Assembly (NCBI GenBank): GCA_001004005.1
Contig: LCQF01000009.1
Span: 1 to 42,375 of the forward strand
Reading direction: 5' to 3'
From: Parcubacteria group bacterium GW2011_GWA2_49_9
GTDB lineage: Bacteria; Patescibacteriota; Minisyncoccia; Phycocordibacterales; UBA10002
DNA length: 42,375 nucleotides
A program made the position numbers and the translations under genes. Below the pieces are notes generated by a model. That model was not told where the DNA came from. It did no database searches and saw nothing but the letters and a program-made list of their open reading frames with translations. The stretch's first letter is position 1; every line of letters begins with the position of its first letter. Shown here one piece after another: positions 1-42,375 of the stretch.

Positions 1-93
1 CTTGAAGCGATGGAAAAAGAAAAAGGAATGAAAAAAGATGTGACTTTGTTACAATGTAGCGTATTAACAGAAAGGTTCGGATTAGGGGTTTAA
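1..93 (+). CDS. C-terminal fragment of an unidentified protein (cut by window edge)
   Basis: Frame 1 is open from the first base to a TAA at 91-93 and encodes about 30 residues ending in LTERFGLGV. The start lies outside the window. The tail is rich in Lys and Glu, then hydrophobic. I do not recognise the family, and an open frame this short could be chance. It would be convergent with recR, with a perfect 38-bp palindrome between them. Confidence 0.4.
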   Translation, partial: LEAMEKEKGMKKDVTLLQCSVLTERFGLGV

Positions 94-152
94 TGTGGGA
101 TGGACTCCGCTTGCAACGGTATCACTAAATACAGTCTTTGTCAACTTTCACT

Positions 153-190
153 TTTTAGCAAACACTGACGGCCGTCAGTGTTTGCTAAAA
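153..190. repeat. 38-bp perfect palindrome, TTTTAGCAA family
   Basis: The two 19-base halves (153-171 and 172-190) are exact reverse complements with no loop. The ends are TTTTAGCAAACA and its complement. The palindrome lies between the partial plus-strand gene and the 3' end of recR. No T-run follows it on either strand, so it is not a standard intrinsic terminator. Its terminal motif TTAGCAA recurs at 4155-4186 and 26025-26062. Confidence 0.85.
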
Positions 191-204
191 TCTATAGGAG
201 GAGG

Positions 205-819
205 CTATACGGAACGGTTTTTGAGGGCTGATTTGAGCGTTTCTTTGTCGGCGTATTCAAGTTCGCTTCCGGTGGAGAGGCCTCTGCCGAGCGTGCTGAC
301 TTTGACCGAGAGGGGAGCGAGTAATCGTTTGAGTTCATCCGCGGTGTGTTCGCCGTCTGGGTTGGCGGAGAGGGCGAGAATGATTTCTTTTAGCGTTCCG
401 TTTTTTGCTTCCTTCGCCACACGGGTCTGAATCTCGGCAAGGCGCAATTTCTCGCCGTTCTTTTTCTCAACCAGCGCGATAGTCCCTCCGAGTACAAAAT
501 ATTTTCCGAAGTACGTATTGCTTTTCTCCAACGCTTCAAGGTCAGTGTCTTTCGCCACCACCATAAGCTCGCCCGTATCGCGGTTCGGGTCGGCGCAAAT
601 AGGGCAGAGGGTGGAGCCGTTTTTCTTTTGAAAAAAGCGGAAACACTCCTTGCACTGCACGATATGGTCCTTAAGATTGGCGACCAGCGTGTTCAACTCC
701 TCAAGATATTCTTTATCACGCGATAACAGAAAAAAGACAAACCGCTTGGCTTGGCGTGGCCCGATGCCGGGAAACTGACGGAAGAGGTCACTAAGCTTAT
801 TGAAGGAATCCATAAGCAA
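205..819 (-). CDS. recR: Recombination mediator RecR
   Basis: A 204-residue protein of normal RecR length. It has an N-terminal helix-hairpin-helix (FPGIGPRQAKR), a four-cysteine zinc finger (CKEC...CPIC, about residues 56-77) and a Toprim domain (LMVVAKDTDLEALEK and following). RecR works with RecO, and in some species RecF, to load RecA on single-stranded gaps. It follows dnaB on the same strand, so both are probably transcribed from the promoter ahead of dnaB. The 108-bp gap between them holds an inverted AT-rich word array. The usual bacterial partner dnaX is not adjacent here. Identification is firm. Confidence 0.96.
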   Translation of the reverse strand: MLMDSFNKLSDLFRQFPGIGPRQAKRFVFFLLSRDKEYLEELNTLVANLKDHIVQCKECFRFFQKKNGSTLCPICADPNRDTGELMVVAKDTDLEALEKSNTYFGKYFVLGGTIALVEKKNGEKLRLAEIQTRVAKEAKNGTLKEIILALSANPDGEHTADELKRLLAPLSVKVSTLGRGLSTGSELEYADKETLKSALKNRSV

Positions 820-920
820 TTTCTAATTGTCTAATTTCTAATTCACCTAATAAAATTTCCAATCCGAAATCTAGCTTTAGACATTTTATTAGAAATTAGG
901 TGAATTAGGTAATTAGGAAT
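820..920. repeat. Inverted array of NNAATTAG words (copy A1)
   Basis: The left arm (about 822-857) and right arm (about 882-920) are built from the same 7-9-bp words ending in AATTAG or its complement CTAATT. The order of the words differs between arms: reading outward, one arm runs GTGAATTAG then AAATTAG, the other AAATTAG then GTGAATTAG. The arms flank a spacer of about 25 bp. It lies between dnaB and recR, which face the same way. Related copies are at 7908-8011, 30842-30959 and 36924-37032. Confidence 0.8.
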
Positions 921-926
921 TCCGCC

Positions 927-2318
927 CTAGAAAGGTTCTTGGGCTGTTTTCGCTGTCCGCTCAAAGTCACTGAAGTCGCTCTTTTCAAGCGACTGGAATG
1001 TCGCCTTCTTCTCATCAAAATAGAGTTCCACCTTACCCGTGGGGCCGTTGCGGTGCTTCTCTATCAGAATCTCGGCGATGTTCGGCCGGTCGGAATCTTC
1101 TTTGTACTTGTCTTCACGATGAATAAACATCACGACGTCGGCGTCTTGCTCGATGGAGCCCGAATCGCGAAGGTCGGAGAGACGTGGACGCCCTCCACGT
1201 TGCTCAACGGCACGCGAGAGTTGTGAGAGTGCGAGTACCGGTACATCCAATTCACGAGCAAGATGCTTCAGGGAACGCGAGATTTCCGTCACTTGCTGGA
1301 CAAGGTTGTCCGAGTGACGCGCTTGCGTCGGCGCCATAAGCTGGAGGTAGTCAACAATAATCATACCAAGACCCTTCTCGCTCTTGAGACGTCGCGCTAC
1401 CGAGCGCATCTTGAGAATGTTGTTGGCAGGTTGGTCGTCTATATAAATCGGAGCCTTGGACAGACGGTCAAGCGAATCGCGGATTTTACCAAACTCGTCT
1501 GAAGCGTTCAGTTTGCCGGTGCGCAATTTCCACGCGTCAACGCGGGACTCTGCCGCGAGCATACGGTCTACAAGTTGCTGTGAACTCATTTCAAGCGAGA
1601 AAATGCCGACAGGAACATTGTGATTGGTCGCGGCCTGTCGCGCAATATCGAGTGCGAGCGAGGTCTTTCCCATACTCGGACGGGCGGCGAGGATAATCAG
1701 GTCCGACTTCTGGAAACCGGCAAGCTTGCTGTCGAGGTCTTTAAAGCCGGTCGGCACACCGCGCAGTTCGTCCCCCGACTTGTGTAGACGGTCAAGACGT
1801 TCCCACGCTTCGCCAAGCGTGTCCTTCAGTTCAATGAACTTATGCACACCCGAGCGCTGGGTGATTTCAAAGATGCGCTTTTCCGCGCGTTCCATCAGAT
1901 TCTCCAAATCCTCTGCGTCATCGTAGCCGAGTTCGCCGAGATACTGCGATGCCTCAATAAGTCCGCGCATCAAATGTTTTTTTTGAATAAGTTCCGCGTA
2001 GTGCTTAAGGTTTGTGGAAGAGGGGACGGAGGCGGTAAGTTCGGCAAGGTAGCTGGAACCACCCGCCGCCTCAAGCTCGCTCTTTTCGGTAAGGCGTGAG
2101 GAAAGAGAAAGGAGGTCAATCGGAATATTTTTCGTCCCAAGCTCAACCATCGCTTTCCAAATAAGGCGATGCCGGCCGGAGTAAAAAACCGCCTCGGTAA
2201 TCACATCAAGCACTTCAGAAAGACCGTCGGGGCGGAGCATAATAGAACCAAGAAGCGCTTTCTCGGCATCCAAATTTTGCGGAGGGACCCGAAGACCGGT
2301 TGGTTTCTTCTCTGTCAT
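927..2318 (-). CDS. dnaB: Replicative DNA helicase DnaB
   Basis: A 463-residue DnaB-type hexameric helicase that unwinds the replication fork. The N-terminal domain starts with PPQNLDAEKALLGSIM (about residues 12-27). The RecA-like C-terminal domain has Walker A (ARPSMGKTS, about residue 211), the Walker B-like stretch MIIVDYLQLM and the conserved RDSGSIEQDAD segment. There is no sign of an intein. A promoter (-35 TTGACC, -10 TACAAT) ends only about 10 bases before the ATG, so the mRNA should have almost no leader. It heads a dnaB-recR transcription unit. Confidence 0.97.
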   Translation of the reverse strand: MTEKKPTGLRVPPQNLDAEKALLGSIMLRPDGLSEVLDVITEAVFYSGRHRLIWKAMVELGTKNIPIDLLSLSSRLTEKSELEAAGGSSYLAELTASVPSSTNLKHYAELIQKKHLMRGLIEASQYLGELGYDDAEDLENLMERAEKRIFEITQRSGVHKFIELKDTLGEAWERLDRLHKSGDELRGVPTGFKDLDSKLAGFQKSDLIILAARPSMGKTSLALDIARQAATNHNVPVGIFSLEMSSQQLVDRMLAAESRVDAWKLRTGKLNASDEFGKIRDSLDRLSKAPIYIDDQPANNILKMRSVARRLKSEKGLGMIIVDYLQLMAPTQARHSDNLVQQVTEISRSLKHLARELDVPVLALSQLSRAVEQRGGRPRLSDLRDSGSIEQDADVVMFIHREDKYKEDSDRPNIAEILIEKHRNGPTGKVELYFDEKKATFQSLEKSDFSDFERTAKTAQEPF

Positions 2319-2327
2319 AGTTTTGTC

Positions 2328-2355
2328 ATTGTAACACTGCGCCTTTCTCGGTCAA
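2328..2355 (-). promoter_or_regulatory. Promoter for dnaB-recR, near-leaderless
   Basis: On the minus strand TTGACC (2350-2355), a 16-base spacer and TACAAT (2328-2333) match the sigma-70 type consensus. A start site about 7 bases downstream falls near 2321, only about three bases before the dnaB ATG at 2318. Confidence 0.65.
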
Positions 2356-2389
2356 CGAAGGCAGTTCACAAGATGTGGGTAGCAAGGGG

Positions 2390-2421
2390 AAAACAAAAAG
2401 AGAACCGATTACACGGTTCTC
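2390..2421 (-). terminator. Intrinsic terminator after the small membrane gene
   Basis: The stem GAGAACCG/CGGTTCTC (2400-2407 and 2414-2421) has a 6-base loop. Read on the minus strand it is followed by TTTTTGTTTT. It ends the unit containing the small membrane gene and separates it from dnaB. Confidence 0.75.
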
Positions 2422-2468
2422 GTATCATACATTACATCTAGTGTCCTTTTTTCTCCAATCGCGCTTGT

Positions 2469-2738
2469 CTAACGGCTGCACAACCAAAGAAGAAAGTTGA
2501 GTATGCACAGAACTGCAACAATCTGCAAAACGACCCAAATTGGACCACCGATGGCAGTGAGTCCCAGTACCGGCCAAAAGGTCAGCGGCGTTCTGTACCA
2601 GAGAGCAATGTACAGTCCTGCGGGAATGAGTACAACGACGAAGGCAAGAGTAACGCCGATTACATAACCGGCCCAACGAAGAGGAGCCATTAGAGTTTTC
2701 ACTGCAATAAGACTGCCACCTGTCGGCAACAACGTCAA
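2469..2738 (-). CDS. Small multi-spanning membrane protein, unknown
   Basis: An 89-residue, very hydrophobic protein with about three membrane segments (roughly residues 25-46, 52-65 and 68-85) and almost no charge outside the N-terminal third. The family is not recognised. An overlapping frame on the same strand is longer but looks unlike a protein, being rich in Cys, Arg and Ser. This frame is preferred for its hydrophobic pattern and for the terminator just downstream. It is divergent from the nucleotidyltransferase. It might be a Patescibacteria-specific membrane protein. Confidence 0.6.
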   Translation of the reverse strand: MTLLPTGGSLIAVKTLMAPLRWAGYVIGVTLAFVVVLIPAGLYIALWYRTPLTFWPVLGLTAIGGPIWVVLQIVAVLCILNFLLWLCSR

Positions 2739-2781
2739 TAATACGTAATATATACAAGGCTAAAAAGGTTATACTTATACT

Positions 2782-3465
2782 ATGCAAGACGTTATTTTAG
2801 CCGCGGGACTCGGGACCAGGATGCGCCCACTGACGAACACGGTTGCCAAATCGCTCGTGAAGATTGCTGGCCGCCCGCTTTTAGAATACACCTTTGACGC
2901 GCTTCCCGATGAAGTAGATGAGGTCATCATTGTCATCGGTTATCTCGGTGAACAAATCAGGGCATATCTCGGCGACATGTTTAGAGGTCGCTGCATCAAG
3001 TATGTTGTTCAGAACAAACTGGAGGGCACAGCGAAGGCGCTCTGGGAAGCAAAACCCTTTTTGAAGGGCAGGTTTGTGGTGCTTATGGCCGACGATATTT
3101 ATGGGAAAGAAGATATTGAAAAATGCCTGCAGCACGAACAGTCGATGCTTGTGTACCGGCAAAAACGCGAATCTCCCGGTGGAGAGGTGGTATTGAACAA
3201 AAAAGGCGAACTTGCTGAAGTGCTCGAAAAAAATTCAATCCCAATCGGTGCGCTGGTTGCCACCAATGTCTATGTGCTCACGCCGGCGTTTTTCCAGTAT
3301 GAACCGGTAAAAAAGCATCCCGATTCGCCCGAATACGGCCTTCCCCAAACTGTTGTAGAAATGTCCCAAGACCACCCCGTTTTTGTAGTGGAAGCCACCC
3401 GTTGGCTCAAAATCACCACCCCCGAAGACCTCATTCTCGCCGAAAAAAGCCTTAACCTAGGCTAA
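2782..3465 (+). CDS. Sugar-phosphate nucleotidyltransferase (RmlA/GlmU N-domain type)
   Basis: 227 residues that begin with the NTP-transferase signature DVILAAGLGTRMRPLT, with the conserved Lys of the P-loop region (KSLVKIAGRPLLEYT). The Asp pair of VLMADDIYG is the probable metal site. Such enzymes join a sugar-1-phosphate to an NTP to give an activated sugar for glycan or cell-wall synthesis. The protein stops after the catalytic Rossmann-like domain and has no left-handed beta-helix acetyltransferase domain, so it is not a full GlmU. The exact sugar cannot be read from sequence. A TATACT lies only 7 bases before the ATG, so the transcript may be leaderless. Confidence 0.85.
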   Translation: MQDVILAAGLGTRMRPLTNTVAKSLVKIAGRPLLEYTFDALPDEVDEVIIVIGYLGEQIRAYLGDMFRGRCIKYVVQNKLEGTAKALWEAKPFLKGRFVVLMADDIYGKEDIEKCLQHEQSMLVYRQKRESPGGEVVLNKKGELAEVLEKNSIPIGALVATNVYVLTPAFFQYEPVKKHPDSPEYGLPQTVVEMSQDHPVFVVEATRWLKITTPEDLILAEKSLNLG

Positions 3466-3485
3466 AACTTCAGTTGTCCCATTTC

Positions 3486-3515
3486 AGCAATAACAAGCGG
3501 TCGCTTGTTATTGCT
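3486..3515. repeat. 30-bp palindrome, copy 1 of an identical pair
   Basis: Arms AGCAATAACAAGCG and CGCTTGTTATTGCT surround a 2-base centre (GT). An identical 30-bp copy, in the same orientation, is at 4156-4185. The two copies bracket the PaaX/Cas2-like gene. Copy 1 lies between the convergent ends of that gene and the nucleotidyltransferase. It is not followed by a T-run. Confidence 0.92.
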
Positions 3516-3517
3516 GA

Positions 3518-4132
3518 TTATACTTCTTGATTCATACCAAAGAAATCTTTTAGCATTTTTTCGTTATCGATATGAACGGCAAGAATATAACGGATGTATT
3601 TCCCAACATTATAGAGACCAGCGATAAATTGTATTTCGCTCAAACACTCATAGGGATAGATAAAGACTGATTTTTGTAGTTCGTAAAAACCGAGCCGAAA
3701 GAGGTGCTCTCTTAGCGAATCACGAGCGGATTTTTCATCCTCGGGGACATCAAAGGAAACGATTCGCCACAGCCTGTCCCATCGTGAAGGAACAGGTATT
3801 TTCATCCTCACGATATCGTATGTTAATGCTTTCTTACGGCCTTTCTCGGAAAGGGTGAGTGTTGCTGTCCCATCCGCGTTTTCCTTCGCCTCGACAAGCT
3901 CCGAGGCATAAAGAGAATTCACTACTCGCTCGGCGGCCTGTCGTCCCAGTTCCTTCCACTCCTTGTTCATACCTTGCACGATTTTCCACGAGGTGCGAGG
4001 CGAACCCGAAAGACCAAGAGTAAGACCGCCGAGCAACAGAAGAAGCGCTTTTCTTTTAGCGATTCCTATCCGGCAATCTTTATGCCGTGCTAGTTTATCG
4101 CGCACCTCTTTCATTTTTTCCTGTTTACTCAT
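3518..4132 (-). CDS. PaaX-like protein with Cas2-like C-terminal domain
   Basis: A 204-residue protein with a basic N-terminus, a predicted winged-helix middle (about residues 25-110, with LSEKGRKKALTYDI like the wing of PaaX repressors), and a ferredoxin-like C-terminal half (about residues 118-204: DRLWRIVSFDVPEDEKSARD, then GFYELQKSVFIYPYEC). The C-terminal half matches the Cas2 fold as found in PaaX-type transcription factors. There is no CRISPR array or cas1, so a DNA-binding regulator is more likely than an adaptation nuclease. It sits between two identical palindromes, which could be its operators. Function is inferred from the family only. Confidence 0.75.
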   Translation of the reverse strand: MSKQEKMKEVRDKLARHKDCRIGIAKRKALLLLLGGLTLGLSGSPRTSWKIVQGMNKEWKELGRQAAERVVNSLYASELVEAKENADGTATLTLSEKGRKKALTYDIVRMKIPVPSRWDRLWRIVSFDVPEDEKSARDSLREHLFRLGFYELQKSVFIYPYECLSEIQFIAGLYNVGKYIRYILAVHIDNEKMLKDFFGMNQEV

Positions 4133-4155
4133 GGTAAGTAGGGGACGATAATCTA

Positions 4156-4185
4156 AGCAATAACAAGCGGTCGCTTGTTATTGCT
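4156..4185. repeat. 30-bp palindrome, copy 2 of an identical pair
   Basis: Identical in all 30 bases to 3486-3515. It lies in the 60-bp gap between the start of the PaaX/Cas2-like gene and the 3' end of cysS, on the promoter side of the regulator. The flanks TTAGCAA-like and TTGCTAAAA also match the outer ends of the palindromes at 153-190 and 26025-26062. Confidence 0.92.
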
Positions 4186-4192
4186 AAAAGGC

Positions 4193-5465
4193 TTACAGTT
4201 TTTTGCGGATGATGGGGCCGAAGTCGGTGTCCATCACCTCGTAACCTTCCTTTTGAATTTGGTCGCGGAGTTCGTCGGATTTTTTGAAGTCTTTGACTTT
4301 GCGCGCGTCTTCGCGTGCCGTGGCAAGTTTTTTTATAGCTTCGGGAATAGGTTTATCTGAGGTTATCAAATCTCTTTTGTCCAGTTCAAGCCCTAGGACC
4401 TTATCGAAATCTAGAATTGTAGCTCGCTTTTCTTCTGGAGATATCTTTAAATCATCCCGTACAGCAAAGAGCACACTAAGACCAACTGCCGTATTTAAGT
4501 CGTCATTAATTGCATCCAGAAACCTGTCTTTGTAACTCTGATTTATTCTTCCACCTTCAGGTAATTCGCAAATTTCTCTTCTTAGCGATTGCAGACCAGC
4601 TCCAAGTAATACAGGCAGTCCAACATATTTAATTGGCGTGCTATATTTTGCCAGAAGTAAAAAGTATCGATACGCAAGTGAGTGAATACCCTCGTCTTTT
4701 AATGTCTGCAGAGTAATAAAATTTTCCCCGGACTTTGCCATCTTGGTGTCGCCCATATTGACGAACTCATTGTGAAGCCAAAAGTTCGCAAGGGGAGTGT
4801 CGTAGGCCGCTTCGGACTGGGCGATTTCGTTTTGGTGGTGCGTCGGAATATGGTCGATACCTCCGGTATGAATATCAAACGGTTGCCCGAGGAATTTGCG
4901 GGACATCGCGGAACATTCGATATGCCAGCCGGGGAAACCTTTGCCGTAGGGCGGGAAATCCCAGCCTAAATCAGTCGAGGAAAACTTCCACAGAGAAAAA
5001 TCGCGCGGATTTTTCTTTTCCGCGTTTATCGCAATGCGCGCACCCTCTCGCAGGTCGCCGAGCTTAAACCCTCCCCGTGTTCCGTATGAAGGGAACTTGG
5101 ATGTATCAAAATAAATACCGTCACTCGTCTTGTAGGCGCTTCCTTTCTCCAACAGTTTTTGCACAATCTCAATATCTTCCGCGATATTGTCGCTCGCGCG
5201 AGGCATCGCATCGGGCAGTTCGATATTGAGTGCCTTCAAATCTTCCGTAAACGCGGTTTCGTATTTCCGCGCGATTTCCTGCATTGCTTCAAACGTAAAG
5301 GGTTTTCCTTCGCGCTTCAGCGCCTTTATCATCTTGTCGTCGCCGTCATCGTTATCGGAGGTGAGGTGGCCGACGTCGGTGATGTTCATTACGTGCTTTA
5401 CCTTGTAGCCGTTGTATTTGTTTGAATTCCTCTTTTTTGCCAGTGAGGGTGTTGTAGAGAAGCAT
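4193..5465 (-). pseudogene. cysS: Cysteinyl-tRNA synthetase with HIGH region deleted
   Basis: From the ATG at 5465 the first codons give MLLYNTLTGKKEEFK, the true CysRS N-terminus. The frame then breaks, and the CysRS sequence resumes one frame over with YNGYKVKHVMNITDVGHL. Against E. coli CysRS about 39 residues are missing (roughly 17-55), including zinc ligand Cys28 and the HIGH ATP-binding motif. From the ATG at 5389 a 398-residue protein remains, with WHIECSAMS, HHQNEIAQ and a KMSKS-like KMAKS, but without the first half of the active site it should not activate cysteine. The junction AAACAAA allows a short-homology deletion. An assembly error is possible, since the gene is normally essential. 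Confidence 0.85.
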
Positions 5466-5469
5466 AGCT

Positions 5470-5501
5470 TATAGCGTATAGCGTATAGCGTATAGCGTAT
5501 A
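5470..5501. repeat. Tandem TATAGCG heptamer array
   Basis: Four exact copies of TATAGCG plus TATA lie directly upstream of the cysS start codon. Further on, 5530-5557 holds AGCTATAAGCTAACAGCT-type words, complementary in vocabulary to TATAGC words. Together they fill the gap between the corA-like gene and cysS. Similar words (AGCTTATAGCTTTTAGCTG) are at 9333-9351. Confidence 0.85.
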
Positions 5502-5561
5502 ATTTCCAGAAAGATTCTCCTTTCTTTCCTAAAAGCTATAAGCTAACAGCTATCAGCTTTT

Positions 5562-6476
5562 TCAGAACCACTGCTTCCGTCTGGCGAGCCAGAACAGAAA
5601 CGCGGTACCAAAAAGGGTGAGCGACACAATAATAAGCCAGTCGTATGGCCCGCCGATTATCGGCGTATGAGCAGTACTCATCTGGAAAAAGTTGGTCACT
5701 ACCGACGCGGGGAGCGTCAAGAACGCGATAACGGTAATGATACGCATTGTTTCCGTCTCCTTGGTATCAAGGAGCGAGTTATTCGTCTCGCGGAGTTCCA
5801 CCAGGAGTGCGAGGTTGCTGTCAACCGCGTTTCCCACGCGGCCGAAGCTTCCGATAAGCGTCTGTAGCTGGAACGCGAAGCTCTCGCCAAACAGTATTCG
5901 TCCAGCTACGGCGAACGACTGGAGGACATCGCGGTGAAGCGCGAGTGCCCGCTTGGTTTCCAAAAGGTTACGGGAAAGTTTGGAAAGGGCGACGACCATC
6001 TGCCGCTCCTTACCGTCAAAAATTTTCTGCTCAATATCGCGCATACTATCACTCCCGACCGAAAGCTCATTCAGGACGGACTCATACAATTTCTCAATCA
6101 TATGCGCGAACACAAAACCGGCATGAGTGCCGAAATCCTCTTTACCCAACACCGCGCTTGCCTCAAAGAGTTTGGCGAACACGTGCAAGACCTCATTTCC
6201 GCTGTAGCGAACCGTGATAAGAAACTTTTTACCGACGATAAAATCTATTTCCTGACTTTGCTCGCTGGTACGGTCGCGACGGAAACGGGGGAAATGAAGA
6301 ATCAGGTAAATGAAGTCTTTATATAAATCCACCTTCGGCTTTACGGACGGAGCGGAGAGCTCATGAACGACGAGAGGATTGAGGTCATACTCCTTCGCGA
6401 GCGCGCGTATTTCGTCCTGTGTTGGGGATTCCGCGTCAATCCACGTGAGTTTGCGGTTCGTGTGCTTTGTTATCAT
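5562..6476 (-). CDS. CorA-family divalent metal transporter with altered GMN motif
   Basis: 304 residues from the ATG at 6476; a longer open frame runs on upstream but only overlaps the divergent protease gene. It has the CorA layout: an alpha/beta cytosolic N-domain, a long helical stalk (about 130-230), then two C-terminal membrane helices (about 240-262 and 277-296) and a basic tail RRKQWF. CorA proteins form pentameric Mg2+/Co2+ channels with a GMN selectivity motif at the end of TM1. Here the matching place reads FFQMST, so the Gly and Asn are replaced. Fold assignment is good. Ion selectivity is uncertain, and a ZntB-like or divergent transporter is possible. Confidence 0.82.
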   Translation of the reverse strand: MITKHTNRKLTWIDAESPTQDEIRALAKEYDLNPLVVHELSAPSVKPKVDLYKDFIYLILHFPRFRRDRTSEQSQEIDFIVGKKFLITVRYSGNEVLHVFAKLFEASAVLGKEDFGTHAGFVFAHMIEKLYESVLNELSVGSDSMRDIEQKIFDGKERQMVVALSKLSRNLLETKRALALHRDVLQSFAVAGRILFGESFAFQLQTLIGSFGRVGNAVDSNLALLVELRETNNSLLDTKETETMRIITVIAFLTLPASVVTNFFQMSTAHTPIIGGPYDWLIIVSLTLFGTAFLFWLARRKQWF

Positions 6477-6483
6477 CTGAACA

Positions 6484-6530
6484 GTATACCCCCACACCAA
6501 CTTTGCGACAAAGTTGGTGTGGGGGTATAC
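6484..6530. repeat. 47-bp palindrome, CCCCCACACCAA family (intergenic copy)
   Basis: Perfect 22-base arms (6484-6505 and 6509-6530) begin GTATACCCCCACACC and surround a 3-base centre. It lies in the divergent gap between the corA-like gene and the S41 protease. The inner 12 bases CCCCCACACCAA and their complement, plus the trailing TACCGCAA, recur inside the glutamine amidotransferase gene at 11041-11085. Confidence 0.92.
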
Positions 6531-6614
6531 CGCAAACTGTGACGGCGGGAAATTGTGCGCGAATAACCGCAGCAGTTTGTAAATCTTTTTCCGGAATGAG
6601 ATAATGCGAGGGTT

Positions 6615-7901
6615 ATGGAACCCACACACGGAAGAGGAGCGCAGTTCTATGTGACGGCCATCATCGTCTTCGGGGCGATTTTTTTCGCCGGTTTTGCCGT
6701 GGGTGAACGTTTCGTGTCTCCGGTACAGAAAATCAGCACGCTCGAGGGCAAGGAAGCCTCGGCGGGAGTCAAAAACACAGCCGATTTCACTCCCTTCTGG
6801 ACCGCGTGGAATGTGCTCAACGAGAAATATGTTCCCGCGACGACGACTGCCGTGGCGAGTGACCAGCAGAAGGTGTGGGGAGCCATTGAAGGGCTTACCT
6901 CTTCGGTCAATGACCCCTACACGGTATTCTTTCCGCCCGACGAGGCGAAAATGTTTGAAAGTGAAATCAGCGGACACTTTGAAGGTGTCGGTATGGAAAT
7001 CGGCGTGAAGGACGACACGCTTACCGTCATCGCTCCGCTTAAGGGCACTCCTGCAGAACGCGCGGGTATTCGCCCCGGTGACAAGATTTTGAAGATAAAT
7101 GAAGAGGTGAGCACTACTCTGCGCGTAGATGAGGCGGTGAAGCTCATCCGCGGCAAGAAGGGAACAGAAGTCACCCTCACCCTGTATAGGGAAGGGAGGA
7201 AAGAGCCGTTTGACCTCAAGGTGATGCGCGACGTGATTAATACGCCGACACTTGAGACGGAGGTGAAGCAAGGGAAAACGGCTTCGTCCGACGGCACGAC
7301 GGAAACGGGAAGCGGACTCCTTAGGAGCGGTATATTCGTGATTCGGCTCTTCAGTTTTTCAGCCACCTCACCTCGTCTTTTCCGCGACGCCCTCCGAGAG
7401 TTTGTGGAAACCGGCTCTAATAAACTCCTCCTTGATCTCCGTGGTAATCCGGGAGGCTATCTGGAAGCGGCGGTAGATATGGCGAGCTGGTTCCTGCCTC
7501 CGGGGGCGACTATTGTTACCGAAGACGCGGGAGCGAAGGGGGCACGAAATGTGCATCGGAGCCGCGGCTACGACGTATTCAACGACAGTCTCAAAATGGT
7601 TATTCTGGTCAATGGCGGTTCCGCTTCCGCATCCGAAATTTTGGCGGGAGCGCTTCAGCAGCACGGCATAGCGAAACTTGTGGGTACACAAACGTTCGGC
7701 AAGGGTTCGGTGCAGGAATTGGTCAAGATTACACCCGATACATCGCTCAAGGTGACGGTGGCGCGCTGGCTTACGCCCAACGGAATATCCATATCGCTGA
7801 AAGGCATTACTCCCGACATAGAGGTAAAACTTACTCCCGATGATGTAGAGAAAAAGCGCGACCCGCAGATGGATAAAGCGATTGAATTGCTCACAAAGTG
7901 A
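6615..7901 (+). CDS. S41-family carboxy-terminal processing protease (CtpA-like)
   Basis: 428 residues. An N-terminal membrane anchor (about residues 13-29) puts the rest outside the membrane. It is followed by a PDZ domain (about 110-195, with GVGMEIGVKDDTLTVIAP and AGIRPGDKILKINEE) and the S41 catalytic domain. The Ser/Lys dyad is visible as GGSASASEI (about residue 337) and GKGSVQE (about residue 362). Such proteases trim or degrade exported proteins, often linked to cell-wall control. It is divergent from the corA-like gene and followed by rplI after an AT-rich word array. All catalytic motifs are present. Confidence 0.95.
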   Translation: MEPTHGRGAQFYVTAIIVFGAIFFAGFAVGERFVSPVQKISTLEGKEASAGVKNTADFTPFWTAWNVLNEKYVPATTTAVASDQQKVWGAIEGLTSSVNDPYTVFFPPDEAKMFESEISGHFEGVGMEIGVKDDTLTVIAPLKGTPAERAGIRPGDKILKINEEVSTTLRVDEAVKLIRGKKGTEVTLTLYREGRKEPFDLKVMRDVINTPTLETEVKQGKTASSDGTTETGSGLLRSGIFVIRLFSFSATSPRLFRDALREFVETGSNKLLLDLRGNPGGYLEAAVDMASWFLPPGATIVTEDAGAKGARNVHRSRGYDVFNDSLKMVILVNGGSASASEILAGALQQHGIAKLVGTQTFGKGSVQELVKITPDTSLKVTVARWLTPNGISISLKGITPDIEVKLTPDDVEKKRDPQMDKAIELLTK

Positions 7902-7907
7902 GCAATC

Positions 7908-8011
7908 AATTTCTAATATCTAATTTCTAATTCACCTAATAAAATTTCCAATTCCTAGTTTGGTATTTGGCCTTTTATTAGAAATTAGGTGAATTAGGTA
8001 ATTAGAAATTA
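7908..8011. repeat. Inverted array of NNAATTAG words (copy A2)
   Basis: The left arm 7908-7950 (TTTCTAATTCACCTAATAAA) and right arm 7973-8011 (TTATTAGAAATTAGGTGAAT and on) use the same words as copy A1, with a different spacer. It fills most of the gap between the S41 protease gene and rplI, which are codirectional. Confidence 0.8.
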
Positions 8012-8072
8012 CGAATGTTGATATTCTCTCCCAAATACGTTACTCTCTCTAAACACAGTTAACTAACAAAAC

Positions 8073-8516
8073 ATGAAGGTAGTCTTATTGAAAGACATTC
8101 CCGGCGTGGGCCGGAAGAACGAAGTGAAGAACGTATCCGATGGATACGCGCTTAACATGCTTATTCCGAAGAAGCTTGTGGTTCCGGGGACTCCCGCTTC
8201 GATAGCGCACGCCGAGCGTCTGAAGTCCGAAGAAGAAACCCAGCGTAAAATTCAGGAGGACCTGCTCTTTAAGAACCTAGCTTCCATGCAGGGCCTGATG
8301 ATAGAGATTTCAGGGAAGGCTAATGAGCAAGGGCATCTCTTCGCGAGCATTCACCCCGAGACGATTATCGCCGAGCTTAAGAAGCAGAAAGGGGTAGACC
8401 TTTCTCCCGAGTTTCTGCAACTGGAAAAGCCTCTTAAAGAAGTGGGGGAGCACAAGATTCCCGTAAAGGTGCAAGGGAAAACTGGAGGCTTCACTGTTCT
8501 CGTAAAAGCGGCATAA
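8073..8516 (+). CDS. rplI: 50S ribosomal protein L9
   Basis: 147 residues, the usual L9 length. The N-terminal domain has MKVVLLKDIPGVGRKNEVKN and the conserved GYALNMLIPKKLV. A long connecting helix (about 45-75) and the C-terminal RNA-binding domain follow. L9 binds 23S rRNA near the L1 stalk base and helps prevent frameshifting. It stands alone here, without rpsF or rpsR neighbours. Several CPR groups are reported to lack L9, so its presence narrows the lineage and fits Parcubacteria better than Microgenomates. Terminated by the shared hairpin at 8531-8565. Confidence 0.96.
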   Translation: MKVVLLKDIPGVGRKNEVKNVSDGYALNMLIPKKLVVPGTPASIAHAERLKSEEETQRKIQEDLLFKNLASMQGLMIEISGKANEQGHLFASIHPETIIAELKKQKGVDLSPEFLQLEKPLKEVGEHKIPVKVQGKTGGFTVLVKAA

Positions 8517-8530
8517 TTCTTGAAGCACAA

Positions 8531-8565
8531 ACAAAAACCCCTTCCGAAGCGGAAGGGGTTTTTGT
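8531..8565. terminator. Bidirectional terminator between rplI and rpmA
   Basis: A near-perfect hairpin ACAAAAACCCCTTCCG/CGGAAGGGGTTTTTGT with a short loop has an A-run on one side and a T-run on the other. It serves the convergent rplI (+) and rpmA (-). Confidence 0.93.
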
Positions 8566-8586
8566 TAGTAGAAATTATAGTAGAAA

Positions 8587-8859
8587 TTACGCTACGTTTA
8601 CTTGTTTGCGCACCGTCATACTGCCGTCGAACTTTACCTTGCGCTTGTTTTTGAATGAGACAATGCCGTCCTTCTCCGCGAAGAGGGTGTGGTCTTTCGC
8701 GACGGAAACGTTTTTCCCCGCCACGAATACCGTTCCGCGCTGGCGTACGAGAATGTTTCCGGTCTTTGCTTTCTGACCCGCGTGCAATTTAACCCCAAGA
8801 TATTGAGGGTTCGATCCTGTGAGATTTTTTGCTGTCCCTCCGGCTTTTTTATGTGCCAT
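8587..8859 (-). CDS. rpmA: 50S ribosomal protein L27
   Basis: A 90-residue L27 beginning MAHKKAGGTAKN, whose flexible N-terminus reaches the peptidyl-transferase centre. The conserved QYLGVKLHAGQKAKTGNILV and RQRGTVF stretches follow. No cleavable N-terminal extension like that of Firmicutes is visible. The usual partner rplU (L21) is not next to it. A strong hairpin with a short T-run lies just upstream (8902-8939), possibly regulatory. Identification is firm. Confidence 0.96.
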   Translation of the reverse strand: MAHKKAGGTAKNLTGSNPQYLGVKLHAGQKAKTGNILVRQRGTVFVAGKNVSVAKDHTLFAEKDGIVSFKNKRKVKFDGSMTVRKQVNVA

Positions 8860-8884
8860 GTGACTGATTTTTAAGGAGTGTAAC

Positions 8885-8939
8885 GACTATAAAAATCGTC
8901 ATCCCGTAAAAACCGACTGAAAGGAGGTTTTATACGGGA
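8885..8939 (-). promoter_or_regulatory. Hairpin and T-run upstream of rpmA (possible attenuator)
   Basis: Read on the minus strand, TCCCGTATAAAACC (8926-8939) pairs with GGTTTTTACGGGA (8902-8914), one base short. GACGATTTTTATAG follows, about 30 bases before the rpmA ATG. It could be a leader attenuator, or a terminator of something read from upstream. It also sits in the 5' region of the divergent gene at 8965. Confidence 0.4.
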
Positions 8940-9171
8940 GCTCCACTTGATATACTTATGTCTAATGACTATACCCGAACTCCACTTAAAAATCAAGGAG
9001 CTTCAAGAACGGCTTAATACAAGGGAAATCTACACCGTTTTGCTCATTCTGGTCGTCGGTTTCGGCTCATTCGGGCTCGGCCGGCTCTCAAAACTACAAG
9101 AAGGGAAGTCGTCTATTCGAGTAGAGCAAGCAGTGGCCGCGGTTGCCTCGGTTCCTCCCCTCCTTTCCAAG

Positions 9172-9201
9172 CCCGCCCGAACGGCTGTTCAGTCGGGCGG
9201 G
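9172..9201. repeat. GC-rich palindrome within the broken membrane gene
   Basis: CCCGCCCGA (9172-9180) and TCGGGCGGG (9193-9201) pair, with an inner GAACGGCTGTTC. Flanking CCTCCCCTCC and GAGGGGACGGGAGGGG extend the symmetry imperfectly. In the protein it encodes the linker SKPARTAVQSGGEG. Confidence 0.7.
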
Positions 9202-9231
9202 GAGGGGACGGGAGGGGTGGTGGCGTCTGTA

Positions 9232-9259
9232 AAAGATGAAGGATTAAAGATGAAGGATT
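9232..9259. repeat. 14-bp tandem duplication
   Basis: AAAGATGAAGGATT occurs twice head to tail (9232-9245 and 9246-9259) inside the frameshifted membrane gene. It lies at the point where the conserved cysteine segment should be. Confidence 0.85.
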
Positions 9260-9374
9260 CCGGTGGTTTACTTCGGTTGAAGAAGCACGGAAGGCAGGAT
9301 ATACGCCGGCGGCTAACTGCAAAGGACTTAAATAGCTTATAGCTTTTAGCTGATAGCTTCTAGGAAAGACAAAC

Positions 9375-9635
9375 ATGAAGAATATAGTCATAACCGTCTT
9401 GGCGTGGGCATTTATTATTGTAGGTGTTATCGGTGTATTCCTGCCGTTCTTTCAGGGTATCCTGTTTATCATTATCGGGCTCTATCTTCTCTCAATCGGT
9501 TCGCCCAAGGCACACAGAGCATTGCAGCTGGCGTATTTCGCGTTTAAGGTTCGTTTTCCCCGTGTCGCGTTTACACTGGTAAAAATTGAAAAAAAGTGGG
9601 AGGATATGATTTCCCGCTGGCGTCGTCATCCGTGA
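9375..9635 (+). CDS. Small membrane protein, DUF454/YbaN-like
   Basis: 86 residues with two membrane segments (about 5-23 and 26-42) joined by the turn GVFLPFFQGILF, then SIGSPKAHRA and an amphipathic basic tail. The pattern (hydrophobic pair, a Pro/Gly turn, then a Ser-x-Gly-Ser-Pro run and a cytoplasmic helix) resembles the YbaN/DUF454 family of unknown function. It follows the broken membrane gene after a short TATAGC-word array. Similarity is by eye only. Confidence 0.65.
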   Translation: MKNIVITVLAWAFIIVGVIGVFLPFFQGILFIIIGLYLLSIGSPKAHRALQLAYFAFKVRFPRVAFTLVKIEKKWEDMISRWRRHP

Positions 9636-9647
9636 CGGTTGTTCTTC

Positions 9648-9718
9648 CTCTCTCCCAGCTCCCCTGCCAGAGGGGAGCTCCCGAGTCTGCGAGGGTGAGG
9701 GGTGGGAGCAAGGGAGAG
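9648..9718. repeat. Composite GC-rich hairpin repeat
   Basis: A strong hairpin AGCTCCCCT/AGGGGAGCT (9657-9665, 9671-9679) is enclosed by imperfect outer arms of CTCTCTCCC and GGGAGAG type. It lies between the small membrane gene and tRNA-Val. The vocabulary is shared with the GC-rich repeats at 26220-26260 and 35023-35171. Confidence 0.55.
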
Positions 9719-9766
9719 ATTGTGAAATAGTCGTAGACTAAGAGGGGGTTATGAAGAATAAATTTT

Positions 9767-9840
9767 GCGCGTTTAGCTCAGTTGGTTAGAGCGTGCGATT
9801 CACATTCGCAAGGTCGCAGGTTCAACTCCTGCAACGCGCA
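9767..9840 (+). tRNA. tRNA-Val (anticodon CAC)
   Basis: A full cloverleaf: acceptor GCGCGTT/AACGCGC, D-arm GCTC...GAGC, anticodon stem TGCGA/TCGCA with loop TTCACAT (CAC), T-arm GCAGG-TTCAACT-CCTGC and discriminator A. CCA is not encoded and must be added afterwards. Confidence 0.97.
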
Positions 9841-9853
9841 TAAATATAAGTCT

Positions 9854-10603
9854 ATGACAGCAAAAGATTTGAATGACCGGATAAATAATTTCTGGGGATA
9901 TGGCAGTTTAGAGTCACCCACATGGCTTGTGGGTATGGAGGAGGGGTTTTGTGTCACCTCGGATACAGCGGCTGATAGAAAAATGCTGGAGCGGCAGTTT
10001 TTGCTACCAACGGCAAACGGGATGTTTGACGCAAGCCGTCCGATTGACAAAGATATATGCGACTTAACTAATTTGTCGCCATTTTTACCGAACGCAAAAT
10101 TACAAAGAACGTGGGAATTTCCTATTACGTTATATATGTTTCTTCGTAAGGGAAAAGTGTCGCATGGAGATGAAGTCGTAGATTTTCAGCGTTCTACCCT
10201 TGCAGACGGAAAAAAAAATGAAGTAGCAACCCTAGAACTTATGCCACTTCCTTCGCCAAGTACTTCGGCTTGGCTCTATGGCGATATTCAGGGATTTGAA
10301 ACGCGGAAATCATATCTCAAAGCATATAAAAGGGCACGAGCCCATGGGTTGAGAGAACTTGTAGAAAAATATTCTCCCAAGTTGGTTATCTTCTATTCCG
10401 TTGGATATCTGCGCGACTGGGAGGTGGTGAACGGGAAAATGTTCGAGGAAGTTATGCATCAAATGTACTTTTCAAAAACGGAAAAGACATCTCTTTGTGT
10501 TATTCCGCAACCACGGTATCTACCACGTGCGTATGAACGTTTATACGAATATGCAGAAAAAATCAAGGGAAGGATTGATTTTCCCGATAGTTTGCGTATA
10601 TGA
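9854..10603 (+). CDS. Unknown protein, possibly uracil-DNA-glycosylase fold
   Basis: 249 residues from ATG 9854; a longer open frame begins inside tRNA-Val and is not credible. An early WGYGSLESPTWLVGMEEGF resembles the GxxxxxxxxxxxxGxEPG region of UDG-fold proteins. A central LELMPLPSPSTSAW and a later PKLVIFYSVGYLRDW fit strands of the same fold. No catalytic motif can be assigned with confidence. The stop overlaps the ATG of the glutamine amidotransferase gene by 4 bases, so the two are translationally coupled. Function unknown. Confidence 0.75.
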   Translation: MTAKDLNDRINNFWGYGSLESPTWLVGMEEGFCVTSDTAADRKMLERQFLLPTANGMFDASRPIDKDICDLTNLSPFLPNAKLQRTWEFPITLYMFLRKGKVSHGDEVVDFQRSTLADGKKNEVATLELMPLPSPSTSAWLYGDIQGFETRKSYLKAYKRARAHGLRELVEKYSPKLVIFYSVGYLRDWEVVNGKMFEEVMHQMYFSKTEKTSLCVIPQPRYLPRAYERLYEYAEKIKGRIDFPDSLRI

Positions 10604-11340
10604 AAATCCTTATTTTTCAACACGTTCCGCATGAATCTCCCGGATATATTGCCGACTACGCGAAAGAGAAGGGAATAACCCTTACCGTTTTGGAGCTATG
10701 GAAGCCCTATACGATGCCGGAAGCGGCGAGCTATGACGCGCTTATTGTGCTTGGAGGGCCGATGGGCGTGTACGACGACTTTCCGTCCAAAGAAGATGAA
10801 TTGCGAGTGATTCGGGACACTATGGGTAAAAAACCGCTTCTTGGTATTTGCCTCGGAAGCCAGCTTCTCGCGCGCACGCTCGGCGCTAAAGTATACAAGA
10901 ATTTCAAAGACGGAAAGCGCGCCAAAGAAATCGGCTACTACGATGTCACACTGACGAAAGAGGGAAGTGAGTCACCTTTGTTCAAGGATTTTACTTCTTC
11001 GTTTAAGGTGCTCCAGTGGCATGGCGATGCATTTGATTTACCCCCACACCAATCCGCCGAGGATTGGTGTGGGGGCGTACCGCAAGGAGCGACTCTCCTT
11101 GCCTCATCGCCTCTCTGCGACAATCAGGCATTCTTGTACAAGAGCGCGTATGGGACTCTCTTTCATACAGAATTCACGGTGGATATGGTGAAAAATCTGG
11201 CTGACATTGACCGCGCATGGACTCACGAAGATTTTAATCTGGATGAGCAAAAACTTTTGGCGGAAGCTGAATCTCTCGCACCGCTTATGAAAAAACAGTG
11301 CTACCGACTGTTGGATAATTTTCTTGTGAAGGCCAAATAA
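10600..11340 (+). CDS. Class I glutamine amidotransferase (GMP-synthase-like) with palindromic insert
   Basis: 246 residues. The class I fold is clear: LGGPMGVYDD, nucleophile Cys in GICLGSQLLA (about residue 84) and the catalytic His in LFHTEF (about residue 190). These domains release ammonia from glutamine for a partner synthetase. Free-standing ones of this GuaA-N-like type often have unknown substrates. In the normally compact stretch WHGDAFDLP-QGATLLASS there are 13 extra codons, PHQSAEDWCGGV plus one Pro, made by a palindromic repeat (11041-11075) that is also present between genes at 6484-6530. The frame is kept, so the protein is probably still made. Coupled to the preceding gene by an ATGA overlap. 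Confidence 0.9.
   Translation: MKILIFQHVPHESPGYIADYAKEKGITLTVLELWKPYTMPEAASYDALIVLGGPMGVYDDFPSKEDELRVIRDTMGKKPLLGICLGSQLLARTLGAKVYKNFKDGKRAKEIGYYDVTLTKEGSESPLFKDFTSSFKVLQWHGDAFDLPPHQSAEDWCGGVPQGATLLASSPLCDNQAFLYKSAYGTLFHTEFTVDMVKNLADIDRAWTHEDFNLDEQKLLAEAESLAPLMKKQCYRLLDNFLVKAK
11041..11079. repeat. In-frame palindromic insertion inside the amidotransferase gene
   Basis: Arms CCCCCACACCAATCC (11041-11055) and GGATTGGTGTGGGGG (11061-11075) surround GCCGA. The unit of 39 bp (13 codons) is bounded by TA on both sides. The inner sequence CCCCCACACCAA and the trailing TACCGCAA match the intergenic element at 6484-6538. It falls where class I amidotransferases normally have a short loop. Confidence 0.88.
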
Positions 11341-11351
11341 TGCATGTTGCT

Positions 11352-11381
11352 TATAGGCTAATTCGTGCGAATTAGCCTATA
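11352..11381. repeat. 30-bp palindrome between amidotransferase and capA-like genes
   Basis: Arms TATAGGCTAATTCG (11352-11365) and CGAATTAGCCTATA (11368-11381) surround TG. The 14-2-14 architecture is the same as the pair flanking the PaaX-like gene. No T-run follows. Confidence 0.88.
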
Positions 11382-11415
11382 TACATAAGACAAATCTTGT
11401 GATTATCTTAATGGT

Positions 11416-12402
11416 ATGAAAATGCGGTTTTTGCGTGGAGTTGTCCTGCTGGTTATCACCGTCGCCGGAGCGTATATTGCCACCACCTCCGGCCGGCATA
11501 TTTCCGTTGAGAATACCGCAGCGCTCCCGCTCGCTGTACCGAAAGTATCGCAGGAAGTAACAATGGTATTCGCGGGAGATATTATGCTTTCCCGTAAGAT
11601 AGGGGAGCTTATAGCTACTAATGAAGATGGTACGTTTCCATTTGCTTCTACCACCGAGCTTATCAGTTCCGCCGACATCGCGTTCGCGAATCTGGAAAAT
11701 CCCGTTTCTACGGGCGGAATACGGTCGGGCAGTATCTACTCGTTTCGCGCCGACCCTAGCGTGCTTGAACGCGTACAGAAAGCGGGCTTTAAGGTAGTAT
11801 CCATCGCGAACAATCACATCTGGGATTACGGGAGGCAAGCATTTCTGGATACACTCGCTCATCTCTCCGAAAGCGGGATAGCGGCGGTTGGCGGAGGAAT
11901 GAATTATGACGAAGCACACGAACCAAAGATGTTCACTGTGGGGGAGACAAACATTGCCTTTCTCGCGTATACCAATCTGCTTCCCGCTTCGCTCGGACTC
12001 GCAAGTTCCACTCCGGCGGTGGCGCGGTATGACGACGATGTTCTGCAGAAAGATATTAAACACGCCAAGGGGTTGGCGGGTTTAATTGTGACCTCATTCC
12101 ATTGGGGCGAGGAGTACCAGACGAAACACAACGCCGAGCAGGAGCGTATCGCGAAGCTCGCGATTGATTCGGGGGCGAATCTCGTCATCGGGCACCACCC
12201 ACACGTCGCACAGGAGGTTGAAGAATACAATGGCGGCTGGATTGCGTACAGTCTCGGCAATTTCGTCTTTGACCAGAATTTTTCGGACGATACCAAACAC
12301 GGCCTTGCGTTACTCGTGACCGTAGTGGACGACAAAATCACCGACGTTACGCAAAAACAAGTCGCCTTTACTGACGACTATCGGCCGTATTTTGAAAATT
12401 AA
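11416..12402 (+). CDS. CapA-family exported metallophosphatase-like protein
   Basis: 328 residues with an N-terminal membrane anchor (about 5-22), so it is probably outside the membrane. Family motifs in order: FAGDIMLSRKIG, NLENPVS, SIANNHIWDYG, VTSFHWGEEY and GHHPHVAQ. These are the metal-binding positions of the calcineurin-like fold seen in CapA/PGA_cap proteins. CapA takes part in poly-gamma-glutamate capsule synthesis in Bacillus. In bacteria without capBC the role is unclear, and no capB or capC is here. It follows the amidotransferase after a 30-bp palindrome. Confidence 0.88.
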   Translation: MKMRFLRGVVLLVITVAGAYIATTSGRHISVENTAALPLAVPKVSQEVTMVFAGDIMLSRKIGELIATNEDGTFPFASTTELISSADIAFANLENPVSTGGIRSGSIYSFRADPSVLERVQKAGFKVVSIANNHIWDYGRQAFLDTLAHLSESGIAAVGGGMNYDEAHEPKMFTVGETNIAFLAYTNLLPASLGLASSTPAVARYDDDVLQKDIKHAKGLAGLIVTSFHWGEEYQTKHNAEQERIAKLAIDSGANLVIGHHPHVAQEVEEYNGGWIAYSLGNFVFDQNFSDDTKHGLALLVTVVDDKITDVTQKQVAFTDDYRPYFEN

Positions 12403-12420
12403 GATAAATAACCCTCATAA

Positions 12421-12456
12421 CGAGTTCTACTATACTCTGTAGTATGAGAGAACTCG
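12421..12456. terminator. Hairpin after the capA-like gene
   Basis: CGAGTTCT (12421-12428) pairs with AGAACTCG (12449-12456), with an inner ATACT/AGTAT pair. It lies just past the capA-like stop. No clear T-run follows, so a terminator role is tentative. Confidence 0.4.
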
Positions 12457-12681
12457 AAATCGGGAAATTTGATACAACAACAAGTTGATGTTCAGTCTTT
12501 TTTATATGCAGTGAATGCTTTTGTCGAAATGCCGAGAACTTCACTGCTCGCTGTGCTGCGCTCTACGAACCCTCGGTTCTCAGCACTCGAAGACTCGTTG
12601 CTCTCCTACACGGGGAACTCCCGTTTCCCGACCCCTTCCCTAGTTCAAATCTCGCCACCTCTCATTTCGCTAACGCTTCAA
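12457..12681. other. Gap with no supported gene
   Basis: About 225 bp between the capA-like hairpin and tRNA-Pro. It contains CCGAGAAC...GGTTCTC style inverted words and T-arm-like text (AGTTCAAATCTCGCC) resembling a decayed tRNA 3' half. No full cloverleaf can be drawn. A short open frame here is not protein-like. Confidence 0.5.
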
Positions 12682-12752
12682 TCGGGATGCCGAGATTTGA
12701 ACTCGGACCCTACGAACCCGAATCGTAGATACTACCGTTATACTACATCCCG
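12682..12752 (-). tRNA. tRNA-Pro (anticodon CGG)
   Basis: The acceptor CGGGATG pairs with CATCCCG. The anticodon stem TACGA/TCGTA carries loop TTCGGGT (anticodon CGG). The T-arm is CCGAG-TTCAAAT-CTCGG, the discriminator A. CCA is not encoded. The D-arm is short, based on GTA/TAC-like pairing. Confidence 0.93.
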
Positions 12753-12798
12753 TTTACCACGAAATAGTAGCAGATTTTCCCGATTGAGCAACAAAAAC

Positions 12799-13566
12799 CT
12801 ATTCCGTACTTAGGGTGCGGTCCTCCTTAATTGAATTCCAAACCATAAGGAAGACTTTTTTCTGCATCTCCGCCACTTCCGCCGATTCAATAATGAAGGC
12901 GTGTGGGTTTTTCTTGTCCACGTAAAAAAATATGACTTTGTCGCCGTAGATGCTCATTTCACCGGGAAATGCATAGTCCTCGGGGGTATACTTTATCTTC
13001 CTTCGCGGACTGGCAGGTAAATCCTTTACCGTCTTTTGGTTGCAGGGAAGTATCAAATTTACCGTAACCGGCTCCGCCACCTCTTTCTTCAGCCAATCAG
13101 GAAAGTATCGAGGTAAAAGTTCATTAAGCGCATCTAGGTTGGAAAAGGCATAAATTTCTCGAAGCCCATCTTTATACGCTTCCAAAATATCTTCCCAGAT
13201 GGATTGTACTCCGTCCTTTCCTTTCACGAGGCGGATACTAACTCCTTGCTTAGCGCTTGCGGAAAGATTTTTAATAAAGGGGAGGGCATGCGTAATGACC
13301 TCTTCTTTTTCACGTAGCTTCGTCACCAACTTATTAAGGCTCTCGGCCGTAAAGTAAGCTACGCCATTCTTCCTTGATTTACTCACAAATCCATCACGCT
13401 CCAATGATTGGAGGTCAAGGTATACGGTAGCGCGCGCAATTCCCGTATCTTTCACCAGGTCTGTAGCCGAGGCCTCAAGCCGTCTCACAAGTGCTAAAAA
13501 GATGCGGGATTTTCGCTCGCTCATCCCATACGTTATAAGTGCTTTTTTTGCATCAATTTCATTCAT
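12799..13566 (-). CDS. TrmB-family winged-helix transcriptional regulator
   Basis: 255 residues. The N-terminal winged helix (about 1-75) has YGMSERKSRIFLALVRR, TGIARATVYLDLQSLERDG (recognition helix) and a wing YFTAESLNKLV. A C-terminal phospholipase-D-like sensor region (about 95-250) is typical of TrmB proteins, which sense sugars or related ligands and control transport or metabolic genes. It is divergent from the ligand-binding protein at 13700. The 133-bp gap holds a 30-bp inverted repeat directly upstream of its own -35 element. The obvious hypothesis is control of itself and the binding protein. The ligand is unknown. Confidence 0.85.
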   Translation of the reverse strand: MNEIDAKKALITYGMSERKSRIFLALVRRLEASATDLVKDTGIARATVYLDLQSLERDGFVSKSRKNGVAYFTAESLNKLVTKLREKEEVITHALPFIKNLSASAKQGVSIRLVKGKDGVQSIWEDILEAYKDGLREIYAFSNLDALNELLPRYFPDWLKKEVAEPVTVNLILPCNQKTVKDLPASPRRKIKYTPEDYAFPGEMSIYGDKVIFFYVDKKNPHAFIIESAEVAEMQKKVFLMVWNSIKEDRTLSTE

Positions 13567-13572
13567 GTGTCA

Positions 13573-13629
13573 ATGATAACATAATTCCTGACAAATGCAA
13601 GTGGTATAAATATAGCCATTTATAACACT
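13573..13629 (-). promoter_or_regulatory. trmB-like promoter with adjacent 30-bp operator candidate
   Basis: On the minus strand TTGCAT (13595-13600), a 16-base spacer and TATCAT (13573-13578) form a promoter for the regulator gene. Touching it, AGTGGTATAAAT (13600-13611) and ATTTATAACACT (13618-13629) form an inverted repeat with one mismatch and a 6-base centre. Its 30-bp size and position between the divergent genes suit a regulator dimer. Confidence 0.55.
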
Positions 13630-13699
13630 ATATCTGCATACAGGACTATCTTAGTCATCTTCTATGACTGCAGCTTAAGGCTGTGATAAAAATAAGACC

Positions 13700-14875
13700 A
13701 TGAAGAAAGTTATATGGTCAATAGTTGGAGTTGCGACACTTTTATTTCTAATTGTAGTCGTTGCGGCTCAAAGTGAAGTGATATCAAAAAGCCTTGGTGC
13801 GGCGACACAAGGAACTGATAAAGGTGTCGATGGTCCCATTAAGATAGGTGGAGCCTTCGGGCAGACGGGTATTTGCGCCGAGTTCGGCGAGGGGGAATTT
13901 CGAGGCGCAACGCTTGCGGTTGAGGATATCAATATGGCGGGAGGAATAGATGGGAAAAAGTTAGTCCTTGTTGCCGAGGATACGCTCTGTGAAAACAAAG
14001 GAGTAGCCAATGCTACTCAGAAGCTCGTAAGTATTGAAAAAGTCTCGGCCATTATCGGCCCCACGTGGGGAGATACGTTCCAAAGCGGATATCCCATTTC
14101 TCGTTCCGCGAATGTTATTTCTATCGGAGCATCTTCAGCCCTTGAGTCTCTTGTTTATACCGGGGCATCAAACGCGCTTGTATTCTCGACGTGGTTTCCA
14201 CAAAACCTTGAAATAGACGCCTTGGAAGCATACATCGCTTCGCAGGGTCTCAAGACGGTCTACATCATCCATGACCAAGATCCGTTCGGCGCCATGATGG
14301 GCATGCTTTTTAGAGATCAGGCTTCCCGTAATGGCCTCAGTATCATCGGCGAGGAGGTTGTTGCTACGGACATTTCTGATTTTCGCACACACATCACAAG
14401 GATGAAAAGCAAAAAACCTGATGCGGTATTCGTCTCGTTCGTCAGCCCCGACCACAAGGCTATTTTCTTTAAGCAAGCGAAAGAGCTCGGCTTCGCCACA
14501 CGTCTCTTCGCGTCCGCGGATACTGAAAATCCTGCCTTACTTGCATCGTTTTCGGATGCTCTCGACGGAGTCGTGTTTACTTCGCCGAAAGGTGCGACAA
14601 GGTATGACGAGTTTGCGCAAAAGTACGAGAAGCGCTTCGGCGAAAAACCACGAGTTTCTTCCAGTCATGCCTACGATGCGGTACGTGTTCTCGCGGCAGC
14701 TATCAAGGAAGCGAAAACGACAGATGGTTCTGATCTTGAACGAGCGCTTCTCTCTGTCGAAATTCCCGGCGTGACCTACAACACGCTCAAGTTTTCTGAC
14801 AAGCACCAGATTGTCGGTGGAGAATTCGTAATAAAAACAGTCCGGAACGGAAAGTTCGTAATAATCAGTAAATAA
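13700..14875 (+). CDS. Periplasmic-type amino-acid/amide-binding protein (Peripla_BP_6)
   Basis: 391 residues. An N-terminal hydrophobic segment (about 5-23) lacks a lipobox Cys, so it acts as a signal peptide or an anchor. The body follows the LivJ-type two-lobe fold: IKIGGAFGQTG, GATLAVEDINMAGGIDGKKL, VSAIIGPTWGD, DPFGAMMGMLFRDQA, and a C-terminal SSHAYDAVRVLA. These proteins bind branched-chain amino acids, amides or similar ligands for an ABC importer. No permease or ATPase gene is in the window, so it may work as a receptor or with a remote transporter. Terminated by the hairpin at 14901-14927. Confidence 0.9.
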   Translation: MKKVIWSIVGVATLLFLIVVVAAQSEVISKSLGAATQGTDKGVDGPIKIGGAFGQTGICAEFGEGEFRGATLAVEDINMAGGIDGKKLVLVAEDTLCENKGVANATQKLVSIEKVSAIIGPTWGDTFQSGYPISRSANVISIGASSALESLVYTGASNALVFSTWFPQNLEIDALEAYIASQGLKTVYIIHDQDPFGAMMGMLFRDQASRNGLSIIGEEVVATDISDFRTHITRMKSKKPDAVFVSFVSPDHKAIFFKQAKELGFATRLFASADTENPALLASFSDALDGVVFTSPKGATRYDEFAQKYEKRFGEKPRVSSSHAYDAVRVLAAAIKEAKTTDGSDLERALLSVEIPGVTYNTLKFSDKHQIVGGEFVIKTVRNGKFVIISK

Positions 14876-14900
14876 GTCATTCTAAAAAGGCAGTCAGAAG

Positions 14901-14927
14901 AGAGCGGTCATTAGAGGCCGCTCTTTT
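14901..14927 (+). terminator. Intrinsic terminator after the binding protein
   Basis: AGAGCGG and CCGCTCT form a stem with a 10-base loop, followed by TTTT. It is 25 bp past the stop codon. Confidence 0.85.
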
Positions 14928-14963
14928 CGTCTGCGTATTTCAAGTTACAACACGCTTTGTGGG

Positions 14964-14992
14964 TTGCATTGAAACGGGATGCTTTTTATACT
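14964..14992 (+). promoter_or_regulatory. Promoter for the coiled-coil protein gene
   Basis: TTGCAT (14964-14969), a 17-base spacer and TATACT (14987-14992). The leader of about 40 bases opens with a hairpin AGATTACC/GGTGGTCT (about 14997-15018). Confidence 0.65.
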
Positions 14993-15039
14993 TAGGTAGA
15001 TTACCTTTCGGGTGGTCTATTGTCAGCTAATTTTTTAGT

Positions 15040-16155
15040 ATGGTAAAACATGTAACAAGTTCAGGAGGAGTCGCGTTTGCCGTCGCGGCGTTCGCGCTCT
15101 TTACGGCAACCGGAGTGTCGGCGCAGACAGAGAGACTGGCTCCGAAACCGGCGGCGGTTCGCGCCGAGGCACGGGTTGAAGCACAAGTGAACCGTCAGGA
15201 GGTACGGACGGATGCGCAAGCGGCACGGCAAGAAGCGCGACAGGATGTTAAGACAATTCGCACGGAGGCGCAAAATGTTCGCGGGCAGGCTGTAGAGGAC
15301 ACTCGCGCCGAGGTGAAGACTATCCGACAGGAGGCAGTGACCAACACTCAAAATCTCCGACAGGAGGTTCGTAAGGAGGCGCAGACGGTACGGCAGGATG
15401 CTCGCGCCAACGCCGTAGAAGTTCGCGCGAACGTGGGGGCGGAAATTAACGCAATTCGGGCGGACGGCTCCAAGACGGCGGAAGAAATCAAGACTGCGGT
15501 CATGGAAAAGAGGGAAGAGGCACGCAAAGTGCTTGAAGTAAAACGAGCCGAAGTACAGGCGACCGTTACCGCAAAACGCGAAGAATTTAAACAGAAGCTT
15601 GACGAGCGCAAGGAGGCCGTGAAGGTGCAAATTGAGCAAAAACGAACGGTACTCAAAGAAAAACTCGCCACGATTAAGGATGAACGGAAAAAGAGTGTCG
15701 TTGAGAAAGTTGACGGCCAACTTGACGAAATTAACGCCAAGCAAACGGGAAACCTCGCAAATCTGCTGAACAACATAGAAGAAGTCCTGAAGAAGATTAT
15801 TTCCCGAACCGAAAAGGCGGAATCTTCAGGCCGAACCGTGGCAAGTGTACGAACCGCTGTCAGCGCGGCAGAGACGGCAATCGCCTCGGCCCGCGCAAGC
15901 GTTACCGCTCAGGCGGCGAAGACGTATGCTATCAGTGTTACGACGGAAGCCGAACTTAAGGCGTCGGTTGAGGCGGCGAGGCAGGCGCTCCGAGCCGACC
16001 TTACGGCTGTGCAGACTTCGGTAAAGTCGGCGCACGAGGCAGTACGCGTGGCCGCGACATCGCTTTCGGGTATCCCCAGCATTAATAATTTGGAAGTGGA
16101 GGCCGAGGCCACGACGGAAACCGGAGCTTCAGCATCCACGGAGACGGCTAACTAA
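15040..16155 (+). CDS. Exported Ala/Glu/Arg/Val-rich coiled-coil protein
   Basis: 371 residues. A signal peptide (about 1-28, ending TGVSAQ) is followed by a long, highly charged helix (about 35-260) with apolipoprotein-like 11-residue periodicity, for example VRAEARVEAQ and QAARQEARQDVKTIRTEA. A second Ala/Ser/Thr-rich helix (about 260-350) and a Thr/Ala/Glu tail follow. No enzyme motif is seen. It probably forms an extended helical structure at the cell surface or in the envelope. It has its own promoter, and the next small gene follows 12 bp after its stop. Confidence 0.8.
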   Translation: MVKHVTSSGGVAFAVAAFALFTATGVSAQTERLAPKPAAVRAEARVEAQVNRQEVRTDAQAARQEARQDVKTIRTEAQNVRGQAVEDTRAEVKTIRQEAVTNTQNLRQEVRKEAQTVRQDARANAVEVRANVGAEINAIRADGSKTAEEIKTAVMEKREEARKVLEVKRAEVQATVTAKREEFKQKLDERKEAVKVQIEQKRTVLKEKLATIKDERKKSVVEKVDGQLDEINAKQTGNLANLLNNIEEVLKKIISRTEKAESSGRTVASVRTAVSAAETAIASARASVTAQAAKTYAISVTTEAELKASVEAARQALRADLTAVQTSVKSAHEAVRVAATSLSGIPSINNLEVEAEATTETGASASTETAN

Positions 16156-16167
16156 CCCCTTGCTACT

Positions 16168-16380
16168 ATGAAAAAACTTTTACTACTCATTGTACTTATC
16201 GCTCTTGTTGTCTTCGGAGTTATGTATTTTGGAGTACCCAAGGCTGCGGCTCCGACCGAAACCGAGGTTGATGCGTCAGCGGATACGACCGACAGCATCA
16301 CCGATGACCTTGATTCGTTGAATCTGGATGAATCCAATGCAGACCTCAATTCACTTGATGCAGATATCAACAGTCTTTAA
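16168..16380 (+). CDS. Small exported acidic protein
   Basis: 70 residues: an N-terminal hydrophobic segment (about 3-21) and an acidic tail with repeats of the kind DSLNL, DLNSLD and DINSL. It has no cysteine. It follows the coiled-coil protein by 12 bp and shares its terminator, so the two are probably made together and may act together in the envelope. Family not recognised. Confidence 0.7.
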   Translation: MKKLLLLIVLIALVVFGVMYFGVPKAAAPTETEVDASADTTDSITDDLDSLNLDESNADLNSLDADINSL

Positions 16381-16390
16381 GAAGCAAACG

Positions 16391-16430
16391 AAAAACACCC
16401 CTTCGGCAAGAGCTGGAGGGGTGTTTTTGT
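16391..16430 (+). terminator. Intrinsic terminator of the coiled-coil operon
   Basis: AAAAACACCCC and GGGGTGTTTTT pair around a 16-base loop; the T-run follows on the plus strand. Confidence 0.88.
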
Positions 16431-16480
16431 TGCGTTTTTCTTGCTACTATCTACTAGCTACTTACTATTTACTTTTTCAA

Positions 16481-17080
16481 ATGATTATCGTTGACGTAGA
16501 ATCCACCGGCGTAGATGCCAAACTACATTCGCTCCTTTCTGTCGGGGCGCTTGATTTTGATAACCCCACCAATCAATTCTATATGGAGTGCAGGGCTTTT
16601 GACGGCGCGCACGTAGAAGATGAGGCACTTGTGGTTGCTGGATTCAACAAAGAACAAATTCATGACCCGAAGAAGAAAACCGACAGGGAAGTGGTTGAGG
16701 CATTTTTGGGGTGGATGAAAACCTGCAAGGAATGGACACTGGTCGGGCAGAATCCATCCTTTGACCGCGACTTTCTCCAACAGACGGCACATCGGTATCA
16801 CCTGAACTGGCCACTTGCGCAACGCACGATTGACCTGCATACGATTGCGTATTTTCTCCGTCTTAAAGCGGAGAAGGAGATACCACTCCGAAATAATCAC
16901 TCCGCGCTTAATTTGGACAGTATTTTGAACGACGTTGGACTTCCAACGAGAACCGAAAGCCATAATGCGCTTGATGATGCGAAGCTTGAAGGGGAAGCGT
17001 TCTCGCGGCTTCTTAACGGAAGGGGACTTTTGGCTGAATATAAAGGTTTTCCAATACCCCAAGGTATCGGGGTGTCATAG
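16481..17080 (+). CDS. DnaQ-like 3'-5' exonuclease (DEDDh)
   Basis: 199 residues from ATG 16481; the open frame extends upstream through the terminator, which cannot be coding. Exo I is IIVDVESTG (Asp, Glu), Exo II is NPSFDRDFL, and Exo III is SHNALDDAKLEG with the His and Asp of the DEDDh class. The family covers proofreading subunits, RNase T and oligoribonuclease. The size fits a free-standing nuclease. The substrate is not evident. An ACTACTAGCTAC-like word run fills the gap in front of it. Confidence 0.85.
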   Translation: MIIVDVESTGVDAKLHSLLSVGALDFDNPTNQFYMECRAFDGAHVEDEALVVAGFNKEQIHDPKKKTDREVVEAFLGWMKTCKEWTLVGQNPSFDRDFLQQTAHRYHLNWPLAQRTIDLHTIAYFLRLKAEKEIPLRNNHSALNLDSILNDVGLPTRTESHNALDDAKLEGEAFSRLLNGRGLLAEYKGFPIPQGIGVS

Positions 17081-17111
17081 TACGGCTAAGAATAGAGCTT
17101 GTGGAAATCCT

Positions 17112-17139
17112 AAAAGACGGCCTTACTAGGCCGTCTTTT
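17112..17139 (+). terminator. Intrinsic terminator after the exonuclease
   Basis: AAAAGACGGCCT and AGGCCGTCTTTT form a 12-bp stem with loop TACT; a T-run is included. Confidence 0.92.
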
Positions 17140-17173
17140 CGCATTGACGCAACGCCGAAATCGTTGGATAGTA

Positions 17174-17202
17174 TTGACAGGGAAGTCAAACTGTGATAGT
17201 AT
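17174..17202 (+). promoter_or_regulatory. Promoter for the lytic-transglycosylase-like gene
   Basis: TTGACA (17174-17179), a 17-base spacer and TAGTAT (17197-17202). A start near 17208 gives a leader of about 245 bases. Confidence 0.65.
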
Positions 17203-17210
17203 GTATCTAC

Positions 17211-17359
17211 CAATCAGACGAGAGTCTGGTTGTTGTTTTTAACGAAAAATCAAGGAGCGAAGCGGCTACCCAAGCAAATTTCTAAAGGAATTTGAACGGG
17301 CAAGTAATTTTCGTTATCCAGCCGTAGTTTTGAAGAATTTTTGAAAACTACGGCTGGAT
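17211..17359 (+). ncRNA. Structured 5' leader (riboswitch-like, unassigned)
   Basis: Three elements in order. First, a hairpin CAATCAGAC/GTCTGGTTG (17211-17232) followed at once by TTGTTTTT, terminator-like. Second, a multi-stem region closed by AACGAAAA/TTTTCGTT (about 17240-17315) enclosing CCC/GGG and CAAATT/AATTTG pairs. Third, a 16-bp hairpin ATCCAGCCGTAGTTTT and its complement (17316-17331, 17344-17359). A further 95 bases lead to the start codon. I could not match it to a known class. Confidence 0.5.
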
Positions 17360-17453
17360 GATGATTTTTATGGTCGCAAATATCACATAGGTATTTCCCA
17401 ACTTCTTAACTCTTTTACTCGTGAGAAATTGGGTTGCTCCCTAAAAATCAATC

Positions 17454-17927
17454 ATGATGGAATTAACAACCACCGCGCTTTTCCTTTTTTCTACGTTTTA
17501 CGGCGGTGTGCCGTCAGACGTGAAGAATTCGGAACGTGCCGCACTTCCCGCCGCATCGTCGGCCGTGGCGCACGTCGTGGACCAACCTTTGACATTGGAG
17601 GAATACATCCGTGACTACTTCAGGGATACACCTGTCATGGCGGAAATCGCAAAATGCGAGTCTCGCTTCAGGCATCTCGGGAAGAACGGCAAAGTACTCC
17701 GTGGTGAACTGACCGCCGAAGACACGGGTGTGATGCAAATAAATACATTCTTCCACGAGGACACCGCCACCGTACTCGGTCTTGACCTTCACACGTTGGA
17801 CGGCAACTTGGCCTACGCCAAGTGGCTCTACAAGAAAGAGGGCACAGCGCCGTGGTACTCATCCGCGAAATGTTGGCAGAAGTCGGATGTTCTGGCTAAA
17901 GCAATCATAAAGACGACATCCAACTAA
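17454..17927 (+). CDS. Exported lytic-transglycosylase/lysozyme-like protein
   Basis: 157 residues. A signal-like N-terminus (about 1-22), a linker, then a lysozyme-fold domain (about 60-150): AEIAKCESRFRHLGKNG with the candidate catalytic Glu in KCESRF, EDTGVMQINTFFHED, LDGNLAYAKWLYKKEG and WYSSAKCW. Two Cys (CESR and AKCW) could form a disulfide. It would cleave murein glycan strands outside the membrane. ATGATGG allows a start one codon later. It is preceded by an unusually long structured leader and ends at the bidirectional terminator 17924-17960. Confidence 0.87.
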   Translation: MMELTTTALFLFSTFYGGVPSDVKNSERAALPAASSAVAHVVDQPLTLEEYIRDYFRDTPVMAEIAKCESRFRHLGKNGKVLRGELTAEDTGVMQINTFFHEDTATVLGLDLHTLDGNLAYAKWLYKKEGTAPWYSSAKCWQKSDVLAKAIIKTTSN

Positions 17928-17960
17928 CAAAAAACCCTCCTTCGGAGGGTTTTTTGTTAG
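17924..17960. terminator. Bidirectional terminator between convergent genes
   Basis: A 17-bp perfect stem CTAACAAAAAACCCTCC with its complement around TTC. It has A-run and T-run sides and serves the genes ending at 17927 (+) and 17970 (-). Confidence 0.95.
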
Positions 17961-17969
17961 TGCAAATCT

Positions 17970-18392
17970 TCACTTGTTTGGAGTCGGATGCGCTTCCTCA
18001 TATTCGTCTAGGATTTGATTAATAAACGCCGTATTATTACCTCGCTTCAAGACGGCCATATTCACCAGAGGGTACAGCTCATCTCGAGGACAGTCACTTG
18101 GCTCCTCGGCTGTCCGGATAACGCTTAATTTGCGTCCGTTTGCTGTTTCGGCCTCTGCGTATCCCCACCAATACTTTTTGTACAGCGCGTTACAAAGCGG
18201 CCGGTTTCCAGTAAGAAACTCAATAGCCGCAGGTTCCCAATCTTCTTGTTTCAGGTCCTTGAATTCCGCAGCCGCTTTAGTGGCGGCCCGACTTTTGATT
18301 TCTACAATCTTATCAATGGCAACCTGCCATAATTCCTTCGGTTTTTCAACAGCGGATTCGTCGGCAGGCTGAGGGATTTGATTGGGATTCAT
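17970..18392 (-). CDS. Unknown soluble protein
   Basis: 140 residues from the ATG at 18392; six codons more if the upstream ATG at 18410 is used. The N-terminus is Pro/Gln-rich and likely disordered (MNPNQIPQPADES). A helical segment follows (about 20-55), then FLTGNRPLCNALYKKYWWGYAE and an Asp/Glu-rich C-terminus. No membrane segment, signal or catalytic motif is visible. Family not recognised. It stands between the transglycosylase-like gene and the recombinase operon. Confidence 0.65.
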   Translation of the reverse strand: MNPNQIPQPADESAVEKPKELWQVAIDKIVEIKSRAATKAAAEFKDLKQEDWEPAAIEFLTGNRPLCNALYKKYWWGYAEAETANGRKLSVIRTAEEPSDCPRDELYPLVNMAVLKRGNNTAFINQILDEYEEAHPTPNK

Positions 18393-18437
18393 ATGGCAAA
18401 ATTGTAGCACAAACCTATAAAAGGCAAATCCTCTCTG

Positions 18438-19394
18438 CTATTTTGTCAGCTTTTTAAGCGGGTGGAACTCCTTATGTGTGCTCTCGGCATACTTATCCGA
18501 AGCGTGGACGTAGCGGGTGGTTGTCTGGAGCGACTCGTGTCCGAGGAGTATCTGGATGGCGGCCGGATTGGCGCCTTGCTCGGCCAAATAGGTAGCAAAG
18601 CCGTGGCGAAACGAGTGAGCGGAGGTCGGAACAATGATGCCGAGTAGCTCTTTGTATCGCTTTATCTTCATTTGCAAATAATTCGGGGAAATGCGGACCT
18701 TCGCTGCTCCGCTGTTTTTGCCACTGTAGGGAATAAAGAGCGCCGGATTGTCGTCGTCGCGCGTGAGCAAATAATCCTTGAGAAGTGCCTTGGCGCGGTC
18801 TGTGAGATACACAAAACGTTCTTTTTTGCCTTTTCCACGGATAAAGATTTTACCCGTCTCGTTAATCTGGTCGCGGTTAAGAGACAGAAGCTCGGAGATA
18901 CGCATTCCAGTCGCGAACAACACTTCAAGCATCATCCGGTTACGGAGCGCGATGCGTTTATCTTTCTCGAATTTGACCGGAGATTCTATAAGCTGAACCA
19001 ATGATTCAAGTTCAGCGACCCGTGCGTGCGTACCGGGCATTTTAAGCAGTTTAATCGCGCTTGGCGATACCGGAACCCTATAATCCATATCCACAAGGTA
19101 CTTGAAGTAGCTTCGGAGGCTCGAGAGCGTTCGGTTGATTGAACCAGCGGAAAGCTTCTCTAGACTTTTCGCTCCCTGGGCAGTCTTGCGATTCGTTGAA
19201 ATTGAATGCGCTTTAAAATCCTCAATAGTCTGATTAGAGATTTTATCAAAAGGGCAGGAGCGTTCACCTAGGAATCTACTAAACATCGACAAGTCGCGCT
19301 CATAATTAAGAACTGTCTCAGTTGAGTAGTTCTTCACTGAAAGCGAGGAGAGAAAATCATCTGAGTAAGGAATTCCTTTAGATAGGTTTGCCAT
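18438..19394 (-). CDS. Tyrosine recombinase, XerC/XerD-like (distal)
   Basis: 318 residues. An N-terminal SAM-like core-binding domain (about 10-110) precedes a catalytic domain with the full set: Arg in ATGMRISELL, Lys in GKGKKERFVYL, HxxR in SAHSFRHGFATYL, His in LGHESLQTTTRYVH and the nucleophile Tyr in TRYVHA. Xer proteins resolve chromosome dimers at dif; related enzymes move elements. Its start overlaps the end of the nuclease-like gene by 17 bases. It is the third gene of a recombinase-nuclease-recombinase unit. Confidence 0.93.
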   Translation of the reverse strand: MANLSKGIPYSDDFLSSLSVKNYSTETVLNYERDLSMFSRFLGERSCPFDKISNQTIEDFKAHSISTNRKTAQGAKSLEKLSAGSINRTLSSLRSYFKYLVDMDYRVPVSPSAIKLLKMPGTHARVAELESLVQLIESPVKFEKDKRIALRNRMMLEVLFATGMRISELLSLNRDQINETGKIFIRGKGKKERFVYLTDRAKALLKDYLLTRDDDNPALFIPYSGKNSGAAKVRISPNYLQMKIKRYKELLGIIVPTSAHSFRHGFATYLAEQGANPAAIQILLGHESLQTTTRYVHASDKYAESTHKEFHPLKKLTK

Positions 19395-19941
19395 ATTGGT
19401 CCTTTGTTACAAACTCAATCGCTCCAAATTCAGTTGGGACAAAAAGGAATATTGCACCAGGCATTGAAGAAAGATTTCTCCAGAGTTTAAATAGGGAAGT
19501 TGTACCTACTTCAACGTACAAATTTTGGTAATTCGGTTTATAGACCCCCAAGTCTGCTCTACCGAAATTAAGATATGGTTCATTTATTACCTCAAAACCA
19601 TCCCGCTGAAAGTGCTTTTTGATTATATCCATCATGGCTCTGTGCCACTCCTCTCCGTGCCGCTCAGTTTTACTCGCCACAAGTACTTCCTGGTCAGACC
19701 ATAATACGTTTGCTTTTTCTGTTACAATTTCCTTTGCACTGGTACTTCCTCCTACCAAGGCGATACTTATCTGTCTAAGCATCTGATAATTTTCAATCCC
19801 TAATTGACTTGCGACTTCATCTTGTTCCTTTGCCCTCTGCCCGAAATCAAGCACTTTGTTCAGCCATGCGTGTTCTCTCGCAATGGCTCTTTCCACAGTG
19901 TGCCAAGGAAGCCCGTTTTGATCAGAGTCCTTCTCCTCCAT
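19378..19941 (-). CDS. Nuclease-like protein between two recombinases
   Basis: 187 residues from ATG 19941 (MEEKDSDQNG). The N-terminal half is helical. The C-terminal half holds NFGRADLGVYKP followed by LYVEVGTTSLFKLWRNL and a hydrophobic FLFVP strand. This Asp...Glu-x-Gly spacing fits a PD-(D/E)XK nuclease fold with the usual Lys replaced, but the match is by eye. The gene overlaps both neighbours (20 and 17 bases), so all three are translationally coupled. It may cut or bind DNA for the recombinases, or be cargo. Not a recognised family. Confidence 0.6.
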   Translation of the reverse strand: MEEKDSDQNGLPWHTVERAIAREHAWLNKVLDFGQRAKEQDEVASQLGIENYQMLRQISIALVGGSTSAKEIVTEKANVLWSDQEVLVASKTERHGEEWHRAMMDIIKKHFQRDGFEVINEPYLNFGRADLGVYKPNYQNLYVEVGTTSLFKLWRNLSSMPGAIFLFVPTEFGAIEFVTKDQYGKPI

Positions 19942-20869
19942 GGAATTTCTTATGAATATCTCGTAAATGCTTTGAAGTGACGTGTGTATAAATTTGGGTG
20001 GTTGCAATGTTGCGATGGCCTAAGAATTCCTGCACAATACGCAAATCAACGCCCTTATTCATCAGATCGGTTGCGAATGAGTGGCGAAGCGTGTGGGGAG
20101 TCGCCAAGAAAGGGATTCCAGCCATTTTAGAATACTTTTCTACAATCATCTCAATACCACGTACGGAAATACGCCTAGAATCCTTTTTAGGGCCTTTAAA
20201 GTTTATAAAAAGAGCCTCATCGTCATCTTTACGTTTCTGAATGTATTTCTTGAGCCAATGGAGCGCTCGGTCTGAGAAATAGACTACCCGAGGATATCCG
20301 CCTTTACCAACCACTCCTAACTCAAAGTCATCTCTGTTCAGAGCACTTGCTAGTTGCTTTGTATTAAGCGCGGCAAGCTCTGCAACACGAAGTCCTGTAC
20401 TAAAAAGCGCCTCCAGAACCGCACGGTCACGAAGTCCACTCACTGTTTCGGTATTCGGCGACTCGAAAAGTCGACGAAGCTGTTCTATATCCAAAAACTT
20501 GATAAGACGCTCCTTGCGGTCCTTCGGGAGTTTAATTTTCTCCGTAGGAAGCGTTGGGATATTCTTCTCATGAAAATAAGAAAGAAATGACCTGAGTGCT
20601 ATGAGATAGCGTATCTGAGTAGAGGGATGGAGGGTTGGAAAGGCGTGACGGACGATATTAGGACGTCTAGAGAGCCACACGCGATACTTGGATACGTGAC
20701 TTTCAGTTAAGTCTTCGGGGGAAAGTCGCTCCAATTTTTGTTCCTTCAACCACGAAAAAAATTTCTGCACGAAACGAGAGTAACTCTTTACTGTGTTCAA
20801 GGAAAGTCCTTTTTCCACCTCACAGTACTCAAGAAAATCATTCAGATGTTGGGGGAATGGTTTACTCAT
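19922..20869 (-). CDS. Tyrosine recombinase, XerC/XerD-like (proximal)
   Basis: 315 residues with the N-terminal core-binding domain (about 8-105) and catalytic residues: Arg in STGLRVAELAAL, Lys in GKGGYPRVVYFS, HxxR in TPHTLRHSFATDL, His in LGHRNIATTQIYTHV and the nucleophile Tyr in QIYTHV. It shares architecture with the distal recombinase but is clearly diverged, as XerC and XerD are. It leads the three-gene unit, with a strong promoter 30 bases upstream. A pair of this kind could be the chromosomal Xer system or a mobile unit; no flanking repeats were found. Confidence 0.93.
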   Translation of the reverse strand: MSKPFPQHLNDFLEYCEVEKGLSLNTVKSYSRFVQKFFSWLKEQKLERLSPEDLTESHVSKYRVWLSRRPNIVRHAFPTLHPSTQIRYLIALRSFLSYFHEKNIPTLPTEKIKLPKDRKERLIKFLDIEQLRRLFESPNTETVSGLRDRAVLEALFSTGLRVAELAALNTKQLASALNRDDFELGVVGKGGYPRVVYFSDRALHWLKKYIQKRKDDDEALFINFKGPKKDSRRISVRGIEMIVEKYSKMAGIPFLATPHTLRHSFATDLMNKGVDLRIVQEFLGHRNIATTQIYTHVTSKHLRDIHKKFHGGEGL

Positions 20870-20899
20870 ATTCTTCGGCCAAGACGTGGATTAACCTAC

Positions 20900-20928
20900 A
20901 TTATACGGGGTATAGTATATACTGACAA
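20900..20928 (-). promoter_or_regulatory. Strong promoter for the recombinase operon
   Basis: On the minus strand TTGTCA (20923-20928), a 17-base spacer and TATAAT (20900-20905). The spacer has TATAC/GTATA symmetry overlapping the -10, a possible autoregulatory site. The leader is about 24 bases. Confidence 0.8.
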
Positions 20929-20969
20929 TGGGTGTTATCCACACCCACTGACCCTATTCCCTCTTCTAG

Positions 20970-21194
20970 CTAATCAAAAAGTCCTTGAATTTTATCCCAC
21001 AACCACATCGCGGGTTCGACGATAATCGTATTCCAAACTTTGACGACTAAATCCCAAACGTACACGAGATTATCGTGCACGGTCGGCGAGCTTACGATAT
21101 CTTTGAGGTTATATCCAAAAAAGCCGAGTACGATAAGCGCGATAACGATAAGGAGTACCATTTTGATAAGTCCTGTTTGCCTATTTTGAGTCAT
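20970..21194 (-). CDS. Small membrane protein, unknown
   Basis: 74 residues: a basic start (MTQNRQTGLIKM), one strong membrane segment (about 12-30), then an amphipathic Trp-rich tail (VYVWDLVVKVWNTIIVEP, AMWLWDKIQGLF). The form, one TM plus an interfacial Trp-rich helix, is common among small Patescibacteria proteins. It lies 4 bp after the PIN toxin stop, on the same strand, so it may be read with that module. Function unknown. Confidence 0.65.
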   Translation of the reverse strand: MTQNRQTGLIKMVLLIVIALIVLGFFGYNLKDIVSSPTVHDNLVYVWDLVVKVWNTIIVEPAMWLWDKIQGLFD

Positions 21195-21198
21195 GATT

Positions 21199-21744
21199 TT
21201 AGTGTCGTATTTCCGCCTTTCTATATTGGGGCAGAAGCACTTCCCTATTAAGAGTTAGTAAGTATAAATCTGCCTCAACCGCCTCGTTTTCCTCCTTAAG
21301 AATTTGTTGATGGGCGACAAGTTCCCAGAGGGGATCAAAGAAGTCATTCCGATCAGTTGTCAGAAGGTAAACTGTGTCGTTCGGATAAAATAAGATTGTA
21401 GCTCCTAGTATGAGGTCTGGTATTGGAAATATTCGGTTGTAGCTCCTTGCTAGGCGCTTACACTCATTGGATAAAACAGCGGCATTTTGAAATATGGCTT
21501 GGTTTACAGGGTGGTTACGGACGCCATTGACGAATTTGAGATATTTTTCTCGTCGTCTGTCTTTCGGGTCGCAATTCAACAGTTCAAAAGCAGTAATATG
21601 CGACACTGTTAGAAGATTTTTATTCTGATGCAATATCCTTAGTATGTTTCCGCTTCGTTCAGCAAATCCTTCCGCCGCGTAGTGGATAAGAATATTTGCA
21701 TCCAATAAAATATTGCTATTGCGAATTTCCCGCAACTCTTTCAT
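21199..21744 (-). CDS. PIN-domain ribonuclease, VapC-type toxin candidate
   Basis: 181 residues. PIN acidic residues appear in order: Asp in NILLDANILIHY, Glu in AFELLNC, Asp in IPDLILGATI and Asp in LLTTDRNDFF. VapC-type toxins cut tRNA or other RNA. At 181 residues it is longer than the usual 130-140; the extra part is a Leu-rich C-terminal tail. The start overlaps the small upstream gene by 29 bases, the usual antitoxin-toxin coupling. Confidence 0.85.
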   Translation of the reverse strand: MKELREIRNSNILLDANILIHYAAEGFAERSGNILRILHQNKNLLTVSHITAFELLNCDPKDRRREKYLKFVNGVRNHPVNQAIFQNAAVLSNECKRLARSYNRIFPIPDLILGATILFYPNDTVYLLTTDRNDFFDPLWELVAHQQILKEENEAVEADLYLLTLNREVLLPQYRKAEIRH

Positions 21745-21919
21745 GTATGGGCGGATTAAGTATAAGTTCCCGTTCTGTCTCGTTCAATCTAATAGATGTT
21801 AGTACCTGAAGTGCTTTTTCAGTGTTAGTATTTTGTCCTTGCACTGCTTTTGCAAATGTCGTACTCTCTGACGACCTAATCCCCAGTTTACTAACCCTTT
21901 TTTGTTTGATTCTAGCCAT
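21716..21919 (-). CDS. Putative antitoxin partner of the PIN protein
   Basis: 67 residues. The N-terminus is basic (MARIKQKRVSKLGIRSSE), with a helical, Glu-rich centre and no membrane segment. Its position (upstream, overlapping the PIN gene by 29 bases) and size fit a VapB-like antitoxin. The DNA-binding fold is not evident from sequence, so the type is left open. Confidence 0.65.
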   Translation of the reverse strand: MARIKQKRVSKLGIRSSESTTFAKAVQGQNTNTEKALQVLTSIRLNETERELILNPPIHERVAGNSQ

Positions 21920-21989
21920 GTCTTTATTATAACATTGTTTATCTGAATCCCGCCTATTTTCGTTTTAGAGCAGGATTCGCTATGTGAAA

Positions 21990-22217
21990 TTAAGAACCCC
22001 TTTTTTCCACTAGAACACCAAATGCTAGTATCCAGAACACTACAAAAAGCCACCAGATCGGTTCTTCTTTTGAAATAAATAATCCTATATTTATTACAAT
22101 TGGCAACAAAAATAAAATCCAAAACCCGAATTCATTTTGAGTTGGTTCCCGTTTCTTCCAGATGAAGAATACTATTAAGATTGGAATTACAATCAAAAGA
22201 CTGGCCATATTCCTCAA
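21990..22217 (-). CDS. Small two-span membrane protein, unknown
   Basis: 75 residues, or 72 from the in-frame ATG at 22208. It has segments of high hydrophobicity at about 4-20, 29-47 and 53-70, separated by short charged loops (WKKREPTQNE, SKEEP) and ending VEKRGS. Base composition is more AT-rich than the neighbours. Family not recognised. It may be a transferred or fast-evolving gene near the toxin module. Confidence 0.5.
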   Translation of the reverse strand: MRNMASLLIVIPILIVFFIWKKREPTQNEFGFWILFLLPIVINIGLFISKEEPIWWLFVVFWILAFGVLVEKRGS

Positions 22218-22275
22218 TTCCTACTAAACCTACCACATTTCTCTTGCTCGAAATTATATCAAATGAAAGGAGATT

Positions 22276-23547
22276 TCACAAATACTTAAGCGGGTCCAAG
22301 TACGCCTTCAGGTCCGCAATCGGCATCGTGTAGGTGCCCTTACAGACGGCACTTTTACGCTCCATCACGCGGACGCCTTGGGTGGCGTAGACGGTTAAGT
22401 GCAGATGCGGGCCGGTTGAGTAACCGGTGTCTCCACTGTAGCCAAGGAGTTCTCCCGTCCCGACATACTGTCCCTGCGCGACTTTGATAAGTGAGAAATG
22501 AGCGTACAGAGTTGAAAGCCCGTTCGCATGCTCCACAAGTACCCATTTACCGTATGAAGCTCCGGGACAGACCGCATCGGTATCTCCGGTCCCTCGTACG
22601 ACTCCGCTAAGCGCCGACTTAACGCGAGTGCCGGTAGGCGCGCCGAAGTCAACGCCGTTGTGCCCTTTGCCATTGTACGCGCCGCTCTTGGCAAAGGCCG
22701 TATCGCCGAATTTTTGCGTAATGCGGATGCTGTCAAGCGGCCATTTCAGAACGCCGGAGCCTGCCGCAGGAAGAAGTGAGGGGTCTATGGCAAAACGAAG
22801 TTCCGATTCAAATTGTAAGAGTTCCCGTTCAAACGCGTCACGCTTGGCTACTTTCTCGGCGAGAATTTTTCGGTACTCCGTTTCCTTACTTTTAGTTGAC
22901 GCGAGTAGCGTATTTTTCGCTTTCCGGTTCTGGACAAGTAAGATGTTTTGGTCCGACAGGTCGGTGCGTAGCGTCACCAGCCGCTCCCTGTTCTTCTTTG
23001 TTTCGGTTTGCACGCCCTCAAGGTTGGCTTTCAGTGCCCTTGTTTTATTCAAGTCGTCCTCCAAATTTTTCTGGAATCGCTGCAGGTCATCAACCACTCC
23101 CCACATGGTGGAGAGTGTCGCTCCCGAGAGTATCGTTTCAACAAGTGTTTGCTGTTCCGCTCCGTTGAGATTCCGTATGGTCTGTCCGAGTGCGCTCCTG
23201 CTTTCGCCGATTTTGTTTTCCTTCACGTCTATGGCGTCCGCGAGCTCCTGCAAACGGAGATTCACGGCGGAAATTCTGTTTTCCGTAAGTTTGATTTGTG
23301 CCGAAAGTTTTTTCTGTTCAAGGTCTATGCTTCGTATCGTGTTCTGAAGAGTTTTAGTTTCCTTTCCCGTTGTTTCCAACTGTTCCTGATAGCCGGCAAT
23401 TTCTTTCTCAAGGTCTGCAATGGCAGTGTTCCGTTCGGTAATTTTGTTTTTGAGGTCGGTTATCGTGTCGGCACGCGCAGAAAATGTGTGAAAAGCTAAG
23501 AAAAGCAGGATTAAGGTATATAAAAAAACAGCACGAAATTTAGGCAT
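22276..23547 (-). CDS. Exported coiled-coil M23 peptidase (EnvC/NlpD-like)
   Basis: 423 residues from ATG 23547; an upstream start would add 18 unlikely residues past the -10 box. A signal peptide (about 1-28, ending SARA), a long coiled coil (about 30-260), then a C-terminal M23 domain with HNGVDFGAPTG (His, Asp), LSTLYAHFS and GPHLHLTVY (HxH). All zinc ligands are present, so it may itself cut murein cross-bridges rather than only activate an amidase. The promoter gives a leaderless transcript. Confidence 0.93.
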   Translation of the reverse strand: MPKFRAVFLYTLILLFLAFHTFSARADTITDLKNKITERNTAIADLEKEIAGYQEQLETTGKETKTLQNTIRSIDLEQKKLSAQIKLTENRISAVNLRLQELADAIDVKENKIGESRSALGQTIRNLNGAEQQTLVETILSGATLSTMWGVVDDLQRFQKNLEDDLNKTRALKANLEGVQTETKKNRERLVTLRTDLSDQNILLVQNRKAKNTLLASTKSKETEYRKILAEKVAKRDAFERELLQFESELRFAIDPSLLPAAGSGVLKWPLDSIRITQKFGDTAFAKSGAYNGKGHNGVDFGAPTGTRVKSALSGVVRGTGDTDAVCPGASYGKWVLVEHANGLSTLYAHFSLIKVAQGQYVGTGELLGYSGDTGYSTGPHLHLTVYATQGVRVMERKSAVCKGTYTMPIADLKAYLDPLKYL

Positions 23548-23553
23548 TTCCGA

Positions 23554-23562
23554 ATTATAACA
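23554..23562 (-). promoter_or_regulatory. Extended -10 promoter, leaderless M23 transcript
   Basis: The minus strand reads TGTTATAATTCGGAAATG: an extended -10 (TG-T-TATAAT) six bases before the ATG. The expected start site coincides with the start codon. No good -35 is seen. Confidence 0.6.
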
Positions 23563-23588
23563 CAACCACCCCTCTATCCCCTTCTTAC

Positions 23589-23668
23589 AGAAGCTATACA
23601 CCTTCCGCTCTCTCCGAAGACGGAGCGCTCAAGGTCTTGCGAAGCTCCACGTATTCGCTTCTCACCTT
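23589..23668. repeat. 75-80-bp dispersed repeat, copy R1
   Basis: It shares the core GAAGAC..AGCGCTCAAGGTCTTGCG and CTCCACGTATTCGCTTCTCA with 26091-26168 at roughly three-quarters identity by eye, in the same orientation. It is enclosed by AGAAGC/GCTTCT ends and flanked by ATCCCC/GGGGAGAT text. It lies between gltX and the M23 gene. Confidence 0.65.
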
Positions 23669-23689
23669 GGAAAGGAGGGGAGATAAAAA

Positions 23690-25009
23690 CTAACCAAGTA
23701 ATTTTACCGCGCTTTGAAGGCGTGCCAGTGTTTCCTCTTTTCCCAGTATGGCGGCAAGCGTAAATGGGTCGGGGGATTGCTCCTTTCCCGAAAGTGCTAC
23801 TCTGGTTGGCCACAGCACATCCCCCTTCCCTTTCGCCTCGGCGTAAGGGAACAGAGCCTCCTTAATACCCGAAACGGTATATGCATCCGGAGAAATCTTT
23901 TCTACAAGTGAGCATACATTTTCAAGATGCTCCTGCGGTTCACTTTTCGCCTTTTTCCACCGAAGCATTTCTTTCGGATATACCGGTTTTTTCAAGAGAT
24001 AGTCATATTCTCCGGCCGTGAGCTCGGTCTTCATGTCGCCGTATACACTGATTCGTTCCAAAAGCATTTCGGCGAGCGCTTGTATTTGCAGTTCCGACTT
24101 CCCTTTTGTAAGTTCGGCGGGTATATACGGTATGACTGCTTTTACCCCCGCTTTTTTCAGGTACTCCTTATTTACCCAACGCAACTTTTCTTCGCTGAAG
24201 ATTGCCCCGCCTTTTTGCACCTTCGCAAGGTCAAATTTTCCTATGAGTTCTTCAAGCGTAAACAGCTCTTGGTCGGTACCCGGATTCCACCCGAGAAGTG
24301 CGAGATAGTTAATAATCGCTTCGGGAAGATATCCTTTTGTTCGGTACTCTGTCACGCCGACAGCGCCGTGACGTGCCGAAAGTTTAGAGCGGTCTTCCGC
24401 AAGGATCAGCGGAACATGCGCATACAGTGGTCGTGGCGCTTCGATAGCTTCTTGAATAAGAATCTGACGCGGAGTGTTGGAAATGCCGTCCTCACCGCGG
24501 ATAACATGCGTCACCCCCATCTCGAAATCGTCCACCACAACGGAAAGGTGGTAAATCGGTTCCTCAAGACTTTTCGCAATCACAAAATCGCCTAAATCGG
24601 TTGTATCGAAAGAAACCTCGCCACGTATAATGTCAGTAAAGGTGACCACCTTTTTGGGGTTTTTGAAGCGAATTACCTCGGCGCGCTCCCCCTCCTTCTC
24701 CGGTGTTTCTTTCGATAGGTACGCGTTTCCATCGGCTATGATTTTTTGGAGATACTTTTTGTAGATTTCATTCCGTTCGGACTGGCGTGCAATAACCGCG
24801 TTGTCCCAGGTGATGCCGAGCCACCGCAAACCATCGATGATATCTTTTTCGTACTCGATTTTCGAACGTTCTTTATCCGTGTCCTCGATGCGGAAAACAA
24901 TTTTCCCGCCATTCTGCCGCGTGAAAAGATAATTAAAAAGAAACGTCCGGGCGCGCCCGATGTGAAAAAATCCAGTCGGTGATGGGGGGAAACGGGTGAT
25001 AACAGTCAT
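23690..25009 (-). CDS. gltX: Glutamyl-tRNA synthetase
   Basis: 439 residues from ATG 25009; a TTG two codons upstream is also possible. The class I signature is ITRFPPSPTGFFHIGRAR (HIGH = HIGR). The KMSKS-like motif is KLSARHG. The Glu-binding IRGEDGISNTPRQ and EDTDKERS are intact. The anticodon-binding C-terminal part is of bacterial GluRS type. Many reduced bacteria use one GluRS for both tRNA-Glu and tRNA-Gln with GatCAB; that cannot be decided here. The coiled-coil gene upstream ends 8 bp before it. Confidence 0.96.
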   Translation of the reverse strand: MTVITRFPPSPTGFFHIGRARTFLFNYLFTRQNGGKIVFRIEDTDKERSKIEYEKDIIDGLRWLGITWDNAVIARQSERNEIYKKYLQKIIADGNAYLSKETPEKEGERAEVIRFKNPKKVVTFTDIIRGEVSFDTTDLGDFVIAKSLEEPIYHLSVVVDDFEMGVTHVIRGEDGISNTPRQILIQEAIEAPRPLYAHVPLILAEDRSKLSARHGAVGVTEYRTKGYLPEAIINYLALLGWNPGTDQELFTLEELIGKFDLAKVQKGGAIFSEEKLRWVNKEYLKKAGVKAVIPYIPAELTKGKSELQIQALAEMLLERISVYGDMKTELTAGEYDYLLKKPVYPKEMLRWKKAKSEPQEHLENVCSLVEKISPDAYTVSGIKEALFPYAEAKGKGDVLWPTRVALSGKEQSPDPFTLAAILGKEETLARLQSAVKLLG

Positions 25010-25017
25010 ATGCAAAA

Positions 25018-25377
25018 CTATATCTCAAACGATATGCCGGTTTTTTTCGCTATTTCTTTGAACCATCGCTCGTGGCGGGTTAGCTGGACGCTGATTGCCG
25101 CATGTTCCTCCTTGAGGTCAAGCGCTATCTTCATAAACTTATCAACAGTTATCGCCATTTCTTGAACAGTTTCCCGAAGGGCCTTCATGTCGCTCTTCAG
25201 CTCACTCATGTCCGACCGCAAGACTGTCATGTCGGCTTTAAGGTCTAGAACATCAGAAGTGACCCCTAAGAGATCCTTTTTCGTGGCCAGAGTCTCATGC
25301 AAGCGTACAAGCTCTTTTTTCGTTGCGAGAGGAGCAAGCAGACCTTTCAGTTTTTTTATGTCGGTGTCAGTAAACAT
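25018..25377 (-). CDS. Coiled-coil protein, unknown
   Basis: 119 residues from the ATG at 25377 (MFTDTDIKKLKGLL). An earlier start would add a 12-residue segment unlike the rest. The centre carries a heptad coiled coil (about 35-85: VLDLKADMTVLRSDMSELKS) with repeats of LKADM/LRSDM/LKSDM. Such short coiled coils are frequent in Patescibacteria. There is no signal peptide or membrane segment. It lies just upstream of gltX on the same strand. Function unknown. Confidence 0.65.
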   Translation of the reverse strand: MFTDTDIKKLKGLLAPLATKKELVRLHETLATKKDLLGVTSDVLDLKADMTVLRSDMSELKSDMKALRETVQEMAITVDKFMKIALDLKEEHAAISVQLTRHERWFKEIAKKTGISFEI

Positions 25378-25574
25378 ATTGAGAGTATAGCATACGATGT
25401 TTGTACTAATCAAAATCAGGATTATGTTGCAAAACTTGACTTTTTCTTAAGAGAAGGTTACTTTGAAATTGAAAAGAAGCGGTGTTCCTTGCCAAAAAGT
25501 TGGCACAGAACTTGGAGGCAGAAACTCGTTTTCTCCTCACAAACTGTACTAACCTCAACTGAAAGGGATAGCGC

Positions 25575-26030
25575 TTGAATACGAAAATATTTGGAACCGA
25601 TTGGGGACGGGTGCTCAAGAAATCGGTGCCCAACAGTAGTTGCAACTCTCTTGAGAACCCAAAGCTGGACGCAAAGGGATACCTCCGGGTAAAACCATTT
25701 GCTGGTGCACTGCAAACCCTAAGGTGGGTTAGGGAAAACGGTTTCTCCTCGGTGCATCTTGTGTCAAAGGTTGATACGCAAGGGTTTATGGAGCCGCGCG
25801 TTCGTAGATGGCTTCGCCACCACGGATTTGAGTCGGTCATGCCAAGCGAGAATATGCACTTTTGTACCGACTTTCGGGACAAGGTGCGGATTTGCCAAGA
25901 GGTTGGCATCACTCACTTCGTGGATGACCGATTGGAGGTGTTGCGGCATATGGTGGGACAGGTAGAGAACCTTTTCCTTTTTTGCCAAGGGGAGCCTCAA
26001 GATACCCATTTGTGGCATCTTGTTATTTAG
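25575..26030 (+). CDS. HAD-like protein, TTG start
   Basis: 151 residues. The TTG at 25575 directly follows an in-frame TAG, has a weak purine-rich site (GAAAGGG) upstream, and is the only start that keeps the N-terminal motif. FGTDWGRVLK resembles HAD motif I but has one Asp instead of DxD. VHLVSKVD supplies a Ser, and THFVDDRLEVL matches motif IV. It may be a phosphatase with reduced activity, or a non-catalytic relative. The stop codon TAG lies within the palindrome at 26025-26062. Rare start and AT/GC pattern suggest transfer or a marginal gene. Confidence 0.6.
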   Translation: MNTKIFGTDWGRVLKKSVPNSSCNSLENPKLDAKGYLRVKPFAGALQTLRWVRENGFSSVHLVSKVDTQGFMEPRVRRWLRHHGFESVMPSENMHFCTDFRDKVRICQEVGITHFVDDRLEVLRHMVGQVENLFLFCQGEPQDTHLWHLVI

Positions 26031-26062
26031 CAATAGTATACGTTCGTACACTAATGCTAAAT
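26025..26062. repeat. 38-bp palindrome, TTTAGCAA family
   Basis: Arms ATTTAGCAATAGTATACG and CGTACACTAATGCTAAAT match with two mismatches around TT. Length and terminal motif agree with 153-190. It supplies the stop codon of the HAD-like gene. Confidence 0.75.
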
Positions 26063-26090
26063 CGCGGAAACACCTCACCCAACCTCCCTA

Positions 26091-26168
26091 CGGGAGCTGT
26101 ATACTTTTCGCCTTTTGAAGACAAAACGCTCAAAGTCTTGCGAGGCTCCAGGTGTTCGCTTCTCACCC
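26091..26168. repeat. 75-80-bp dispersed repeat, copy R2
   Basis: The counterpart of 23589-23668, with core GAAGACAAAACGCTCAAAG, TCTTGCGAGGCTCCAGGTG and TTCGCTTCTCACC. It lies in the convergent gap before murG. From 26180 to 26260 further short hairpins follow: GGAGGA/TCCTCC, CCCGCC/GGCGGG and CCTCCCTT/AAGGGAGG. No gene is seen in 26031-26260. Confidence 0.65.
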
Positions 26169-26260
26169 TCTAAAGAGTGGGAGGAGGAAAAATCCTCCGG
26201 CTCCCTGCCCGCCGATTGGCAGGCGGGGAAGACTCGCCACCTCCCTTAGCAAGGGAGGAA

Positions 26261-27388
26261 TTAAGACTTTTCGTGCTTAAGGGCAATTTCAAGAATTTCA
26301 CGGGCGATAACGTTTGCCGCGTCCAGCTTGGCGAAATGGCGCGCCCGCTCCGACATCAGTTTGTAGCGGTTCTCATCGGCAAAAATTTTATCAATCTGAT
26401 TTTTAAAAAGGGTCGTCGTTAGGTTGCTTTCTTCCAGCACATCCGCGGCACCATTTTCCGAATACGCGTACGCATTTTCACGTTGGTGGTCGCCGTTTGA
26501 GTCGGTAATGGGTATCAAAATTGAAGGCTTTCCCCACGCGGCAATCTCAAAAATGGTTGAACCCGCCCGCGAGATGATAAGGTCGGCAAGTCCGCCCGCG
26601 GCGGCGACCTGCCGCGTAGAAAGATACCCGAACGGATGGTACCGGCGTTGGAGAGGATTGTTCTGTAAAAGAACCTTCGCCCGTGCGGTCATATCCGTAA
26701 GATTTGCTTTTCCCGTCTGGTGCACTATTTCATAGTCGCGTACCAATTCGGGAAGACTTTGGAGTACTGTTTCGTTCAGTGTTACCGAACCAAGCGAACC
26801 GCCAATAACGAATATAACTTTGGTGCCCTCTTCAAGGCCAAAGTCGCTTCGTTTTGGTATTTCTGGAGATACAATGTCATGCCGAAGAGGATTCCCCGTG
26901 TAGGCCACTTTCTCCTTTTTAAATGAATTGGCGGCATCCGCGAATGAGACGGCGACGCGTGTGGCGAATTTTCCCGCCCACTTGTTCACTTTTCCCGGCA
27001 CCGAATCGGACTCGTGGATGATGACGGGGATTTTCCAAAAGTGTGCCGCGAACAGCGCTGGGAAACTACCGAACCCTCCCTTCCCCACTACGACGTCTGG
27101 ATAGATGCGGAACATACTAACCGTTGCCTTAAGAATTGCCCACGCAGTCTTAAACATATCGGTAATGTTTTTTACCGAAGCATAGCGGCGGAGTTTACCC
27201 GTAGAAACCTTAATAAACGTAATCTGGTGGTCAAAAAGTAAACCCTCGTCGTAGGGTTCGGGTGCCATAAAAAAAAGCTCCGGCGCGATAAGGCGCTCCT
27301 CTTTGGCGAGAGCAATAACCTCCTCCGCAATCGCGATAAGGGGATAGAAATGCCCGCCTGAACCGCCGCCAGTAAAAAGTATTTTCAT
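26261..27388 (-). CDS. murG: MurG, UDP-GlcNAc:lipid I GlcNAc-transferase
   Basis: 375 residues. It makes lipid II at the inner face of the membrane. The N-terminal GGGSGGHFYPLIAI loop, VVGKGGFGSFPALFAA, HESDSVPGKVNKWA and the C-domain SRAGSTIFEIAAWGKPSILI are all typical of MurG (GT28). It is the last gene of the aspS-to-murG cluster, downstream of ftsW after a 100-bp inverted word array. Length and motifs are complete. Confidence 0.96.
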   Translation of the reverse strand: MKILFTGGGSGGHFYPLIAIAEEVIALAKEERLIAPELFFMAPEPYDEGLLFDHQITFIKVSTGKLRRYASVKNITDMFKTAWAILKATVSMFRIYPDVVVGKGGFGSFPALFAAHFWKIPVIIHESDSVPGKVNKWAGKFATRVAVSFADAANSFKKEKVAYTGNPLRHDIVSPEIPKRSDFGLEEGTKVIFVIGGSLGSVTLNETVLQSLPELVRDYEIVHQTGKANLTDMTARAKVLLQNNPLQRRYHPFGYLSTRQVAAAGGLADLIISRAGSTIFEIAAWGKPSILIPITDSNGDHQRENAYAYSENGAADVLEESNLTTTLFKNQIDKIFADENRYKLMSERARHFAKLDAANVIAREILEIALKHEKS

Positions 27389-27391
27389 ACC

Positions 27392-27493
27392 ATAATGCGA
27401 ATACTACTAATGCCGAATGCAAATACAGCGAATACTACGAATATGACTCCCATTTGCGGCATTGGCATTCTTCATTCGCGGTATCCGCATTAT
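27392..27493. repeat. Inverted array of GCGAATAC/AATGCCGAATGC words
   Basis: The ends ATAATGCG and CGCATTAT pair, as do inner AATGCC/GGCATT and GCAAAT/ATTTGC. The words GCGAATAC, CGAATGC and CGAATAT recur in changed order. It fills the gap between ftsW and murG. Confidence 0.75.
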
Positions 27494-28650
27494 GATTTTT
27501 GGTAACGAGAGATATTCAACAATATCCCCGCTTCAAACAGTGTAATAACTAGTGACGTACCTCCGTGACTGACAAAGGCAAGCGTCAGGCCCGAAAGCGG
27601 GATAATCGCGAGCATTGACGCGATATTCATAAACGCCGAGGCACCTATGAGTATAACAATACCGATAGAGAGCAGTCCACTAAAAAGGTCGGGTGCGCGA
27701 GAAGCGATACGGAGTCCCCGCAGGAGAAGCGCGAGAAACAGCAAAATCAGTGTGACGGTACCGATAAAACCGAATTCTTCCCCTGCGACGGCAAAAATAG
27801 AATCGCCGATTGGTTCGGGAAGGTAAGAAAATTTCTGCACACTTTGGCCGAATCCTTTCCCTGTGAGGCCGCCCGAACCGATGGCAATCAGTGATTGCTG
27901 AACCTGCCAGCCGGTGCCTTGCGGGTCCGCCGCAGGGTTCAGAAATGTCGTGACACGATTCATAAGGTAGGGCTTTGAGGCGATAAGGAGGCTTATGGCG
28001 ATAACGCCGACAAGCAACATAAGGCCGATGTGCCGGAGCCGTCCTCCCGCCGCGAGGAATATCGCGAACATCGCCATAAAGAGCACCACAAACGTATCGG
28101 TGTCGGGCTGAAGCAGGAGCAAGAAGCCCGCGATGCCAAGAAGTGCGAACAGTGGAAGAAGTCCGTAGGTGAATGTTTGCACTTTGTCTTTGACGGTGGC
28201 GAAGAACGCGGCGGTGTAAATAACGAAGGCGATTTTCAAGAATTCGGCCGGCTGGAACCAAAAACCAAATAGCGATATCCATCGGCGCGCTCCCCCATGC
28301 TCCTGTCCGATTCCCGGAATAAAGACAAGCGCGGTAAGGACAATGGCCGCAAGAAGTATCGCAAGTGTATATCTCCGCAAATGTTTATAATGAAATACGG
28401 AAGCGACGTACGCGACCCCAGCGCCAAGTATCGTCGCGAGGAGGCGAGTCGTGGCGATATTTCCGAAGCTCGCTCCGTCACGCGCGAGGAGGCCGAGTGA
28501 AGCGGATAAAAAGATGAGAAGTCCCGAGACGACAAGACAAACCACGATGGAGAGAAGCCACGTGTCCGGTTTATTTGAAGCGGTAAAATATGTGCGGATG
28601 ATTCTTTGTGCGAATTGCTTCATAGTGGATACGCTTGGCGAATAGCGCAT
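27490..28650 (-). CDS. ftsW: SEDS-family glycosyltransferase FtsW/RodA
   Basis: 386 residues; an ATG at 28623 (MKQFAQRII) would give 377. It has about ten membrane segments, a basic N-terminus and the SEDS hallmarks LLQPDTDTFVVL (the catalytic-site Asp), GSGGLTGKGFGQS and GDSIFAVAGEEFGFIG. It polymerises lipid II into glycan strands with a class b PBP, at the septum if FtsW. The position between mraY and murG supports FtsW over RodA. Confidence 0.93.
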   Translation of the reverse strand: MRYSPSVSTMKQFAQRIIRTYFTASNKPDTWLLSIVVCLVVSGLLIFLSASLGLLARDGASFGNIATTRLLATILGAGVAYVASVFHYKHLRRYTLAILLAAIVLTALVFIPGIGQEHGGARRWISLFGFWFQPAEFLKIAFVIYTAAFFATVKDKVQTFTYGLLPLFALLGIAGFLLLLQPDTDTFVVLFMAMFAIFLAAGGRLRHIGLMLLVGVIAISLLIASKPYLMNRVTTFLNPAADPQGTGWQVQQSLIAIGSGGLTGKGFGQSVQKFSYLPEPIGDSIFAVAGEEFGFIGTVTLILLFLALLLRGLRIASRAPDLFSGLLSIGIVILIGASAFMNIASMLAIIPLSGLTLAFVSHGGTSLVITLFEAGILLNISRYQKS

Positions 28651-28678
28651 GCGAATAAGAACATCATGCGCGGGTACC

Positions 28679-29737
28679 TTAGCTGACCAGCGTTACGATA
28701 AGGCCGAGGAGTGCGAAAATAACCGAAAGTACCCAGTAGCGCATCGTTACCTTGTAGGACGGCCAGCCGATGGCCTCAAAGTGGTGGTGGAGTGGTGAAA
28801 TAATGAAGAGCTTCTTCCCGAAGAACCGTTTCCACAGTTTTTGTAAAATTACCGAGGCGCTGGTCGCAAAGAGTGGAAAAGCAATAATGGGGAGGACGAA
28901 TAACCCTTCTCCCTCGCCAAGAGAGTCGGTCATAAACGCGACAATCGCGAGTGTAAGTGTGAGTGCCATACTCCCCGTCTCCGACATATAAAAACGGGCG
29001 GGTGGGATATTAAACCACAGAAAAGCGAGGATGCCGCCAAGAAGCGCCGCGCAGAACGCGGCGAGGTTTATTTGGCTTTGGAAGAAAGCGATAACGCCAT
29101 ACGCGCCGAAAATGACGGCGAAAATACCTCCTGCGAGCCCATCAATCCCGTCAATAATTCCGCCCGAGTAGACCGCGAGCATTACGAGCGCGAATAGAGG
29201 AATGATAAGCCATCCGAGGGCGAGTGGTCCGAAGTACGGGATGCCGATACTCGTCACATCAAGCTTATAGTGGAACCACAGACCTGCCAGTAAGCCAACC
29301 ACGCCGACGATAAGCAGACGCTTCCCGAGTGAAAGCCCTCCAGCCTTGTAGTCGCCTGTTCCACGCACCTCAAAAAGGTCATCAATAAGGCCGATGCACG
29401 CGCCGATAAAAAGCGCCGCGAACGGAATCCACGTCTGGTTTCTGTTCAGGAAATCCAATTTTTCTATAAGCGGGAAATTGGAAAGACTGGCCAGTACGTA
29501 AATACCCACAATCGCGATAGTGGCGGAAATCCAGATAATCACCCCGCCCATTCGTGGCGTACCCGTCTCGCGGGTTTCGTGTAGCTTGTTGAACAGAGGT
29601 GTTCCCTCTCCCTTCCCCACTTTTTTCTTCCACATCTTGTGTGTGTAGAGGTAGTGGCTGATGACCGGCGTAATACCGATACCGAGCGCGAAGGCCAGCA
29701 GCGCGGGAAGAAAAACTTTGATTAAATCTAGGAGCAT
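28679..29737 (-). CDS. mraY: MraY, phospho-MurNAc-pentapeptide translocase
   Basis: 352 residues with about ten membrane segments. It links UDP-MurNAc-pentapeptide to undecaprenyl phosphate (lipid I). Motifs: GLIDDLFEVRG (Asp pair), GGIIDGIDGLAGG (normally NxxTDGLDGLA; the Asn is replaced by Gly/Ser) and SPLHHHFEAIGW. The DD, DGxDG and HHH sites are intact. It is followed by ftsW after 28 bp and preceded by the carboxypeptidase gene. Confidence 0.95.
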   Translation of the reverse strand: MLLDLIKVFLPALLAFALGIGITPVISHYLYTHKMWKKKVGKGEGTPLFNKLHETRETGTPRMGGVIIWISATIAIVGIYVLASLSNFPLIEKLDFLNRNQTWIPFAALFIGACIGLIDDLFEVRGTGDYKAGGLSLGKRLLIVGVVGLLAGLWFHYKLDVTSIGIPYFGPLALGWLIIPLFALVMLAVYSGGIIDGIDGLAGGIFAVIFGAYGVIAFFQSQINLAAFCAALLGGILAFLWFNIPPARFYMSETGSMALTLTLAIVAFMTDSLGEGEGLFVLPIIAFPLFATSASVILQKLWKRFFGKKLFIISPLHHHFEAIGWPSYKVTMRYWVLSVIFALLGLIVTLVS

Positions 29738-29745
29738 AAAGAAGT

Positions 29746-29836
29746 ATCAATTTACAATTATCAATTTTCAATCAAGGTAGCAATGTTTAAATTCTTAAAT
29801 CGGATTTTGAAAATTGGAAATTGGAAATTGAAAATT
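29746..29836. repeat. Inverted array of CAATTTNCAAT words
   Basis: The left arm (29746-29772: ATCAATTTACAATTATCAAT and on) and right arm (29807-29836: TTGAAAATTGGAAATTGG and on) are made from the same words in opposite orientation. It lies between dac and mraY. Confidence 0.75.
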
Positions 29837-29850
29837 CTCGCGTATCACAA

Positions 29851-30810
29851 CTAATTATTCTGGAGATACGCGAGGGCTGCCCACACCAGCGCTTCCGCGT
29901 CGGTGAACCGACCGTCAATAGTGGAACCGAGAACGGAAACGATAATCGGATGATTGAAACCTGCGTCAAACGCGATAACAAGATTTCCGCCGGCAAGGTC
30001 AGTGTATCCCGTCTTAGAGGCGATAAGCAAGGGGAACGTATCGGTTTCCTTGTTGGTGTTTTTCGCTTCATGGTCCTCTCTATCTCCGGCAAGTAAGAGC
30101 TCGCTCCATCGTGTCTCCGAAAAAATTGAAGGAAATTTCTCAAGGCCGTACGCGAGCATATGCGACGTTTCCTTGGCGGTGCTGTACGCGCCGGCGCGCT
30201 CCGTATCAAGGTCTAGTCCGCTCTCATTCAAGAAACGTGTTGAGGAAAGTCCGATAAGCTCCGACAATTTGTTCATCTCTCCGACAAACAATGCGCGACT
30301 TTCCTCATTGCTTTGCGTGCTCGTGGCCAGAATGCCACCAACTGAAGATGAAACAGCTACCGCTCCATCGTTGGACGATTCAATCAACGTGAACTTCAAC
30401 AGGTTGCGTAGTAGCCAGCGTTCGCCCACCGTAAGCCCGCTGTTCCCTTCCGCTCGTATGGCCTCGGCGTCAATCGTGATGTAGGTAGTTTCGGGGAGAA
30501 AGGAAAGGGCGGTTGCCGCGGTCATAATTTTGGTAACCGAAGCGAGAGGTAACACCTCATCTTCGTTTTTCGCAAACAGAGGTTTTCCAGCTTTTACGTC
30601 ATACACATACGCGGCTTTGGCCGAAAGCGAAACAGAGTCAAACGGATTTTCTTTCGGCGCGGTAACTCCTCCAACCGCGGCAACCGCAGTGGAGGGGACT
30701 GTCGGGTTCGGCGCACTAATCAAAAAGAAAAATGAGCAAAGAGTAGCCGCCCAGAAGAAATACTCCGGGCGAATGATGTGGCTATGTTGCTCGTACCATT
30801 TTTGAATCAT
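29851..30810 (-). CDS. D-alanyl-D-alanine carboxypeptidase (S11, DacA-like)
   Basis: 319 residues. An N-terminal membrane segment (about 15-32) anchors it outside. The penicillin-binding triad is complete: SxxK in ASVTKIMTA, SxN in ESSNDGA and KTG in IASKTGYTDLAGG. It trims the terminal D-Ala from murein side chains. There is no C-terminal amphipathic anchor domain, so the protein is shorter than E. coli DacA. It is placed inside the murein cluster between scpB and mraY. Confidence 0.94.
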   Translation of the reverse strand: MIQKWYEQHSHIIRPEYFFWAATLCSFFFLISAPNPTVPSTAVAAVGGVTAPKENPFDSVSLSAKAAYVYDVKAGKPLFAKNEDEVLPLASVTKIMTAATALSFLPETTYITIDAEAIRAEGNSGLTVGERWLLRNLLKFTLIESSNDGAVAVSSSVGGILATSTQSNEESRALFVGEMNKLSELIGLSSTRFLNESGLDLDTERAGAYSTAKETSHMLAYGLEKFPSIFSETRWSELLLAGDREDHEAKNTNKETDTFPLLIASKTGYTDLAGGNLVIAFDAGFNHPIIVSVLGSTIDGRFTDAEALVWAALAYLQNN

Positions 30811-30841
30811 AGAGAGATGACTGCTCCCAATCTAACCTACT

Positions 30842-30959
30842 AAATTTCTAATTACCTAATTCACCTAATTTCTAATAAAATTTCCAATTTCTAAATTCAG
30901 CATGTAACCTTTTATGAGGTGTTACTTGTCCTAGCGCAGCTTAGGGATTAGAAATTAGA
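30842..30959. repeat. NNAATTAG word array (copy A3, asymmetric)
   Basis: The left arm 30842-30887 (TTTCTAATTACCTAATTCAC and on) is long. The right arm is reduced to ATTAGAAATTAGAC (30947-30960). Between them is unrelated sequence with CTAGCGCAGCTTAGG. It lies between scpB and the carboxypeptidase gene and touches the scpB stop. Confidence 0.7.
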
Positions 30960-31532
30960 CTAATTTTCATCCTCATCATCAAGTGGTGTCTCGGCCGCCA
31001 CAGCAGTAGTTTGTGCCACGGAAAGTTCCGTGCGGATTTCCTTAAACTCGGGAAGCTCTTCAAACGAACTAATTCCAAGGAGGGAGAGGAGGTCAATTGT
31101 AGGGCGGTAGAGGAACACTCGTTCATCGTCCTCGCTCTGACGTCGCTCTATAAGGCCTCGGATAAGCAGACTTCGGAGTATCGCGGTTGAATTGACACCA
31201 CGGATATATTCAATATCTCGCCGTGATACCCTCTCTTTATACAGTACGATGGACAGGGTCTCAAGTGCCGCTTTACCGAGGTCTCTTGCGAGTTCTTCTT
31301 TGCGCAGACGTTCAATAAGTTCGTGTGTATCGGGGGCGGTCGCGAACGCGTATTCGTCCTCGGTTTGGATAAGCGAAAGTCCACGTCCCTGCAATTTCTC
31401 CTTGAGACTTTGCAGGCCTTTCTTCACATCCACTGAAGGAAGTTTGAGTGCGCGGCAAAGCTCGGGGAGCGTCATCGGTTCTCCGCGCCAAAAGAGAACA
31501 GCCTCTAGTATCTTTTCCAGTTCAGTGTTCAT
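30960..31532 (-). CDS. scpB: Condensin subunit ScpB
   Basis: 190 residues with two winged-helix domains. N-domain: LEKILEAVLFWRGEPMT and LQSLKEKLQGRGLSLIQ. C-domain: LSIVLYKERVSRRDIEYIRG, containing the RGVNS signature, and LIRGLIERR. ScpB dimers bind ScpA on the SMC complex for chromosome segregation. The C-terminus is an acidic tail (PLDDEDEN). It follows scpA after an inverted word array. The pair is typical. Confidence 0.95.
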   Translation of the reverse strand: MNTELEKILEAVLFWRGEPMTLPELCRALKLPSVDVKKGLQSLKEKLQGRGLSLIQTEDEYAFATAPDTHELIERLRKEELARDLGKAALETLSIVLYKERVSRRDIEYIRGVNSTAILRSLLIRGLIERRQSEDDERVFLYRPTIDLLSLLGISSFEELPEFKEIRTELSVAQTTAVAAETPLDDEDEN

Positions 31533-31571
31533 TTAGGTTGTACTTATAAATAAGTGTCTTCTTGCGCGGCA

Positions 31572-31625
31572 ACTGTTAACTTTTGACTTTTAACCGTTAA
31601 CGGTCAATGGTTAAGAGTTAACAGT
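31572..31625. repeat. Inverted array of NNTTAAC/NNTTGAC words
   Basis: The ends ACTGTTAACT and AGTTAACAGT are exact complements. Inside, TTTGAC-TTTTAAC on one side faces CTTAAC-CATTGAC on the other, the same words in swapped order, with GTTAAC at the centre. It lies between scpA and scpB. Confidence 0.85.
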
Positions 31626-32347
31626 CAGTAGCGTGGTACGTCCACGCTTCCTGTCTCCATCATAATATCTCCGTGCGGAGTTTCCTGTGTCGCGTGGAGG
31701 AGTCCATCTTTCACGAGTTCAAGCATCGCGAGGAAACCGACAATCACGTTAACACGCTCGCCTTTTTGCATAGCCGCAAATTCTTTGAAGCTCATCCGGA
31801 GGGCGGAGGTAATGCGCTCCTTCAAATTCTCAATCATCTTTTCAAGGCTTATCACTTTCTTCACCGCTACCTTTGAAAGTTCTTCAACTTTCGGTATGGA
31901 GGCAAGCACGGAGCGAATCCCCAGAAGAAGCGATGCCACGGAAACGTCTTTCGGCGGGGCGAATATCGGCACCACTTTTCGTTCCAGTGGAAGGTACATC
32001 GCGGACTGTCCGAATCGTGTCCGCACGTGGCGAGACAACTCGCGGAAACGCTGCAGGAGCTTCAGCCGATTCTGGAGGTCCTCCATGCTCTCCTCTTCTT
32101 CACGAGAGAGTGAAAGTTGCGGCAGAAGCGCTTTTGACTTGATAAGCAGAAGCGTGGAAGCGATGTACGCAAACTGCGCGCTTTCGGCAATCGGGAAGTC
32201 AATAAAATCCTTTGAATAGTTCAGGAAGTCATCCGTCACTTTTGAGAGCGCGATATCGCCGATATGAAGCTGGCGGCGCTCAACCAGTGTCAAGAGGAGG
32301 TCCAGTGGGCCTTCAAATTTCTCTTGTTTTACCTCAAAGGGAGTCAT
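31625..32347 (-). CDS. scpA: Condensin subunit ScpA (kleisin)
   Basis: 240 residues. The N-terminus has the ScpA signature FEGPLDLLLTLVERRQLHIG, with DFLNYSKDFIDFPIAESAQF and LLLIKSKALLP following. The C-terminus is a short winged helix (FLAMLELVKDGLLHA). ScpA bridges the SMC heads and binds ScpB. It starts 65 bp after aspS on the same strand and probably shares its transcript. Confidence 0.95.
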   Translation of the reverse strand: MTPFEVKQEKFEGPLDLLLTLVERRQLHIGDIALSKVTDDFLNYSKDFIDFPIAESAQFAYIASTLLLIKSKALLPQLSLSREEEESMEDLQNRLKLLQRFRELSRHVRTRFGQSAMYLPLERKVVPIFAPPKDVSVASLLLGIRSVLASIPKVEELSKVAVKKVISLEKMIENLKERITSALRMSFKEFAAMQKGERVNVIVGFLAMLELVKDGLLHATQETPHGDIMMETGSVDVPRY

Positions 32348-32411
32348 CGCAAAACTATACCACTTTTACGGCTGTGTAGAAAGGTATTCTTGTGAAAACG
32401 GGTACTAAACC

Positions 32412-33815
32412 CTACTTTTCCTTCGCAATTTTTATCCCCAGCTCCAGAAGCTGTTCGGGGGCAACCTCGGACGGCGCGTCCATCATAAGGTCACGCCCGT
32501 CGCCCGTCTTGGCGAAAGCGATAACTTCACGAATGTTCGGCTCGTTCTCCAGAAGCGTGACGAAGCGGTCTAGCCCCCACGCGATACCGCCGTGCGGAGG
32601 CGTGCCATGCGCGAACGCGGTGAGCATATGACCGAAGTTTCGCTCTATATCCTCCGCTTTGTGTCCCATAATCTCAAACACTTTCCGAAGTGCTTCGGGC
32701 TGGTGGTTACGGATACTGCCGCCACCGATTTCATTGCCGTTTAGCACGACGTCATACTGCGTCGTCAAAATCCCGCTAATATCTTCTTTTTTCAGCAGAC
32801 GCTCCATATGCTCATTTTGCGGGCGAGAAAAAGGGTTATGCGTGAAGGTCCAGCCTCCTTTGTCATCCTTTTCAAAAAACGGGAAATCAATCACCCATTC
32901 AAAGGCGAGCAGGTCGGGGTCGTTCTTGTCGGTCCGAATATCAGGCTTGTCGCTTCCGTATTTTTCCATCGCTTCTTTGTACGTGAGGCGCGGGAACGGA
33001 AGCGTTTGGATTCTTTTATTCGGGTACAGCGTCTTCACGATATCTATGAGTAGTCGTTCATTGAGCGCCATAACTTCCTCACGCTCCACGAAGCTCATTT
33101 CAAGGTCAAGCTGGGTGAATTCCGGCTGACGGTCTCCTCTGGTGTCTTCGTCGCGGAAACAGCGGGCAATTTGGAAATACTTTTCCATTCCGGCGGCCAT
33201 CAAGAGCTGTTTGTACTGTTGAGGTGATTGCGGAAGCGCGTAAAACTTTCCTTGGCTGATGCGGGACGGTACGATGAAGTCGCGCGAACCCTCCGGCGTA
33301 GATTTGGTAAGATTCGGGGTTTCGATTTCCACGAAACCCTCTTTGTCCAGAAAGTCGCGGATATATTTGATAATTTTATGGCGGTTGCGAATATTCTTCT
33401 GCAAACGTGGTCGGCGAAGGTCCAAATAGCGGTATTTCAGCCGAGCCTCCTCCCCTATTTCCTTTCCATCGCTACGCACGTCAATCGGCGGGGTGAGTGC
33501 CTCGTTCAGTACTTCAATTGAGAGGATTTCAAGTTCAACCTCCCCGTTCGGTTCGTTTTTGTTTACCAATTTTTCCGGGCGCTGATTTACCTTGCCGGAT
33601 ACCGAAATGACCCACTCGGGACGGACCGTACCCGCCAGCTTATGTGCCTCGGCGTGGCTGGGGAGTGCAATCATTTGGACTTTGCCCGACGCGTCGCGTA
33701 GGTCAATGAAAATGAGCTTGCCGTGGTCGCGCCGAATATCCACCCAGCCTTTGATGGTGACTTCCTGTCCGACCATTTCCTTAAGTTTTGCGATAAATGT
33801 TCGTGTAGGGCTCAT
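32412..33815 (-). CDS. aspS: Aspartyl-tRNA synthetase, bacterial type without GAD domain
   Basis: 467 residues, well below the 580-600 usual for bacterial AspRS. The OB-fold anticodon domain (about 1-110) and class II core are present: motif 2 CFRDEDTRGDRQPEFTQLD and motif 3 GIAWGLDRFVTLL. After YGSDKPDIR the bacterial GAD insertion (about 120 residues) is missing and the chain goes on directly to FEWVIDFPFFE. Otherwise the sequence follows bacterial, not archaeal, AspRS. It is preceded by a leader with T-box antiterminator and terminator features, whose bulge fits the G discriminator of tRNA-Asp. It heads the aspS-scpAB-dac-mraY-ftsW-murG cluster. Confidence 0.95.
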   Translation of the reverse strand: MSPTRTFIAKLKEMVGQEVTIKGWVDIRRDHGKLIFIDLRDASGKVQMIALPSHAEAHKLAGTVRPEWVISVSGKVNQRPEKLVNKNEPNGEVELEILSIEVLNEALTPPIDVRSDGKEIGEEARLKYRYLDLRRPRLQKNIRNRHKIIKYIRDFLDKEGFVEIETPNLTKSTPEGSRDFIVPSRISQGKFYALPQSPQQYKQLLMAAGMEKYFQIARCFRDEDTRGDRQPEFTQLDLEMSFVEREEVMALNERLLIDIVKTLYPNKRIQTLPFPRLTYKEAMEKYGSDKPDIRTDKNDPDLLAFEWVIDFPFFEKDDKGGWTFTHNPFSRPQNEHMERLLKKEDISGILTTQYDVVLNGNEIGGGSIRNHQPEALRKVFEIMGHKAEDIERNFGHMLTAFAHGTPPHGGIAWGLDRFVTLLENEPNIREVIAFAKTGDGRDLMMDAPSEVAPEQLLELGIKIAKEK

Positions 33816-33861
33816 AATAGAAAATTAAAATAATAAACTGTGAATTACTAAACTCTTGTCT

Positions 33862-33933
33862 TGTCATTCCTGCGGAGGCAGGAATCCAGAATAGAGAGCC
33901 AGAAATCTGGATTCCAACTTTCGTTGGAATGAC
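33862..33933. repeat. TGTCATTCC palindromic repeat
   Basis: Nested symmetry: TGTCATTCC, TGCGGAGGCA, GGAATCCAGA, a 15-base centre, TCTGGATTCC, AACTTTCGTT, GGAATGACA. Outer and inner arms are exact complements, and each half is itself a hairpin. This GTCATTCC...GGAATCCAGA type of repeat is widespread in bacterial genomes. Here it lies in the aspS leader, between the T-box terminator and the start codon. Confidence 0.85.
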
Positions 33934-33973
33934 AGAAACCGGTGTTATGCGGAGTTTCGTAATTCAAGGTAAT

Positions 33974-34316
33974 AAAAATAAAATCGCCCTTACAAAATCA
34001 CCCCGAAGGATGGTTTTGTAAGGACGTTCTTTCCGCGTCAATCTGCGTGTTATCCGCATCTATCCGCGTCTAGTCGTGGTGCCACCTTACTGCGCCCTGC
34101 GTAGCCTTGGCGAAGCAGGGCTTTGCCTGTCGTCAAACTCACAAGACCTTAATTCAAGCTGTAACGGGCTTTCCCGAAGGGGTCTACTGTGGGCGAACAG
34201 TTGTCTGCAACTGTTGTAGCCCTGTTCTTCCCTTAGCCTGCCCCGACAAGTCTTCTTCGTCGGGACCAAGCCGTGTCATCGGCTTCATTGCTTTCTCATA
34301 CTGTACCACAGGCAGG
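33974..34316 (-). promoter_or_regulatory. T-box leader candidate upstream of aspS
   Basis: Read on the minus strand: AAGG-TGGCACC-ACG (34075-34088) pairs with CGTCCTT (34020-34026). This gives the T-box antiterminator with the 7-base bulge TGGNACC. The same CGTCCTTAC starts a 13-bp terminator stem (33985-33997 with 34014-34026) followed by a T-rich run (33974-33984). The variable bulge base is C, which pairs with a G discriminator, as in tRNA-Asp, and the downstream gene is aspS. Upstream, CCTGCC (34311-34316) and GGCAGG (34237-34242) close an arm containing several GAC/GAT triplets, but the usual Stem I AG-bulge and loop motifs are not evident. The antiterminator loop is unusually long (48 bases) and holds a repeated word array. 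Confidence 0.75.
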
Positions 34317-34337
34317 AAAAAAGAAAAGCCGGTTATG

Positions 34338-34634
34338 TCAACGACCTACACCAAGTACCAGATGAGCAAAGGGTAGGAAATAACTCTTTAACGTTTCTTG
34401 ATTAATTGAAAGTAGAGGGTTAGGACTTACAAGGTCGTCCAAGACGGTTCGCAAAACGACCGACTCTTGCCTTCCACCTTCATTAGTCGTGATTGTAAGC
34501 TCTTCCACGATACCACACGCTCTCTCGTACGCTCCACGCATCCTTTCGACGTTGTGTTCTGATCTGGCATGCAAAAGCCGAGTTACCTCGCTCCCGAGGT
34601 TTGCAACAAGAAAAATATCTCGGCTTTCATTCAT
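34338..34634 (-). CDS. Unknown small protein coupled to DUF5674
   Basis: 98 residues. The start ATG overlaps the stop of the DUF5674 gene (ATGA), and the stop lies just before the aspS leader. Helical, with an even charge spread, and with ITTNEGGRQESVVLRTVLDDL in the middle third. No motif or membrane segment is recognised. Support is mainly from the overlap and lack of competing frames. Confidence 0.5.
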   Translation of the reverse strand: MNESRDIFLVANLGSEVTRLLHARSEHNVERMRGAYERACGIVEELTITTNEGGRQESVVLRTVLDDLVSPNPLLSINQETLKSYFLPFAHLVLGVGR

Positions 34635-34981
34635 GGTATAAGTCGGTCAATAATAACGCGCATCTTTTCACGTATCATTGCATCTTCAATATACATATCG
34701 CGATTGCCGAGTGCCGGGCGAATATTGATGAGCGCCACATACTCAACGCGCTCTTCTCCGTTCGTTTCGGGATACAGGTTGAAGCCCCATACCATATTCT
34801 GTTTTGAACCGTTTTCCGTAAGCTTTGTGTTCGCGTCCATATGCCACTTGCCTCCAAGTGCGATAACTCCTCGCTCTATATCGGCAACCCCTTTAACCAT
34901 AGTGCCGTATACTTCCATCGCAATCTCCTTTGCCTCGGCTCTCGTGATTGGCTCAGTGATAATCTCTATCCGCATACACAA
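34631..34981 (-). CDS. DUF5674 family protein
   Basis: 116 residues, or 114 from the in-frame ATG at 34975. Family features: EIITEPITRAEAKEIA, MVKGVADIERGVIALGG, GSKQNMVWGFNLYP and VALINIRPALGNRDMYIED. The family is common in Patescibacteria and of unknown function. The conserved GGKWHMDA and NIRP...GN segments suggest a compact alpha/beta protein. The next gene overlaps its stop by 4 bases. Confidence 0.85.
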   Translation of the reverse strand: MCMRIEIITEPITRAEAKEIAMEVYGTMVKGVADIERGVIALGGKWHMDANTKLTENGSKQNMVWGFNLYPETNGEERVEYVALINIRPALGNRDMYIEDAMIREKMRVIIDRLIP

Positions 34982-35022
34982 GATGTTACCAAAAATCCGG
35001 CTCTGTGGATAGGCGATATTTT

Positions 35023-35171
35023 GTAACCCCTCACACTCGTCTGTGTCTCCCCTAGCAAGGGGAACACTCCGACGTGACGTCGTAGGAGGGGTGTTCTACA
35101 CAACCCCCGGCGCATAAGAATGCGTCCACCCCCTTTGATAAGGGGGATGTTAAGAGAGCGTGAGGAGTTAC
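35023..35171. mobile_element. 149-bp MITE-like element with 8-bp target duplication
   Basis: Terminal inverted repeats GTAACCCCTCAC (35023-35034) and GTGAGGAGTTAC (35160-35171) differ at one base. The element is bracketed by direct repeats GATATTTT (35015-35022 and 35172-35179), as left by a transposase. Inside are only hairpins: TCCCCT/AGGGGA, ACACTCC..GGAGGGGTGT around GACGTGACGTC, CGCAT/ATGCG and CCCCCTT/AAGGGGG. There is no coding capacity, so it needs a transposase in trans. Confidence 0.75.
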
Positions 35172-35202
35172 GATATTTTTCGGTATACACTGGTTTACCA
35201 TT

Positions 35203-35592
35203 TTATTTAATTTTGCCCCACGCATCCTCGCTAGATTTTATAAGGCTGTCTAATTTCTCGTCCTCTTGTTTAAGCATAATATTCTTTAATTTGGGAGTAT
35301 TTTTCCAGACAACATTAGGAAACTCTTCAACCTCTTTTCGTGAAAATATAAAGTAACGAACAGTGTCTAAATCCTTGTCAAACGCAACACAGACACAGTA
35401 GTCAAATTTTTTCGGGTCAAGCCTATTCCATCCCGGGCCGGTTTTTTGAGCCATTCCGTTGTTGATATTACACCCTCGGACATTTATTCGCTTTCCCCTA
35501 ACTATAAAATCGCGGCCGTTTTGTATAACAGTAAAACCCAACCTTTTCATCTTATCCGATGCGACATTTCGCGCGAAGGTGTTGGTGCTCAT
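35203..35592 (-). CDS. Unknown protein, possibly nuclease-like
   Basis: 129 residues from ATG 35592 (MSTNTFARNVASDKMKRLG); an upstream ATG would add seven. The first half, KMKRLGFTVIQNGRDFIVRG, looks like the start of an endonuclease-like alpha-beta fold. Later FDYCVCVAFDKDLDTVRYFIFSR gives hydrophobic strands, then a charged helix. Catalytic residues cannot be fixed. AT-rich and next to the MITE-like element, so possibly acquired. Confidence 0.6.
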   Translation of the reverse strand: MSTNTFARNVASDKMKRLGFTVIQNGRDFIVRGKRINVRGCNINNGMAQKTGPGWNRLDPKKFDYCVCVAFDKDLDTVRYFIFSRKEVEEFPNVVWKNTPKLKNIMLKQEDEKLDSLIKSSEDAWGKIK

Positions 35593-35674
35593 TTTTGAAT
35601 TTGAACTATACACGATGGACTATTGCAGCACCCTTAGATTTCTTTTCTTTTATTTTTCCTTGTCGACAGATTTT

Positions 35675-35884
35675 TTAAATCATTTTCCGCTTAAAAATCA
35701 AAACAAAACTTGTGGTACTGCTTCCCCAACTTGAAGCACTGGTACCCGCAAGCGGAGTTATTGCGACAAGCTCCCATCCTTGATTGCCCAACTCATTTAA
35801 TGACGGCTCCGCACTAGAATCAATCTTTCTATTAAGCCAGCCCCTAACATTCGGTTCTATAATTTTGTATTCCCATTTTTCCAT
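35675..35884 (-). CDS. DUF4177-type small protein
   Basis: 69 residues. MEKWEYKIIEP at the start, LNELGNQGWELVAITPL in the middle and FVLIFKRKM at the end are the marks of DUF4177-like proteins, a small alpha-beta fold of unknown role. It lies between the unknown gene and trpS, on the same strand as both. Confidence 0.82.
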   Translation of the reverse strand: MEKWEYKIIEPNVRGWLNRKIDSSAEPSLNELGNQGWELVAITPLAGTSASSWGSSTTSFVLIFKRKMI

Positions 35885-35908
35885 AGTTTTTAGGGTTAAT
35901 CTAGGAAA

Positions 35909-36895
35909 TTAATACAACTTCACCCCCACTTTTTCCCGCACCTCCTCCATCTTTGCCGAGGCTTTGGCGCGGGCACGGAGGCCACCTTCCTTTAACATTT
36001 TGAGTACGGCTTCCTTGTCTTCGGCAATCGACTTACGCTTCTCCCGAAGCGGGCGGATAAATGTTTTGATATCTTCAATAAGCGCTTCCTTCAATATTTT
36101 ATATTTGCCCTCGTTCTGTGCGTAAAAGTCATCGAGACGGGCACCGTCCGACAAGCTTGTCGGACGGTGCCCGTCTAACGCAAACAACGTATGGATTTCG
36201 TGGACATTTTTTGGGATTCCACCCGAAGAGTCTGTCACAATACTCATCACACACTTTTCAATCTCGGCATCTTCGGCAAAAAGCGGAATCGTATTTCCTT
36301 TACTCTTGCTCATCTTCTCTCCGTCAATACCCGGCACTACGCTGACGTCGGAAAGAATCATCGGTTGCGGAAGTTTGAATGTCTCTCCATAGACACGATT
36401 AAACTTCTCCGCGGTATCGCGGGCGATTTCTACGTGCTGTTTTTGGTCCTGCCCTACCGGTACGACATCCGCGTCATACAGTAAAATATCCGCCGCCATA
36501 AGTAGCGGGTAGTTAAACGTGCCGACATTTACCTCGCTCCGCTTCGCCTGCGCGTCCTTGAACGCGTGCGCGCGCTCCAGATACGGGACGGTGGTCAGGC
36601 ACTCAAATATCCATGCAAGCTCCATATGCTCGGGAATGTCGGACTGCTTGTAGAGCGTGACATTCTTCGGGTCAAGACCGATGGCGAGGTAATCAATTGC
36701 CACATTCAGGATATTCTGTTTGAGCTCCTTTGGATTTTGAAGTGTCGTCAGCGCGTGATAGTCGGCAATAAAAATAAACGTCTCGTGTTCCTTCTGGAGT
36801 TCCACGAATTGCTTCATCGCGCCGAAATAGTTCCCGATGTGAGGTCGGCCTGAAGGTTGGATACCGGATAGCAGTATTTTGCGGTCTTTAGACAT
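35909..36895 (-). CDS. trpS: Tryptophanyl-tRNA synthetase with palindromic insert
   Basis: 328 residues. Class I signatures: GIQPSGRPHIGNYFG (HIGN), MSKSKGNTIP (KMSKS) and the Trp-binding MAADILLYDADVVPVGQDQ. After HTLFAL the chain has DGHRPTSLSDGARL before resuming with DDFYAQNEGKYKILKEAL. These 14 residues are encoded by a perfect 42-bp palindrome (36135-36176) in a position where TrpRS families have a short helix-helix link. The frame is kept and all catalytic motifs are intact, so the enzyme should work. Confidence 0.95.
   Translation of the reverse strand: MSKDRKILLSGIQPSGRPHIGNYFGAMKQFVELQKEHETFIFIADYHALTTLQNPKELKQNILNVAIDYLAIGLDPKNVTLYKQSDIPEHMELAWIFECLTTVPYLERAHAFKDAQAKRSEVNVGTFNYPLLMAADILLYDADVVPVGQDQKQHVEIARDTAEKFNRVYGETFKLPQPMILSDVSVVPGIDGEKMSKSKGNTIPLFAEDAEIEKCVMSIVTDSSGGIPKNVHEIHTLFALDGHRPTSLSDGARLDDFYAQNEGKYKILKEALIEDIKTFIRPLREKRKSIAEDKEAVLKMLKEGGLRARAKASAKMEEVREKVGVKLY
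36135..36176. repeat. 42-bp perfect palindrome inside trpS
   Basis: The 21-base halves AGACGGGCACCGTCCGACAA-G and their exact complement meet at AAGCTT with no loop. It is read in frame as DGHRPTSLSDGARL. No other full copy was found in the window. Confidence 0.93.
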
Positions 36896-36923
36896 AGCGG
36901 TACTTTAGCAGGAATTCAATAAA

Positions 36924-37032
36924 AATTCACCTAATTACCTAATTTCTAATTCATCTAATAAAATGCCATCAATGTCCAATTCAGAAATTTGGAATTTTAT
37001 TAGAAATTAGGTGAATTAGGAATTAGAAATTT
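36924..37032. repeat. Inverted array of NNAATTAG words (copy A4)
   Basis: The left arm 36924-36963 (ATTCACCTAATTACCTAATT and on) and right arm 36993-37032 (TTTTATTAGAAATTAGGTGA and on) use the same words as copies A1-A3. It lies between the histidine kinase and trpS and runs into the kinase stop codon. Confidence 0.8.
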
Positions 37033-38683
37033 ACTTCGTTGGTAACTCCACGAAGAACGTAGACCCTTTTCCTTCACCATCCGACTCGGCCCAAACCTTT
37101 CCCTTTTGCGCCTCAATAAGTTGGCGAGCTACATAGAGTCCAAGGCCGGTACCGAGAATATTCGCTTTGCTCGCATCCTCCGCGCGGCTGAATTTTTGAA
37201 ACAGCCTCGGCAGTACTTCCGGCTTGATGCCGACGCCCGTATCCTTGACCGAGAGCTGTACCGTTCCCGCACCAGTTCGCTTCACGGCGACAAGGATAGA
37301 GCCCTTCGGCGTGTATTTAAGTGCGTTATCAACAAGATTTTCAATCACCTGCCGCACTTTTCCGGCATCAGCATGAACGGTTATGGACGGCGCGATATCA
37401 AGCGTGAGCGAAAGATGTTTACGCTCCACATTCGGTGTAAGTTCCTTCGCCACATCGGATACCAGTGTGCTGAAATCAACATCGGAGAAATCATACTTCA
37501 TCTTTCCCTGCTCAATGCGGGAGACATCCAAAAAGTCCTGCACGACGACCGCAAGCGCGTTACTGGAGTTGGAAATAGTTTGTATAATTTCTTTAAGATT
37601 TTCGGGGACGACGCCATAATCCCCCTGCGTCATCATTGAGGCGTACCCTTTGATGGCGGTCAGCGGTCCTCGGATTTGATGTGAGGCGAGCGACACGAAT
37701 TCGCTTTTCAGGTGGTCCAGTTCCTTTAAACGCGCGTTGGCACTTTCCAGCTCTCTTGCCAGTTTTTCTATACGTTCTCGTTGTTCAACTTCCCGCTTCA
37801 CCGACCAGATAAGATAGATACCGACTATGAGGAGCAGGATGGCGGTGAACGAAACGATGATCCGTACCGTCTCGATGGTTCGGAGGAAAAGGAGGGAGAC
37901 CACGAGCATCCAGAGCGCTCCGACGAGCACCTGTGTTCCGAGGAGCTTCACGTTGAACATCTTGTATCGCACGACAAGGTATCCGATGAACGCGGCAAAA
38001 ATCGGAGTGCCAAAAAGCCCGAATTGCGAATTCACCCAATCGTCGGTAAAGCTTCCGAAGATATTGCCCGACGCCCACATAAGGAGGAACAGAATAACGC
38101 CGGTCGCAAGAAGCGCTATCTCTCTTTTGGTGTCGGCACTCTTCTCTTGTAGGAAACGGCGTATGGCGTAGGTAGCGATGCCGATGATGGAGAGGAGCTC
38201 AAGGACATAGGTATAGTAGGCATAGAATGATTCGATCGGGATGCAAAGCGAGAGATCGAATCCTTCGAGGCTATAGATGGTCGGGGTGATGAGGATGAGC
38301 GGGGTATAAACGATGGCCGCGATAACCTTCGCGTTGAGTGGAGCGTCATGTTTGTTTACGAACACATAGACGAGATAGAACATCCCGATATAGGTGAGTG
38401 GCTCGAGCATTATCTGGAGCGACCAGAGGAACATGATAAGGTCGCTTCGGTTGCTTGCCCAAATGATGACATTGAAGAACACCCACAGCAGGAATGGGAC
38501 GAGGCTCCAGAAGAGTATCTTGTTCGTCAGACTCCTGCGGTCCTTGAAGTAGACGAACAGGCCGATGACAAGCGAAAGAGAAAGCGCGGTAAGGTGCGTG
38601 TAGTAGATGAACTTCGGCACGTGGCTGGAAAGCACGAGGTATCTCGCGGCTTCAGCGAAGCAAAGTGCAGCTTGAGCTTGCAT
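37031..38683 (-). CDS. Multi-spanning membrane histidine kinase
   Basis: 550 residues. The N-terminal 300 hold about nine membrane segments (a 7TM-type sensor layout), then a short coiled coil (EQRERIEKLARELESANARL). HisKA follows with the phospho-acceptor His in LASHQIRGPLTAIKGYASM (about 338). The HATPase domain has the N box VIENLVDNALKYTP, G1 VKDTGVGIK and G2 GTGLGLYVARQLIEA. No PAS or HAMP domain and no adjacent response regulator are seen. It starts 17 bp after the methyltransferase-fusion stop, making it the last gene of the speH operon. It may sense a membrane or small-molecule signal. Confidence 0.92.
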   Translation of the reverse strand: MQAQAALCFAEAARYLVLSSHVPKFIYYTHLTALSLSLVIGLFVYFKDRRSLTNKILFWSLVPFLLWVFFNVIIWASNRSDLIMFLWSLQIMLEPLTYIGMFYLVYVFVNKHDAPLNAKVIAAIVYTPLILITPTIYSLEGFDLSLCIPIESFYAYYTYVLELLSIIGIATYAIRRFLQEKSADTKREIALLATGVILFLLMWASGNIFGSFTDDWVNSQFGLFGTPIFAAFIGYLVVRYKMFNVKLLGTQVLVGALWMLVVSLLFLRTIETVRIIVSFTAILLLIVGIYLIWSVKREVEQRERIEKLARELESANARLKELDHLKSEFVSLASHQIRGPLTAIKGYASMMTQGDYGVVPENLKEIIQTISNSSNALAVVVQDFLDVSRIEQGKMKYDFSDVDFSTLVSDVAKELTPNVERKHLSLTLDIAPSITVHADAGKVRQVIENLVDNALKYTPKGSILVAVKRTGAGTVQLSVKDTGVGIKPEVLPRLFQKFSRAEDASKANILGTGLGLYVARQLIEAQKGKVWAESDGEGKGSTFFVELPTK

Positions 38684-38700
38684 AGATAAGGTAAGGTTAG

Positions 38701-40098
38701 TTATGGCTTTATACTAACATGGATACTCTCGAAGCCTCCTCCGAAAGCATAGCGGATAGAGAGCTGTACGCGCTGTCCGGCACTTACAGTAGTTTCCGGG
38801 AGAGGCACCACAACCGGGCCGTTCAGCGAGTCGGTATCTCCAAGCGAGATATTTTGTGTGAGCATTGTAACGCTAGTGAGACGTACGGAGTTGATAACAC
38901 CGTCGGCGACGATATCGATGTCCAAAACCGCTTCGCAGTGTTCCAAAGACGTTTGGGAGAATTCCACTGTATGGACCAGCGTCTTATTTGAAAAGGCTGT
39001 GAATGAGCGCAGAGCGGGGTCGTAAAAACGCCAAGTATGACGAATGAACGGGACATTGAGTCCGTAACAGCTAAAATCAAAATTCCCAAGTGCTACAAAG
39101 GTATCCTGGCTGGACGGGATGAAAACGGTGTCCCTATTCACGGCCCCACGTCTATGCAGGTTGTTCACAGCACTCACTTGATATTCTTCGATCATTCCGG
39201 TCGTGAGCATTTCCATGATCACCGCATCGAACACAAGTCCGGGCTCGAAATCATATCGTCGCCCGTCGCCGATGCGGACCTCCACATTGTGTGCGCCGTT
39301 CGCCTCGATGACCTTCTGTGCGGCATCGGAGATGAAGGGGTCGTATTCGAGCGAGATGACTTTTTTCGCACCCGCACGGGCGGCAAAAAGCGCAAGTATC
39401 CCCGAACCGGTACCCGAATCGAGGACAGTGCTCCCCGCACGGACTTTCTCGCTTATGGCCTTTTGGAATGCGCTCGTGCGGGGGATGTCGGAAAGGCACT
39501 GGCTTACGATATCTATGGAGCTGAAGGCCGTTCCGCCGCGCTTTCTGAATTGCAGAGCGAATATCGCTCCATTGGTAATGATCATATAGATCGGATACAC
39601 CAAGATGGAGAATAATGCTTTTTCAACGGCGAACAGGTTGAGAAGCTGTCCGAAGAAAACGAACCCCCACGCTTTTTTATCCTCATGTTCGGGACGGTGC
39701 AAAGACTTCTTGATCGTCGGAATGGCTGCCATGAAGTCGGTGAAAAGGTAGAACACGAGCCCTACTATCGCCGAGCTGGTGAACCACCAGAAAAATGTTC
39801 CGATGAGTGCGCCGAAGATGCACCACTTATCGAGCCTCGTCCAGCCCCCCTCGCCATATTTAATGGAGAGCAAAGCAATGATAACGGGCCCTATCGCCTC
39901 GCTAAGCGGCACCCAGATAGTCTCCCGCGCCCCGGAGGCGTAGTAGCTGCAGACGATGAGTATGCCTACCCCGCCCCATATCCACCATGATGCACGGCTC
40001 GGCCTCGTTTTGCCCGCCAGGATAGCGGGAATGTAAAAAAGATACGAACAGAGGGCCAAAATGCCCGACGCGATGCCTATAAATCCGGTGAACGTCAT
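38701..40098 (-). CDS. Membrane domain fused to PRMT-like SAM methyltransferase
   Basis: 465 residues from ATG 40098 (MTFTGFIGIAS); an earlier in-frame start would overlap the small gene upstream. Residues about 1-205 form six or so membrane segments, reminiscent of PQ-loop/SWEET-like repeats (GILALCSYLFYIPAILAG). Residues about 215-465 are a class I methyltransferase with motif I VLDSGTGSGILALFAARAG, an acidic end of strand 2 (SLEYDP) and IMEMLTTGMIEE, which matches the double-E loop of protein arginine methyltransferases. A C-terminal beta-rich part follows, as in PRMTs. The neighbour speH uses the same cofactor. The target is unknown; an aminopropyltransferase is a weaker alternative. Confidence 0.78.
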   Translation of the reverse strand: MTFTGFIGIASGILALCSYLFYIPAILAGKTRPSRASWWIWGGVGILIVCSYYASGARETIWVPLSEAIGPVIIALLSIKYGEGGWTRLDKWCIFGALIGTFFWWFTSSAIVGLVFYLFTDFMAAIPTIKKSLHRPEHEDKKAWGFVFFGQLLNLFAVEKALFSILVYPIYMIITNGAIFALQFRKRGGTAFSSIDIVSQCLSDIPRTSAFQKAISEKVRAGSTVLDSGTGSGILALFAARAGAKKVISLEYDPFISDAAQKVIEANGAHNVEVRIGDGRRYDFEPGLVFDAVIMEMLTTGMIEEYQVSAVNNLHRRGAVNRDTVFIPSSQDTFVALGNFDFSCYGLNVPFIRHTWRFYDPALRSFTAFSNKTLVHTVEFSQTSLEHCEAVLDIDIVADGVINSVRLTSVTMLTQNISLGDTDSLNGPVVVPLPETTVSAGQRVQLSIRYAFGGGFESIHVSIKP

Positions 40099-40099
40099 A

Positions 40100-40270
40100 C
40101 TATTCGATGGAAGGAAGCGGAATGATGACTGCTCGCTGCTCTTCTTCCGGCGGCGCTTCACCCTCGACAAGGTAATCATGCAAAACCATATAGCAATAGT
40201 ACGAAAGCGCGGTCGCCGTACCGAGTGCGAGCAGGAATATACAAAAGAATATCCTTGAAGAAAGGCTCAT
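40100..40270 (-). CDS. Small single-pass membrane protein (56 aa)
   Basis: ATG at 40270, stop TAG at 40100-40102. It starts 2 bases after the speH stop and ends one base before the next ATG (TAGTATG). A membrane segment (IFFCIFLLALGTATALSYYC) is followed by an acidic, Pro-rich tail LVEGEAPPEEEQ. The tight spacing on both sides supports a real gene in the speH operon. Function unknown; it could be a partner of the membrane-fused methyltransferase. Confidence 0.7.
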   Translation of the reverse strand: MSLSSRIFFCIFLLALGTATALSYYCYMVLHDYLVEGEAPPEEEQRAVIIPLPSIE

Positions 40271-40272
40271 GT

Positions 40273-40659
40273 TTAGGCGAGATTATGCTCGGGGTATCGT
40301 GTTCCGCGCTTAACAAAGTCTTGCTCAACATCCTGCAGTACAAACTTACTTGTGAAGAAATTGATAATACGTTCCGTATCCATACCATTCCTACAGCTAT
40401 AGACATCGGCAGTGAGAAAACGGCGCTCGGTAAACGTGTGAATGCTGATATGGCTCTCGGCAATGAGAACCACGCCGGAAACTCCGCCTGGGTCCTTACC
40501 GTCGTTCCCGTGGAAAACAACGAGCTGCGGTTCCGCTATCTTGTGCATGCCGAGAAGTTCGGGAAGTTCATTCAGGCACCTTAAAACAAGCTCTTTGTCC
40601 CCGAGTTTTTCTTTATCTCCGCCGTATCCGTCAATCATTAAATGTTCTCCGAAGTGCAT
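40273..40659 (-). CDS. speH: S-adenosylmethionine decarboxylase proenzyme
   Basis: 128 residues from ATG 40659 (MHFGEHLMIDGYGG); an upstream ATG would add six. The self-cleavage site is AESHISIHTFTERR, where the Ser becomes the pyruvoyl cofactor. FLTADVYSCRNG follows with the conserved Cys. It supplies decarboxylated SAM for spermidine synthesis. No speE aminopropyltransferase is recognisable next to it; a PRMT-like methyltransferase fusion follows instead. It is first in a four-gene operon with a 200-base structured leader and a consensus promoter. Confidence 0.94.
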   Translation of the reverse strand: MHFGEHLMIDGYGGDKEKLGDKELVLRCLNELPELLGMHKIAEPQLVVFHGNDGKDPGGVSGVVLIAESHISIHTFTERRFLTADVYSCRNGMDTERIINFFTSKFVLQDVEQDFVKRGTRYPEHNLA

Positions 40660-40742
40660 GGAATACCAATTACACAATCAGTACGAATATACGAATAACA
40701 AAAGCATACGAACTGTAACGACAGTATAGCATATAAAGAAAA

Positions 40743-40864
40743 ATCCCGCCCTTGGGTCGCCACAGCGTGGTGAACCAGAGGCGGGATTCCTCATAAATTA
40801 AAAATCGGTCGCATACGCGACCAACTAATCTGGAGGATTCACCGCTGTGTGAGAACAATCCTCC
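40743..40864 (-). promoter_or_regulatory. Structured speH leader with competing hairpins
   Basis: In transcript order on the minus strand: hairpin H1 GGAGGATT/AATCCTCC (40857-40864, 40832-40839), hairpin H2 GGTCGC-GTAT-GCGACC (40807-40822) followed by GATTTTTAAT, and hairpin H3 ATCCCGCC/GGCGGGAT (40780-40787, 40743-40750) followed by TTTTTCTTT, a terminator. The loop of H1 (CACAGCGGTGAA) can instead pair with TTCACC-AC-GCTGTG in the loop of H3, and GGTCGC of H2 with GCGACC in H3. These exclusive pairings suggest control of termination by a ligand or protein. Not matched to a known riboswitch class. Confidence 0.55.
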
Positions 40865-40867
40865 GCA

Positions 40868-40896
40868 AGTATATTCATTGGTGACGCTTCAGTCAA
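40868..40896 (-). promoter_or_regulatory. Promoter for the speH operon
   Basis: Minus strand TTGACT (40891-40896), a 17-base spacer and TATACT (40868-40873). A start near 40862 falls at the beginning of hairpin H1, leaving a leader of about 200 bases before speH. Confidence 0.8.
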
Positions 40897-40932
40897 TTTT
40901 TCTGTGGACAGTAATGACAATGACGCGTGAAA

Positions 40933-42207
40933 TTATGTCTTATGTCGAGCACGATGTGGTTTTTGAGGAATAACAGAAAATGGTAAGTGCTTTTTCCCGT
41001 GTCTTCCGATAACGAGCTGATAGAACGCCCAGGTGATAAGGATCGGCACGGCGCTTATGACGATTGTCCACGACGGACCAACGAGGGTGTAGGCGATACC
41101 GGCAAGAATCGGGCCGATAGCCCAGCCGAGGTCCTGAAACAGCGTAATAACACCTGCTACAACGCCGTCACTGTCGTGCTCTCTATCAAGTGAGTGGAGC
41201 CACGACCAGAGCGAAATACTCGCCATTTCGTCGCCCGATGTCGCAAGGAAGCCGAATAGCAGAAACAACCATCCGAAATTAAAACCCAGGAGCATTCCCG
41301 AAATTGAGAAGAGGAGTAGACCGAAAAAGATAAGAGCGCGCTTGTCGCTTTTGTCCGCGAGATTACCAAGGAGAAAACCGAGGACGACTATGGAAAAATC
41401 GAAAATGCCTAGGCCAAGCCCAAGAAGTCCCGCATTCGCTTGATGCGCGATAATCAACGGCACGACAAACCAAATACAGCCGTAAAAGATTGAACTGGAG
41501 AAGGAAACGAGAAGTAGCATTCCGCTCGCGGGGTTCAGACGTTTCAGGGCTCGGAGAGTCGTGGGAATAAAATGTCGCCGGATGTAGTGGTGCTGTGTAG
41601 GAAGTTTTTTCTCGGCATGCACCGAGGTGTGGTCCTTCGGGCTGAAATACAGAAGGAAAAGCGAAATAAGAAGTAAAAGGAAAATCGCGGTACCCATAAT
41701 TTCCGGACGCTGTGTGAGGATAAATGGAAGCAAGGCGCTTGAAAGCACGACTCCGATAGAACCGAACACATCGCGCACCGACATAAATCTTCCTGCCGTT
41801 TCCTTCGGTGCGTGGGAAAGCACATATGCATTCAGTCCAGGACCGAAGAACAGCCAGCCGAAGATACTGAAAAGTAGGCTCAAGAGATAGGTAAGCTTTG
41901 TAAGACCGAAGGTGAGTGTCAGCGCCGCCAGCAAAAAAAGAGCGGTAGTTATCTTGAGAAAGCGAAGGTAGCCGTATCGGTCAAGAATATGCCCCGCCGG
42001 AACGTCCAGAAGAAGCTGGACCACGGAACAGCCTCCCATAAGGAGGCCAACCACCCACAGCGGAAAGAACTGCTCGCCGAGCGGGGAAATCAGTGAATAG
42101 TGTAAACCGCCTCCGAACTTAAATAACAGTAAAAAAAACCAAAACGGGAGAAAGCCCGTGAAGATATACGCAAGCGAACGAGTTTTGGCTACTGTTGTTG
42201 AAGGCAT
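40933..42207 (-). CDS. Major facilitator superfamily transporter
   Basis: 424 residues with about twelve membrane segments in two halves and a charged central loop (about 195-215: HTSVHAEKKLPTQHHYIRR). Between TM2 and TM3 the loop LLLDVPAGHILDRYGYLRF is the MFS motif A (GxxxDRxGxR type). FLLGNLADKSDKRAL repeats it in the second half. Substrate cannot be told; drug or nutrient efflux are both possible. A -10-like TATACT lies 15 bases upstream, right after tRNA-Arg. Confidence 0.88.
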   Translation of the reverse strand: MPSTTVAKTRSLAYIFTGFLPFWFFLLLFKFGGGLHYSLISPLGEQFFPLWVVGLLMGGCSVVQLLLDVPAGHILDRYGYLRFLKITTALFLLAALTLTFGLTKLTYLLSLLFSIFGWLFFGPGLNAYVLSHAPKETAGRFMSVRDVFGSIGVVLSSALLPFILTQRPEIMGTAIFLLLLISLFLLYFSPKDHTSVHAEKKLPTQHHYIRRHFIPTTLRALKRLNPASGMLLLVSFSSSIFYGCIWFVVPLIIAHQANAGLLGLGLGIFDFSIVVLGFLLGNLADKSDKRALIFFGLLLFSISGMLLGFNFGWLFLLFGFLATSGDEMASISLWSWLHSLDREHDSDGVVAGVITLFQDLGWAIGPILAGIAYTLVGPSWTIVISAVPILITWAFYQLVIGRHGKKHLPFSVIPQKPHRARHKT

Positions 42208-42232
42208 CAGTGTGTCCGTCTAGTATACCAAA

Positions 42233-42304
42233 TGCCCTTGGTGGGAATCGAACCTACATCATCTCCTTCGGAGGGAGATATCCTATCCATTGAACGACAA
42301 GGGC
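42233..42304 (-). tRNA. tRNA-Arg (anticodon CCG)
   Basis: The acceptor GCCCTTG pairs with CAAGGGC, discriminator A. The anticodon stem TCTCC/GGAGA has loop CTCCGAA (anticodon CCG). The T-loop is TTCGATT, with one A-C mismatch in the T stem. CCA is not encoded. The 71 bases from 42305 to the window end hold nothing recognisable. Confidence 0.93.
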
Positions 42305-42375
42305 GAATTAACATTGCGGATGTATCATACCGTGGAATGACTAGTTTGAGAACATCTACACTATCTTTGCGACCG

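Follow-up and report, generated by a model that had tools for sequence, protein, structure and literature searches.

The gene for aspartate--tRNA ligase (aspS) lies on the minus strand of contig C9 behind a leader of about 480 nt, and the question raised by this locus is by what means such a leader could control the gene that follows it. The window, by which the whole analysed stretch of 42,375 nucleotides is meant, belongs to the genome (0.91 Mb in 44 contigs) of an uncultured, ultrasmall bacterium, and the closest relatives of its aspS are found in Patescibacteria of the Parcubacteria/Paceibacteria group. An earlier note on this DNA had proposed a T-box ahead of aspS, and its assignment of the gene is borne out (Table 1). 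As judged from its sequence and that of its relatives, the leader is very probably a T-box that attenuates transcription in response to tRNA.

Table 1. Features of the aspS leader and its surroundings, in positions of the window
Feature	Position	Strand	Basis or remark
Ultrashort Stem I, AGC-AAT-GA-AGCCG-AT-GAC-A-CGGCT-TG-GTC	34264..34292	-	sequence; Stem I covariation in relatives
Specifier GAC (Asp), followed by A	34275..34277	-	Stem I apical loop
Stem II, S-turn-like motif AGAA / AGTAGA	34180..34232	-	fold z -3.4; a relative's AGUA aligns with RF00230
Stem IIA/B-like element CGGGAAAGCCCGTTACAGCTT with CCGTTA motif of T-boxes	34156..34176	-	sequence; CCGUUA aligned to RF00230 in a relative
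Hairpin at Stem III position	34094..34121	-	built from a repeat present elsewhere in the genus
Antiterminator 5' side, GTAAGG-TGGCACC-ACG	34075..34090	-	sequence, covariation, model R1
Bulge TGGCACC, discriminator-reading base C	34078-34084	-	inside antiterminator 5' side
Insert in loop of antiterminator helix A2, GCGGATAGATGCGGATAACACGCAGATTGACGCGGA	34027..34074	-	partial copies elsewhere in genome
Strand CGTCCTTAC, common to antiterminator and terminator	34018..34026	-	pairing
Intrinsic terminator, stem 34026-33985 (13+5 bp) and T-rich tail	33972..34026	-	fold
Dispersed element, 86 nt, between terminator and aspS	33855-33940		inverted ends GTCATTCC...GGAATGACA
aspS, aspartate--tRNA ligase, regulated gene	32412..33815	-	aspS_bact 585 bits vs cut-off 374

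The downstream part of the leader holds two structures that compete for one strand. The pairing of AAGG-TGGCACC-ACG with CGTCCTT described in the earlier note is present in the window, where helices A1 (6 bp) and A2 (3 bp) have all of their positions paired (9/9) and flank a UGGN bulge on both sides, as in T-boxes. The same CGTCCTT was said to open a terminator stem, and it does so: the 5' strand of the terminator is CGTCCTTAC, so that antiterminator and terminator are mutually exclusive. The terminator stem is followed by the T-rich tail ATTTTATTTTTATT, folds with -24.4 to -25.5 kcal/mol (z -7.2) and lies about 170 nt before the aspS start; the dispersed element located in this gap has 45 more full or partial matches within its own genome. 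The insert in the A2 loop, of about 47 nt, has matches on contigs C3, C40 and C12. Relatives show both-sided changes in A1 (GTAAGG/CCTTAC, GTATGG/CCGTAC, GTGAGG/CCTCGC) as well as in A2 (ACG/CGT, GCG/CGC, GCA/TGC), amounting to 15 both-sided cells where shuffles give 3.9 +/- 1.7, and 98% of the antiterminator cells pair, a share that drops to 51% or less once the strands are slid. A terminator with a T-run that uses the antiterminator strand recurs in 87 of 104 leaders. An antiterminator covariance model built from relatives, with the window left out of training (R1), matches the window with 35.3 bits (E 7.3e-8) and finds this one element only in its genome. Covariation and model match together support the T-box scheme with its TGGNACC bulge.

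The earlier note had seen none of the usual landmarks of Stem I. A hairpin of 29 nt does occupy this place, consisting of a weak basal stem, a K-turn-like internal loop and the inner hairpin AGCCG-AT-GAC-A-CGGCT, whose loop reads AT-GAC-A. In general, a basal stem leads into a kink-turn pattern, made of three nucleotides and GA on the 5' strand opposite GA on the 3' strand; an inner stem of 3-5 bp comes next, capped by the loop nn-XXX-A. In the window, TG replaces the 3' GA that the relatives have. The leader L062 (genome G004) has TG in its K-turn too, and keeps specifier, bulge and terminator. Of the 75 aspS T-box leaders, 59 have the K-turn hairpin according to a search that ignored codon identity, and the fixed loop triplet was AAC (28), GAC (27) or GAT (1) in 56 of these 59. 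The same hairpin turned up in 28 of 375 shuffled leaders and in 4 of 65 control regions upstream of aspS without a T-box, none of the 4 with AAC, GAC or GAT. The inner pairs are formed in 34, 33, 32 and 26 of 35 rows picked regardless of pairing. Among 28 rows that had been selected for pairing, 39 both-sided cells were counted against 11.3 +/- 2.6 in shuffles, with 93.9% of the cells paired against at most 50% when slid. At the same loop position, the leaders of other genes carry ATC (ileS), ACC (thrS), AGC (serS) and TAC (tyrS). These were read by eye: the K-turn search does not suit the thrS leaders, whose codon was taken from the conserved block GGCTACCAACC, and in the ileS leaders the automatic search was right in 1 of 10, ATC being read in the loop of the others. 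The specifier is thus cognate to the regulated gene in the window, with GAC, and in these other gene classes.

The base of the bulge that would read the tRNA discriminator agrees with this assignment. The C of the window had been taken to call for a G discriminator, and tRNA-Asp of the same genome ends in ...CGGGCGC-G, its discriminator G being complementary to the bulge C. The bulge base changes with the gene: it is C in 68 and T in 7 of the aspS leaders, T before ileS (10/10), A before thrS (15/16) and C before serS (3/3), and the own-genome discriminators are A in tRNA-Ile and T (U) in two of three tRNA-Thr. No tRNA-Asn was found among the tRNAs of this genome, which is 92% complete, and its discriminator was read in relatives only; in other genomes, tRNA-Asp and tRNA-Asn end in G in 15 of 15 tRNAs. 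An explanation of the bulge T in AAC leaders by a tRNA-Asn with A73 was ruled out, since G73 is present in tRNA-Asn and tRNA-Asp of all genomes read. With G73, the minority bulge T before aspS would pair as a G-U wobble.

Between Stem I and the antiterminator, the leaders vary strongly in length. The AAGC/GCTT of the window's IIA/B-like element could form a pseudoknot. The hairpin at the Stem III position and the A2 insert are dispersed repeats in the window, and other leaders of the genus carry different repeats near these two places. Four leaders (L007, L011, L118 and L119) are very compact, with Stem I starting about 50-70 nt before the bulge and no clear Stem II, and are possibly among the smallest T-boxes.

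Leaders of this kind are widespread. The motif lies 60-140 nt before aspS in 13 of the 80 best aspS relatives, and R1 recovers all 13 of them and none of the remainder of the 80. The comparison of aspS leaders that the earlier note had suggested came out in its favour, as TGGNACC bulge, competing stems and GAC specifier recur in relatives, with covariation. Within the order, R1 matches 137 of 397 genomes (E <= 0.01), and within the phylum 83 of 380 (E <= 0.001). Such counts do not stand for independent events, given the kinship of the sequences and the presence of a few genomes in duplicate, from two collections. About 117 leaders have a readable core, of which 75 precede an AspRS gene, 16 thrS, 10 ileS and 3 serS, and elsewhere in the phylum such leaders also stand before tyrS and proS (gene identities were checked with NCBIfam, on representatives). 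Four genomes of Patescibacteria outside the class of the window (G403, G564, G627 and G635) have five to seven T-box candidates each. The presence of T-boxes across Patescibacteria would bear on the age of the mechanism, and would provide a concrete regulatory circuit for bacteria with reduced genomes.

Some of the leaders before AspRS genes carry AAC, which suggests that they read tRNA-Asn. A search of 51 genomes with such T-boxes found no gene above the asnS cut-off, and gatB was present in 16 of 16 genomes tested, although gatB is ambiguous here, as it serves the formation of Gln-tRNA too. The AspRS genes behind the leaders are partly of the bacterial type and partly of the 'aspartate--tRNA(Asn) ligase' type (PRK05159 above cut-off). 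The missing asnS match and the presence of gatB indicate that Asn-tRNA is probably made from Asp-tRNA(Asn), which would leave a single AspRS to charge both tRNAs, and this would account for AAC (Asn) beside GAC (Asp) specifiers. AAC specifiers before AspRS would then report, in nature, on the indirect formation of Asn-tRNA. It is reasonably probable, if less so than the T-box reading of the window itself, that Patescibacteria harbor unreported, phylum-wide transcriptional T-boxes with an ultrashort Stem I, the smallest of which do without Stem II, and that their AspRS leaders have switched between tRNA-Asp (GAC) and tRNA-Asn (AAC) because a non-discriminating AspRS feeds both.

The proposed model for the window is that the GAC in the apical loop of the ultrashort Stem I would pair with the GUC anticodon of tRNA-Asp, and that Stem II and the IIA/B element would brace this codon-anticodon pair. 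Uncharged tRNA-Asp would offer its free GCCA end to the UGGC of the bulge, and this pairing would keep CGUCCUUAC in the antiterminator, so that RNA polymerase would continue into aspS. Charged tRNA would be unable to pair with the bulge, CGUCCUUAC would join the terminator, and transcription would end. The effect may reach beyond aspS. Downstream of this gene, also on the minus strand, come scpA, scpB, a D-Ala-D-Ala carboxypeptidase-like gene, mraY and ftsW (some of these names rest on matches below cut-off), the gaps from aspS to ftsW measure 28-149 nt, and no terminator-like site was found on the minus strand within them. Control of scpAB and the murein genes by the T-box, raised in the earlier note, is a plausible possibility. 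Several observations count against the model: RF00230 finds nothing in the window, no more than 13 of the 80 nearest aspS relatives have the element, and the window's own copy departs from the plan in its basal stem, its K-turn and the insert of helix A2.

The main rival to this model is partial decay, which the TG in the K-turn, the weak basal stem and the repeats of the window bring to mind: the leader would descend from a working T-box that has decayed in this genome, leaving only the terminator still acting. The repeats inserted in the A2 loop and where Stem III would be, together with the 86-nt repeat between terminator and aspS, speak for such a relic, but the inserts sit where other leaders vary too, and L062 combines the same TG with a preserved specifier, bulge and terminator. 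Moreover, the specifier and its following A, the bulge, A1 and A2, the IIA/B motif and the terminator are all intact in the window, which makes a relic unlikely.

The terminator is strong by itself, and it could be asked whether the leader is a plain intrinsic terminator or another attenuator, protein-bound or constitutive, in which TGGNACC occurs by coincidence. This is extremely improbable, given that bulge and antiterminator are conserved and covary over many genera and that codon and bulge base track the gene. A T-box acting on translation, like the ultrashort ones of Actinobacteria, has in its favor the apical-loop codon in an ultrashort Stem I, a trait of translational T-boxes (PMC7583486); however, the stem competing with the antiterminator is an intrinsic terminator with a T-run, placed about 170 nt ahead of the aspS start, and the same holds for most of the leaders compared, so that a translational mode is very improbable as well. 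Transcription attenuation by a working T-box is thus the preferred reading.

Further T-box-like leaders were observed beside these. A second type (L151, L156, L169, L171, L185, L196, L198, L203, L211 and probably L154) has the same antiterminator and a longer upstream part that is highly alike among its members; its motifs are GGTTGGG, in the 3' strand of a stem, CTGC..GTGG and CCGTAAC. Its specifier might be TGG (Trp); the bulge base is mostly C, and the tRNA-Trp of the genome under study ends in G. Among the genes that follow are a trpD-like one, one for a dehydrogenase, others for Zn-ribbon-like proteins and two homologous unknowns (L203 and L211). Another leader, L143, whose Stem I loop reads AAC and whose bulge base is T, precedes no aminoacyl-tRNA synthetase gene but that of a 134-aa protein which resembles, by eye, PemK/MazF-type toxins, and L262 is a Tyr-type leader (GAATTACAC loop, bulge T) before a carboxypeptidase- or deacylase-like protein instead of tyrS.

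T-boxes are known chiefly from Firmicutes, and in small numbers from Actinobacteria, Chloroflexi, Deinococcus and Proteobacteria, in a survey that did not cover Patescibacteria (PMC2494555), and the literature searched, with subscription papers and preprints outside its scope, yielded no report of T-boxes for Patescibacteria, Parcubacteria or CPR, nor one of an ultrashort Stem I built together with a terminator. The Rfam model RF00230, with which the earlier note would have had the leader checked, did not match the window or its genome. Of 197 genomes from the order, 57 did contain a match to it with E <= 0.01 (best E 4e-17), yet none of the 197 exceeded its gathering cut-off of 93 bits, the best relative reaching 75 bits, so that annotation misses these leaders. 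That best match, the ileS leader of a relative, aligns over the whole model, keeping the AGUA of Stem II, the CCGUUA of IIA/B and the antiterminator; 6 nt take the place of 76 Stem I positions. This replacement of the distal Stem I implies that the elbow-binding module is absent.

The leaders share with canonical transcriptional T-boxes (RF00230, e.g. the aminoacyl-tRNA synthetase leaders of Bacillus subtilis) the TGGNACC bulge, the antiterminator/terminator swap, the Stem II AGUA and IIA/B CCGUUA motifs and the purine after the codon. Unlike canonical class I T-boxes, they have no long Stem I with an elbow-binding distal module, and the compact ones also lack a clear Stem II. The apical-loop codon in a short Stem I, the missing elbow-binding module, the basal K-turn and, in many, Stem II are traits they share with the actinobacterial translational ultrashort T-boxes (ileS; Sherwood et al. 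2015, via PMC7583486), and the class II model of TBDB was run on Actinobacteria and on class I matches with a truncated Stem I (PMC7778990). From these class II T-boxes the present leaders differ in phylum, in their many specificities (Asp, Asn, Ile, Thr, Ser, Tyr) and in their output, which is an intrinsic terminator instead of sequestration of the ribosome site. Apical-loop specifiers belong to short Stem I T-boxes, mostly translational, and transcriptional T-boxes generally need a long Stem I in order to catch the tRNA in time (PMC7583486), a claimed need that these natural leaders would put directly to the test. The new tRNA-reading design suggested in the earlier note is hence only partly new: an ultrashort Stem I with the codon in its apical loop was known from translational T-boxes of Actinobacteria, and what is new is its combination with a transcription terminator.
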